Below, one piece after another: positions 1-44,446 of a stretch of DNA of 44,446 bases. The position numbers and the translations under genes were made by a program. This stretch comes from a virus. Numbering within the stretch: position 1 is the stretch's first letter; each line of letters opens with the position of its first letter. The stretch spans positions 1 to 44,446 of IMG/VR virus record IMGVR_UViG_3300017598_000575; one strand, written 5' to 3'. Under the pieces are notes generated by a model, which saw only the letters and a program-made list of their open reading frames with translations, was not told the origin of the DNA and made no database searches.

Positions 1-47
1 CCGGCCCAATGATGTAATTCATGGTCTAACATTTCCTTACTTATCAT
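1..47 (-). CDS. Start of a gene cut by the left edge (possible late regulator)
   Basis: Only about 15 codons are present. Translation starts at the ATG at 47-45 and reads MISKEMLDHELHHWA before the edge. A GAGG ribosome-binding site lies just upstream, next to the palindrome at 65-95. The gene follows the last gene of the minus-strand early operon, so in a circular map it would lie just before the terminase. Phage Q-type antiterminators and DUF1133 proteins often begin with a similar short helix rich in L and W. That match is only suggestive and the gene could be something else. Confidence 0.45.
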   Translation of the reverse strand, partial: MISKEMLDHELHHWA

Positions 48-64
48 GCATACCTCAAAATAGT

Positions 65-95
65 TGTGTATTAAATATGGCATAATTAATACACA
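65..95. promoter_or_regulatory. 31-bp near-perfect palindrome, possible operator
   Basis: The arms TGTGTATTAAATATG (65-79) and CATAATTAATACACA (81-95) are inverted copies around G80 with a single mismatch. The site lies between the gene at 104-682 and the start of the edge gene at 47. No T-run follows on either strand, so it does not look like a terminator. A dimeric repressor or activator site for the edge gene is the simplest reading. The bound protein is unknown. Confidence 0.45.
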
Positions 96-103
96 GTTGA
101 CAT

Positions 104-682
104 TTAACCGAAAACCTTTTCATATGCCCGCGCTAATTTAATCGGATATTGTTTTTTAATTTCTTTCTCTGCAATCTTAAATACTGGATAACTTTTCTTG
201 TATTTTTTCTTATTCCCAATAACATGCAGCAAACTAACGCTGGGATTTGATTTAGTGCCCACCTCTTGCCAGACACCAGTTACACCGCTAATGGTTGCTA
301 TGAATTGTTTTTTGCCTCTGACTAGTCCTTTTGTACGCTTACTGGCTACATTGCCATAGCGATTCAGTCTTGCTCTTTTGGTCGGCGTGGTTAGCTTTCT
401 CGTTGTTGAATGCGCAGTGCCGCCGAATATTGCCCAGCCTAGATAGCTAGCCTGAATATCCTTGAGTATTACCGTGGCTTTACCTCTACCCTGTTTTAAT
501 ATCCAAGCTCTTTTGGTGAATGGCGTGGGCCTGTCTATATATTTATCCATATCATCAATCAGTTTTTGCCTAACATCAAAGCCGACCTTATTGATTGCCA
601 TCGTTGTGGCTCGTTCAACTTTTGTCGCTGACTGCTTAAGCTCTCGACTTATCTGCTTGAAATTGTTTTTAATGCTTAACAT
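104..682 (-). CDS. GpZ-like minor tail/tail completion protein (tentative)
   Basis: 192 aa, very basic. The N-terminal helix has a stretch like ATTMAINKVGFDVRQKL that resembles lambda GpZ-type tail completion proteins, which also start with a helical segment and continue as a basic, Gly/Lys-rich body. Length fits that family. It is the last complete gene of the minus early operon and overlaps the gene at 676-1164. A tail-type gene before the terminase, away from the tail genes, is unusual. A basic nucleic-acid-binding protein is the alternative. Confidence 0.45.
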   Translation of the reverse strand: MLSIKNNFKQISRELKQSATKVERATTMAINKVGFDVRQKLIDDMDKYIDRPTPFTKRAWILKQGRGKATVILKDIQASYLGWAIFGGTAHSTTRKLTTPTKRARLNRYGNVASKRTKGLVRGKKQFIATISGVTGVWQEVGTKSNPSVSLLHVIGNKKKYKKSYPVFKIAEKEIKKQYPIKLARAYEKVFG

Positions 683-1164
683 GACGGCCTATACACCTTG
701 AAGCCGCGCTTCTCCAGAATTGCTATATATTGATTTATTGTTTTATCTTTGATTGGCCTTACTCTTTCGATCTTTTCAAACTTTATTCCAAGCCATGTGC
801 AAACCTCCTTATGTGTCTTCCATCCATAGCCTGACGACTGTTTTGAAAATGGGTGTAACTGACCGCTTTTGACTGCATCTATGATTTTACCTTTACTGTC
901 ATGCCCATTTTGCAACAACCAGTGTAACGAACGAGCTGAAATTTCAGGCCATTTTCTTGATGGATGTTTTAATGGATGCTTTAGATGCCTTTCTGCCTTG
1001 CCGACCATTTGCCTGGCACGCTCTGGGCCAACATTGAGATATTCCCCAATCTTTTTAAGCGTACTTCCTGCCCTCCTAAGTTCCAACGCTTTCGTATAGC
1101 GTCCATTTAATTCTGACAACTTTAAAAGTTCTTCTTGATTTAATATGTTGCGTATGGGTTCCAT
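676..1164 (-). CDS. HTH protein with sigma-70 region 4-like fold
   Basis: 162 aa. Residues about 31-65 read like sigma region 4.2: a helix, then IGEYLNVGPERARQMVGKA, then a basic tail, close to the pattern IGE-x-LGVSRERVRQI found in sigma factors. The rest (75-162) is unrecognised and contains several Trp residues and a basic C-terminus. It overlaps the next gene by 7 bases. Its place just before the late genes makes a role in late transcription possible, but this is inference. It could also be a DNA-binding packaging or endonuclease accessory protein. Confidence 0.5.
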   Translation of the reverse strand: MEPIRNILNQEELLKLSELNGRYTKALELRRAGSTLKKIGEYLNVGPERARQMVGKAERHLKHPLKHPSRKWPEISARSLHWLLQNGHDSKGKIIDAVKSGQLHPFSKQSSGYGWKTHKEVCTWLGIKFEKIERVRPIKDKTINQYIAILEKRGFKVYRPSC

Positions 1165-1194
1165 TTTTCACCTATTACCCGCCCGTGAACGAAG

Positions 1195-1419
1195 TTAACT
1201 AACCAATTGATTTAAATAGTTTTCTCTTTCCATCACTAATTCGATATTTTTAGCTAATAGCAAATCATATTCTTTGTCTTTCTTTGCCAGTTCTTTGCTT
1301 TTATGTTCGCCTGACTCAACTAATGCATGTAGCATCTTAAGCATGGCCTCGTTGTCCCGTATTATGCTTTTCTTGCTGCGGGATTTATCGGGCAGATTCA
1401 ATTTCCACCTCACACCCAC
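1195..1419 (-). CDS. Small coiled-coil protein, function unknown
   Basis: 74 aa, strongly charged, with a basic N-terminus (KSRSKKS) and a C-terminal two thirds that looks helical, with Leu spaced as in a short coiled coil. No family recognised. It overlaps the end of the zinc-ribbon gene at 1385 by 35 bases, typical of tightly packed phage operons. A scaffold-like or regulatory adaptor role is possible, but nothing in the sequence decides it. Confidence 0.55.
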   Translation of the reverse strand: MGVRWKLNLPDKSRSKKSIIRDNEAMLKMLHALVESGEHKSKELAKKDKEYDLLLAKNIELVMERENYLNQLVS

Positions 1420-1633
1420 ACGAGCACAGCCAATAACCCTTGCTGGCTAGTCTTGTCATCCAATAGCCGCAATCTGGGCATTGTTTGCGCATTTTCTTTA
1501 ACATTTCGCGGATTTTGGGCTTTAATGTTTTCTCTTCCGCATCTGTAACATAAATACCACGCATTTCTTTTTGTCCAGCATCAGCCCTACGTTTCCGTAG
1601 AGCTGCTTGTTTTTCTTTGTTAGACTGAGCCAT
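1385..1633 (-). CDS. Small zinc-ribbon protein
   Basis: 82 aa from the ATG at 1633. This start is chosen because it follows the stop of the previous gene (1641) by 7 bases; the in-frame ATG at 1672 would overlap that gene. The N-terminal half is basic and helical (MAQSNKEKQAALRKRR). The C-terminal half holds CPDCGYW and CSCGCE cysteine pairs, a probable zinc ribbon. Similar small proteins with a KRRADAG start occur in enterobacterial prophages as hypotheticals. A nucleic-acid-binding role is likely, but the target is unknown. Confidence 0.6.
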   Translation of the reverse strand: MAQSNKEKQAALRKRRADAGQKEMRGIYVTDAEEKTLKPKIREMLKKMRKQCPDCGYWMTRLASKGYWLCSCGCEVEIESAR

Positions 1634-1640
1634 TTTGATT

Positions 1641-1916
1641 TCACTCGCAGCAATCTGAGTGTGTATCTTCAAAGTCTAATATGTCGCGCTCAGTGGGAGT
1701 GCTCCCATCACCTATCATTAACTGCCAGTGCTCCTGGAACACCTCGAGAGTCACTTCCAGGGTGCAATTATCGCTTGCAGGCTCAATACTTGATTCAATC
1801 ATCCATATGTCACCCTCTTTTCTTACTACGGCATCATGAGGAGTTGTATCAATCTCTTCTTCTGTATGCTCTGCTGCTGCTTCAAATATTAACGAAAAAT
1901 CTCCTTGTGTTCTCAT
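1641..1916 (-). CDS. Small acidic protein, function unknown
   Basis: 91 aa from the ATG at 1916. A GAGG box 8 bases upstream favours this start over the in-frame GTG at 1931. The protein is rich in Glu and Asp and ends DTHSDCCE. No domain recognised. It is the first gene after the promoter at 1970-1998 and so the first product of a separately regulated block running to the left edge. Small acidic phage proteins sometimes inhibit host enzymes or mimic DNA, but nothing here shows that directly. Confidence 0.6.
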   Translation of the reverse strand: MRTQGDFSLIFEAAAEHTEEEIDTTPHDAVVRKEGDIWMIESSIEPASDNCTLEVTLEVFQEHWQLMIGDGSTPTERDILDFEDTHSDCCE

Positions 1917-1969
1917 TGTCTTAATCCTCACTTTTTTGGCTTTGGGCCTTTCCCTCAGTCCATGTAAGT

Positions 1970-1998
1970 ATTATTACACAGTTACGCGTAACTGTCAA
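1970..1998 (-). promoter_or_regulatory. Sigma-70 promoter with an 18-bp palindromic operator in its spacer
   Basis: On the minus strand there is TTGACA (1998-1993), a 17-base spacer, then AATAAT (1975-1970). The spacer and -35 edge form the perfect palindrome ACAGTTACGCGTAACTGT at 1978-1995. A protein bound there would block RNA polymerase. The promoter would drive the genes from 1916 to the left edge independently of PR. The -35 is preceded by AAAAGC, giving AAAAGCTTGAC, the same context as the PR promoter at 9983-10010. Confidence 0.65.
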
Positions 1999-2064
1999 GC
2001 TTTTTCTTCTATTATTCATTTACCACTAACGAAGAAGTGTTAGGTGCCCCTCATGGGGTGCTGC

Positions 2065-2718
2065 TTACACTGCAATTTTTAATTCTTGTGAATTGGCAAA
2101 AAATACCGCATTAGCAAAACCTCTTGGTGTTGCACTACGAATATTTTTTCTATCATCGCCGGGAGGACATTTGTGTATTCTGTCGTCAGGGTTTCCCAGC
2201 GCGTGATTTTTATGTTTGTCCGGCATTACAAAACCACCGCCCACCCACAGGCAGGTTTTCTTGGTGTAATTATCGTCAGAACAATACTCAGTGAACTCAT
2301 CAGGACTAAATGTATAATCCGACTTGCGCCAATGACTAGCTATATTGCTGACCGGATTTTCTATAAAGTATGGTGCTCCGCTCCATTCGCAGAACTCCGC
2401 TGCTGTCGCAAACATGGCAATGCTTTCCTGCAATTTTCTTAACCCTTTCCCCTTAAACCATCGCGCACCAGATACGGCTAGGTGGTCGCAAGGTGGAAAC
2501 GCTGAGACAAAGGCAATTCTATTTTTATCAAACGGCGGTAAAAAAGGGCGAGATAAATCAGCATTCACTTTAATTACCCCCCCTTCTTCGGTGATTCCAT
2601 TGGAGTCATAGGCCGAGGGGTGTTGTTCGTCAACTATCCAGCATTCATAGCCAGCATCAAGCCAGGGCTTAACCATTATTCCCGTGTAATCAAAAAGACT
2701 AACAACTATATCCTTCAT
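2065..2718 (-). CDS. Phage DNA (cytosine-5) methyltransferase-like protein
   Basis: 217 aa. It carries a FPPCDHLAVSG motif (residues 74-84) like catalytic motif IV of C5-cytosine methyltransferases, with C77 as the expected nucleophile, and an ENP motif (120-122) in place of the usual ENV. It is shorter than typical restriction-linked enzymes, as is common for small phage versions. A likely role is methylation of phage DNA against host restriction. It overlaps the zinc-finger gene at 2715 by the ATGA pattern. The target sequence cannot be read from the protein. A related base-modifying enzyme is possible. Confidence 0.65.
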   Translation of the reverse strand: MKDIVVSLFDYTGIMVKPWLDAGYECWIVDEQHPSAYDSNGITEEGGVIKVNADLSRPFLPPFDKNRIAFVSAFPPCDHLAVSGARWFKGKGLRKLQESIAMFATAAEFCEWSGAPYFIENPVSNIASHWRKSDYTFSPDEFTEYCSDDNYTKKTCLWVGGGFVMPDKHKNHALGNPDDRIHKCPPGDDRKNIRSATPRGFANAVFFANSQELKIAV

Positions 2719-2888
2719 CCCTCAACTATCCTCTCAAAACATTTACGGCACAGGTTTGAATTATTCGGCATATCAACCACACGCTGACATTCAGTACAAT
2801 ACTCATCCCGTCCCTGACTGACATCAAAGTTTTCGGTCTGGCATACGCCGCTATTTCTCGCTATTTGGGCTTGTTGTTCAATGTCCAT
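2715..2888 (-). CDS. Small four-cysteine zinc finger protein
   Basis: 57 aa from the ATG at 2888, chosen over the ATG at 2900 because GAGG lies four bases upstream. A C-x2-C pair (CTEC) and a second pair (CRKC) with about 14 residues between them form a probable zinc ribbon, similar in layout to DksA/TraR-type small zinc fingers but without their full motif. It is coupled to the methyltransferase gene downstream and overlaps the gene upstream. The function is unknown; a transcription-related role is plausible. Confidence 0.6.
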   Translation of the reverse strand: MDIEQQAQIARNSGVCQTENFDVSQGRDEYCTECQRVVDMPNNSNLCRKCFERIVEG

Positions 2889-3168
2889 AAAACCTCGCAC
2901 TCATGCCGCTGGTTAGTTTTTTAGCAATTGGAGTTATTGCGGGTAAAGGGTTAGTTTTTATGTTGTCTTTTCTGCTGTCATTTTTAGTTATTATTTTTTC
3001 CGCTGAGGCCATGCTAATTTCATTACCACCGTTTAAATATTTTCTTAACGCGTTCATGTACGATATGTAAGTTATTTTGTTTTCAGCCTCTACCATGTCG
3101 TATAGTTGCTCTCGGGTTATTCGCCCTACTCCAACCACTTTGATTAATTGATGTAATCTACCCATCAT
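2878..3168 (-). CDS. Hypothetical phage protein in the nin-type region
   Basis: 96 aa, basic, mostly helical by eye. The segment GVGRITREQLYDMVEAEN looks like a small HTH-type or winged-helix stretch, but no family is recognised. It overlaps the RusA-like gene upstream at the ATGA junction and the zinc-finger gene downstream. In lambda-like phages this position carries small nin genes that adjust host transcription or recombination. Confidence 0.55.
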   Translation of the reverse strand: MMGRLHQLIKVVGVGRITREQLYDMVEAENKITYISYMNALRKYLNGGNEISMASAEKIITKNDSRKDNIKTNPLPAITPIAKKLTSGMSARFYGH

Positions 3169-3581
3169 TCCACCCCCAAAATAAATATTTCTACCCGGCC
3201 ATTACTCTTATCAACATTTCCAAATTCCTCACTGCTGGCTACAACGTGCTTGTAATTGTCATCAGGAATGATTTTTAAATCGGTTAAAGCATCCTCAATA
3301 AATTTCTTGTGCACCGCGGTCACGTTGCCTATATCGGTTCTTCGATGTGTTTTCGGGTACAGGACATACTTAACTTTGATTTTGTTCCAAGGGTCTAGTT
3401 GTCTAATCTGCTCTGACACTATCGCCTTGTAATTCACTTTGGCTGTATTCAGAGTGAAATGGTTGGCATTCCGGTAGTTGTTCAGATTAAGAATGAATTT
3501 CTTTCTGCCCGAAACAGGCACCGACAACGGGCTAATAATTGCTGGCTGAAAAGGAAAGGCCCATTGTTCAAAATTATCCAT
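3165..3581 (-). CDS. rusA: RusA-like Holliday junction resolvase
   Basis: 138 aa, the usual length. RusA enzymes are small dimeric endonucleases that cut Holliday junctions and use a cluster of Asp residues for metal binding. Here the block RRTDIGNVTAVHKKFIEDAL and the following IIPDD supply the expected Asp residues and the family Lys. It sits with NinB, a YbcO-like nuclease and SSB, a standard phage recombination set. Probable role: resolving branched phage DNA before packaging. It overlaps its neighbours on both sides by a few bases. Confidence 0.8.
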   Translation of the reverse strand: MDNFEQWAFPFQPAIISPLSVPVSGRKKFILNLNNYRNANHFTLNTAKVNYKAIVSEQIRQLDPWNKIKVKYVLYPKTHRRTDIGNVTAVHKKFIEDALTDLKIIPDDNYKHVVASSEEFGNVDKSNGRVEIFILGVE

Positions 3582-3891
3582 TGTTCGCTATCCACCTATC
3601 AGTTTGTTTAATGGCCATCAGAAAATAATATTCCCGTTCAAATGGTCCGGCATTTTTAAATTCATTGTTCCGCAAATCAAAAGCGTCATGGCAGTACTGA
3701 CAGATATAAGCTACCGCTAAATCACTGGGCTTCTGCCTTGTCGCCTTGCCTAGTTTTTCTTGGCCCTTGCCTTGATAATGCGCTGCTACTATCGTTTCAC
3801 TATGTTGATTGCAATGTTGGCAAATTGGGCAGTTTTTAGCGTTCTGTAGGCGCTTTTTGTCGCGTTCTGGAATATTTTTTTGATAGCTCAT
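3574..3891 (-). CDS. YbcO-like (DUF1364) putative nuclease
   Basis: 105 aa. It shows a C-x2-C-x2-H pattern near residues 18-25, an AAHYQGKGQEKLG segment and a later CQYCHDAFDLRNNEF block. This matches the layout of E. coli prophage YbcO: a Cys-rich start, an AH motif, and an ACHDEIDRR-like end. YbcO is a small HNH-like zinc nuclease. It overlaps RusA downstream and NinB upstream, so all three are probably co-translated for recombination. Catalysis is inferred from the family. Confidence 0.75.
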   Translation of the reverse strand: MSYQKNIPERDKKRLQNAKNCPICQHCNQHSETIVAAHYQGKGQEKLGKATRQKPSDLAVAYICQYCHDAFDLRNNEFKNAGPFEREYYFLMAIKQTDRWIANNG

Positions 3892-4322
3892 TTCTTAATC
3901 CCCATTGCTTCCCAATAAATATCCTCGGGCCTGGGTAATTGAATCTCAAACTCAGAGCCAGCGTGCATGTCGATATCGCTTAGGAAAGCCGCCATTTCAG
4001 ATACTTTTAAGTCCCTGGTACGCTTATTCCTGACTTTTAATTTGCCGTTTGGCATTTCAATCACTTCCTGACCTAAGTACTGCTCTTTGAAAAACTCTTT
4101 CCAGACCTCAGGGGAGTATGCTTTTCCCTGAGTCAAAAAATACTCTTTGGCAATCACTGTGAACCACATATGCATTAAGGCGTTCTGACTCTTGCTGCGG
4201 TTTTTTTTGTACTCTTTAATCTCAGCCTGATAAATTGGCTGATTACTGCCAGGCTTGACGAGGCTTAGTTTTGATATAAGCTCATCAACTGCCTGGATGT
4301 TATTTAGGACTGTTCTGAACAT
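3888..4322 (-). CDS. ninB: NinB-family recombination protein
   Basis: 144 aa, the family length. The segment RSKSQNALMHMWFTVIA matches the conserved core of lambda NinB (Orf), which has RS-x-EQN-x-LH-x-WY. NinB binds single-stranded DNA and can replace RecFOR functions in phage recombination. Here it lies next to SSB, RusA-like and YbcO-like genes. It begins two bases after the SSB stop and overlaps the nuclease gene at the ATGA junction. Confidence 0.8.
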   Translation of the reverse strand: MFRTVLNNIQAVDELISKLSLVKPGSNQPIYQAEIKEYKKNRSKSQNALMHMWFTVIAKEYFLTQGKAYSPEVWKEFFKEQYLGQEVIEMPNGKLKVRNKRTRDLKVSEMAAFLSDIDMHAGSEFEIQLPRPEDIYWEAMGIKK

Positions 4323-4324
4323 AA

Positions 4325-4642
4325 CTAAAACGGTATATCCGAATTAAAGTCTGATTGCTGTTGCTGTTGCTGTTGTTGCTGTGGTTGCTGTGGCGCCTGT
4401 TGTTGCGGTTGTTGTTGTTGCTGTTCAAAAATACTCACCATCACCATATCGCGCATTGGCTGGCCTGCTTTGCTGTTCAGCATGTTTTGTTTCTGTAGCA
4501 CACCGGATAAGTTAACTGTTGGATCTAGCAGTGCATACTCGCCATTTTGATTGCTGAGAATCACCCCAACCTCAACATATTTTCCTTTTGTTTGACCGTC
4601 TTTTTCGTAAGTTTCTACTTTCGCCATTATTCTTTTAGTCAT
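4325..4642 (-). CDS. ssb: Phage single-stranded DNA-binding protein
   Basis: 105 aa. The N-terminal 75 residues look like a short OB-fold (KGKYVEVGVILSNQNGEYALL). Then comes a long Gln/Pro linker and the acidic tip DFNSDIPF, the classic SSB tail that recruits repair and replication partners. It protects phage ssDNA during replication. It is placed in the replication operon, before NinB. The glutamine tract is encoded by CAA/CAG repeats and could vary in length between strains. Confidence 0.85.
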   Translation of the reverse strand: MTKRIMAKVETYEKDGQTKGKYVEVGVILSNQNGEYALLDPTVNLSGVLQKQNMLNSKAGQPMRDMVMVSIFEQQQQQPQQQAPQQPQQQQQQQQQSDFNSDIPF

Positions 4643-4699
4643 TATGCTGTTTCCCGTTTTTCATTAATTCATTTAATTCTGCTTGGGTAAAATCACTTC

Positions 4700-4801
4700 T
4701 TACCCACTCGCCACAATCCCAGTTAAAACCTTGCTGTGTATGCCAACTTTGTAATGTAGGCCTTTGTAAAATCCTATATATCCTGGTGTTTCTTCAATCA
4801 T
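4700..4801 (-). CDS. Short ORF, possibly a frameshifted gene
   Basis: 33 aa from ATG 4801 with a G-rich ribosome-binding site (GGGGGGGT). A second frame of the same stretch carries the protein-like end WDCGEWVRSDFTQAELNEL and stops at 4635-4637, overlapping the SSB start, but it has no start codon of its own. The two halves may once have been one gene of about 55 aa, now out of frame, or may be joined by frameshifting. Function unknown. Confidence 0.35.
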   Translation of the reverse strand: MIEETPGYIGFYKGLHYKVGIHSKVLTGIVASG

Positions 4802-4940
4802 TTTTACCCCCCCGCTTAAATTTAATTTCATTCACTATAAAATATATTCCTACCACGCTAAACGCCGTCACAGGCCAGATGATGAACCAGCACGCTAGAT
4901 GCAGATTCTCTGTTGTGAACAGACTTATAAAATCAACCAT
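4794..4940 (-). CDS. Small membrane protein
   Basis: 48 aa from ATG 4940, overlapping the end of the previous small ORF by 16 bases. A hydrophobic stretch (WFIIWPVTAFSVVGIYFIV) is followed by a positively charged tail (NEIKFKRGGKND), so the C-terminus should face the cytoplasm. It is the fourth of a run of tiny coupled ORFs after the adenine methyltransferase. No family recognised. Confidence 0.5.
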   Translation of the reverse strand: MVDFISLFTTENLHLACWFIIWPVTAFSVVGIYFIVNEIKFKRGGKND

Positions 4941-5029
4941 GCGCCTATCCCGATTACTGCGATAGTTGCGATAAAAACGCCCTTACATACCAAGTTGTAT
5001 ACTTCGTCTAATGTTTCTAATTCGGTCAT
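4925..5029 (-). CDS. Tiny single-span membrane protein
   Basis: 34 aa from ATG 5029, preceded by GGGGTG. The acidic start MTELETLDEVYNLVC is followed by a transmembrane segment (GVFIATIAVIGIGAWLIL). The frame stays open upstream to 5167, but that part overlaps two other coupled ORFs and has no clear ribosome-binding site, so the short form is preferred. Its start shares bases with the stop of the preceding ORF (TGATG), which suggests translational coupling. Confidence 0.5.
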   Translation of the reverse strand: MTELETLDEVYNLVCKGVFIATIAVIGIGAWLIL

Positions 5030-5109
5030 CACAAACACCCCAAAACAATGGCGAATACTCCCCAAGGTGCGGGGCCGATTAATAGATTGATGGTTATTAT
5101 GGTTTTCAT
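5029..5109 (-). CDS. Tiny hydrophobic peptide
   Basis: 26 aa from ATG 5109, mostly hydrophobic (TIITINLLIGPAPWGVFAIV). It overlaps the preceding ORF by ATGA and its TGA stop shares a base with the next ATG. This arrangement on both sides is the main support. It may insert in the membrane. Such peptides are often missed. No function can be assigned. Confidence 0.4.
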   Translation of the reverse strand: MKTIITINLLIGPAPWGVFAIVLGCL

Positions 5110-5210
5110 GTAAAACACATCCCGCTATCACAAGTTGCAAACAAATCCGGTTGGTCATTAGAGCCAAAATCGGTCTTATCTAGTGTTTGGTTGTAATTTA
5201 TTGTTTTCAT
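5106..5210 (-). CDS. Tiny soluble ORF coupled to the adenine methyltransferase
   Basis: 34 aa from ATG 5210, which overlaps the methyltransferase stop (ATGA). The sequence is polar (MKTINYNQTLDKTDFGSND) with two Cys near the end and no recognised domain. It ends by overlapping the next ATG at 5109. The chained overlaps suggest that it is translated by ribosomes leaving the methyltransferase gene. Confidence 0.4.
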   Translation of the reverse strand: MKTINYNQTLDKTDFGSNDQPDLFATCDSGMCFT

Positions 5211-5761
5211 GCTGCTTTCACTCGACTTGGCTTGTTAAGTTGAAATCTCACGCGCTGAACATTGGTTCTGGGGAATCCATTGAATACCGAAATGCAACTG
5301 GGGAAATTCACGCCTGATTTTTCCAGACCTGTCTCGGGATCCACAAAATTCACCCGGCTAGTTGGCACGAGCTGCAATAAGCAATTGTCTTCAATTTTCT
5401 GATACCATGCGGTGTCCGGTGTATCGGGATGAACTAGCGCAATTGTTAAGCCCTTCTGCGATTCCTCGATTACCTTCTGGATCCATTCGTCTAGCTGTGA
5501 AAATGGAGGGTTTACGAATGCTGCTGGACTAGAAATAAAGCGACCTCCATCCATCCAACAATCAAGATCAGCTGCCCAGTCCATTGCAAGACCGTTTACC
5601 TCTGGAGTGAAAAAGCAACCGGCTTTTTTGTTTTTCTCGGTGCAACAAGGATCCAGGACAAATTGAACATTTAGAATCTTGGACACTTGCTTAACTAACC
5701 AAGCTGGTGTTTCCCATAAATCTCGTACTGAGGCTTTCGTATTTGTACTTGTTAAATTCAC
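5207..5761 (-). CDS. Phage N6-adenine DNA methyltransferase (Dam-like)
   Basis: 184 aa from GTG 5761, chosen because GGAGG lies five bases upstream; the in-frame GTG at 5773 lies inside that site. It has the features of the phage N-6-adenine-methyltransferase family: a start like LWETPAWLV, LDPCC near residue 36, and the catalytic NPPF motif. It would methylate adenine in phage DNA using S-adenosylmethionine. Together with the cytosine-type enzyme at 2065-2718, the phage carries two methylases and no visible restriction nuclease, so protection from host restriction is the likely role. Confidence 0.8.
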   Translation of the reverse strand: MNLTSTNTKASVRDLWETPAWLVKQVSKILNVQFVLDPCCTEKNKKAGCFFTPEVNGLAMDWAADLDCWMDGGRFISSPAAFVNPPFSQLDEWIQKVIEESQKGLTIALVHPDTPDTAWYQKIEDNCLLQLVPTSRVNFVDPETGLEKSGVNFPSCISVFNGFPRTNVQRVRFQLNKPSRVKAA

Positions 5762-5773
5762 AACTTCCTCCAC

Positions 5774-5965
5774 TCAAATTCGATTAATCTCGATCACTGT
5801 TTGCTTCTTGTTATCAAACCGCCATGCCTTGTTTTTCTCTACCCATTCGACTGATTCAGGTTGTCCAAATTCCTTGCCGACTAATACCAAAAATTCAGCA
5901 AAATCTTTGTGGCTTGTTTTTAAATGAGTAAAAAATGCTTTTTTACGCTGATTAAATTCACTCAC
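5774..5965 (-). CDS. Small hypothetical protein after the primase
   Basis: 63 aa from GTG 5965, which overlaps the primase stop (GTGA). The frame also opens from a TTG at 5980. The protein is basic and aromatic (FNQRKKAFFTHLKTSHKDF) and has no recognised domain. It is translated between the primase and the adenine methyltransferase and may be an accessory replication factor. Confidence 0.5.
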   Translation of the reverse strand: MSEFNQRKKAFFTHLKTSHKDFAEFLVLVGKEFGQPESVEWVEKNKAWRFDNKKQTVIEINRI

Positions 5966-6864
5966 TGTTTCAGCACCCAATCAAGATAGTCATCACCTTT
6001 GTCTTGTGGCATTTCTACCCAAACATTCAGCCCTTTTGCTTTTATTTTCTTTGCCAAAATGTAAGCTGATGCTTGTCCTGTGTAGCTTTTATCGTTGTCA
6101 GCAACAACAATCGAAGTGGTGATATCTTTGGGAGGTATGAATTTTTCCATATTTCCCGAGTTGATCGCGGCCCAGCAAGTCCAGCCGTTGTATTGTGTGA
6201 CGGCTAAGGCTGTTTCAATCCCTTCGGCAATCGCCAGGACACCGTTTTTAGGTTGTCCCAACCGAATACACCCGCCGCCCATATTCCCAAATATCTTTTT
6301 TGGGCTAACAAATTCAGCTTTTATGCCATTTTTGATGTAGGTGCAGTGGTATCCAATGCGTTGATTATTGCTATCAGTGATAACAGCTACCATACAATCA
6401 GCACTACCGAGGATTTCACCTTGATCTCGATACTGGAAATCTTGGAGCTTCCTAAAATAGCGAGGGTCGTATTCATTAATTCCCCTGCTTTTGAGGTATT
6501 TGTCAATGTTGTCATCTGGAACAACAGGAACTAATTTTGAGCTGATAAAGCTAAGTAATTTTGTTTTGTCTGGTGCTGGTTTAATTTCATCCTTGGGCAA
6601 TTTGTTATTTCCTAGCAAGTTATCAATTTCATGGGCAGCTTCTTTGAAATCCCAGCCGGTCACTCTCATTAGCAAACCAATACCATCCATTGACCCGCAG
6701 TTATTACAAATTGAGGTGCCGTTCCCGTCTTTATTGTCATACCGGAAGCGGTCTTTACCTTCACAAATAGGGCAAGGCCCGTGCTTGTTGACGAGATATC
6801 TTTCCTCAATAAATGTTTTATGAATTGATTTCCAATGTCCGCGAGCTGCGTGTACAGTTTTCAT
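5962..6864 (-). CDS. Phage DNA primase (zinc ribbon plus TOPRIM)
   Basis: 300 aa. A zinc ribbon with C31, C34, C53 and C56 (CPIC and CNNC) is followed by a linker and a TOPRIM domain with AIAEGIETA (E214 region) and VVADND (D256/D258), the metal-binding residues of primases. This resembles the P4-alpha primase half without its helicase, which is supplied by the next gene upstream. It would make RNA primers for phage replication. Its ATG overlaps the helicase stop, so the pair is translationally coupled. Confidence 0.85.
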   Translation of the reverse strand: MKTVHAARGHWKSIHKTFIEERYLVNKHGPCPICEGKDRFRYDNKDGNGTSICNNCGSMDGIGLLMRVTGWDFKEAAHEIDNLLGNNKLPKDEIKPAPDKTKLLSFISSKLVPVVPDDNIDKYLKSRGINEYDPRYFRKLQDFQYRDQGEILGSADCMVAVITDSNNQRIGYHCTYIKNGIKAEFVSPKKIFGNMGGGCIRLGQPKNGVLAIAEGIETALAVTQYNGWTCWAAINSGNMEKFIPPKDITTSIVVADNDKSYTGQASAYILAKKIKAKGLNVWVEMPQDKGDDYLDWVLKQ

Positions 6865-8363
6865 TATGCAGCCCTCTTCTTGGCGTTACGGATATTTTGA
6901 CTGGTTAGATAGCTCTTAACTTCCTGGGATATTTCTATAGCAGGTGCGCCTTTTACTCGGGGGTCATTCGGCCATACTGAAAACCTGTCTTTATATTTGT
7001 GAGCGACCCACCCCTCTGAATACCCCTTATTTCGTGCATGTTGCTTCAAGCCGCCAATAAAGTTAATCTTTTCATCCCATGAAGTATTTTTATTGCGTTT
7101 TTGATTGGCTTTCTTTAATTCTTTTAATTCGCCTTCGATAACTTCAACGGTGCTTTGTTTTTCGGGGGCAAAACCACATTCAGGGCATTTATGGATACCG
7201 GCAGGCTTTAATGTTTTACACCCTGGGCCTGTGCAGACTTCGGGAAGGGGATCCTTCTTCTCGCGCTTTTTACGATCGAGTGGCTTTTCTCTTTTTTCGC
7301 CATTACATAGTTCAGTGGGTAAAATATCGTCTGGAAAACCGTTGCGCTGAATATTGCCGCTGTGATCAAGAATAATGCAGTTTTCTTTACCTTCAGCTAT
7401 ACGCAAGCCCCTTCCTATGCACTGATAGTGAAGCATTAAGCTTTTAGTTGGTCTAGCTATCACTAGGCAGCCCGTATTAGGCGCGTCAAACCCTTTAGTG
7501 AGAGTGGTAACGCATGTTAATACCGTAATTAATCCAGCTTTGTATTGTGCTATTAGTTCTTTTCTTTCGTCTTTATCCATGTATCCGTCAATATGGGCAA
7601 CCGATACACCTTTTGCTTGAAATTCTCGGTAAATATGCTTTGAATGGGCCACATTGACACAAAATACGATAGTTTGTCTTTGCTGGCCTAACTTAAACCA
7701 CGTTGATACAATATCTGCTGTGATTTCGTTGTTATTCATTTTTTCTTCAAGTCCTGACTCTTGCCAGTCACCCATTGAGGTTTTCACGCCTTTTAAATCT
7801 GGAGTGAAAGGCGCATAAATTTTTGTAGGCGTTAAATAGCCTAAGTCAGTTAATGCTTTAATGTCTGCGCCTACCACTAAATGATCGTATAATTTACCGA
7901 GTCCCTTGCTGAATGGTGTTGCTGATAACCCAACTACAGGCACCTTTGCCATAGATAAAACTATTTCTTTATGGGCCTTATACTGTACATGACCCTCATC
8001 AATGAAAATTAAGTCAGGCTTCCATTGTGGGTTTTGATCAAATATTGCCCACCGCTTTGTTAAAGTTTGCGCGGTAATGATCTGTACTGGCTTTCTATAA
8101 TCCGTCCTTTCATGGATCCCCTGAATAACGCCCACTTCCAAGCCGAATTGATCAAACGTATCTAACGCCTGTTGCACTAATTCCAAGTTATCCACGATAA
8201 ACCATACCCGCTTGTTTTTAAGCATGGCATTCTTAATCATTGTGCCAGCAATAACAGTCTTTCCCCCGCCTGTCACAAGCATTAACAATTGACGCATATG
8301 GCCAGCTTTTAAGCCGCCTCTTAGGTTGTCAATCGAATCCTGCTGATATTCTCTAAGTTTCAT
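6864..8363 (-). CDS. Superfamily 2 DEAD/DEAH-type helicase
   Basis: 499 aa. Walker A TGGGKT (31-36), Walker B DEGH (122-125), motif III SATP (147-150) and motif VI Q-C-I-G-R-G-L-R mark an SF2 helicase of the type found in phage replication modules. A four-Cys zinc ribbon (CTGPGC and CPEC) follows near residue 370, and a C-terminal domain of about 90 residues may contact the primase. It probably unwinds DNA at phage forks. It starts 18 bases after an AGAGGT box and is the first gene after a long non-coding leader. Confidence 0.85.
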   Translation of the reverse strand: MKLREYQQDSIDNLRGGLKAGHMRQLLMLVTGGGKTVIAGTMIKNAMLKNKRVWFIVDNLELVQQALDTFDQFGLEVGVIQGIHERTDYRKPVQIITAQTLTKRWAIFDQNPQWKPDLIFIDEGHVQYKAHKEIVLSMAKVPVVGLSATPFSKGLGKLYDHLVVGADIKALTDLGYLTPTKIYAPFTPDLKGVKTSMGDWQESGLEEKMNNNEITADIVSTWFKLGQQRQTIVFCVNVAHSKHIYREFQAKGVSVAHIDGYMDKDERKELIAQYKAGLITVLTCVTTLTKGFDAPNTGCLVIARPTKSLMLHYQCIGRGLRIAEGKENCIILDHSGNIQRNGFPDDILPTELCNGEKREKPLDRKKREKKDPLPEVCTGPGCKTLKPAGIHKCPECGFAPEKQSTVEVIEGELKELKKANQKRNKNTSWDEKINFIGGLKQHARNKGYSEGWVAHKYKDRFSVWPNDPRVKGAPAIEISQEVKSYLTSQNIRNAKKRAA

Positions 8364-8388
8364 GTTAAAATACCTCTAGTGATATTTA

Positions 8389-8429
8389 AGCCAGCTAGGG
8401 ATTGCGTTCCCTTTGACGCTGGCTTTTTT
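8389..8429 (+). terminator. Terminator-like hairpin on the plus strand
   Basis: AGCCAGC (8389-8395) pairs with GCTGGCT (8418-8424), with GGGA/TCCC inside, followed by a T-run on the plus strand. No plus-strand gene ends here, so it may stop an antisense transcript. On the minus strand it simply forms a stem in the helicase leader. Confidence 0.4.
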
Positions 8430-8437
8430 ATTGCCTC

Positions 8438-8482
8438 GCTGAAAGGTGGGTTTCAGTTTGCCGACCGTTCCCACTTTTCAGC
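8438..8482. repeat. 13-bp inverted repeat in the helicase leader
   Basis: GCTGAAAGGTGGG (8438-8450) and CCCACTTTTCAGC (8470-8482) pair over 13 bases with a single G-U, around a 19-base loop. It sits next to the hairpin at 8389-8429. It could be an RNA structure in the minus transcript or a protein site. Confidence 0.45.
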
Positions 8483-9059
8483 ACCTTTTAAAATCCCCTG
8501 CCAAGAGGATTGAATATTCTTAGCTGCCTTTCTCAGCCTCGCGCATGTGCGTATATATCTAACTTAATATTTCTGTTTAATACTTAACTTACTTAGTTCT
8601 TTAAAACTTAATCCAATCTTGGAAAAGGTTGTTTTAAGAAACTTTAAGCCATAAACTCCCTTACCCACGCAACCTATACCCATGTATAAGCTTCTTGCGG
8701 GTAAATAGTTTTCAGCCTTGAAATTTAGGCTATTTCTAGCCCCTCCAAGCAGACACCATTCAGTAAAACGTGTCCTTTGAGTCTCACCGTTTACGCGGTC
8801 TTAGCAGGCCGACTCACACAACATTTGTTGCAACTCCTAGCCCTGCCCCATACTTACTTCTTGGGCAATACAATCAATACCGAACGTTCAGCAATCCCGA
8901 TAAATATTGAAGGTTAAATCTATTTAAAAAACACCCTCGCAAAGATGCTTTTTAAATTTAAAAACAGCACCGCCAGGAAAAGGATATAACCTGACAGTGC
9001 TAAAACTCCGCTAACTATCGTGGAGGGGGCATAATAGTTAACGGGCTTGCCCTATTGGG

Positions 9060-9215
9060 CTAACTCTGTCGTAATTCGTAACGCTTTTTTATCTCTCTGT
9101 AAATTTCCATTGGCAGAAAAAACACGGTACTGAAAGCCATAAGGCCGAGCATAAAAGCACCGACAAATAGCAAGCTAAAGCCATAGATTAAAAAAATCCC
9201 CACCCCAAAAAACAT
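9060..9215 (-). CDS. Small membrane protein
   Basis: 51 aa from ATG 9215, with GAAAG upstream. Two hydrophobic segments in one stretch (FFGVGIFLIYGFSLLFVGAF and MLGLMAFSTVFFL) are followed by a basic, helical tail (EIYREIKKRYELRQS). It follows the LuxR-type gene by five bases and is probably in the same transcript. Topology suggests one or two membrane helices with the tail in the cytoplasm. No family recognised. The neighbouring gene also ends with a membrane segment, so the two may work together. Confidence 0.55.
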   Translation of the reverse strand: MFFGVGIFLIYGFSLLFVGAFMLGLMAFSTVFFLPMEIYREIKKRYELRQS

Positions 9216-9220
9216 ATCTT

Positions 9221-9580
9221 TCAATCCAAATACTCTGTCATTTCGGTTGATTCATTGCGCCCGCGTGTGTTTCTTAGCCTGTAATCATCATCCATTGCAT
9301 TTGTCAGCAAGTTGAACACTAGAAAAAAAACAAGAGTCAGAGCACCTGTTTTTTCTGTGATGTCAACTATTTTTTTAGCAACAGCAATAGATACGGCATG
9401 GGTTGCATTTTGGGCGTGCAACTTATGTTCTATAGATGAGATTTGCTTGTTGATGGTATTAATCGAACGATGAAGAATAGCGGCGATTGCACTACGCATA
9501 AGGCCTTGAGCTAATAGCTCCATGACCTTAGTTTCTTTTGGGCTGAAATACCCACGTTTAACTTCAACATGCAAATTCAT
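9221..9580 (-). CDS. LuxR-type HTH protein with a C-terminal membrane segment
   Basis: 119 aa from ATG 9580, chosen because GGTGAT lies just upstream; the in-frame ATG at 9592 has no clear site. Residues about 11-60 (FSPKETKVMELLAQGLMRSA... INTINKQISSIEHKL) form a LuxR/GerE HTH. A hydrophobic segment (ALTLVFFLVFNLLTNAM) near residue 90 should anchor it in the membrane, and a polar tail follows. It is the second gene of the PR transcript, after the Cro-like gene. A membrane-bound phage regulator is unusual, and its signal is unknown. Confidence 0.65.
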   Translation of the reverse strand: MNLHVEVKRGYFSPKETKVMELLAQGLMRSAIAAILHRSINTINKQISSIEHKLHAQNATHAVSIAVAKKIVDITEKTGALTLVFFLVFNLLTNAMDDDYRLRNTRGRNESTEMTEYLD

Positions 9581-9614
9581 AGCTATCACCATTTTGGTAA
9601 ATATATACCATGTT

Positions 9615-9650
9615 ACATGCTGCTTTATTGCTCTACTATATACAGCATGT
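9615..9650. repeat. Inverted repeat upstream of the LuxR-type gene
   Basis: ACATGCTG (9615-9622) and CAGCATGT (9643-9650) are perfect inverted copies. A second, overlapping palindrome, TGGTAAATATATACCA, lies at 9595-9610 just before the gene start. Either could bind the LuxR-type protein itself or fold in the mRNA. Confidence 0.4.
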
Positions 9651-9710
9651 TAGTTCTGAAAGCCTGAATTCTGAATCTTGGCGGATTGATTCAAGCTTAA
9701 ATTTACAATG

Positions 9711-9744
9711 GCCGCTGAGGTGGAAGCCTCATTGCGGCTTTTTT
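9711..9744 (+). terminator. Strong plus-strand terminator hairpin beyond the Cro-like gene
   Basis: GCCGC-TGAGG (9711-9720) pairs with CCTCA-tt-GCGGC (9727-9738) and is followed by TTTTTT. It points along the plus strand although all nearby genes are on the minus strand, so it would end an antisense RNA, in a place comparable to the lambda OOP RNA. No clear plus promoter was seen. Confidence 0.5.
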
Positions 9745-9750
9745 GTGCCA

Positions 9751-9975
9751 TTATGCGGCGTTAGCATTGCGAAGGTAGGCCCAGTCAATATCGGGACGTG
9801 ATTCTTCGCACGTTACCTCTCCATTAGTGGCTTTCTCAAGTGAAATTGCCAGTTCTGCTGGTATCGGTCTTTTTTTAAGCACTAATTGACTAATAAAGCC
9901 CGGCGTAACATTAATTTTTAATGCTAGCACGCCCTGTGTAACGTCATGTTTTTCTAAGTAGTCTTTTATGTTCAT
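9751..9975 (-). CDS. Cro-like / YdaS-type HTH regulator
   Basis: 74 aa. The N-terminal 50 residues form an HTH (EKHDVTQGVLALKINVTPGF then ISQLV), and the end RPDIDWAYLR is typical of YdaS/Cro-type proteins of lambda-like prophages. It is the first gene of the minus transcript and is divergent from the CI-like repressor, with about 90 bases between them holding PR and operators. It probably represses PR/PL and the repressor promoter, favouring lysis. The second helix should read the CAGCANTGCTATT operators, which is inference. Confidence 0.8.
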   Translation of the reverse strand: MNIKDYLEKHDVTQGVLALKINVTPGFISQLVLKKRPIPAELAISLEKATNGEVTCEESRPDIDWAYLRNANAA

Positions 9976-9982
9976 ACTTACA

Positions 9983-10028
9983 ATAATAGCACTGCTGTTA
10001 CTAAAGTCAAGCTTTTATTCGCATTGCT
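9983..10028 (-). promoter_or_regulatory. PR promoter with CI/Cro-type operators
   Basis: On the minus strand there is TTGACT (10010-10005), a 16-base spacer and TATTAT (9988-9983). One operator core, AGCACTGCT (9988-9996), lies in the spacer and -10 edge. A second, CGCATTGCT (10020-10028), lies behind the -35, 32 bp away centre to centre. The minus-strand reading CAGCAGTGCTATT matches the operators at PL (11872-11911). AAAAGC directly before the -35 gives AAAAGCTTGAC, shared with the promoter at 1970-1998. Confidence 0.65.
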
Positions 10029-10064
10029 AGTTGTTAATAATAATGTCGATGATAATATTCAGAA

Positions 10065-10691
10065 ATGAAAAGAAGACAATTAACAGCAGAAGAAAAAACA
10101 GTTGCAGGAAATCTGAAAAAGATTTTCAATACTAAGAAAAAAGAACTCGGGCTTAGTCAGTTGACAGCAGCGCATGTAATGGGGTGGAAGTCTCAAGGAG
10201 CTGTAGGTCAATATCTGAATGGTGAGGTTCCCTTAAATACTGACGCTAAAATTAAGTTTTCTCGACTTTTAGAAATTGAAATCAATGATTTTGACCCGGC
10301 GTTTGATGGCATTCAGATTGAAGGCAGTGCAGCGGTCGCCTCGACTGCAACCACATCTGGATCGGGGGTGGTAACTAAGTGGTATCACAAAAAAATGGAT
10401 GAATTAATCCAAAAAACTGGATATTCACCAAATTCTGATGATATGGAATTTATAGGTGCTTATTTTGAGGCCAAAGCCAAAGAGAATTTAATTAATGCAG
10501 AAATATATCAGGTGGCCATTGAATCTTATGAGTTATCGTATAGTCAATGGACTAAGGCCAAAAGAGCTAGCTATACACCAGAAAAAAGAGATAGATTTAT
10601 TATGAATCTGTACCGAAAGCAGATGAAAAATCCACCTGATGCCGACGAGATGGCCAGACTTCGGCAGCATTTTGGAATGGATAAAAAATAA
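10065..10691 (+). CDS. CI-like repressor without a LexA/S24 peptidase domain
   Basis: 208 aa. Residues about 6-85 resemble the lambda CI DNA-binding domain: LTAEEK, KKKELGLSQLTAAHVMG, SQGAVGQYLNGEVPLN, then ARLLEI-like spacing. A Ser/Thr/Gly linker (SAAVASTATTSGSG) follows. The C-terminal 110 residues are helical and lack the Ala-Gly cleavage site and the Ser/Lys dyad of S24 peptidases. It should keep lysogeny by binding the shared operators, but release cannot be RecA-driven self-cleavage. The start has a poor ribosome-binding site, as for lambda cI from PRM. Confidence 0.75.
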   Translation: MKRRQLTAEEKTVAGNLKKIFNTKKKELGLSQLTAAHVMGWKSQGAVGQYLNGEVPLNTDAKIKFSRLLEIEINDFDPAFDGIQIEGSAAVASTATTSGSGVVTKWYHKKMDELIQKTGYSPNSDDMEFIGAYFEAKAKENLINAEIYQVAIESYELSYSQWTKAKRASYTPEKRDRFIMNLYRKQMKNPPDADEMARLRQHFGMDKK

Positions 10692-10695
10692 GAGG

Positions 10696-11043
10696 TTAAA
10701 TAGCTTCCTGAGCTGGAGTTAAATACTCCTGTCTATACCTTGGATTGATTCTCACTCGATAGCGCAAAATCTGAGCGTTCGCATCCATAATAGCAAAATC
10801 CCGTTCGTCCCCGTCCTCCATCTGAAAAATATCATCAAGCAAGGATAAAATTTCCTCCGCTTCGTTGATTGGCTTTTTGTTGACCAATAGCTTGAAATTC
10901 CTTTTATCCACCCCCCTTCTACCTTTAAGCTTGTAATATCTTTTTATTTTTTCAGCTATAGGTCTTGCAACAAGAATTTCTTGATTTTTAACTTCTGTAA
11001 AACCTGCATAGGCTTGATTGGCTATATATTTAATTTGTTCCAT
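10696..11043 (-). CDS. Hypothetical protein in the immunity region
   Basis: 115 aa, basic at the start and acidic in the middle (LLDDIFQMEDGDERDFAIM), ending with RVRINPRYRQEYL. No family recognised. It lies on the minus strand between the repressor and the PAS-LuxR gene, converging with the repressor gene with only 4 bases between the stops. Possible superinfection exclusion or repressor modulator; neither is shown by sequence. Confidence 0.6.
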   Translation of the reverse strand: MEQIKYIANQAYAGFTEVKNQEILVARPIAEKIKRYYKLKGRRGVDKRNFKLLVNKKPINEAEEILSLLDDIFQMEDGDERDFAIMDANAQILRYRVRINPRYRQEYLTPAQEAI

Positions 11044-11158
11044 TTTCTCCCCCCCCCCTCAGATGGGTGTACACCTAAATATCTATATTTATAGCTTGAT
11101 TAATTACCGTATCAAATTATTTATCGCAGTGCAAATGGTGAAATTTTCGGGTTTTACC

Positions 11159-11779
11159 CTAAAAATCAGGGGTTGTAGGCTCTGTGAGTTGCGCCCTGCC
11201 CCAAATCGTGATTAGGCTTTTGCGGCTTTTGCAATTTAATTTTTTTGCAATTTTTTTGATTTGGTACTCAATAGCTTTCAATTTAACATCTAAATGACTG
11301 CTAATTTGCTGATTAGTGTAGTTTTTTGAGATGAGGTTAAGGATGTTAACTTCATGTAGAGTTAAGTGTTCTGTGATCGAAAGATACTCTTTACAGGTTA
11401 TTTTTTCATTAATGCCAATCAGGCAGAATAAAATCATAACTTGACCTGTCCACCAGTTGTTTTTCTTGTTGGTTCTGGCCCCTGAGAAAATGAACTCATG
11501 GATTTGGTTGTTGATACAAAGTCTGACAATTATATTATTGAAACTCTGCTTATCTCCATTTAGCAAACTGTCGATATGGGGTTGACACCCGGCTGACAGC
11601 TTATAAAAATCGAAATCTCCCCCCTCGGATTGAGGTTTGCATTTTTTACCTATGGCCCCTTCAATTTCAAACAAGTCTAAAAATTTTCGATTCGCATATT
11701 TAACATTTTTATGCTTGTCGATAATCACTAGATGCCCCGGCATATTCATGCATAACCCTTCAAAGTCTATGTTTGACAT
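11159..11779 (-). CDS. PAS-like sensor with C-terminal LuxR HTH
   Basis: 206 aa. Residues about 8-110 look like a PAS domain (HLVIIDKHKNVKYANRKFLD is the usual PAS entry). Residues about 140-195 form a LuxR-type HTH (LTLHEVNILNLISKNYTNQQ then ISSHLDV). No transmembrane segment is seen. Such proteins bind small ligands or redox signals and change transcription. It sits between the repressor block and PL and is divergent from Rha. It may feed a host signal into the lysis/lysogeny choice. An inverted repeat at 11819-11838 lies in its upstream region. Confidence 0.7.
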   Translation of the reverse strand: MSNIDFEGLCMNMPGHLVIIDKHKNVKYANRKFLDLFEIEGAIGKKCKPQSEGGDFDFYKLSAGCQPHIDSLLNGDKQSFNNIIVRLCINNQIHEFIFSGARTNKKNNWWTGQVMILFCLIGINEKITCKEYLSITEHLTLHEVNILNLISKNYTNQQISSHLDVKLKAIEYQIKKIAKKLNCKSRKSLITIWGRAQLTEPTTPDF

Positions 11780-11818
11780 AGTTTCTCAATTTTAATAAAG
11801 ATCTAATTCTAGACCATT

Positions 11819-11838
11819 TTGTAGGAAAAGTTCTACAA
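11819..11838. promoter_or_regulatory. Inverted repeat between divergent genes
   Basis: TTGTAG (11819-11824) and CTACAA (11833-11838) are inverted with an 8-base gap. It lies 40 bases upstream of the PAS-LuxR start and just before PL. This spacing suits a LuxR-family dimer site. No direct evidence links them. Confidence 0.35.
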
Positions 11839-11871
11839 GAAAATAACAGTAAAAATAATGCAAATTAATAT

Positions 11872-11911
11872 CAGCATTGCTATTGACTTTATAAAACAGC
11901 ATTGCTATTAT
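11872..11911 (+). promoter_or_regulatory. PL promoter with two operators
   Basis: TTGACT (11883-11888), a 17-base spacer and TATTAT (11906-11911) form the promoter. CAGCATTGCTATT occurs twice, at 11872-11884 and 11897-11909, 25 bp apart, covering both promoter elements. The promoter is close in sequence to PR (TTGACTTTA...CAGCAGTGCTATTATT), so one repressor pair should control both. Transcription would start near 11918 and drive rha, erf and the genes beyond. Confidence 0.7.
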
Positions 11912-11941
11912 TATTACATCAGCATAAAACAGGTAAATAAA

Positions 11942-12544
11942 GTGAAGGATTTAGTATTTATCAACTCGAAGAAAGAAGCAGTGTGTAGTCATGTTGCAAT
12001 TTCAACAGGTATGAAGGTGACTCAAGATTCATCCTTAAAATTAATCAAGCAATATAAATCTGATTTGGAAGATTTTGGAAAGGTGCGATTTCAAAACGTA
12101 CCTTTAGAGTCAGGGCAGAAGCAAAAGCAATTCATGCTTAATCGTGACCAAGCAATGTTTCTTATTACTTTGATGCGAAACAATATTCAAACGGTGGCAT
12201 TTAAGAAGGCGCTTGTTAAACAATTTTCAAATATGGAAGCCTGGATCAAAGATAGATTGCAATCCTCCATCGAATACAAGGTTATGAGTGCCACCCTACA
12301 CGATGCCAGAGAGATTCAAGGCAAAACCACGGGAAAGTTTAATTACATCAATGAAGCCAACCTCGTTAACTGGGCCATGACTGGCGAGTTTAAAAAGCTA
12401 GATAGAGAGTCATTAAATGCATCTGAAATTCAATTGTTGAATGACTTACAAACTAGAAATGCGGTTTTAATTGGTGCAGGAATGACTCGTGAGAACAGAA
12501 AGGCTGCATTGTCGCTATATGCTGAACTGAAAGAGGCAGCATAA
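11942..12544 (+). CDS. Rha-family phage regulatory protein
   Basis: 200 aa from GTG 11942. An in-frame ATG at 11858 exists, but it lies upstream of and inside the PL promoter and operators, so it would not be in the PL transcript. The N-terminal 90 residues follow the Rha pattern: VFINSKKEAVCSHVAIS start, FGKVRFQN, and LNRDQAMFLITLM. Rha proteins are phage regulators that interfere with growth in hosts lacking IHF. The C-terminal half (NYINEANLVNWAMTGEF) is a common partner domain. It is the first gene from PL. Confidence 0.75.
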   Translation: MKDLVFINSKKEAVCSHVAISTGMKVTQDSSLKLIKQYKSDLEDFGKVRFQNVPLESGQKQKQFMLNRDQAMFLITLMRNNIQTVAFKKALVKQFSNMEAWIKDRLQSSIEYKVMSATLHDAREIQGKTTGKFNYINEANLVNWAMTGEFKKLDRESLNASEIQLLNDLQTRNAVLIGAGMTRENRKAALSLYAELKEAA

Positions 12545-12564
12545 TAAAACAAACTAATACCATT

Positions 12565-12752
12565 GGTGCGGTTTCACTTATTTCCCGCACCACTCACCAG
12601 CCAGCGGTGTGAGTAATAACACTGGCAGCTTAATATGCCGTTCCTAAATTTGCACAGGCGGGATTAAGCCGGAGAAATCACGAGATGATTAGTCCCTAGC
12701 TGTAACTAGGGCAAGCACTATCTAAGCGCATTCAGAGAGTGTGCTTAGATAG
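12565..12752 (+). ncRNA. Structured RNA leader with four hairpins
   Basis: The 224-base gap after rha holds four stems: GGTGCGG/CCGCACC (12565-12591), GCCAG...CTGGC with GTGT/ACAC inside (about 12602-12629), CCCTAG/CTAGGG (12694-12711) and CTATCTAAGCGCA/TGTGCTTAGATAG (12718-12752). The last ends 4 bases before a perfect AGGAGG site. None has a T-run, so they are not simple terminators. It may be a translational control element, an antitermination structure or a small RNA. No known riboswitch class was recognised. Confidence 0.45.
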
Positions 12753-12768
12753 CATAGGAGGTCAGACC

Positions 12769-12921
12769 ATGAACACAGTAAAGCTAGGCCACCATATTCT
12801 GTTTAGTGAATTATGGGGCTTGATACGCAACGGGATTGAAGTTGAATTTCACGGCTTCAAAGTTTTTGCCACTTGGCATAACTTGAGAGAGAAAAGCTTG
12901 ATAGAGGCGATAAACAAATGA
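12769..12921 (+). CDS. Small hypothetical phage protein
   Basis: 50 aa from ATG 12769, with AGGAGG seven bases upstream. The in-frame ATG at 12739 lies within the hairpin and is rejected. The protein has a helical start (GHHILFSELWGLIRNG) and a basic middle with several His and Trp. No domain recognised. It overlaps the next gene by 4 bases. The strong ribosome-binding site after a hairpin suggests control at translation. Confidence 0.6.
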   Translation: MNTVKLGHHILFSELWGLIRNGIEVEFHGFKVFATWHNLREKSLIEAINK

Positions 12922-13199
12922 ACCAGGCAATCAATATAGTGCTAGATGGTACGCCATTAATCATCAATGCCTGGACAACTAAAGCTTACCCTGGCGATTT
13001 GGAAAGCCCACCAGAAAAGGCAAGCATCGAGGTTGAGGAAATCTTTATCGATGCTTACCCAGATGTGGATAAGTTTGACTTATTTGAATCTGCTGGCGAA
13101 TTGGAACGAATCAACGAACTAGCCTGGGAAGCAGTAGAAGCGGAAAAACGTGAAGCGGAGTATGACCGTGAATCTGACAAATGGGAGAATGCAGCATGA
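12918..13199 (+). CDS. Acidic hypothetical phage protein
   Basis: 93 aa, strongly acidic. A beta-rich start (INIVLDGTPLIINAW) is followed by a Glu-rich helical end. Similar short proteins are found near recombination genes of other prophages, with no assigned role. It is coupled to both neighbours by ATGA overlaps and sits two genes before ERF. No catalytic motif seen. Confidence 0.6.
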   Translation: MNQAINIVLDGTPLIINAWTTKAYPGDLESPPEKASIEVEEIFIDAYPDVDKFDLFESAGELERINELAWEAVEAEKREAEYDRESDKWENAA

Positions 13200-13471
13200 A
13201 TGTAAATTTACAAAAGATATGGGACTTATCACAGTCTCCATTATTACCTCGTGGGGTTGACATTTTTGTCAATTCATCTGGACACGTTCAAATGACAGAT
13301 GTTTATGTCAATATCGATGAAAAATACCTTAAGGGTAGCACCCATAACACGGTATTTCAGCTTTACATTGCTAACAATAGTAAAAATTATGCATCCAAAA
13401 TGGAAAATGCCCTAAATGAAATCCAAGGCATTATTTATAAGGTTGGCCAGAAAACGGAGAAAGCGGCATGA
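13196..13471 (+). CDS. Hypothetical protein before ERF
   Basis: 91 aa from ATG 13196, which overlaps the previous stop (ATGA). The in-frame ATG at 13181 is inside the previous gene and lacks a ribosome-binding site. The first half is beta-like (VDIFVNSSGHVQMTDVYVNI), the second helical and basic. Unrecognised. The coupled order with erf suggests a part in the recombination operon. Confidence 0.55.
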   Translation: MNVNLQKIWDLSQSPLLPRGVDIFVNSSGHVQMTDVYVNIDEKYLKGSTHNTVFQLYIANNSKNYASKMENALNEIQGIIYKVGQKTEKAA

Positions 13472-14088
13472 GTTGTTTAATTGATATACAAAGAGAGCTA
13501 GTTGTGACAAAGAGTCACTATAACGCCTTTGGTAAATATTCATACCGCTCTAGTGAGGACATTTTAACAGCTCTCAAGCCATTGCTCATTAAGTTTGATG
13601 CCGTGCTTACAGTGACCGATGATATCGTGTTTAGCGGTAATTTTGTCTACATAAAAGCCACAGCCAGCCTATCCTGCAGTGACAAAACCTATACAAGCTC
13701 CTCTTATGCACGCGACCCGTTAGAACAAAAAGGTATGAGTGCACCACAAACCACTAATTCAGCATCCTCCTTTGCTAAAAAACAAGCCTTGTCAAACCTA
13801 TTTTTAATTGATGACACTGCCGAAGTGCCGCCAACCAAGGAAGAGCAACTTGAAACAGAGCAGGCTGAAAAAAACGCAAAAGAAGAAGAACGAAACCAGA
13901 TTAACGAATGGCTAAAAACTTCAATTGCACACCTCAATAATGCCCAATCTCCAGGTGAGCTTAAAGGGTTGTTCGGTAATTTTTACCGGGAGGCAAAAAA
14001 AATTGGCCAAGGTGAAATGGACGGGTTAACCAAAGAGTATCAGAAAAATAAGAAGAGGCTGGAGGAGAAACAAAGTGAATCTGTTTGA
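13468..14088 (+). CDS. erf: ERF-family single-strand annealing protein
   Basis: 206 aa. It has the ERF signature: FGKYSYRSSEDILTALKPLL near residue 25, then GMSAPQTTNSASSFAKKQAL around residue 90, matching the G-x-x-Q-T-G-A-x-SYA-K-R core with an Ala/Ser change. These proteins form rings on ssDNA, anneal complementary strands and act in phage recombination and genome circularisation. The C-terminal third is a charged helical tail. It works with the Gp157-like product that overlaps its end and with NinB and RusA-like proteins from the other operon. Confidence 0.85.
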   Translation: MSCLIDIQRELVVTKSHYNAFGKYSYRSSEDILTALKPLLIKFDAVLTVTDDIVFSGNFVYIKATASLSCSDKTYTSSSYARDPLEQKGMSAPQTTNSASSFAKKQALSNLFLIDDTAEVPPTKEEQLETEQAEKNAKEEERNQINEWLKTSIAHLNNAQSPGELKGLFGNFYREAKKIGQGEMDGLTKEYQKNKKRLEEKQSESV

Positions 14089-14566
14089 AATAAAAAATGA
14101 AATACTCGAACTCGAAAACATGGAAACTGACGGTGAGCAGTCACTTGAAGAAGCCATAAAAAACAGTCTCGATGATTTGAATTTAGACCTCAACGAAAAA
14201 GTAGATAATCTTTGCCGTCTAATTAACAGTATTGAAGGCAGCAAGGCAACCATTAGCAATGAGATTGCACGACTAGGAGATAGAAAAAAGTCCTGTGATA
14301 CTCGGATTGCTGGCATTAAGCAGTATCTACTCGACACAGTTCAGGAGCTGAATAAAAAATCAGTTAAAACTGAACTTTATACCGTCACTAACGCGACCGG
14401 TCGAGATGGAATAATTATTGACGATGAAAAGGCAATTCCCTCTGATTTTGTGCATGTCGAAGTGGTGGAAAAGATTGATAAAAAGGCATTACTAAAAGCT
14501 GCAAAAGAAAGAATTATTAATGGTTGCCATATTGAAAAGTCTAAAAACACATTGAGAATTAAATAA
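14075..14566 (+). CDS. Siphovirus Gp157-like protein
   Basis: 163 aa from GTG 14075, with GGAGG upstream inside the erf gene. A long N-terminal coiled coil (residues about 10-95, with SNEIARLGDRKKSCDTRIAG) leads to a short C-terminal domain with KIDKKALLKAAKE and HIEKSKNTLRIK, as in the Gp157 family linked to phage resistance and recombination. These genes often neighbour recombinases. It is followed by a strong terminator, so it closes this part of the operon. Confidence 0.8.
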   Translation: MNLFEIKNEILELENMETDGEQSLEEAIKNSLDDLNLDLNEKVDNLCRLINSIEGSKATISNEIARLGDRKKSCDTRIAGIKQYLLDTVQELNKKSVKTELYTVTNATGRDGIIIDDEKAIPSDFVHVEVVEKIDKKALLKAAKERIINGCHIEKSKNTLRIK

Positions 14567-14593
14567 CTACCTCCCCCGCCCTAGTGGCATTTA

Positions 14594-14618
14594 CCCCGGT
14601 GAGAGCCGGGGATTTTTT
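14594..14618 (+). terminator. Rho-independent terminator after the recombination block
   Basis: CCCCGG (14594-14599), loop TGAGAG, CCGGGG (14606-14611), then ATTTTTT. A strong textbook hairpin on the plus strand. Genes downstream to int would need antitermination or their own promoter. Confidence 0.85.
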
Positions 14619-14633
14619 AAGGATAGAGTAAAA

Positions 14634-14774
14634 ATGTTTATTTGTTTAGTGATGGAAGATGTTAAACCTAGCACCTCTATTTTCAGGTTGGTCAGCATAG
14701 CCAAACAACAGGACTTGCTATATCGGGTTTTTAATCGTCGAGCTGATGACAAATTATTGAAGAGGGCAGGATGA
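14634..14774 (+). CDS. Small hypothetical protein
   Basis: 46 aa, from MFICLVMEDVKPSTSIF to RVFNRRADDKLLKRAG. Its stop overlaps the ATG of the next gene. The middle is like a short helix rich in Gln and Leu. The end FNRR-x-D resembles the tiny frame at 18921-18953 (MFNRRFDKRR) on the right side of the IscB element, sharing TTTAATCGTCG at the DNA level. That frame may be what is left of a second copy. Function unknown. Confidence 0.5.
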   Translation: MFICLVMEDVKPSTSIFRLVSIAKQQDLLYRVFNRRADDKLLKRAG

Positions 14775-15022
14775 TGGATAAGAAACCAAATGCATTTAAA
14801 ACAGATATTTTACTAGATACGCATGAGACATCTGAATATACAGGTATTCCGTACAACACTCTTAAGCAAGCTCGGACATACGGAGAAATTTTTGATATGC
14901 CAGCCCCTAAATTTGTAAAGATTGGGCGCAATGTGAGATATAAAAAATCAACCCTTGATGCCTGGGCGGAAAAAATTAACAACATGCCTGAATATCAGAC
15001 AACAGCAGAAGTCAAAGGCTAG
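14771..15022 (+). CDS. AlpA-like / excisionase-type HTH protein
   Basis: 83 aa; the ATG at 14774 is a second possible start. The segment LDTHETSEYTGIPYNTLKQA followed by PKFVKIGRNVRYKKSTLDAW is the winged-helix pattern of AlpA and phage excisionase proteins: an HTH entry, then a turn with a Gly-Arg and a W near the end. Such proteins bend DNA at att sites or activate int. It is the first of at least four related HTH genes in this region, which suggests duplication or mosaic exchange. Confidence 0.7.
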   Translation: MMDKKPNAFKTDILLDTHETSEYTGIPYNTLKQARTYGEIFDMPAPKFVKIGRNVRYKKSTLDAWAEKINNMPEYQTTAEVKG

Positions 15023-15054
15023 CGAGATGGACGCGAGAACGGAAGGTGAGAAAA

Positions 15055-15141
15055 ATGATTGACTTACTCATAACTGCCGAGCAAGTTGCTGAAATGTGCA
15101 AATGTACTGTAGAGCATATCAATAGAATGGCAAAAAGGTAA
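15055..15141 (+). pseudogene. 5' fragment of an excisionase-like gene
   Basis: 28 codons (LITAEQVAEMCKCTVEHINR then MAKR and stop) match the start of the gene at 18993 (IASASDVAQMLNCSVDHINR then MARSG). The reading frame then ends where the sequence turns to unrelated DNA, in an A-rich stretch at about 15136-15146. The wing half of the protein is missing. This looks like a break point where accessory DNA joined or replaced the gene. Confidence 0.65.
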
Positions 15142-15203
15142 AAACAGATAATGGTGGGACTCATGCAAGTCCAAGAGTACACCTTCGTCGAGGTCACACA
15201 CAA
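15126..15203 (+). pseudogene. Remnant of the GTHASPRV-motif protein
   Basis: In frame with the next gene, the stretch at about 15156-15197 encodes GTHASPRVHLRRGHTQ. The same motif with I in place of T occurs in the complete gene at 15552-16298 (GTHASPRVHLRRGHIRK). The DNA of the two copies is clearly diverged, so this is not a recent duplication. The rest of the copy is lost. It lies right at the break point of the excisionase fragment. Confidence 0.6.
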
Positions 15204-15467
15204 ATGACTTATTATGTTTTGAGATCAATTATGAATGAAAATCAGAAACACGATCCAACAGTTAAGAAGTTAACTATATATGAGCACGTTTTCGAAGAAG
15301 AGGTATGGATAGATCAAGGAAGCATTGATTTTGAGATATTTAATCAAAAAGATTTCGGAATTGTATTTTACATCGGAGATAAAAAATACAACTTTTTTGA
15401 AGAAATGGACTTGTCGATTGCCGAAAAGTTAAGAGATTTTTTAAATTATGCTGTACCAAAAACATAA
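15204..15467 (+). CDS. Hypothetical protein carried before an attC-like site
   Basis: 87 aa from ATG 15204; ATG 15231 (MNENQKHDP) is an alternative, and neither has a strong ribosome-binding site. The protein is acidic and aromatic (VFEEEVWIDQGSIDFEIF), probably a small alpha/beta fold, with no recognised family. Its stop lies inside the attC-like site at 15462-15535, the usual arrangement in an integron gene cassette (one promoterless ORF, then attC). It may therefore be a cassette gene of unknown function. Confidence 0.5.
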   Translation: MTYYVLRSIMNENQKHDPTVKKLTIYEHVFEEEVWIDQGSIDFEIFNQKDFGIVFYIGDKKYNFFEEMDLSIAEKLRDFLNYAVPKT

Positions 15468-15535
15468 CGAGTTACCTCACCCGGCCATTTGGGAGCGCAG
15501 CGACTAAATGGATCGGGTGCAAGTTTTTGTTAGGC
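15462..15535 (+). repeat. attC-like integron recombination site
   Basis: The site ends with GTTAGGC (15529-15535), which fits the core GTTRRRY, and begins with ACATAAC (15462-15468), close to RYYYAAC. In between, CACCCG-G-CCATTT (15478-15490) pairs with AAATGG-AT-CGGGTG (15506-15519) around a 15-base loop. The stem has small unpaired bases of the kind attC sites use as strand markers. At 74 bp it is of normal attC length. No integron integrase is present in the window. A plain hairpin terminator is less likely because the T-run lies beyond GCAAG and is short. Confidence 0.5.
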
Positions 15536-15551
15536 ATTTTGAGGAAGAACT

Positions 15552-16298
15552 ATGAATGTAAACAACACTTTGGATTTATTGGCAGGTAACGCCGCCCTAA
15601 TGGGCGACCCCGAGAAAATGCTTCTATTACGTGATGACATTATTCAGGCAATAAAGTTTGATCTTGGAGACGAATTTACCGATGTGCCTGGTTTTGAAAT
15701 GAAGGAATCAAAGGTGGCTGTTCCGCGACTGCCTTATGATAAAGTTTATTTCGAGGCTGTATCTTCGGATGGAAAGCGGTATGGGGCAATTTTTGAGAAT
15801 TACGGAGAATATGGCGTATGCGGTCAGATGCTTGTTAAGGCGCGAGCAGAAAACACTCCCGGCGTGAAGGGGCTGTTCCCGGTGGGCTTAATGTTCACGC
15901 AGGACAAGGATGAGTTACTTCTTCATCACGACCACAAAGAAGTATTCAAAGAATTGCAGATAGGCGCGGTTGCAGCGCTTGATTTGATGGTAAAAGCGAT
16001 AGCAGTAATAAATTGCTCTAATGTAAAAATCATTGAGTCTCAGGAAAAGAAACTAATTAACAGAAAGCGCAAGGCTAAAGGAAAGTTGCCGCTTTTTACA
16101 TATAAGACACTTCATGTTGACACTAGCGAGCGCGAAGAGCAAAGGCTTTCTCCGACAGGAACGCATGCTTCGCCAAGAGTGCATTTGCGTAGAGGCCACA
16201 TCCGCAAGCTACCAACCGGAAATTCGGTGTGGGTGCAGCCCTGCGTAGTTGGGGATAAGAGTAAAGGCATTGTGCACAAAAACTACACTGTGCACTGA
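15552..16298 (+). CDS. Large hypothetical phage/plasmid protein with C-terminal GTHASPRV motif
   Basis: 248 aa, with GAGGAAG upstream. The first 190 residues are an unrecognised alpha/beta domain. The C-terminal 60 residues hold the conserved block GTHASPRVHLRRGHIRK followed by SVWVQPCVVGD, a basic module seen in many phage and plasmid hypotheticals. Its His and Arg content hints at nucleic-acid contact. It begins 16 bases after the attC-like site, and a second GCCTAAC sequence follows its stop at 16302. A partial second copy of its C-terminal motif lies at 15126-15203. Confidence 0.6.
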   Translation: MNVNNTLDLLAGNAALMGDPEKMLLLRDDIIQAIKFDLGDEFTDVPGFEMKESKVAVPRLPYDKVYFEAVSSDGKRYGAIFENYGEYGVCGQMLVKARAENTPGVKGLFPVGLMFTQDKDELLLHHDHKEVFKELQIGAVAALDLMVKAIAVINCSNVKIIESQEKKLINRKRKAKGKLPLFTYKTLHVDTSEREEQRLSPTGTHASPRVHLRRGHIRKLPTGNSVWVQPCVVGDKSKGIVHKNYTVH

Positions 16299-16301
16299 TA
16301 T

Positions 16302-16355
16302 GCCTAACAGTGACATATACAGAATCCGTCTATCACCGGAATTTTGGCGATAGGC
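16302..16355. repeat. Possible degenerate second attC or inverted repeat
   Basis: GCCTAAC (16302-16308) and GATAGGC (16349-16355) are inverted with one mismatch, and CTATC-A-CC/GG-C-GATAG forms an inner hairpin. GCCTAAC fits the attC inverse core exactly, but the right side has GATAGGC rather than GTTAGGC. It could be a worn or recombined attC. Confidence 0.3.
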
Positions 16356-16397
16356 AGAAATATTAATTAGTGTAATAGACAGAATGAGGATGGTGGG

Positions 16398-16601
16398 ATG
16401 AGTAAAGAATATTATGCAGTCGCAAGACTCAAAGAAGATTTAACCGTTGAAGTCATGGGAATAAATCGAACTGTTCCTCTTAAGTTCGCTGACGGCATGG
16501 TGGGTGCTATGCCTATATTTGAGTCTAAGGAAGCTGCTCAAGCATGGGCCATTCCGGACACTGAGATTTATAAATTGTGGGTGAGTGATGAAACTACCTA
16601 G
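16398..16601 (+). CDS. Small hypothetical phage protein
   Basis: 67 aa with GATGGTGGG upstream. It reads as a short beta-rich protein (EYYAVARLKEDLTVEVMGI, then a helix EAAQAWAI). No family recognised. It lies between the cassette-like segment and the next HTH gene, and is probably part of the older phage backbone because similar small proteins occur beside excisionase genes. Confidence 0.5.
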   Translation: MSKEYYAVARLKEDLTVEVMGINRTVPLKFADGMVGAMPIFESKEAAQAWAIPDTEIYKLWVSDETT

Positions 16602-16691
16602 ATTGTATGCACCAGTAAAAATCAAGTTTTGGAGCTTGCGAGCAGGCCTTGGCCACTTTTTTCTTTTAATGATACACACAGAGGAACTTAT

Positions 16692-16868
16692 ATGTCAGAT
16701 TTAGCAAGTGATCCAACCGTAGCGCAAGCCGCAAAAGAGGCGAAAGTCTCAAAACTCATGATTCGCAATTTAATTAAAGCGGGTAAACTCAAATCCTATA
16801 AAATATCCGAGCGTAACACTCGAATTATTAGGTCTTCACTTGAAGCATTGAGAGAGGGGGGGTGCTGA
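16692..16868 (+). CDS. Excisionase-like HTH protein
   Basis: 58 aa from ATG 16692, with GAGGAA upstream; the longer open frame from 16629 has no site. The protein is a single HTH (TVAQAAKEAKVSKLMIRNLI) with a short wing (KAGKLKSYKISERNTRIIRS) and an end LEALREGG, the layout of MerR-type or excisionase HTH proteins. It is the third such gene in this plus-strand block. A DNA-binding role in excision or regulation is likely. Confidence 0.65.
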   Translation: MSDLASDPTVAQAAKEAKVSKLMIRNLIKAGKLKSYKISERNTRIIRSSLEALREGGC

Positions 16869-16869
16869 T

Positions 16870-17118
16870 ATGAGAAATATTAAACGCACTGCCCCGGCAA
16901 GGGCAGCACAAAAACAAGACAACCCTATTTTACCACAAAATAATGATGCTGCCAACGATGTTAAGCAGCAGCAATTCATTAAGAAAGGTGATTATCGTTT
17001 AAAGGCCATTCCCTTGATGCAACGGATAAGCGTATTACGATACCAGTTAATTATCAAGTTTAGCTCAGGATGGGTGACTTTTAATGAGGATGCAAAGTTT
17101 ATGCCCTTGTTATGTTAA
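16870..17118 (+). CDS. Hypothetical basic protein
   Basis: 82 aa, starting one base after the previous stop, with GGGGG upstream. A Lys/Arg/Gln-rich disordered start leads into a more ordered end (RLKAIPLMQRISVLRYQLII). No family recognised. A 15-codon ORF (17136-17183, TTGGAG upstream) follows before the interrupted AlpA-like gene. The end of the protein is short of charged residues and may be natural. Confidence 0.5.
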   Translation: MRNIKRTAPARAAQKQDNPILPQNNDAANDVKQQQFIKKGDYRLKAIPLMQRISVLRYQLIIKFSSGWVTFNEDAKFMPLLC

Positions 17119-17192
17119 TTTAATTTGGAGTAATTATGACTGATAAAACTGAAAAAAGAAAATTTATGTTGGAAAAAAATTGAGGTTTTATA

Positions 17193-17438
17193 ATGGAAAA
17201 CGAAAAACTAGATGAGTTAATAGATGGCATTAATATCCTGGTCAACCTGTTGTCCAAACCAAAAGTTGCTGACAATCAAGAATTATGGGACGAGCGACAA
17301 TGTGCGGCTTACCTTGGATATGGTGAGAGCAATTTTAGACAAAGAATAGCTTGCAAGCCAACCTTTCCAAAGCGCATTGTTTTAAATCCAGGCGGAGAAA
17401 AAGAAACAAAACGATGGGTCAACTACCCACTGAGCTGA
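17193..17438 (+). pseudogene. AlpA-like HTH gene interrupted by the IscB element
   Basis: 81 codons. A coiled-coil start (ENEKLDELIDGINILVNLL) is followed by an HTH pattern (LWDERQCAAYLGYGESNFRQ, then TFPKRIVL) as in phage AlpA-type activators, which normally end in a RW-x-x-x-E-V-x-x-W helix. Here the frame reads KRWVN and then runs into the omega-RNA scaffold, giving an odd YPLS end. The final helix is missing, so the gene was probably cut by insertion at about 17425. The product may still be made as a shortened protein. Confidence 0.65.
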
Positions 17439-17670
17439 AGACTCAGGGGCTTGAATCGTGAGATTCGAGATAGCGGTAGCAATATCGTAATAGGTGATTA
17501 GCCTAAGTGCTTAGAGCACTACGTTGTTTTAGTTATAGCACCCTCGGATACCTCCCAAGTCCGTTGCCCTGCTTCTTGGTATTAAAAGAGTTCAACGACT
17601 CGGTGTACTAAGACTGACAAGCTATTACAACATTGGCGATGGGAATCAACCTCGTGAGAGGATTAGTTTT
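17426..17670 (+). ncRNA. Omega-RNA (HEARO) guiding the IscB nuclease
   Basis: Between the interrupted gene and iscB lies a 255-base non-coding stretch with IscB omega-RNA features: a first stem CCCACTGAG/CTCAGGGG (17426-17449), a GTGA-loop hairpin CTTGAATC/GATTCGAG (17450-17469), an AGTGCT/AGCACT hairpin, a GCACCCTCGGAT...CCCAAGTCC block, and a final CCTC-GTGA-GAGG hairpin (17650-17661) followed by ATTAGTTTT. From memory, the CACCC-GGAT-AGTCC and 3' hairpin-TTTT parts match the known OgeuIscB omega-RNA. The guide should be about 16 bases just upstream of 17426. Confidence 0.75.
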
Positions 17671-17694
17671 TAATTAACTATTTAAGGTTTTAAA

Positions 17695-18879
17695 ATGAGA
17701 GTTTTTGTTATTAATCAGCATGGTGAAGCATTAATGCCTTGCTATCCCCGAAAAGCCAAAATACTGCTTAGAGCAGGAAAAGCGAAAGTTATTTCTCGTT
17801 CACCTTTTACTATTCAACTGAAATACGGCTCAACTGGTTATAAACAGGATTTAACTCTGGGCGTTGACACGGGGCATAACGAAGTTGGCTTGAGTGTTGT
17901 TTCAGAAACAAAGGAAGTTTTTTCAGCGGTGGCTTCTATGCGAAATGATATTTCCAAGAAGGTGACTGAGCGAAAAATGTACCGTAGAAACAGAAGAAAC
18001 CGATTGAGGTATAGACAGCCTCGTTTTCTCAACAGGAAAGCCAGCACCAGACAAGGTAGGCTTGCACCTTCTGTTCAATGGAAAGTGGATGCCCATGCAA
18101 AATTGATCCGTCAGTTAAAAATGTTATTACCAATAACAAAGGTGGTATTCGAAACGGGTACGTTTGATACCCATAAGCTAAAAAATCCTGACATTAAGAA
18201 TGAGCAATATCAGAAAGGCGTTCAATATGGTTTTGAGAATGTAAAGGCTTATGTCTTAAGTCGTGATGGCTATAAGTGCCAGTGTGGGCAAAAAGGATGT
18301 GCCTCTACATTAGAGGTTCACCACATTAAATACCGCTCTCAAGGTGGTTCTGATGCACCTGAAAATCTCATTACATTGTGTTCAAAACATCATAAGGCAC
18401 TGCATGACGGAAAATTGAGTCTGAATATTACAAAGCACAAAAGTTTAAAGTCTGCCACTACGATGAATGTGATCCGTTCTCAGTTGTTGAAGTTGTTTCC
18501 TGATGCGATAGAAACTTTTGGTTATGTGACTAAAGCAAATCGCTATCAACATGACATCGATAAAAGTCATAGCAATGATGCTTTTGTCATAGCGGGCGGG
18601 TCTTTTCAGGAAAGAGAGTTAGAGCGGATGGTGAGCTTTAAACGTAAGAATAACCGTTCTATCCAGAAGAACCGAAAAGGTTTTTCTCCTTCCATTAGAA
18701 AACAACGATATGCAATACAACCAAAAGACCTGGTGAATTTTAAAGGAAAGCAATACCAGGCGGTAGGCATACAGAACAAGGGAGCATACTTGAAAATGTC
18801 CGATGGACTTAAAGCTATTGTAAAATCCATGAAGCAAATTGAAGTGGTATTTCATCAAAAAGGTATTATTTACGCATGA
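17695..18879 (+). CDS. iscB: IscB RNA-guided nuclease
   Basis: 394 aa, typical IscB size. The PLMP domain is at the N-terminus (EALMPCYPRKAKILLRAGKA, 11-30). RuvC-I is LGVDTG with D58; the Arg-rich bridge helix is at 92-116. RuvC-II is VFETGT with E153; the HNH has C195/C197, VHHIKYRSQGG (H209/H210), N224 and CSKHHKALH. RuvC-III is SHSNDAF with H292/D295, and a target-interaction domain follows to the C-terminus. All catalytic residues are present, so it should cut both DNA strands. It is the ancestor family of Cas9 and uses the omega-RNA just upstream. Transcription is with the xis/int genes. Confidence 0.9.
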   Translation: MRVFVINQHGEALMPCYPRKAKILLRAGKAKVISRSPFTIQLKYGSTGYKQDLTLGVDTGHNEVGLSVVSETKEVFSAVASMRNDISKKVTERKMYRRNRRNRLRYRQPRFLNRKASTRQGRLAPSVQWKVDAHAKLIRQLKMLLPITKVVFETGTFDTHKLKNPDIKNEQYQKGVQYGFENVKAYVLSRDGYKCQCGQKGCASTLEVHHIKYRSQGGSDAPENLITLCSKHHKALHDGKLSLNITKHKSLKSATTMNVIRSQLLKLFPDAIETFGYVTKANRYQHDIDKSHSNDAFVIAGGSFQERELERMVSFKRKNNRSIQKNRKGFSPSIRKQRYAIQPKDLVNFKGKQYQAVGIQNKGAYLKMSDGLKAIVKSMKQIEVVFHQKGIIYA

Positions 18880-18992
18880 GCAGTGATTACAGAACTTTGA
18901 ATCATTCAAAATTCTTAATAATGTTTAATCGTCGCTTTGATAAGCGGAGGTGAGTGAGATGAAAACGCGCCAACTCACAGGAGTAGAAATCA

Positions 18993-19319
18993 ATGCAAAG
19001 CCAGATAGCAAGTGCTTCTGATGTCGCTCAGATGCTCAATTGTAGCGTCGATCACATTAACCGGATGGCTAGAAGTGGACAGCTAAGAGCTTTTAAAGTT
19101 GGAAAATCTTGGGGTTTCATAATTGATGACCTTGTTGAAGACTTAAGGAACAGATACTATAAACCCACAAATGGCGTAAAAGAGGACAAAAAATGTCAAT
19201 CTACAAACGCAAAAATTCACCGTATTGGTACATCAAATTTGAAGTCAACGGACTCAGAATACGACAATCTGCTGGGACTACAGACAAAGAAGAAGCCGAA
19301 CAAAAGGAGGCAGAATTAA
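18993..19319 (+). CDS. Excisionase-like HTH protein (probable Xis)
   Basis: 108 aa with CAGGAG upstream. Residues 6-50 form a MerR-type HTH with wing (ASDVAQMLNCSVDHINRMAR, then SGQLRAFKVGKSWGFIIDDL), as in phage excisionases. The last 42 residues are encoded within the start of int in another frame (127 bp overlap), look low in structure and are probably just read-through. A tiny ORF with AGGTGAG (18960-19022) overlaps its start. Its place before int supports Xis. A broken paralogue is at 15055-15141. Confidence 0.7.
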   Translation: MQSQIASASDVAQMLNCSVDHINRMARSGQLRAFKVGKSWGFIIDDLVEDLRNRYYKPTNGVKEDKKCQSTNAKIHRIGTSNLKSTDSEYDNLLGLQTKKKPNKRRQN

Positions 19320-20221
19320 AACGCCAGTTGTGGCGTGAGAAAAACTTGGGGGATAAGCCGAAGCGCACCTGGAAAGAATCAGTTGTAAAATTCGTCAAGG
19401 AAAAAGCACATAAAAAAAGTCTAGAACACGACATTTATATGTTTAAAATTTTAGACCCTTATCTGAAAAATTGTAACCTGGACGATTTAACACGAACATT
19501 TATTGATGATACTTTAAATGACTTGCAAGACGAACGAGACCTTTCTAATGCCAGGGTTAATCGTTATGCATCCGTTATATCAACTGTTTTAAACCTGGCC
19601 TGCAAAGAATGGGAATGGATAGATAAAGCGCCTAATATTCGCCGCCGCAAATCTTCACTTAAGCGCATTCGTTGGATAACCCAGGCAGAAGCCTATCAAT
19701 TGCATCTTTGTATGCCCGACCACCTTAAAAATGTCGTTAAAATAGCATTGGCAACTGGATTGAGAAAAACCAATTTGTTGTCGTTAAGGTGGGATCAAAT
19801 CGATATGCAACGCAAAATTGCTTGGATACATGCAGACGAAGCAAAGGGAAAGCGGGATATAGCCATCCCACTTAACCAGGACGCTTTGGATGCTTTACAT
19901 GGGCAAATCGGAAAGCATCAAGAGTTTGTTTTCTCTTATGCTGGCCGACCTTTCCATATTGATAATGATACTTGGAAACGCGCTATAAAGAAAGCCGGGA
20001 TTGAAAACTTTAGATTTCATGATTTGCGGCACACTTGGGCATCCTGGCACGTTCAAGCGGGAACCAGTTTGCAAGAATTAATGGAGCTGGGAGGCTGGCG
20101 AAGTTATGACATGGTATTGAGATATGCCCATTTATCCAGCCACAAATTGAGTGACGCAGCCGACCGAATAAGCACAAAATCGTCCCACTCAAATATAATA
20201 GAGCTAAAAAAGAAAGGATAA
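19193..20221 (+). CDS. int: Tyrosine-family phage integrase
   Basis: 342 aa from ATG 19193, with AGAGGA upstream. The arm-binding start (SIYKRKNSPYWYIKFEVNG) and SAM-like core domain (about 60-155) precede the catalytic domain, with R191 (ATGLRKTNLLSLRW), a Lys in EAKGKRDIAIPL, H276/R279 (FHDLRHTW), W302 (GGW in the H/W position) and Y311 (LRYAHL). All catalytic residues are present. It integrates phage DNA at attP/attB and, with Xis, excises it. The downstream non-coding stretch should hold attP. Confidence 0.9.
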   Translation: MSIYKRKNSPYWYIKFEVNGLRIRQSAGTTDKEEAEQKEAELKRQLWREKNLGDKPKRTWKESVVKFVKEKAHKKSLEHDIYMFKILDPYLKNCNLDDLTRTFIDDTLNDLQDERDLSNARVNRYASVISTVLNLACKEWEWIDKAPNIRRRKSSLKRIRWITQAEAYQLHLCMPDHLKNVVKIALATGLRKTNLLSLRWDQIDMQRKIAWIHADEAKGKRDIAIPLNQDALDALHGQIGKHQEFVFSYAGRPFHIDNDTWKRAIKKAGIENFRFHDLRHTWASWHVQAGTSLQELMELGGWRSYDMVLRYAHLSSHKLSDAADRISTKSSHSNIIELKKKG

Positions 20222-20377
20222 TCAGTAAGTTACAAAGCGACCTTGCGGGATTGAGATTCCCGCGAGAACCAATTAAATCAATCACTTACGCCATTTGCTA
20301 GTAAGTAAATCGTACCCACAAGCTTATAAGTGTGTTGAGTGTGTGTACACAATCGTCCCATTGGGATTAGAGGGAAT
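20222..20377. other. Probable attP region
   Basis: The 156 bases after int have no gene. Three AGTAAGT-type boxes, two direct (20224-20230 and 20300-20306) and one inverted (ACTTAC at 20284-20289), could be arm sites for integrase. A 9-bp stem CTTGCGGGA/TCCCGCGAG (20242-20266) lies between them. In lambda-like phages attP lies just beyond int on the side of the late genes, as here. The core cannot be named without the host sequence. Confidence 0.5.
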
Positions 20378-20539
20378 ATGAACAACAGACAATGGAAAAA
20401 ACTTGAAGCAGAGAGGCACAATAAAGCCTATCTCGAAAGTAAAAAGTTGAAACCTGAGAAAGTCCGAAAAAAGAAATCCAGCAAGAAAGTTGCGGCAATA
20501 ATGGCAACTATTGCAGGACTTGGAATTCAAATGTATTAA
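20378..20539 (+). CDS. Small basic protein with a hydrophobic end
   Basis: 53 aa from ATG 20378, with AGAGGGA upstream. The first 35 residues are highly basic and helical (KKLEAERHNKAYLESKKLKP), followed by a short hydrophobic tail (VAAIMATIAGLGIQMY). It may bind nucleic acid or sit at the membrane as a tail-anchored peptide. It lies between attP and the nuclease gene and could be moron DNA expressed from the prophage. No family recognised. Confidence 0.5.
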   Translation: MNNRQWKKLEAERHNKAYLESKKLKPEKVRKKKSSKKVAAIMATIAGLGIQMY

Positions 20540-20595
20540 TTATCACAGAGAGGTGAGTTTGTGCGACTAATTGAAAACCCTGAACTGGTGAGCAA

Positions 20596-20706
20596 ATGAA
20601 CGACACTAAATTTTTAAGCGCATTAATAATGATATTTGGCTATCCGATTTTATTTTGCTGGGCCGCTATTGTTTTTGTTAAATCATTTATCTGGTGGTTG
20701 TTATGA
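20596..20706 (+). CDS. Tiny membrane protein before the nuclease
   Basis: 36 aa, almost all one or two hydrophobic helices (FLSALIMIFGYPILFCWAAI, then VFVKSFIWWLL). Its stop overlaps the ATG of the nuclease (ATGA), which supports translation. The upstream ribosome-binding site is weak, though GTGAGC is present. A short frame from GTG 20561 (with GAGAGG upstream) overlaps its ATG and may pass ribosomes to it. Confidence 0.45.
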   Translation: MNDTKFLSALIMIFGYPILFCWAAIVFVKSFIWWLL

Positions 20707-21116
20707 GGCTGTTAATACTACTACTCTTCCCTGCTCTGCTGAGTGCTCAAGAGTACAATGATGTCATCGTCTCGGAAGTGGTCAACATATATGATGGCGA
20801 TAGCTTCACAGTTAATGTCAATTCATGGCCTGATATCGTCGGTTATCGAATCGGAATACGAGTTAATGGCGTTGATACACCAGAAATGAGGGCTAAATGT
20901 CCTCAAGAGAAAGTCCTGGCCAGACAAGCTAAGCAATTTACGGTCGATATGCTGCGAGGCGGCAAAGTGGTCAAGCTGCGGAATTTACAGCGAGGAAAAT
21001 ATTTTAGAGTGATAGCAGACGTATACGTTGATGAAAAATCATTAACCAGAGCATTGATTGAAAATAATTTAGGTTATGAATATCACGGCGGGACAAGGCG
21101 AGGTTGGTGTGATTAA
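20703..21116 (+). CDS. Secreted staphylococcal-nuclease-like (SNase) protein
   Basis: 137 aa from ATG 20703, which overlaps the stop of the preceding small gene; a GTG at 20694 is an alternative. A signal peptide (MRLLILLLFPALLSAQ) is followed by the SNase fold: VSEVVNIYDGDSFTV, then RVNGVDTPEMRAKC, then a basic core with a LTRALIENNLGYEYHG end. The D-G-D and DTPE motifs match micrococcal/SNase-like nucleases. It should act in the periplasm or outside, cutting nucleic acids. It converges with the M15 peptidase gene by 4 bases. Such genes often travel as morons. Confidence 0.75.
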   Translation: MRLLILLLFPALLSAQEYNDVIVSEVVNIYDGDSFTVNVNSWPDIVGYRIGIRVNGVDTPEMRAKCPQEKVLARQAKQFTVDMLRGGKVVKLRNLQRGKYFRVIADVYVDEKSLTRALIENNLGYEYHGGTRRGWCD

Positions 21117-21439
21117 CGCCCTGCGTGAATAACGCCGCGAGGGTCAAATTCAGCATGAATGTGATTATGCTCTAGCAATACGTCATATCGCTCGCCCAAA
21201 CACGCCCTGAATTTTTGCGTAATTTCAACTTTTTCGACTTGAGTTTTAATATCTCGCGTTCTCAAGTCAACGGCATAATCTAAATAATGTAAGGATTTTC
21301 TGCCGTGCTTTGAATCATTACCGCTGGTAATAACGGCATTTAATCCATACTCAGCCATAATCTCATTAAAAAGATAAACTGCTTCCCAGACTTCCCGGCG
21401 CAAATTTCTTACATCTGCGCCTTGTTTGATTTGTATCAT
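21113..21439 (-). CDS. M15-type peptidase (probable endolysin)
   Basis: 108 aa. The block SKHGRKSLHYLDYAVDLRT followed later by HNHIHAEFDP gives the H-x6-D and H-x-H zinc-binding pattern of M15 D-Ala-D-Ala carboxypeptidase/L-Ala-D-Glu endopeptidases. Phage enzymes of this size degrade peptidoglycan at lysis. No signal peptide is visible, so a holin would be needed for access. It is the last gene of the late operon, coupled to the gene upstream by ATGA. Confidence 0.75.
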   Translation of the reverse strand: MIQIKQGADVRNLRREVWEAVYLFNEIMAEYGLNAVITSGNDSKHGRKSLHYLDYAVDLRTRDIKTQVEKVEITQKFRACLGERYDVLLEHNHIHAEFDPRGVIHAGR

Positions 21440-21741
21440 AATACTTTCAGCTTGATTTCATGCATGTGGATTTGAGTGCGACCAGATTCAGAACTATTTA
21501 ACTTAAATTTAATTGTATAAGTCCCGGCACTGCTAGCATTTAACTTAATTAATGCTGTATTGCCATCCTCGTACTCGTCTGAACTGGTCACGCCTGATGG
21601 TAAAGTCCATTCAACACTGGTCAATGTGTCGTTCTCGTTCGTTAACCAAGTCGAACAGTCAACACCAAAATATTCATCCACACCCGCATAGACATCAGGC
21701 CAGTAAGCCCCATCTGGCGCATTGTATGACTGATTATTCAT
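21436..21741 (-). CDS. Phage protein with an immunoglobulin-like fold
   Basis: 101 aa. A beta-rich sequence with PSGVTSSDEYEDGNTALIKL and SAGTYTIKFKLNSSESG resembles bacterial Ig-like domains that decorate capsids and tail fibres. The N-terminal part (APDGAYWPDVYAGVDEYFG) is unrecognised. A likely role is surface binding on the particle. Position between fibre genes and the peptidase supports a structural part. Confidence 0.5.
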   Translation of the reverse strand: MNNQSYNAPDGAYWPDVYAGVDEYFGVDCSTWLTNENDTLTSVEWTLPSGVTSSDEYEDGNTALIKLNASSAGTYTIKFKLNSSESGRTQIHMHEIKLKVL

Positions 21742-22100
21742 TAGGCACTCGCTGAATAAGTAAACGATGTCACACTGACGGTATCCGTTGCCGCAATAGA
21801 CAAGCTAGACAGATTTAAATCAGCACCAGAAGTGCCAACCGTACCATTAAAGATTTCTGTCGCGCCCGAAGTTTCCATTTTAAATTTAGCCGCTGTGCCG
21901 CCCGTAGCGCTTGAATCATCGGTAATAGCATTAGCTGTTGCTGTGCCGCTGGCTGCTGCGCCAAAGGCGGTGGCATTGAGCGGTAAAGTGGCAACTTCAA
22001 CATCACCGCTGGTCATAATGACCAGATTGCCCGAGTTTAACTGGTCAACCACATAATCTGCTAATCCATTTCTTACTGCTGTTGTGTGAGTTAAAGACAT
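21741..22100 (-). CDS. Small Ala/Thr-rich phage protein, fibre-associated
   Basis: 119 aa, starting TTAVRNGLADYVVDQLNSGN, followed by beta-type repeats with many Ala, Thr, Ser and Gly. Proteins with this start occur near tail fibre genes of siphophages and are probably small receptor-binding or fibre-tip proteins. It has a good AGAGAGG site and overlaps the stop of the small gene upstream. Confidence 0.55.
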   Translation of the reverse strand: MSLTHTTAVRNGLADYVVDQLNSGNLVIMTSGDVEVATLPLNATAFGAAASGTATANAITDDSSATGGTAAKFKMETSGATEIFNGTVGTSGADLNLSSLSIAATDTVSVTSFTYSASA

Positions 22101-22246
22101 TTTTCAAATTCCTCTCTTTCTGTTTTCGTTAATTGCTGTTTAATTTCATCGGGACAATTTTTGTAATCGTCAATTTTGGGATTGCCGTTTTTATCTCGAA
22201 TTAGGGCAAAACCTTTGAATTTTTGAGGTGTTGCTTTAATGTTCAT
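22091..22246 (-). CDS. Small hypothetical protein between fibre genes
   Basis: 51 aa from ATG 22246, overlapping the repeat-protein stop (ATGA). Polar and basic (NIKATPQKFKGFALIRDKNG, later KTEREEFEKCL). The end carries the ribosome-binding site of the next gene. No domain recognised. It may be a fibre-folding helper. Confidence 0.55.
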   Translation of the reverse strand: MNIKATPQKFKGFALIRDKNGNPKIDDYKNCPDEIKQQLTKTEREEFEKCL

Positions 22247-23085
22247 GCGATTTTATACACCTTATCCTGTGCCTGGAGTGAATAAATTTTATTTTGTGCT
22301 TGCAGCGAATAAATCTTGTTAGGGCTAATGACGGGTAGTTCTGCTGATGTGCCTACTGCTGTTGCGGTATCGGCCTGGACTGCTGCACTGCCTGTAATTA
22401 CTCTTAGCCCTGCGGCATTAGTCGTGGCTGTTTGGGCTTGTGGACTGCCTGAACCTGTTATAGCGCTGGTTTTAGTCCCGTTTCCGGTTGATGTCGCAGT
22501 GTCGGCTTGAGGTGAGCCAGCACCTTTAATTAATCTTAAGCCTGTACCGTTTGCCGTTGCTGTATCAGCCTGTGGCGCTCCACTTCCCACAATGACATTA
22601 CCTACGACTCCCATACCCGTACTAGTCGCAGTATCGGCCTGTGGACTTGCTGAACCGGTTACTGTACGATTGCCCGTTGCTGTCGTTGTGGCCGTGTCTG
22701 CTTGAGTGGTTGCTGTACCACCAACTAACCTTAACCCAGTTGCATTACTGGTTGCTGTCGATGCTTGCGGACTACCGCTACCCGTGATTTTTCGTATTCC
22801 GGTTGCTGTAGTCGTTGCTGTATCAGCTTGTGTTGTCGCTGTGCCAGTTGTCGCACTGCCGACTGTTCCGCTACCTACTGTTGTGGCTGATTCAGCTTGT
22901 GGGCTTGCTGTTCCGGTGATAATTCTAGTTGCCGTACCACTTGTGGTTGCTGTGTCGGCCTGTGGTGAACCTGTACCACCAACACCACCCACACCCGCAC
23001 TACCCTCAATTACTCCAGCACTGGTTAATCGTTGACCGCTAAAGTCAGCATCAACTAGACCACTTGATGTTAACCTCAGCTTCAT
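22243..23085 (-). CDS. Repeat protein of tail-fibre type
   Basis: 280 aa. About ten imperfect repeats of 20-24 residues follow the pattern TGSGSPQADTATTxATGxRx. The last two carry the variants SPQAQTATT and AAVQADTATA. The end is a short double repeat KIYSLQAQ. The repeats are rich in Ala, Thr, Gly and lack Cys and charged residues, suggesting a rod or surface-binding fibre. Repeat number could change by recombination. The start (MKLRLTSSGLVDADFSG) is typical of fibre proteins. Confidence 0.6.
   Translation of the reverse strand: MKLRLTSSGLVDADFSGQRLTSAGVIEGSAGVGGVGGTGSPQADTATTSGTATRIITGTASPQAESATTVGSGTVGSATTGTATTQADTATTTATGIRKITGSGSPQASTATSNATGLRLVGGTATTQADTATTTATGNRTVTGSASPQADTATSTGMGVVGNVIVGSGAPQADTATANGTGLRLIKGAGSPQADTATSTGNGTKTSAITGSGSPQAQTATTNAAGLRVITGSAAVQADTATAVGTSAELPVISPNKIYSLQAQNKIYSLQAQDKVYKIA
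22330..23000 (-). repeat. About ten tandem coding repeats (60-72 bp)
   Basis: Tandem repeats encode a PQADTATT core every 60-72 bp. The units differ from each other at many third positions, so they were not all made in one recent event. They lie fully inside the gene at 22243-23085 and are in frame. Confidence 0.65.
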
Positions 23086-24398
23086 GTGATGACCACCGCG
23101 GGGTCAACGAATACATCAACACTTGGCAGGGCTAAACTTACATAGATTTCCACTGTGCCGTTATCTACGCCCGTCATGCCTGAAACAGTTATCGAATCAC
23201 TGTAGATATAAGTTTTAGGGCTTGCCCATCCCGCTGTATTGCCTGTATCGTCGGTGTAATCTGTTTCGGTTGTAGAGAGTATATTTGTAGCTCTAGTTGT
23301 GTTGGTAGAACTTGTTACACCAAGCACCATATCTGTTGCATCGGGCCTGACTATCTCAAGCCAGAAACCCGCGCTATCTAGAGCGGCGTTACTGGTAAAT
23401 TGTGCCGTGTAAGTTTTGTTGGAGGTTAAATCTTGTGCTGGTAATTCTATGAGCTTGTGCCTTAATGGATTAGATACTGAACAATTTGTGCCCTCAAGCA
23501 AAGTAGAAAAGCCTGTTGATCCATCATAGGTAGCACTCAGATAGGTTATTTTATCTGGCGAAACTTCACCTTTTAGATCGTCAAGTGTATGAAAATACCA
23601 ATAAGCATTGTCATCATCTGTAGCTCCAGCAAAATCAGGCCGCGTACAAGAGTTTATTTTCACCTTTATGTATTCGTTATTAACTGGCGCACTGTCGAGC
23701 AACCCTGTGATATTTGGTGGTAGTTTGCATCGGTCAAACGTATAAAACTTTGAGCCGTCAGGCCCGTTATCAACTAGTGTTTGTGCAGCAGTGCAGCCGG
23801 AAAGATCACAGTTGCTGAAGGTGATATTAGAAGTTAAGCCATTATTACCCCTAATCAACTTTTGTGTTGGCGTAATAATTGTGGAATTATCAAAGGCCAA
23901 ATGGTTAGCATCTACTTGTAGCGCCCCTGACGTAGTAGTTGCCGAACTAAAGTCAATAACGCAACTTTTAAATTCAGCGCTTAAGTCTGCACCCGAAATT
24001 TGAAAAACAGGGGTAACATTGTTTGAATAAAAATTACAGTCTACATATACGGATAGAGCATTAGCACCTTGAAGAAAATCATCTCCTATATAAAAAGACA
24101 TGCCTAATATTTTAAACCCATAGCCTGAAAATGTAATATCATAATCACCTGCGTCATTATCAATCTGAGCACCTACCGCATAAGAATCATCAGATTTATT
24201 AACAGAAAATACATCTATGCCATTAGCGAAAGCATAGGTTGTGTTTACATTTGGTTGTTCTGTATGGGTATGAGAAACATAGATAGTATTGTCTGCTGCA
24301 ACCGCGCTTACCGCTGCGCCAAGCGTAGTGTAGGCATCTGTCCAACTTGCGCCATTAGCTGCACCTGTGGCAGTGTTATCTACATAATATATAGCCAT
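23082..24398 (-). CDS. Beta-helix tailspike/fibre protein
   Basis: 438 aa. The start YYVDNTATGAANGASWTDAY with TLGAAV is the entry of pectate-lyase-type right-handed beta-helices found in phage tailspikes. Many short beta segments with N and D turns follow. The C-terminal 130 residues look like a separate beta sandwich. A possible role is polysaccharide recognition or cleavage at the host surface. No signature of a catalytic centre was seen. It overlaps the repeat-protein gene by 4 bases. Confidence 0.65.
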   Translation of the reverse strand: MAIYYVDNTATGAANGASWTDAYTTLGAAVSAVAADNTIYVSHTHTEQPNVNTTYAFANGIDVFSVNKSDDSYAVGAQIDNDAGDYDITFSGYGFKILGMSFYIGDDFLQGANALSVYVDCNFYSNNVTPVFQISGADLSAEFKSCVIDFSSATTTSGALQVDANHLAFDNSTIITPTQKLIRGNNGLTSNITFSNCDLSGCTAAQTLVDNGPDGSKFYTFDRCKLPPNITGLLDSAPVNNEYIKVKINSCTRPDFAGATDDDNAYWYFHTLDDLKGEVSPDKITYLSATYDGSTGFSTLLEGTNCSVSNPLRHKLIELPAQDLTSNKTYTAQFTSNAALDSAGFWLEIVRPDATDMVLGVTSSTNTTRATNILSTTETDYTDDTGNTAGWASPKTYIYSDSITVSGMTGVDNGTVEIYVSLALPSVDVFVDPAVVIT

Positions 24399-24877
24399 TA
24401 TACCCCTCCTATCACTGGCACGTAACTATCAAGTCCCACCTTACTGCTCAACAAAGTCAAAGCCTTAGCTCTAACATCATCCACCCATGATTGAGGCTTT
24501 GAATAGATTGCCATTAATTCCAAATCTGTCACCAAATCCAAATAAGGCAGGCCGTTATAAACAATCGGGTCTGTAGCAGGCAAGGACAAAGCATCATCTA
24601 AAATGGATTTCAATAATTCTACTCTTGTATTCCAAAGTGAATCTTTTGTAAACGGGTTAACGCCCGCTCTGATTGATTCTTTATATTCGGAAATTTCAGA
24701 TTGTTGCTTAGATGCTAATAAATCCGCTTCTACTTGTGCGCCGTCATCGCTGGCATCGTGATTAAACATGCCTACAATCTGCGTATGCTCGTTGCCTTGC
24801 AAGTCAGTCAGTGTCACTTGATAGCGCCGTCTAACCTTATTATTCGGTAATTGGCGCTCTGTATAGACTGTTATCAT
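24398..24877 (-). CDS. Hypothetical fibre-region protein
   Basis: 159 aa. An N-terminal beta segment with basic residues (LPNNKVRRRYQVTLTDLQGN) and a mainly helical C-terminal half. It is sited where many siphophages keep a small fibre-attachment or chaperone gene. No firm family. It overlaps the tailspike gene by a single base. Between it and the stop at 24932, a short other-frame stretch (24840 to about 24985) reads as protein but has no start codon. Confidence 0.5.
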   Translation of the reverse strand: MITVYTERQLPNNKVRRRYQVTLTDLQGNEHTQIVGMFNHDASDDGAQVEADLLASKQQSEISEYKESIRAGVNPFTKDSLWNTRVELLKSILDDALSLPATDPIVYNGLPYLDLVTDLELMAIYSKPQSWVDDVRAKALTLLSSKVGLDSYVPVIGGV

Positions 24878-24931
24878 TATCTAAATCCTGTAGTTCTAGT
24901 AAAATTTCAATTTCATCGGTGTCAAAGTCGC

Positions 24932-25281
24932 TTACAATTGCAATTGCGTCTGTGTTCGTTGTTTCAATTCCTCTAGATTCGATATACGCCTGTCAAAGCT
25001 TGTCATCCTTTCCTGCATAGCAAGCCTATCTCTTTCTGCATAGCAAGCCTATCTCTTTCTGCATCCTTGGCTGTATATCTGTCTGATATGACATTGCTAA
25101 ATGACGCTTTTAAATCTTTAACCTGATATGTCAGCAGCTTTATTTCTCCAGACATTTCAATTTGCTTTTCACCCTGCACTTCAAGCTTGGAGGCTCCCCA
25201 TACTAAAAGCGCTACAGCTATACTTGATGTTATAGTGTTAAGTCTTCGCTCCCAAGTTGACTCTTTATTGTTTTCGGGCAT
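24932..25281 (-). pseudogene. Holin-like membrane/coiled-coil protein frameshifted by a 23-bp duplication
   Basis: The frame from ATG 25281 gives 92 aa: a short basic start (KESTWERRLN), one transmembrane helix (TITSSIAVALLVWGASKL), then a coiled coil, ending early at CRKG (25003). Removing one copy of the tandem 23-bp repeat at 25015-25060 lets the frame continue as QERMTSFDRRISNLEELKQR to a stop at 24932-24934. That would be the natural end. The shortened form keeps the membrane helix and may still work. A holin-type or Rz-like role fits its place near the lipoprotein and the peptidase. Confidence 0.65.
25015..25060. repeat. Perfect 23-bp tandem duplication
   Basis: The unit at 25015-25037 is repeated exactly at 25038-25060. 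As 23 is not a multiple of three, it shifts the reading frame of the holin-like gene. The two copies are identical, so the event is recent, or the site is prone to slippage. Confidence 0.85.
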
Positions 25282-25282
25282 G

Positions 25283-25699
25283 TTATTTTCCTTTATTCCA
25301 AGCTACCCAGCCGCCAAGCCGAACTGCGTTATACATGACCTCTACGCCCGTTTGCCTGAAACCGTCTAGCTCCATAATCAACTTATAGATTTCGTCGGTT
25401 TCTTTGCGTGAGAATAGTTTTTTACCATATAAATAGTCATGCCAGATTGAACCATATCTATGCTTTCCGGTGGCTGGCTGATATAGCCATTTTGCCCACC
25501 AAGGGATTGAGGCGAAATTGATAATCGTGTCTTTTTCGACCGTGATAACTCCATAACCATATAAAGATAAGTCGATAGAGCAGTCTTTATTTACTAGCCA
25601 ATTTTTCCCATCGGGCAATGGCGTTAGGCTGGGCAATCCTCTGGGGTAATGGTCGGGTATTTTTACATCATGCACGAAAGCATTTTCATAAGCATTCAT
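25283..25699 (-). CDS. DUF1353 phage protein
   Basis: 138 aa. It has the DUF1353 pattern: NFASIPWWAKW, then a HRYGSIWHDYLYGKKLFSRK block, then YNAVRLGGWVAWN near the end. The family is found in tail-proximal or lysis parts of phage genomes, but its activity is unknown. The conserved WHD-LY and R suggest a possible enzyme. It sits between a lipoprotein and the holin-like gene, so a link to lysis is possible. Confidence 0.75.
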   Translation of the reverse strand: MNAYENAFVHDVKIPDHYPRGLPSLTPLPDGKNWLVNKDCSIDLSLYGYGVITVEKDTIINFASIPWWAKWLYQPATGKHRYGSIWHDYLYGKKLFSRKETDEIYKLIMELDGFRQTGVEVMYNAVRLGGWVAWNKGK

Positions 25700-25941
25700 T
25701 ACTGTCCCACCTCGCAGGCCGTCTGCCCATCATCGTGCTTATACTTAAATCCTTCCGGCAAATCCTTGCTACACCAGCACGCTTTTTTCATGGCTGAGGC
25801 ATTTAAGTACATGCCGTTTAATTGCTCACCCAGGACATAGCAGCCTTTTTGTGCTCGCTGGTCACGGATATCGTTGATACTGCATCCAGTTAGCAAATAC
25901 AAAAGAAAAATCATAGTTAGTGCTAGTAGTATGTGTTTCAT
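25699..25941 (-). CDS. Small phage lipoprotein
   Basis: 80 aa from ATG 25941, which overlaps the previous stop (ATGA); the frame also opens at 25953. The signal peptide KHILLALTMIFLLYLLTGCS carries the lipobox LTGC, so the mature protein would be lipid-anchored. The body has paired Cys residues (KGCY, KKACWC, TACEV). It may be an Rz1-like outer-membrane partner in lysis or a superinfection exclusion factor. Rz1 proteins are usually Pro-rich and this is not. Confidence 0.65.
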   Translation of the reverse strand: MKHILLALTMIFLLYLLTGCSINDIRDQRAQKGCYVLGEQLNGMYLNASAMKKACWCSKDLPEGFKYKHDDGQTACEVGQ

Positions 25942-26888
25942 TTTATACCCCACCTGTTGAGCAAAATATCAATCTGATTAAATCGTCCAAGCGAGGTATT
26001 GTTTATGACAGGCATTGAAAACTGAGGGTATTTGTACCAGCTTGAGGATATATAGCTATCAGCTCTTACACCTGCCCTAAGCAGATTTTGCAGACCGTGA
26101 CGCACATTTTTTGTGGCTTGCTGGCCACTTTTTTTGCCGCCCAGATTAGAGACTAAAAACACCCCAAATTTAGTTTTTAAATCGTTTTGAATGTATTTGC
26201 TTAAGGCTGCGATTGATGACCATGAGTTGCCGCGAATACGCTTTCTTGGGTAGCTGACAGGTAAATCCAGGTGAATAAATGACAACTTAAATCCCCGCCG
26301 CTTAAGTTCATTCACGACCGTTTTATAGTTTTGCCGCACTAATAAATCTGGCAGTTTGGCTGGCAGTGCGTCGATTAACCCTATTTTGATATGAGGGAAT
26401 TTTTTACCTACTTTTTGGTAATAACTCAAAATATCTAGATACCTGGGAAGCATGTTTTTAAAGTTTTTATACTGGGGAAATTTTTTACTGGGCTTTGACA
26501 ATACGGATTGCATACCGATATATTGCACATCAAACCCTAACCGCCTTAATCTCTTGATTGTCTTGATTGAAACTTTGAATTGTGGTTTTTTCTGTCGCCC
26601 ATGCGCCCAAGCCACTGTGCCGTCATCTAACGCGGTTTTTACATTGCAGGATTTTAAAATCCCCGCCAGTTGCCTTAATGCTTTGTCTTTTACTTTTTTG
26701 ACGGATGACAAACGAAAATAATAAACATCAGCTTTGCAGATTATGTTTTTAAAATCAGGATTACTCATTCGGGAATAAAAATCATGGGGCAATCCACCAG
26801 CGACACGGCGATTAGTGTCTTGATACCATCGTTCATTAGCGGTTACGGTTGCAGTCATTAAACAAAGCAATAAAATTAGATATTTCAT
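25938..26888 (-). CDS. Secreted protein with a TIM-barrel-like pattern
   Basis: 316 aa. A signal peptide (KYLILLLCLMTATVTAN) is followed by a mature region of alternating beta strands and basic helices, such as KTALDDGTVAWAHG, LGFDVQYIGMQSVL, HIKIGLIDALPAKL and LSFIHLDLPVSYP. That rhythm, with D and H at strand ends, looks like a glycoside-hydrolase-type barrel, but no family was recognised. It would act in the periplasm or outside. Its gene is coupled to the lipoprotein after it. A cell-wall or capsule-degrading role is a guess. Confidence 0.55.
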   Translation of the reverse strand: MKYLILLLCLMTATVTANERWYQDTNRRVAGGLPHDFYSRMSNPDFKNIICKADVYYFRLSSVKKVKDKALRQLAGILKSCNVKTALDDGTVAWAHGRQKKPQFKVSIKTIKRLRRLGFDVQYIGMQSVLSKPSKKFPQYKNFKNMLPRYLDILSYYQKVGKKFPHIKIGLIDALPAKLPDLLVRQNYKTVVNELKRRGFKLSFIHLDLPVSYPRKRIRGNSWSSIAALSKYIQNDLKTKFGVFLVSNLGGKKSGQQATKNVRHGLQNLLRAGVRADSYISSSWYKYPQFSMPVINNTSLGRFNQIDILLNRWGIK

Positions 26889-27418
26889 AATCCTGTATCC
26901 ACAATTATCTGAGCTGCTGCTCTTTCGTTTCTATCGCTCTGAATTATCGGATTTACAATCTCTGTCACTCCGGTTTGATTACCTTCATCATCATAAATAA
27001 CCTGCTCAATCATTAGTGGTTCAACAGGCTCTACAAACTTGATCGTGTAACCTTCTTCTAATATTGGCCTTTCGTCTTCCGGCAAATCACCGTACCCTTC
27101 TTTGTACACCGGGGGGATTTTCTGCTCTTTACGTCCTTCTTCAAGAATTACTTTTCTGAGCCTTGCTACCGCTCTGTCATACGCTTGTTGCTTTGCCTCA
27201 TTGGCTGAATCAATCACCATTTGCCTGCCTAGGTCTCGACATGCCTCAACATGGGCTTGATAGTCGGCTATTTCAGCCATTTCATCCGTTGACAACTCAT
27301 AAGTCCTCATTGCTGCACCATGACTAATACGGGATAACTTTTGCTCTGCATCGAGAGAATATTGCTGGCGAATTAATCTAACAACTCGTTTATCAATTTG
27401 TTGATTAGTTAATATCAT
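26885..27418 (-). CDS. Hypothetical tail-region protein, helical
   Basis: 177 aa. A long helical first half (IDKRVVRLIRQQYSLDAEQK and later MAEIADYQAHVEACRD) and an acidic, beta-rich second half ending NPIIQSDRNERAAAQI. This layout is like small fibre-assembly proteins, but the match is weak. It overlaps both neighbours by a few bases in the late operon. Confidence 0.5.
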   Translation of the reverse strand: MILTNQQIDKRVVRLIRQQYSLDAEQKLSRISHGAAMRTYELSTDEMAEIADYQAHVEACRDLGRQMVIDSANEAKQQAYDRAVARLRKVILEEGRKEQKIPPVYKEGYGDLPEDERPILEEGYTIKFVEPVEPLMIEQVIYDDEGNQTGVTEIVNPIIQSDRNERAAAQIIVDTGL

Positions 27419-27720
27419 TATCTAATCCTCACATAGCTATAAATTGTCACATCATTTAAATTTGTAGGTGCGACATTAAAAGAAATTGTCTTATTTGTGC
27501 CGTTATCCAAAACTTGAAACTCATCACCAGAGCCTTCTTTTTGCAACGCTCCCGCATCAAAAACCTGGAACGGCTCATGGTTTATCGGCACTGCAAAATC
27601 AGTTCCAGAGCCATCACCAATAGCAAAAGTGGGAACTAATTTTTTAGCATATTTGGGTTTTTGAATTTGAGCCAATAGCTCCCTGAGTTTTTTTTCTAAA
27701 ATTTCTACATTGGAACTCAT
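27418..27720 (-). CDS. Small fibre-associated protein
   Basis: 100 aa. A short coiled-coil start (VEILEKKLRELLAQIQKP) and a beta-rich end with GSGTDFAVPINHEPFQVFDA. It may be a trimeric fibre tip or adaptor. It is coupled to the large fibre gene upstream (ATGA) and to the next gene downstream. Confidence 0.5.
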   Translation of the reverse strand: MSSNVEILEKKLRELLAQIQKPKYAKKLVPTFAIGDGSGTDFAVPINHEPFQVFDAGALQKEGSGDEFQVLDNGTNKTISFNVAPTNLNDVTIYSYVRIR

Positions 27721-29702
27721 TGGCTACCCCTTATTAAATAATCATCTTCATAACTGATAACTGTCCCGCTATCAGCACCCGATTCATGTACCACTAATTG
27801 ATTATTCCCACGCTTAGTCCAGCCAGACGCGGTTTGTTCAATTAGTTCCTGTGTTGTTTCGTTATAGTCAATAGCCGTTATATCCAGTGCACTCGTTGAA
27901 AACTGCGCACCCTCTTGGAAAGCATGTCTTGCCGTTTGGTATAGTATGGTTCGTTGTTCTTCGGACATGACCCCATCAGATACCCTAACCTTATCAACTT
28001 CGACACCAGTCAATATTGTTAATGCTGTTCCAGCAAGTGTGACGTTAGTAGAGACTGTACCTGCTACATTGTTTACATAGTCTGTGCCTCCAGTTAAATC
28101 ATTGATGTGCAGCTCCCAAACACCTGACACCTTTTCCCACCAATAAATCGACCCTGTAGCAGAAACATCGCTATCTAAAGTGGCTGTTATATTCCCTGAA
28201 CCAGTGAAAGACTGGGTTTCGGCTCCTGTAGCAACAGCCTGAGTTGTGACTGTACCGGATGGTGTAATATTGTTATAACTGACATCTGCAATTGAATTTG
28301 ACGCATCAGAAACTAAACAGATGTGAATATCGCCATACTGCCAGCCAGATTGCCAAGTATCAGTAGTCGTATTGAGTAAGCCGTGACCCCAGGAACTAGG
28401 GTTGGGGATGATTTGGGTGAGGGAGCGGTTGGTGGCGAAGGCGTTGTGACTGATGGCTTGAATAATAGATAGTGTACTTCCATAATGAATGGGGTTCAGG
28501 TCAGACGCCCAGGAGTCTACTATCACACCTGTATACCTATCCCAATTAGAAGCGGAGGTATCGGTTAGGTCTTGATCCACAAGTTGAGTAAGAATAAAGT
28601 CGTTAGTACTATCTGTATCAACCGACCAGTATACATATTCATCAAGTATGGAAACCTTCTGAACGTTTATGTTGGAACCAGCGTTATCTGTCCAACTACT
28701 AACACTCCCATCACTCGTGTCAATGCGGTCTAGTCCACCGTCAGAGCCGACATATACTATGTTGTTACCTGAGTCGTCTTGGGTGATTGCGGTTGCATTA
28801 ACACTACTATTGGTAATATCTACAGCCGAAGTATCTAATGTCCAGAATCCTGCCGTATTTCTATCAGCTAATCCTTTTGTAGATTTTCGTTGATTGCTTG
28901 AGTCTGTCACGGCTGTATAAGCATTTGCCGTATTATTAACAAAATCAACTTCTGTTAGACCTATATTGTTAAAATAAATTCTTCCACCTTTTGTAGATAC
29001 GGCTCCTATATTAAAATTTGAAACAACCGTAGCAGCATAAATCAATCCACCTGTACCTAATGAGCCTCCTACGTTATTAAACACCATCCACATGGGCAGC
29101 GAACTATCAGTAGCATCATAAATAGTGACCGTATCAGCCTCGGCAACAATCAAAGCAACCGGAGGAAAATCACGAGTGGCACCACGAGTAGCGGTATTTA
29201 AGTCTTCGTTGTACCAAGAAGTATGTCTGCTCTGCGTAGTCCAGGCTCCACCGTCGTGATCCATAATAGCTGGAATATAGATAAATGTAGCTACGGTTGT
29301 ATTAGCGTTAATTTCTTTATTTAATGCTTTCAAGAACTCGAAGCTTGGAAGACGTGACCAATCCGACCCTTGTAAAGGCTCATCTGTCGTGGTTGCATCT
29401 GCAATCCAAAAATCACTATTGTGGGTGACACTCTCCCCTAGCGTATAGGTTCCTGCACTCCACACCCCCTGGTAGTTGGCGGCTGCGGCTGCTTGGTCGG
29501 CGAATAATGCTGCTGTCTCAGCCGATGCTGTAGACTCTGCCGCTGAGACAGCGGCGTTATTCTCTGCTGTCTCGGCATTGGTTTCACTCACCAGTGCTGC
29601 TGCTGCGCTAGCTGCTGCTGCGCTAGCTGAACCTGTAACACCTGTGTCTAACTCGTTGAGTTTTTCAATGTAGTCAGTTTGGCGTGGGTAGAATGTTGAC
29701 AT
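27717..29702 (-). CDS. Large tail fibre protein
   Basis: 661 aa. The start has an Ala-rich coiled-coil segment (SASAAAASAAAALVSETNAE continuing to about residue 90) typical of Stf-like side tail fibres. A CBM5/12-like patch follows (YQGVWSAGTYTLGESVTHN, then WIADATTT). The central and C-terminal parts are beta-rich, with a LamG-like end (GVEVDKVRVSDGVMSEEQR). The domains imply binding to host surface sugars. It lies after the tail hub and fibre-tip genes. Confidence 0.7.
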   Translation of the reverse strand: MSTFYPRQTDYIEKLNELDTGVTGSASAAAASAAAALVSETNAETAENNAAVSAAESTASAETAALFADQAAAAANYQGVWSAGTYTLGESVTHNSDFWIADATTTDEPLQGSDWSRLPSFEFLKALNKEINANTTVATFIYIPAIMDHDGGAWTTQSRHTSWYNEDLNTATRGATRDFPPVALIVAEADTVTIYDATDSSLPMWMVFNNVGGSLGTGGLIYAATVVSNFNIGAVSTKGGRIYFNNIGLTEVDFVNNTANAYTAVTDSSNQRKSTKGLADRNTAGFWTLDTSAVDITNSSVNATAITQDDSGNNIVYVGSDGGLDRIDTSDGSVSSWTDNAGSNINVQKVSILDEYVYWSVDTDSTNDFILTQLVDQDLTDTSASNWDRYTGVIVDSWASDLNPIHYGSTLSIIQAISHNAFATNRSLTQIIPNPSSWGHGLLNTTTDTWQSGWQYGDIHICLVSDASNSIADVSYNNITPSGTVTTQAVATGAETQSFTGSGNITATLDSDVSATGSIYWWEKVSGVWELHINDLTGGTDYVNNVAGTVSTNVTLAGTALTILTGVEVDKVRVSDGVMSEEQRTILYQTARHAFQEGAQFSTSALDITAIDYNETTQELIEQTASGWTKRGNNQLVVHESGADSGTVISYEDDYLIRGSQ

Positions 29703-30524
29703 TTATATTTCCTCTATCGTCACTGACGAGGTGTAGCTATTGAGATAAGGGCGATTAACTGGATTGGTGTTCGTCAATTTCCCATAGAGCTGATTGTCTT
29801 GCTCTAGGGTTGTGTCTGAATCTTCGGGGTATAGCGACATAAAGCATGGTTTAGGTTTGCCGTTTTTCTTGAGCAAATCCATTAGTTTATTTCTGTCTGC
29901 TGGCTCAAGGTTTTTTAAGTTAAAAGTGACGGATTTATGTCGTGTTCCGCGACTGCTGATATTATCTCCAGCGTCATTGCGTTTGCTGGCACTGCTGTCT
30001 TTGACTTGCATTCCTGCGCCATAACTAAAGTTATAATCGGGTTCCCAATGCAGGCCAGCCACCAGAATACCAGCCTCAAGATATGAGTTTGCATTGTCGT
30101 TATCTATGATAATAATCTCGGCTTTTTGGCAGGCTGTGATATCAGTCCAGACTCTAGCATAAGCGCCTCCGCCATAACTAAAAGCATTTACTCCCAAAGG
30201 TGCAGCACCCCAGTCAAAATCTTCAAATGGCACGTAAGGACAACAGGCCACCGCGCCGCTGTCATAGACTGCTGTTGTGTCAGCTGTCAATGTATAGAGC
30301 TTAATTTGCATGGTGGCTGTTGAAGTAAAATTACAAAAAGGGAAGGCAATCAGCGAAATAAACTGAGAACTTGACCATGTTGCTGTAATTGTGGCGGTTT
30401 TGGCTGCACTACGCCAGATTTCAGACTTGATATCAGTCTGCATATTCTCGACGGGCAATGCTTCTGTTGCAGCATCCTCCAGGGTGGCATCTTGAGCAAT
30501 ATTATCATTTACAATTCTAATCAT
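29703..30524 (-). CDS. Distal tail/fibre-base protein
   Basis: 273 aa, beta-rich, starting IRIVNDNIAQDATLEDAATE, with a middle FSLIAFPFCN-like segment and an end KPKPCFMSLYPEDSDTTLEQ, then NTNPVNRPYLNSYTSSVTIE. Proteins of this size and place bind the tail tip in siphophages. No direct motif proves the role. It lies between the G2-peptidase-like protein and the large fibre. Confidence 0.55.
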   Translation of the reverse strand: MIRIVNDNIAQDATLEDAATEALPVENMQTDIKSEIWRSAAKTATITATWSSSQFISLIAFPFCNFTSTATMQIKLYTLTADTTAVYDSGAVACCPYVPFEDFDWGAAPLGVNAFSYGGGAYARVWTDITACQKAEIIIIDNDNANSYLEAGILVAGLHWEPDYNFSYGAGMQVKDSSASKRNDAGDNISSRGTRHKSVTFNLKNLEPADRNKLMDLLKKNGKPKPCFMSLYPEDSDTTLEQDNQLYGKLTNTNPVNRPYLNSYTSSVTIEEI

Positions 30525-30527
30525 TTT

Positions 30528-31865
30528 TTAACCACATAAATAAATGCAAGCCACCATTTTGACTTCGCTTTTGCTTTTAAATTGAGCGTTTTCACGACAT
30601 TTAGCCACGGTATATCCACGAACAATATCATCGGCTTGTTTCATCCCTTTACCGGGAATGGATGAGGTTACAATTAAATCCCCCGCTTCCAAATCACCAT
30701 TTTCACCACACACATTAATTTGACCCTCGCCAAGTGCATTTATGATTATTCTGTTATATTTACTTTTAATTTGATCTAGCTTTATATTTTTAAGTATTTT
30801 TTGTTTTTTATATTTTTTCTTGCCTGCTTTCTCTTCTTCATAAAAGCCATCATTAAATGCGGCAGGGACAGAGCAATCATTCAGTAAGCCGCGATTATGT
30901 GCGATTATTCCAACTGCGGCTTTTTGGTTCGGCTTGATTGACTGTGCAACCTCAAAGATAGTATTGCTGATCCCTTTCTTATGAATGCATTTATTGTCTA
31001 TAACAATGTCGCCTATTGTTGTGTTTTCGCCGACATTCATTAGTGCGTCATGTGCTCCAGTAAACGGCCCATAATCACTTGCAGAGCCTTCGGCATAAAA
31101 GTCATAGCCTGCCGACGAACCCACCAATCCAGCCGTGCCATCACTTGAGTTCCTTCCGCGAATTGCGTGTGACAGAGAACTCCCATTACTGCAAGTGGCA
31201 ACTATCGCGGTTGTGTTTGATGAGGTGTCAAATTGCCCAGCAACCCCGTTTCTTGATAGATACGCATCACCGCTACCTGCAAAATATCCAGCATATATGC
31301 CACCCGCCGAATTAATGCGAGATACTATTCCGCTGGATGTGGTGCTGCCAGATAGATCGATATCCAGCCCGGTGTTACTGGCCGTTCCCGATTGCCTTAT
31401 TTTTACTCCAGTGCCGTTGGTAACTATTACATTCACACCTAAAGCTAAACCCGAAGCTTTTAATGCGTATCCGCCGCTACCTGTATTAGTGAAGTTTCCG
31501 GCGTATGTTCCAACATAGCTGCCATTTGAGGTTATTGTTTTTGATACATCTATCGTCGATGCCGAAATTGTGCCGCTGGTGATTTTATTGGCTGATAGAT
31601 TGCCTATGTATGCCTCGCCTATAGCGGCTGTGGCAAATAGCGTGGGTACTGTGCTGGTGGTAAAGGTATTCCCCGCGAAAAAAGCCAAGACGTTTGCAGC
31701 TGAGAAAGTGCCGTCAAGGTTAATACCGACCGTTGCGCCGTTGGTGGCGTTGTTATCTGGCATGGTGCCTGAGTTATCAGTCAATTCTGTCCAGTCAATT
31801 GTAGGTAAGCTGCCGCGCCCTTCGGCCTGTAAAATTGTATCAATATGGTTAACAATTGCGGCCAT
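30528..31865 (-). CDS. Tail protein with a G2-type autoprotease-like C-terminus
   Basis: 445 aa. The first part has a SANKITSGTISASTIDVSKT segment shared with lambda J-like tip proteins and fibres, then beta repeats rich in Gly and Ser. The C-terminal about 130 residues read VGIIAHNRG, then INALGEGQINVCGENGDLEA, GDLIVTSSIPGKGMKQADD, like the IMC/peptidase G2 domain that cuts itself during fibre assembly. The catalytic residues cannot be assigned by eye. It is coupled to the tail hub gene by a one-base overlap. Confidence 0.6.
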   Translation of the reverse strand: MAAIVNHIDTILQAEGRGSLPTIDWTELTDNSGTMPDNNATNGATVGINLDGTFSAANVLAFFAGNTFTTSTVPTLFATAAIGEAYIGNLSANKITSGTISASTIDVSKTITSNGSYVGTYAGNFTNTGSGGYALKASGLALGVNVIVTNGTGVKIRQSGTASNTGLDIDLSGSTTSSGIVSRINSAGGIYAGYFAGSGDAYLSRNGVAGQFDTSSNTTAIVATCSNGSSLSHAIRGRNSSDGTAGLVGSSAGYDFYAEGSASDYGPFTGAHDALMNVGENTTIGDIVIDNKCIHKKGISNTIFEVAQSIKPNQKAAVGIIAHNRGLLNDCSVPAAFNDGFYEEEKAGKKKYKKQKILKNIKLDQIKSKYNRIIINALGEGQINVCGENGDLEAGDLIVTSSIPGKGMKQADDIVRGYTVAKCRENAQFKSKSEVKMVACIYLCG

Positions 31866-33304
31866 TAGATTAACACCTCGACCGTTACTTGCTGTTTGGA
31901 ATAATTAACGCTCAGGCTGACAATAATCCCATCGTCGCTGAGACTATAAGTGTCATTTATTAATGTTATTTCCTGGCCTAAAGTTAAATCTAGCAATCTG
32001 GCCCAGCCTGTAAATTGAAATATTTTTCGCTGCTCTTTCCATATTGATAATTGGCGTGTAGCTTCGGCTTCTGCATCGGTTTTGACCTGTAACGCAGTTT
32101 CAGTCAAGTCTGGTTCAGTATTTAAACTGTAATTGCTGGCAACTGTCGCATCTAACTGCGTAGTAGTCATCCACTCCTTGGCGAATAAATCTTTGTGTTT
32201 CTCGGGGATTCCCGTCTGTAAATCCTGTTGTATGGTGTAATTCTTGCAATAACCCAGCTTTACTGCTGCCTTAACCGGCGGCATTTCAACGAGGCTCAGG
32301 CTGTTTTGGATAATGTCTGATTCTGTAATTGTGCGAGTTGAGGTAACTGGAAAGTCTATTTGAATGAGTTTAATGGTATCGTCGCGGGTTGCGATTATCT
32401 GTGTGCCCAAGCTTGACGCTAGAAACTGAATAATGTTTAAAATATTATCTCGACTATCAGTGTAATATCCGACTGGCTGTGTATTGGCCGCATCAAATGC
32501 AGTGAAACTGCTATCAAAATCGGCATCTACCCAGCCCCCATAAGACTTACAGATATGCTTGATAATGCTGGCGATAGTTAAATTGTAAGTGCTGTCTTTT
32601 TCGCCCTGAACACTGCAAGTAATAACGCCCGCTGGTTGGCTATTTAAAGTAAATTTTCCGTTAGCGACATTTTTAGTGAGCGAGATGGGATAGCCAAAAT
32701 CACGAGGTTCAATGATGTCCTCGATTGCATTGAGGTTGACTTGATATTCGTGAGTGGATGGGTTGGTTAATAATGGGGTGATATTGCAGACCTCGCCAAA
32801 AACAGAGGGTATCAAGCTATCGGCATTTTCTGTGCTGCCGCCTAACTTGGTATCAGACAGAGGTTTATTTAAACCCTCTAATTTGTCTCTAACTTTTAAA
32901 ATTAATGTTTGATTGTTTTTGGAGTCAATATTATCTAGCTTGCCTTTAAAAACTTGCTGAAATTCGGTTCTGTCCCAGCGGATATCGCCGTGATAAATAG
33001 TGATATCTTTGGATGCCCATATGTAATCTAGATAAGCATCTTGACCGCCGTCAGCGTTTTCAATCCCAATATCACTAAAAGAAATATTAGGGTTATTATC
33101 GATAGTGATTGATTCACTAAAAACAATATCACCCGACAATAGCGGCTGATAATATTGATTAGCTGGGGTGTCTGTGGGGCTGGTCACATAGCCACGATTG
33201 GATAAATACAGGGTAGTATCAACACCTGAAATATCCGCTACCACTTCCACCAAAATACAATGGACTGATTGCTGGTCGGCTAAAAAATCAGTATAAGCGG
33301 TCAT
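31865..33304 (-). CDS. Tail hub/central tail tip protein
   Basis: 479 aa. The start (DFLADQQSVHCILVEVVADI) and the block TPANQYYQPLLSGDIVFSES fit the N-terminal domains of siphophage tail hub proteins. The middle has GYPISLTKNVANGKF and a KHICKSYGGWVDADF segment as in baseplate hubs of the gp27-like class. The hub joins tail tube to fibres. Overlaps the tape measure stop by 4 bases. Confidence 0.65.
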   Translation of the reverse strand: MTAYTDFLADQQSVHCILVEVVADISGVDTTLYLSNRGYVTSPTDTPANQYYQPLLSGDIVFSESITIDNNPNISFSDIGIENADGGQDAYLDYIWASKDITIYHGDIRWDRTEFQQVFKGKLDNIDSKNNQTLILKVRDKLEGLNKPLSDTKLGGSTENADSLIPSVFGEVCNITPLLTNPSTHEYQVNLNAIEDIIEPRDFGYPISLTKNVANGKFTLNSQPAGVITCSVQGEKDSTYNLTIASIIKHICKSYGGWVDADFDSSFTAFDAANTQPVGYYTDSRDNILNIIQFLASSLGTQIIATRDDTIKLIQIDFPVTSTRTITESDIIQNSLSLVEMPPVKAAVKLGYCKNYTIQQDLQTGIPEKHKDLFAKEWMTTTQLDATVASNYSLNTEPDLTETALQVKTDAEAEATRQLSIWKEQRKIFQFTGWARLLDLTLGQEITLINDTYSLSDDGIIVSLSVNYSKQQVTVEVLI

Positions 33305-36300
33305 TTAACCACCACTTTTCTGGCTGTGTTGCCGTCAATTATCGTTTCAGCATTTTGACTATTGGCATCATAATTTGTCGAGATGATAGCGTCTGTTTGC
33401 TGTGCCTGCTCAGTTCTTAGGCTAGTTACTTCCGTCTTTAATGCTCTGACCTCTGTCTTAAGTTCACCGTTAGCAATTGCAGCTTTTGTTATCGCATCGA
33501 CTAAATCAGAACCGGATAAACCCGTACTGGCCCAATAGTCATAACCTGCCTCACCCGGAGGTCTGCCTAACACATCATTATATGCTGCATTAATCGGATC
33601 ATATCCAACGGGGCTGGTGTCCTGATTAATGGTTGTACCCGATACGCCATAAGCTGCCAGCATGGAGTTAAAGCCAGTAGATATGATGGTTTGTAAGTTA
33701 ATGACTTCATAATCCAAAGATTGCAGTTCACTAACGGCACTTTGCTGAATATCGATTAATTGATTGTCTAAATCTTCTTGGGTGCGTTCCCAGTCTGTAT
33801 AATCTGTTTTGCCGTTCGTAATTAAGCCCAGCTCATCATTAACCGAGTTCCATATGGCTAAATATTCGTCACTGGAGGCATAATAAGTTCTAGCTTCTTC
33901 CAGGTAGGACTGAGAAGCGCCTGATAGCTGGCTCAGCGCAGTAGTATCGCCAGCCTGCGCCTGCAAGAGAATTTGCCCATACTGGTTTTTAGATTCGCTT
34001 AGTCGCTGTGAATTGGTCAATGGTGACAAGTCGGACAATTGCAAACTCTTGGTAAAGTCAGAAATTTCACTAAATGAGTTAAACAGCATTTCCGCTTCTT
34101 GTTGTGCGCTCTGAATGCCCTGGATTTCAGCATTGTATTTATTGACGATTGCCTGGCGTATTTGGTCGTAGATGGCAATATCATCAACACCGCCTGTTAA
34201 ACCGCCTCTTAAATCATCAATAGAGGTTGTGGTGCCTGCAAAGCCATGAATGCTGTTTTGGATATTTTGGCGTAGCGATTTAATGCCGTTGATAGCGTTT
34301 TGAAAACTGGAAACAAGATTGCTGATTTCATCAGAGAAATTAGGGATAACCTCTGTGATTTCTTCGATGTCTTTAGTTGTTTTTGAAGTATTTGTTATCT
34401 TGGTTAAATCATCCCATGCTGCCCAGCCTTCATTAAGTGCGACCATTAATGCAGTTAAATCGCTTAGTTCTTCTGGTTGCAGCGACGCAATGCCACCGTT
34501 TTGATTCAAATCATTTACAAAATCGGTGAAGTCACCCTTAGTTTGAATATCTAAACCATATTTGGCGTTAATACTGTCTTTTGTATTAATCGAGCTTTGA
34601 AGCGTTAAGTCGCTGCGTTCATCTTTTGTTAAAAAGTTTTGGTAGTAATAATCCAGGCTTTGAATCAATGCATCCATACCGCCCGCCGCTTTAACAAGAT
34701 TATCAGCCATATGTGCAGCCGTAGAACTTAATTCAAGCGTGGTGCCGCCTATAGACTCAAATAGAGAATTGACGGTTAATAAATTAGTGGATAAGCCTAT
34801 AATTGACTCAGAGCTTCTGTGTCCAGAATTGTATAAATCCTCGTACAAAGCTTTGATTTCGTCACTTGCTGTTGCATAAGCCAAGGCCGCAACCGTGGAT
34901 TGATTAAAGGTTTCTCCCAGGTCATCAAACAAGTCAAAAACTTGGTCAAATTCGCCGCCAATGACATCTGAGATAGAACTATAGCGGTCTTTTAGAAATG
35001 CCTGTAAATCGCCTGAATTCTCGCTGTCTGAGCGCCCGTCGATTGCCGCCTTGATTGCGTCAATGTTGGATTCTGATAAATCTAGTGCGGTAATTATGGT
35101 TTCATCCAGTACCGCTAGAGCATTCATTTTAGTCTGCATTTCAGCCATAAATTGTGCGGCTTCCTGCTCTGACATTTGACCTTCGTCACCAATATGGCTA
35201 ACGCCTGCGGCAATATCACCAAAGCCACTTGATGCGCCAGCTCTGGCACCGCCGTAGCTTAAATATTTTTTAATGCTGTCGGCATCACCTTGACCGTTTG
35301 AGCTAATTCTAAATTCTGTAGGTAGTGCTTCGTCATCGAATAGGCCGAATGCTGAGCCAAGGGCTAAAGCTGCTAAAGCCCAAGGTGCAACAGCGCCAAC
35401 AGCACTCATAAACCCGCTTGCTCCAGCGCCTCCAGTCAGTCCACCAACAGTGCTAGAGGCTGCCGCCTGTGCTGCTGTGTTGCCAATTGCAAAGTTTGAC
35501 ATTGCTGCGGCTGAATAACTGCCTGTTGCACTACCTATGCCTGTAAGGTAGCCGGTCGCATTAAGTGCTGCACTTGCTCCTCCACTAACAGCATTGTACG
35601 CAGTGTTGGCTGTACTTAATGGATTAAAGCTCGTTCCTGGTGCTTGTCCTGCGCCTGCAACTAAACTATTACTTGCTGACATTTGAGGATTAAACGCCAT
35701 ATTCATGGTGGTATTGATCCACATTTTTAATATGGATTTGGCAAAATCCTTGAAGTTAACTTCTGCCCCGGTCAGCATGTCGGTAAACGTATCAATAAAC
35801 TCTGACTGAATATTGTCGTTCAGTCTGTCCCAGTCGGATTCTATGTTTTGTGTGGTGGTTTTGTTTTCTTTTGCCACATCTTTCAGTTTTTTAGGTAGCG
35901 GCTCAAGCCCTGCAATTGCCCTGGCTTCTGCCTTATCTAGTGCATCAAACTGATTTATCACCAAATCTAAAGCTCTATCCATATCATCCATTTCAACAGA
36001 AGAATCTTTTATTGTGGTAATCAAGGTGTTTTGTGTTGGAATATGTTTTAGGTTTGACCTTGTGAGCTTGTCTGTTGTTTTGACTGCCTTGCCCATTAAA
36101 TTTTCGTCCATTTTCAGGACTTCAACTTTCTTTTTGAGTCTGTCAATTAGCATTTCTTGGGCTTTTATTTGGCCTTCAAACTCAGGATTTCCAGCGAACA
36201 TTTTGGAAAGTCCGGTTTTGGCGTTATGATCATCTCGTTCTTTTTCTAGTTCAAATAATTTTTCAGTGGCTTGGAATAATTCGTTTCTTTTTTGTGCTAA

Positions 36301-37251
36301 GGCTAATTCTCCAATTCCTAAAAATGACTTGCTAATCTCATTTGTCATATGGATGACTTGATTACCAAAAGTAACTACATCAGCAAACCCATTTAAAATA
36401 TCAAAAATGCCAGCCGTGAAAGTTTTGAAAGCGGCTTGAGTCTGAGGGGATCCTAATTTTTTGGTCAGGACTTCAATTGATGCCGTCATTTCTCTTGAAG
36501 CATCGGCATTTTCAAAAAGGTCGTTCCAGGCGTTTGACAGGGATTTTAACGATCCCCCTAGCGTATCTCTTGCCGCCTTCGCTGCACCGCCGAATTGCGT
36601 TTCCAATTCAGCTAAAATAACGGCCTGTGCTTTTTCTAGCTGACCTGTTTTTTCTAACGATTTAATTAAGTCTTTTTGAGCATCGGTGAATTGAATGCCT
36701 GACCGGGTAAGTGCTGATAGGTTTTGTGAGGGGGCGTTTAATGCTTTGCCCAATTGGACAGCACTAGATTTTAAATCGGTGCCCATTGCGGTCGAGAGGT
36801 TTAAAACGGCTTCTGTGGTTTGTTCAAATGCTTGACCCTTAATATTCGTAAATGTTAACAAAACCCCCTGCATGGCAAGGATGGCTTCATCACCGTAAGT
36901 AGTAACATTCTGCATAGATGCAGCGAATTTTTGAAGTTCGCTGGAAGCGATACCTACAGCTCCTTTAGTGCTGATTAGGCGCTGCTCTAGCTGTCTTATG
37001 GCGTTTTCTTGGGCGATTGTATTAGCAATGACTTTGCCAGTAAACAAGCCTCCCGCTAAAACACTCGTCAACCCAACGAGGGCACCCTTCATTGAAAATA
37101 CTGATTTCTCAATATCTTTAAAAGACGAGATAGATTTTTTAGTGGATTTATTTAAGCCGTCAAGCTGCTTTTCGGTAGCTTCAATGGCTTTGATGCCGCC
37201 TTTTGCATCACCTGTAATAATAATCCCAGCTTTAAAATTCTTACTTGCCAT
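33301..37251 (-). CDS. Tail tape measure protein
   Basis: 1316 aa, the longest gene. It shows a basic start (ASKNFKAGIIITGDAKGGIK), long helical stretches, a VGLTSVLAGGLFTGKVIANT segment, a Gly/Ala-rich hydrophobic middle (about residues 540-640, VGAVAPWALAALALGSAFGL), and a helical C-terminus, as in TP901/lambda-type tape measures. It sets tail length and helps DNA entry. It is preceded by the G/GT frameshift chaperone pair. Confidence 0.85.
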   Translation of the reverse strand: MASKNFKAGIIITGDAKGGIKAIEATEKQLDGLNKSTKKSISSFKDIEKSVFSMKGALVGLTSVLAGGLFTGKVIANTIAQENAIRQLEQRLISTKGAVGIASSELQKFAASMQNVTTYGDEAILAMQGVLLTFTNIKGQAFEQTTEAVLNLSTAMGTDLKSSAVQLGKALNAPSQNLSALTRSGIQFTDAQKDLIKSLEKTGQLEKAQAVILAELETQFGGAAKAARDTLGGSLKSLSNAWNDLFENADASREMTASIEVLTKKLGSPQTQAAFKTFTAGIFDILNGFADVVTFGNQVIHMTNEISKSFLGIGELALAQKRNELFQATEKLFELEKERDDHNAKTGLSKMFAGNPEFEGQIKAQEMLIDRLKKKVEVLKMDENLMGKAVKTTDKLTRSNLKHIPTQNTLITTIKDSSVEMDDMDRALDLVINQFDALDKAEARAIAGLEPLPKKLKDVAKENKTTTQNIESDWDRLNDNIQSEFIDTFTDMLTGAEVNFKDFAKSILKMWINTTMNMAFNPQMSASNSLVAGAGQAPGTSFNPLSTANTAYNAVSGGASAALNATGYLTGIGSATGSYSAAAMSNFAIGNTAAQAAASSTVGGLTGGAGASGFMSAVGAVAPWALAALALGSAFGLFDDEALPTEFRISSNGQGDADSIKKYLSYGGARAGASSGFGDIAAGVSHIGDEGQMSEQEAAQFMAEMQTKMNALAVLDETIITALDLSESNIDAIKAAIDGRSDSENSGDLQAFLKDRYSSISDVIGGEFDQVFDLFDDLGETFNQSTVAALAYATASDEIKALYEDLYNSGHRSSESIIGLSTNLLTVNSLFESIGGTTLELSSTAAHMADNLVKAAGGMDALIQSLDYYYQNFLTKDERSDLTLQSSINTKDSINAKYGLDIQTKGDFTDFVNDLNQNGGIASLQPEELSDLTALMVALNEGWAAWDDLTKITNTSKTTKDIEEITEVIPNFSDEISNLVSSFQNAINGIKSLRQNIQNSIHGFAGTTTSIDDLRGGLTGGVDDIAIYDQIRQAIVNKYNAEIQGIQSAQQEAEMLFNSFSEISDFTKSLQLSDLSPLTNSQRLSESKNQYGQILLQAQAGDTTALSQLSGASQSYLEEARTYYASSDEYLAIWNSVNDELGLITNGKTDYTDWERTQEDLDNQLIDIQQSAVSELQSLDYEVINLQTIISTGFNSMLAAYGVSGTTINQDTSPVGYDPINAAYNDVLGRPPGEAGYDYWASTGLSGSDLVDAITKAAIANGELKTEVRALKTEVTSLRTEQAQQTDAIISTNYDANSQNAETIIDGNTARKVVVK

Positions 37252-37896
37252 TTTTCATCTCGTTTAAAGCGCCCATTTCAATAAATCTTAAGTCTTTAAA
37301 AATCTGCCCAGGGTTGGGCGTTTCCAGCATACTTAGGACGGATTGAACTGCCGTGTAATCGAGTCCTTGCATTCCACCCATAGGGATTAATCGCCACTGG
37401 GTAGAGCACAATAAAAAGATTTCGTATGCTTCTTGGTTTTCGGGCCAAAGTTCAAATTCTGGCTCGTTTTCAACTTCTGCCGATATGTTGAAGGCATCTA
37501 AAGCTTCATTTTTGCTTGACGTTTCAGATACCCACAGCCTACCGGCTTCGGTTAGTTTTTTTGCTTTAGTACCTCGCGGCCAAACTGGACAGTCATAAAT
37601 GACTCAATTATCGCCTTGCGGATATAATCAATATTCATGGCCTGCTCTAGCAATTCGGTTGTAAAGGGTATTTTCTGCCCTGCATCGTCGGTTAAATTGA
37701 CGATATTGATTAAGGCATCAGCAATAATCTCATCCTCGTTACCGCCGCCATTAATGCTTTCCAGCATTTCACGGGCTTCTTCAACGGAATACTTTTTCCA
37801 TTCCAATTCGAGGTTTTCGGTGGTTTTTTTGCCGTAATCACCGGGAACCTTAACTTTTGCGCGGTCTTTGATTGAGTCAATACTTGCTAATTTCAT
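37241..37896 (-). CDS. GT tail assembly chaperone made by -1 frameshift
   Basis: The G frame (37896-37552) continues in the -1 frame from 37555 to a stop at 37241-37243. The join is at the slippery A-AAA-AAC, read at 37561-37555 in the G frame (CAA AAA AAC), just before its TAA. The added part reads LTEAGRLWVSETSSKNEALD, later FELWPENQEAYEIFLLCSTQ, and ends EMKNGK, a DUF1799-like domain. This repeats the lambda gpG-GT design, which chaperones the tape measure. It overlaps the tape measure start by 11 bases. Confidence 0.85.
37552..37896 (-). CDS. G-type tail assembly chaperone
   Basis: 114 aa, with helical content and an acidic middle (SVEEAREMLESINGGGNEDE), ending EVLKQKN. It has the length and position of lambda gpG, between the tail tube gene and the tape measure. 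It ends two codons after the slippery site, so a fraction of ribosomes should make the longer GT form. Its ATG overlaps the tail tube stop. Confidence 0.75.
   Translation of the reverse strand: MKLASIDSIKDRAKVKVPGDYGKKTTENLELEWKKYSVEEAREMLESINGGGNEDEIIADALINIVNLTDDAGQKIPFTTELLEQAMNIDYIRKAIIESFMTVQFGREVLKQKN
37555..37561 (-). promoter_or_regulatory. -1 frameshift slippery heptamer A-AAA-AAC
   Basis: On the minus strand the heptamer AAAAAAC fits X-XXY-YYZ with the G frame and is followed directly by TAA. Slipping back one base opens the T frame to 37241. No clear stimulatory stem was checked. Confidence 0.8.
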
Positions 37897-38837
37897 TACT
37901 TCACCGTTAATTTAAATTCGTCATCACCCGCATCTGAGTGCGTGTAGATGGCTGGCATGGTGATAAATAAAACACCATCGTTGTCTTGGGGTTGCGTATC
38001 TGTCAGTTGTACATAATCAGCGTCGAACTGAATAATATTTCCGGTCGCTGTGCCGTGTACTACCTGAACCGCTGCCTTGGTTTCCGCAATGACCGCCGCC
38101 TCAAAATCTTTGGTGCCTCGCACTGGTTCCTCAATCGAGAATGAACCTGTGGGGTTTCGGTCGGTAATTTTGACAAACTCGTCACCAATCAGATTCTTGT
38201 GAATCACGTTGTTTCCGATATCAAAGCTGAATGATTGGGCCTTGGCTGCAAAACTGTGGATGGTGAAAGTGGGTGTATTGGTATTGGATACGGGTAATGG
38301 GGTTTGGAATGCAGTTAATGTGGTGCTTGGCAATGCTGTTGCTGAAACCGCATTGTATAAACCAGTAAAGTTATAATTCATGTACGGAATGCCTTGGGCA
38401 TCCACACTGAAAGATACCGAGCCTCTAGCGCCTGTCAGTTTGTGCAAAGAGCCATCATGGTAAAAATAGATAGTGCCTGACTCGAAATTTTCGGATACCG
38501 GGTCGTACTGTGTATCTGTGGTGGCTGTTATCGTTTCAGCAAACCCACACATACGCAATAAAACACCATACCCTGGCGCGGTTCCTGCCGTTACTGCTGC
38601 GGCACCTGCACCCGCCAATTCAACCTTGAACGAGAGCGTCTTGTATTTGCTGGTGATAATCTCACCCTTATTTCCCAGGTTCGCGCTATCAATATTGCGT
38701 GATACGCGATTACCTTGAATGGGTGTTGCACTCACCTCAGAAGTTAAAATGGCGTTATCTGCGCCCGTTGGTACTGGGTCGGTGCCGTATGTTGATTCAA
38801 TCTTAGCCAGTACAGCACTTTTTCTGTATAAAGCCAT
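37896..38837 (-). CDS. Tail tube protein
   Basis: 313 aa, the size of V-type tail tube proteins. It starts ALYRKSAVLAKIESTYGTDP, a common entry in tail tube proteins of this class (AVLAKIE-x-x-YG-x-D), and has the repeated beta strands expected of a tube. The C-terminal half may carry an extra Ig-like part. Position before G/GT and tape measure fits. A good ribosome-binding site (AGGAG) is seen. Confidence 0.8.
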   Translation of the reverse strand: MALYRKSAVLAKIESTYGTDPVPTGADNAILTSEVSATPIQGNRVSRNIDSANLGNKGEIITSKYKTLSFKVELAGAGAAAVTAGTAPGYGVLLRMCGFAETITATTDTQYDPVSENFESGTIYFYHDGSLHKLTGARGSVSFSVDAQGIPYMNYNFTGLYNAVSATALPSTTLTAFQTPLPVSNTNTPTFTIHSFAAKAQSFSFDIGNNVIHKNLIGDEFVKITDRNPTGSFSIEEPVRGTKDFEAAVIAETKAAVQVVHGTATGNIIQFDADYVQLTDTQPQDNDGVLFITMPAIYTHSDAGDDEFKLTVK

Positions 38838-38839
38838 TG

Positions 38840-38911
38840 TTATTTCTCCTTCTCAGGTTTCGGTGTTGGTTTGGGTGCTGGCTTGGTATAGGTGCCGCCT
38901 TTTCTAGCCAT
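38840..38911 (-). CDS. Tiny Lys/Pro-rich peptide
   Basis: 23 aa (MARKGGTYTKPAPKPTPKPE then KEK). GGAGA lies 7 bases upstream and a terminator lies just before it, so the transcript reaching it must pass that terminator. The stop is a few bases before the tail tube start, so it may serve mainly to pass ribosomes to that gene. Short Pro/Lys-rich phage peptides of this kind are known. Confidence 0.45.
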   Translation of the reverse strand: MARKGGTYTKPAPKPTPKPEKEK

Positions 38912-38928
38912 GATTTTTCTCCAGGCAT

Positions 38929-38954
38929 AAAAAAACCCGCTCAGTGGCGGGTTT
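38929..38954 (-). terminator. Rho-independent terminator before the tail tube gene
   Basis: On the minus strand, AAACCCGC (38954-38947), loop CACTGA, GCGGGTTT (38940-38933), then a T-run (38935-38929). It lies between the tail terminator-like gene and the tail tube operon. Late transcription must read through it, so antitermination is implied, or it sets expression levels. Confidence 0.8.
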
Positions 38955-38974
38955 CTGTGGTTGTTTGAGTGTTG

Positions 38975-39367
38975 TTAAACTTTTCTTAAGTAATAATTTG
39001 TTTGGTAGTAGACAGAACTATATTTGTAATTGCTTTTTGTGTTGATTTTTTCTGAATCGATACGCACACAACCATCGATCATTCCAGTTGGAACATAACC
39101 AAGCATTGCTGCACTCAATTCATCACATAAGTCAAAATATGATGCTACTGACGTAATCAGAGTGAACTCGATTGTTAAATAGGTTTTTTGAGAAATCCCA
39201 TTCATCAAAGTGTTTTCTTCTGACTCACCTATATCAACCTCAAAATATAATGCTGGGGCATTGCTTCCAGGATCATCAAAAGTATCAGCAGATTTGGTGT
39301 ATTCGTAACTCAAAAATGACGGTGCATTGATCTCAAGATGCGCCTTTAAATCACTTTCAAGACTCAT
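38975..39367 (-). CDS. Tail terminator/minor tail protein (U-like position)
   Basis: 130 aa. A mixed alpha/beta protein (SLESDLKAHLEINAPSFLSY, later FDLCDELSAAMLGYVPTG) ending in basic, Tyr-rich strands. The size and place between head-tail connector and tail tube match lambda gpU, which caps the tail. The direct sequence match to gpU is weak. The stop is followed by a terminator. Confidence 0.65.
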   Translation of the reverse strand: MSLESDLKAHLEINAPSFLSYEYTKSADTFDDPGSNAPALYFEVDIGESEENTLMNGISQKTYLTIEFTLITSVASYFDLCDELSAAMLGYVPTGMIDGCVRIDSEKINTKSNYKYSSVYYQTNYYLRKV

Positions 39368-39654
39368 TCAACCCTCACAATCATCATAAACCCGTCACTT
39401 TTGGGGTCGTCATCACAAACCGTCCAAACTCGCCCATTTAATGTGATTGTGTGCCCATTGGATGTCTCTCTTTTCGCAAAGGTCATGAAATTTTCAGTTT
39501 TGTTCATTTCGCTTGTGAAATCCTCAACACCTTCTTCCAGCACCGCATCTATCTGATAATTATTCGTGCCATCAGAATAGATAGCGGGGCCATCTGATTG
39601 AGTAGACACCACGTTTAGAATGGTCTGGGTTGCAATATCAAATATATTCGACAT
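39364..39654 (-). CDS. Head-tail connector (FII-like)
   Basis: 96 aa, beta-rich (TNNYQIDAVLEEGVEDFTSE and TITLNGRVWTVCDDDPKSDG), typical of small head-tail attachment proteins such as lambda FII. Its ATG follows the T-run of the terminator hairpin at once. The ribosome-binding site AAGGAG (39683-39678) lies on the far side of that hairpin. It overlaps the next gene by 4 bases. Confidence 0.65.
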   Translation of the reverse strand: MSNIFDIATQTILNVVSTQSDGPAIYSDGTNNYQIDAVLEEGVEDFTSEMNKTENFMTFAKRETSNGHTITLNGRVWTVCDDDPKSDGFMMIVRVE

Positions 39655-39683
39655 AAAAAAAGGGCCGTTAAGCCCTTCTCCTT
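39655..39683 (-). terminator. Terminator hairpin between ribosome-binding site and start codon
   Basis: On the minus strand: AAGGAG (39683-39678), then AAGGGC-TTAACG-GCCCTT (39677-39660), T-run, and ATG at 39654. When folded, the stem brings AAGGAG close to the ATG; unfolded, they are 23 bases apart. The same hairpin has terminator features. It follows the highly expressed capsid/decoration genes. Confidence 0.75.
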
Positions 39684-39699
39684 GCTTATTTGCTTATAG

Positions 39700-40083
39700 T
39701 TAAGCGGTTAGGGTGCCGGGGATCCCCGTCAACCAAACGCTGCAAGTGGTTTCAGTGTTGGCCCCTGCGACATCGGCGCGGGTTGAGCCTGAAACGTCAC
39801 CACTGGCTGCGGTAGCTTGATTGTCATCAAACTTGCTCACAGAACTATCCCAGATTAACGATTCACCATCAGCAAAAACCGCCGCCGAAACTTTTGCTGC
39901 TGTTACCCCGCAATTAGTCCCAACGCTGCCGCTTGCACCATTAGCGATATCTACCAGGGCAACGCCTAAAGTGGCATCACCAGTAGAACCCATTACCACG
40001 ATATCACCGCTCGAAATTGCTGAACCTGCGTTCGTCCAATCCACACTAATCATGTGATTGCTGTTATAAATATTTGTTGCCAT
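39700..40083 (-). CDS. DUF2190-type capsid decoration protein
   Basis: 127 aa with many Ala, Gly, Ser and Thr. The pattern ISSGDIVVMGSTGDATLGVA followed by AAVFADGESLIWDSSVSKFD is that of DUF2190 capsid decoration or stabilisation proteins, counterparts of lambda gpD. These bind the outside of the expanded capsid. It directly follows the capsid gene and is followed by a terminator, so it is probably made in large amounts. Confidence 0.75.
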   Translation of the reverse strand: MATNIYNSNHMISVDWTNAGSAISSGDIVVMGSTGDATLGVALVDIANGASGSVGTNCGVTAAKVSAAVFADGESLIWDSSVSKFDDNQATAASGDVSGSTRADVAGANTETTCSVWLTGIPGTLTA

Positions 40084-40103
40084 TTGTTCTATTCTCCTAA
40101 GAA

Positions 40104-42068
40104 TTAAGCGCCAGCGTTTTTATATGCGCCGCGATAATCAACCACACCCACGCCAAAATCTAAGCGCACTTTATAGCGTACGCCGTCAACTGTGAAACCG
40201 TCTTGAACTTCAAGGAATGGGGATTCGTTGCCGTTCAAAAATACCACCTCGATAACTGGGGCAATTGATGGGTCGGCAAATAAATACCAATTGGTTGAAG
40301 TGCCAATACGGGAACTCGCCACGATATCGCCCACTAAACCACGAACTCGGTTAGGCTTTCGCTGGTTTTTCTGGCTGTCATCATTAAATTCGGCATTAAT
40401 CACTTCAATGAAATTGCCTTTCAACGAACGATGCACAACGGCAATTGATGGCTCTAAGTCAAGGTAATCATTGCCTGAAATGTCCATCTGTTCAGCCATT
40501 GCTGTTGCTGCTGCGTCAATAGTAGTTACTGATGGTACAGCGCCCGAAGCAGCCAAGTTGCCGTGGTCAGCATGAAATAACGCTGTGCTGTCGCCCATAG
40601 CAGGGTTGGCGTTCAACTTGGCATATACTGCCGCCTCGATAGTACGAGCTGCTGAGCGGCCTAAGTCGGTGGTCAATCCAATGAACGCGCCCAGGTCATC
40701 ATTAATAATGGCTTGGCGGCTAATATTGATTAGATTGCCCTTGGTATCGGCCTGTATTGATTCAGCTTCGCCATCAGGGATTTGCTTATTCTTGAACTCG
40801 CCCAACTCACTCAAAGAGTCTAAGTTGCCCAGCGAGCCAGTTTTTAGACGTTTCCATGCACGGAAATCTGAGACTGAACCTGTTTTACAGAAACGTCTCC
40901 AGGTATCGGCTTGAATGTTATAAGAAGACATTAATGACTTGTGCATAACATTTTCAAGCAATACGGGAAAATCACTAGTGCTTTGGGTAAAGGCTCGGCC
41001 TACCACATCCATTCTCGACATACCGACCGTTTTCACGCCTGCACGCTGAGCTGAATCATTAGCGAAGTCGTACAGACTAAAGCCATTGAAAGGATTGCCT
41101 TGCAAAGCGGCTGAACGTTCTTCCTGTGGGAGCTTGCCAGCATGGGCCAATAAGACATTAACCGCCGCATCTTTGCGCTTTTCGGATTCGTCGATACTGA
41201 CGGATGCCGAAACGTCACCACGACTCGATTGTTCATCTGCAATACCTGACCAATCGGCCAGCATTTTTTCTTTGGCTTCGGCAGAATCAGTGCCATCATC
41301 AATAAAACGCTGAACCGTGTCGGCTTTCGCTTTGCTGATTTTCCCGAAGGCCCGGATTTCACTAATACGTTTCCGTTCTGCTTCTTGTGCCTTGCGAATT
41401 AACGCTTCACTATCAATCTGCTCGCGCTTCTCGACAGGTTCTTTCACAACCGATTCAGCCTTTGGTGCCTTTTCGGTTTCCTTTTCGACTGTATCAGTCA
41501 TGGTGGTATCTCCTCTGAGTTTTACCGTTATAGTATTTTCATTTTTGGCGCTTCTTACTTGTGCGCCGGGGTCTGCTGGTATTGCTACCACGGATAATTC
41601 CATAGGCTCCCAATCAGTGGCCCGGTATATAGGTAACTTTCCTTCTGTTCTTTCAACATCGTAGGTTGCTACCTTATAACCCACGCTGATATTGCGTAAA
41701 ATTCCGCTTTTTACATCTTTAAAAATGTCGTCTGCATCGCCGCGCTCAGAAAAACGTACCGTTGCTTTCCCTTCGCCACCTTCTAGCCATGCCCTTTCCA
41801 CAACGCCAATAGTATTGCTGATAGTGCCTCTGTGGTCGGACAATACCGGAGCGCCACTATTCAATCGCTCCAGATTGACCGATTCACTTTGCATAGAAAG
41901 TTCTTCTAGATAATGCTCGTCATTCCAATAGTCATAGCGTTTGACTTGAGAGCCTGTACTCCAAATCAATTCGGCTGTGCGCTTTTCTTCGCTGACGGAT
42001 GTGGGTACAAATTCGGCGCGAGTATGTAGCACGCCGGGTATTTCTGCTTTATTTTGCTTTGTTGGCAT
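40104..42068 (-). CDS. Prohead protease-major capsid fusion protein
   Basis: 654 aa. Residues 1-175 form a prohead protease domain of the S78 type, with H79 (LSDHRGTISNTIGVVE) and S128 (GILRNISVGYKV). A charged linker region (about 190-290) can act as a scaffold. From about residue 330 the sequence is an HK97-like major capsid protein (DFPVLLENVMHKSLMSSYNI to the DFGVGVVDYRGAYKNAGA end). Fusion of both in one chain is known in some siphophages. It makes the shell and trims it during maturation. It overlaps the portal gene by 20 bases. Confidence 0.85.
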   Translation of the reverse strand: MPTKQNKAEIPGVLHTRAEFVPTSVSEEKRTAELIWSTGSQVKRYDYWNDEHYLEELSMQSESVNLERLNSGAPVLSDHRGTISNTIGVVERAWLEGGEGKATVRFSERGDADDIFKDVKSGILRNISVGYKVATYDVERTEGKLPIYRATDWEPMELSVVAIPADPGAQVRSAKNENTITVKLRGDTTMTDTVEKETEKAPKAESVVKEPVEKREQIDSEALIRKAQEAERKRISEIRAFGKISKAKADTVQRFIDDGTDSAEAKEKMLADWSGIADEQSSRGDVSASVSIDESEKRKDAAVNVLLAHAGKLPQEERSAALQGNPFNGFSLYDFANDSAQRAGVKTVGMSRMDVVGRAFTQSTSDFPVLLENVMHKSLMSSYNIQADTWRRFCKTGSVSDFRAWKRLKTGSLGNLDSLSELGEFKNKQIPDGEAESIQADTKGNLINISRQAIINDDLGAFIGLTTDLGRSAARTIEAAVYAKLNANPAMGDSTALFHADHGNLAASGAVPSVTTIDAAATAMAEQMDISGNDYLDLEPSIAVVHRSLKGNFIEVINAEFNDDSQKNQRKPNRVRGLVGDIVASSRIGTSTNWYLFADPSIAPVIEVVFLNGNESPFLEVQDGFTVDGVRYKVRLDFGVGVVDYRGAYKNAGA

Positions 42069-43422
42069 TGTTGCCTACCTCTTTGTTTTGGTCTTGCCTT
42101 GGGTCGCAATCTAATACCAGTCCCAAGCTATCTAGCATAGATGCATCATCAGCCCACTCTCTCATTAAGTGTTCTGGGTCATAGCCTTGCTCTCGCATCG
42201 CTTCGGATGGGGTTTTTAATCCTGCTCTGATTGCTGATTTAATCGCGGTTAATTCTTTGGTCGGGTCAACCAATGTTCTAGCTGGAGGTGTCCATTCTGC
42301 TTTGGCATTTGGAAAGCCTGCTATCTGAGCAAACCAATCCGATACAGAAGTGCAAAACAAAGGAATAAATAAATTCCATTGCCAGCTTGAAATATTCCGT
42401 CCCATTTCCTGCCAGCCAATCCGGGCTGATGAAAAATTAACATCGGATAAATTACCGCTTAATGCTTCAAACGTAATGCCCAAAGCAGACGCTACCCGTC
42501 TAAGGCTATCCATTGTGTAAGGGCCATAATCTCCAGCCGGGGGTGGATTGTTAAATTCAATAGAGCGATTAGGCCGCATCAAATGAAGTGAACCTGGAGC
42601 AATTGCCCCCTCACTTTCTGAATAAGTCTCTTCTTCTTCGTCAATATCATCGTCGGTATAAATAAACCCGGCGTGCATATTGGCGATTTGTTGGCGCTTT
42701 AAATATGCATCCTCGTAAATATCTAATTCTCTTAAGGTGATAATCACCGGGGCCAGCCAGGAAACACCTCTTTCTTGCCCTGGCCTATCACGTCTAAATA
42801 AATGCACCACTTCATCGGCTGAAACTCGGCTGTATTGGTTAGCCTTAAGATTAAATGCGCGAGAGCTTGAGCCTGGATGGAATTTATATAAGTGATAAGC
42901 CACCCGCCGCCCTAGAAGGTCGTACTCAATACCGTTGTCAATCATATTGCCGTTTTTGGCTTTACCGTCTAGATGCGTTACCAGATAATCAGGTTCCAAA
43001 ACCTGTAATTGCATGGGCACCGATAAGCCGTCACTGACCTTTCTTGGTCTTAGTCGGATCAAGCATTCGCCCGACTCAACTAATGAGCGCATAGCTAATT
43101 GCTGCAAGCCAAATAAATTGGTTAATCCTGTCGCATCACAATCGTTGCTTTCAGACCATCGTTTCCAAAGGTCTTGTATTTTCTTGGTGTCTTTTTTGTT
43201 TTTAGCTTTCCACTGAGTACGGATACCATAGCCAATCGTATTATTAACAATTGTATTAACACCTTTAGCCGCCCAAGGATTATTTCTAACTAAATCCCTT
43301 GCTCGATTGCGGATAACATCTGGTCTGTCAATCGCGCTGGTGGCATCATTGGCAGAAGTTGTCCAGCCTGATAGCCGATTAGATTGACTCGCCGCATCAT
43401 AACGGCGCTTTTCAAGAGGCAT
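42049..43422 (-). CDS. Portal protein (lambda family)
   Basis: 457 aa. It carries the lambda-type portal features: an N-terminal NPWAAKGVNTIVNNTIGYGI block, then RSLVESGECLIRLRPRKV, GLDIYEDAYLKRQQI-type helices with ANMHAGF, and SALGITFEALSGNLSDVNFS near residue 310. The portal forms the ring through which DNA enters the head and to which the tail attaches. It starts one base before the gpW-like gene ends. Typical size. Confidence 0.85.
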   Translation of the reverse strand: MPLEKRRYDAASQSNRLSGWTTSANDATSAIDRPDVIRNRARDLVRNNPWAAKGVNTIVNNTIGYGIRTQWKAKNKKDTKKIQDLWKRWSESNDCDATGLTNLFGLQQLAMRSLVESGECLIRLRPRKVSDGLSVPMQLQVLEPDYLVTHLDGKAKNGNMIDNGIEYDLLGRRVAYHLYKFHPGSSSRAFNLKANQYSRVSADEVVHLFRRDRPGQERGVSWLAPVIITLRELDIYEDAYLKRQQIANMHAGFIYTDDDIDEEEETYSESEGAIAPGSLHLMRPNRSIEFNNPPPAGDYGPYTMDSLRRVASALGITFEALSGNLSDVNFSSARIGWQEMGRNISSWQWNLFIPLFCTSVSDWFAQIAGFPNAKAEWTPPARTLVDPTKELTAIKSAIRAGLKTPSEAMREQGYDPEHLMREWADDASMLDSLGLVLDCDPRQDQNKEVGNNANKAK

Positions 43423-43623
43423 TTATAGTCCTTTTCCTGTGGTCGGGTAAACAATCGCCCGTTGCGTTCTGGTGGTTGAAACGCCTAATTCTTGCTGCAT
43501 TTCTTTTCTTAGCTGCTGCATGTCAGAACGGTAGGTTATTGACCTGTCGCCAATGCGTACAGACTCGGCACCACTGGCGATAGCTTCTTCCAGTTTTTCT
43601 AATTGTGTGGTGGTAAATGCCAT
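43423..43623 (-). CDS. gpW-like head-tail joining protein
   Basis: 66 aa. The sequence QLEKLEEAIASGAESVRIGD and SITYRSDMQQLRKEM is the gpW pattern of lambda-like phages: helix, IASGA-x-x-V, GDR-x-x-TYRS. gpW plugs the head-tail connector after packaging. The gene lies between terminase and portal as in lambda (A-W-B). Size matches. Confidence 0.85.
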   Translation of the reverse strand: MAFTTTQLEKLEEAIASGAESVRIGDRSITYRSDMQQLRKEMQQELGVSTTRTQRAIVYPTTGKGL

Positions 43624-43631
43624 ATGATTTC

Positions 43632-44446
43632 CTACAATAAAGACACGCCAGCTTGAAACTGATTATTTCTAGCTGCTTTCTTTTTAATTTTTGGTTTGGT
43701 TTGTTCTTTTAGTTTTCGCTGTAATTCTTTAGCCGGGTTAAGTCGGCTTAACCTCAAGGCTGCTAGTGCATAGTTGTAGCAATCAAGCGCCTCGTTTCTG
43801 GGTCTCATGGGCACCCACTCTTGATATGGTCGGCCTTTGTTGTATTTGGTCACTAACTTTTCGGCTGTTATCTGTTTGAAAAATTCTTCGTCAAATGAAA
43901 TAGTGTTAGGGAAATGAATATACCCAGGGCCGGGAATTTTTATTTTTAATCGGCTATATAAAAGTGCTTTAGCCTGGTCAACCCCGACAGGTTCAACTAC
44001 TGATGATTTTTTTCGTTTCTTTCTTAGTCGTTGTCGCCGCTTGTTTTGATCTTCAATAACGTCTCGACCAGTGCCAGCAATACCTTTTACTGCATAGCAA
44101 TATCTTTTGTTTGCGACAAACTTATCCACCATGCCGCTGTTGTAACCGTGGTCAATGCCTACCGCATTTGGGTTGAGGTGGTTTAACTCTTCTTCTAACT
44201 CGTTCCACGGTGTTAACGTTGCTGTATCACCGGGGATAATAATGTGGTCAAAGGCGTATGCCTCTTCATCTTCTGCCCAATCGTAGACGCTTAATTCAAT
44301 CCGGTCTTTTTGGATGTCAGCGCCGATAGTACGAACTGAAACGGGTATATCTTTTGGGTATTCTTCCCGTCTGGCTAATAACTCATTGCCATCAATCGTT
44401 TCCCCTTGCTCCTCAAAAACCTCACCAAGAGAGGTATTAATAAAGG
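43632..44446 (-). CDS. Terminase large subunit (GpA family), C-terminal part
   Basis: The frame is open to the right edge, so about 271 residues are present and the N-terminal ATPase half is missing. The present part begins FINTSLGEVFEE and continues with RTIGADIQKDRIELSVYDW and GIDHGYNSGMVDKFV, then RNEALDCYNYALAALRL, the nuclease pattern of GpA. It cuts concatemers and drives packaging. An internal ATG at 44132 is not the true start. The small subunit and cos site lie beyond the window. Confidence 0.85.
   Translation of the reverse strand, partial: FINTSLGEVFEEQGETIDGNELLARREEYPKDIPVSVRTIGADIQKDRIELSVYDWAEDEEAYAFDHIIIPGDTATLTPWNELEEELNHLNPNAVGIDHGYNSGMVDKFVANKRYCYAVKGIAGTGRDVIEDQNKRRQRLRKKRKKSSVVEPVGVDQAKALLYSRLKIKIPGPGYIHFPNTISFDEEFFKQITAEKLVTKYNKGRPYQEWVPMRPRNEALDCYNYALAALRLSRLNPAKELQRKLKEQTKPKIKKKAARNNQFQAGVSLL

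Follow-up and report, generated by a model that had tools for sequence, protein, structure and literature searches.

An apparently immobilised IscB transposon relic in an AlpA-like phage gene and its possible role in RNA-guided homing

IscB cuts DNA under the guidance of an RNA and is a relative of the Cas9 ancestor, and the IscB/HEARO OMEGA nucleases are reportedly the subject of the study by Altae-Tran 2021. Protein homing endonucleases are the classic drivers of gene exchange between phages. For IscB and IsrB it is established that the guide lies on the 5′ side and the target-adjacent motif (TAM) on the 3′ side (PMC9581776). HEARO nucleases cut plasmids in E. coli, and more than 16% of the fragments encoding HEARO were assigned to viruses or prophages (PMC9755519); HEARO was also annotated in Silviavirus phages (PMC13346280). 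For TnpB, gene-drive activity in plasmids has been demonstrated (PMC11870625). A literature search, for which subscription papers were mostly out of reach, found no report of homing by IscB in phages. The occurrence of IscB/HEARO on viral contigs and the TnpB gene drive are thus already known, and the immobilised anatomy of a phage-borne copy is added here. As on the viral contigs and in Silviavirus, HEARO/IscB is carried by a phage in the case described below; as far as their accessible text goes, those two sources report the presence of HEARO, whereas the comparison of junctions and empty sites was made here.

The stretch of DNA analysed (the window) is the complete record IMGVR_UViG_3300017598_000575, a 44,446-base IMG/VR virus contig. 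It encodes a terminase, a lambda-family portal, a protease-capsid fusion, a tape measure protein, a primase, a helicase, an Erf-like annealase, a Rha-like regulator and an integrase. Judged by its genes it is a temperate tailed phage, with the contig cut inside the terminase gene. The nearest relatives of the integrase, the AlpA-like protein and IscB suggest a gammaproteobacterial host. No DNA-level relatives of the phage were found in phages or plasmids, and the gene at 15552-16298 gave no matches when used as search bait. The window also encodes a phage N-6-adenine methyltransferase-like protein (5207-5773, minus strand; 91 bits, slightly below the NCBIfam cut-off of 97) and, 3′ of the integrase, a protein with a Staphylococcal-nuclease-like domain (SNase, PF00565; 20694-21116, plus strand). 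The features of the IscB locus are listed in Table 1.

Table 1. Position of the IscB element, the interrupted gene and selected phage genes in the window.
Feature	Position	Strand	Basis
Erf-like single-strand annealing protein	13468..14088	+	phrog_155, 107.3 bits
AlpA-like small regulator gene (phrog_4996), 5′ part to the KRW codons	17193..17417	+	46.8 bits; relatives aligned
Predicted guide AGAAACAAAACGATGG	17402..17417	+	directly 5′ of HEARO model position 1
HEARO omega-RNA scaffold, also left end of the element	17418..17650	+	RF02033, 118.6 bits, model 1-211
Left-end hairpin CCCACTGAG...CTCAGGGG within the scaffold	17426..17449	+	paired in HEARO alignment
iscB, RuvC and HNH, 394 aa	17695..18879	+	Pfam, NCBIfam and PDB matches, alignment
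IS200-type tnpA 5′-end remnant (MSSDYRTLNHSKFLIMFN)	18876..18929	+	aligned with MDYKTKNHSKFLIVYH of L016, same place after iscB
Possible AlpA-like 3′ tail, reading IVALISGGE and stop	18928..18957	+	weak
Excisionase-like HTH gene	18993..19319	+	phrog_2907 excisionase, 40.7 bits; Pfam HTH_17
Tyrosine integrase	19193..20221	+	Pfam Phage_integrase, 110.9 bits

The first-pass annotation of this DNA had described a complete IscB with the RuvC residues D58, E153 and D295 and an HNH domain, and both the database matches and the alignment bear this out. The reading frame matches NCBIfam NF040563 (guided_IscB) with 333 bits (cut-off 175) as well as the Pfam families RRXRR (199.5 bits) and HNH (36.3 bits), and its PDB matches are OgeuIscB and other IscBs. 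D58, E153, H209/H210 and D295 align with the equivalent residues in eight other IscBs. The omega-RNA-like scaffold that had been seen just upstream of iscB, and that was to be compared with the HEARO covariance model, is matched by RF02033 over its full length (E 4.8e-24, cut-off 83). This is the sole Rfam match at gathering score across the 44 kb, and it ends 44 nt before the iscB start codon. The window shares with the IscB/HEARO OMEGA nucleases (NF040563, RF02033; PMC9755519) the RRXRR/RuvC domain with the inserted HNH, and the HEARO omega-RNA just 5′ of iscB with the guide position at its 5′ side. Unlike in those systems, the guide position is occupied by a phage gene, tnpA and the right end are lost, and the activity is predicted. 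Comparison of iscB with its closest relative over 155 codons (Nei-Gojobori method with Jukes-Cantor correction) yielded a dN of 0.13 and a dS of 1.51; the IscB family has therefore been under purifying selection, which may be older than the immobilisation.

The interrupted frame (17193-17438) reads ...KETKRW up to base 17417 and was assigned by its match to the phrog_4996 profile. Pfam gives no AlpA match, thus "AlpA-like" is a loose label. Relatives collected from IMG/VR, GTDB contigs, phages and plasmids are only about 26-45% identical, and several of them, including plasmid ones, adjoin an integrase; in the window, excisionase-like and integrase genes are located 3′ of the element. After the shared W the relatives continue for about 11-25 residues, typically with three residues, E or D, and V or I, which shows that the window copy is cut short. 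The frame had been reported to break at KRWVN. It is indeed cut after KRW, but VN (GTCAAC) represents the first six bases of the scaffold. Since HEARO position 1 is base 17418, the junction is at 17417/17418 and not at about 17425 as first proposed. The guide, for which a length of 16 nt was assumed, consequently lies about 8 nt further left than the earlier estimate of about 17410-17425. That the guide position is filled by the phage gene's own sequence was correct, as AlpA-like coding bases abut HEARO position 1. Any insertion built in this way has a guide that matches the interrupted gene, and the match is therefore no independent evidence for function.

The guide sequence is present once in the record. 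An 18-mer ending at the guide 3′ end had one match in IMG/VR, in a gene that is not AlpA-like in appearance; according to a rough estimate about one chance match is expected there. An uninterrupted close relative of the AlpA-like gene was not found in IMG/VR, GTDB contigs, phages or plasmids. The record with an integrase 45% identical to that of the window (L007) has no convincing AlpA-like gene in the stretch examined, and integrases that are 48-49% identical have no AlpA-like gene alongside.

The initial account of the element, an IscB with HEARO, holds, but it overlooked that this is a decayed transposon. The iscB stop codon overlaps the ATG of a tnpA remnant, of which about 18 codons are left. 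A 30-nt part of the remnant is 86.7% identical to an intact element (E 0.007), and the similarity ends near 18929. The complete record contains no match to the Y1 transposase (PF01797). The nearest full relative, L016 in genome G118, is an IS200/IS605-type IscB transposon consisting of HEARO, IscB (56% identity), a tnpA for a 131-aa IS200-type transposase (134 bits) and a right-end hairpin. L016 and the window share the order left end, HEARO, iscB and tnpA start, but most of tnpA and the right-end hairpin are missing from the window. The L016 genome has a second copy, L017, which runs into the edge of its contig; it has lost tnpA and kept the right end. The closest IscB relative (79% identity over 155 residues) was found in another phage (L053; IMGVR_UViG_3300009702_000128, 2787-3400). 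This element of the same family lies just 3′ of a terminase gene and is internally deleted, with both ends and a remnant of the tnpA start but no usable iscB. It begins like the left end of the window copy (TCAACTACCC). L053 has thus kept both ends and lost most of iscB, whereas the window has kept iscB and lost the right end: the right-end motif common to L016, L017 and L053 is absent from it. With tnpA cut to about 18 codons and the right end gone, the window element reads as the remains of an IS200/IS605-type IscB transposon that became immobilised with phage-gene sequence as its guide.

Downstream of the tnpA remnant, the stretch 18928-18957 is suggestive of the tail of the AlpA-like gene. 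Adding it lengthens the phrog_4996 match by 1.4 bits over controls, which is weak, and it does so only at a four-residue spacing after W, the spacing expected from the AlpA-like relatives. Should this tail be genuine, the AlpA-like gene would have lost up to 12 nt at the right side, including the target-adjacent motif, and the TAM would therefore be unreadable from the window copy.

Homing between phages, which the first-pass annotation had put forward alongside competition, is, we infer, the likeliest function of this unit. Probably, if only just, it works as an RNA-guided nuclease for homing or gene drive that is tied to the AlpA-like locus. The omega-RNA would be transcribed through the AlpA-like gene and would load IscB. 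In related phages or prophages, the complex would then cut AlpA-like alleles that lack the element, and repair from the element-carrying copy would copy the element. The phage's own Erf-like protein is a candidate for this recombination step. The occupied locus should be spared, because there the guide sequence is followed by GTCAAC and not by the original right flank. In this way RNA-guided homing at a fixed site would have taken over from transposition as the means by which the element persists. The complete HEARO and IscB, a tnpA remnant as in L016 with neither a Y1 transposase nor the right-end motif, the low dN relative to dS and the Erf-like annealase in the same genome argue for such a role, and so do the empty sites for other phage IscBs in sister phages, the TnpB gene drive and the plasmid cutting by HEARO nucleases. 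Weighing against it, no empty AlpA-like site that would show the target or the TAM turned up in IMG/VR, GTDB contigs, phages or plasmids. Like the TnpB gene drive (PMC11870625), the guide records the insertion site and element-free copies are cut, which for the window is a prediction; the published case differs in that it was experimentally shown for TnpB, in plasmids and with a transposition-competent IS. Phage protein homing endonucleases, as described in the accessible part of PMC10448857, likewise break the element-free allele and are copied by recombination, but their target is set by protein, while in the proposed case it would be set by RNA from the insertion site.

The empty sites come from pairs of phages with and without an IscB element. 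The Staphylococcus phages VL10, JDF86 and Golestan101-M encode IscB without adjacent tnpA, and their HEARO matches are weak (about 32 bits, below the cut-off). Comparison of JDF86 with phiSA_BS1 revealed an insertion without target loss and flanks that are 99.7-99.8% identical. For Golestan101-M and PSU4 there is likewise no target loss on the left side, nor across 24 bases of the right side. VL10 and Romulus give a less clean picture: an imperfect repeat of about 19 nt around the junction restores the start of the next gene. In the Nodularia phage kac68v162 (L038:2780-4305), IscB with a HEARO of 82.7 bits, just below the cut-off, splits a TnpB-type transposase gene, of which the sister phage kac68v161 (L051) has an uninterrupted copy; the flanks are 99.6-100% identical. 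Both junctions share about 4 nt (AGGA, AAGG, AAGA) in the JDF86, Golestan101-M and kac68v162 comparisons, which would represent either microhomology or a short duplication. Near-identical sister phages with empty sites indicate that carriers and non-carriers of the element both circulate and that an empty allele with a match to the guide exists; this comparison bears on the circulation of empty sites in other phages and not on cutting.

The main rival to homing is that the element is a passive relic, a dead passenger which lost tnpA and the right end by deletion and whose IscB and omega-RNA, useless to the phage, have not yet decayed. We consider this rather unlikely. The loss of tnpA and the right end agrees with it, the related phage copy L053 without most of iscB shows that decay in phages is real, and the insertion removes just the last residues of a small AlpA-like gene. 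However, nothing is missing from the iscB frame, its catalytic residues or the RNA scaffold although tnpA is lost, and several other phage IscBs without adjacent tnpA retain a full-length nuclease gene. An improbable reading is that the complex serves as a weapon without copying, destroying rival phages or prophages with an intact AlpA-like gene (superinfection exclusion). The phage sequence at the guide position would make related phages the targets, and a resident prophage could express the complex ahead of infection. Since both flanks are shared, repair-copying would be expected here too, and no element-free relative was found in IMG/VR, GTDB contigs, phages or plasmids.

Mobilisation in trans, with a host-encoded IS200-type transposase moving the window copy, is very improbable: the window copy has its left end, hairpin included, and L017 and L053 are tnpA-less copies that retain the right end, but the window lacks the right-end motif of all three relatives. 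The least credible alternative is an RNA-guided regulator, in which IscB would bind and repress AlpA-like or integrase-region targets without cutting. The element sits in a regulator-like gene next to the excisionase and integrase genes, as this would require, yet the RuvC and HNH catalytic residues are all kept.

If RNA-guided homing is true, such an element would retarget itself at each insertion and IscB would have a role outside transposition. Whether it applies more widely is doubtful: IscB-omega-RNA units without a transposase might form a class of RNA-guided homing elements in phages. The flanking guide would tie each unit to the site of its insertion, and cutting of alleles that lack the element would spread it between phages; the elements of Staphylococcus, of Nodularia and of the window would each be an example. 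The occupied and empty pairs kac68v162/kac68v161, JDF86/phiSA_BS1 and VL10/Romulus make RNA-guided homing testable, and the window adds one more complete but immobilised phage IscB.

Several further observations concern the insertion sites and the ends of the element. In kac68v162 one RNA-guided nuclease element sits within another. The IscB elements of Staphylococcus Twortvirinae (L037, L041, L042, L049), which have no adjacent tnpA, are located at different loci just 5′ of a gene. The Staphylococcus insertion sites lie at Shine-Dalgarno-like AAGGNG, which could serve as a TAM, be recognised by a transposase or simply be common in intergenic DNA. Next to L053, the terminase large-subunit gene (L053:516-2786) is split into several ORFs and the inserted segment looks intein-like. 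When the L053 site was sought in its empty form, the same contig was the only match. Besides L053, the left-end pattern retrieved two contigs that resemble neither iscB nor the element, and the pattern had no matches in 369 genomes. The Shewanella aestuarii plasmid NZ_CP050314.1 (L015) has IscB at three places, of which one is accompanied by a HEARO match of 103 bits, and is a possible source of sister copies for the element ends. TATAAA is found 6-8 nt past the conserved right-end GCC in L016, L017 and L053, where it could be a TAM or an end feature. The TAM of OrufIscB is ATAAA (PMC13180657); the resemblance is a lead only, as the spacing varies and the motif was chosen post hoc.
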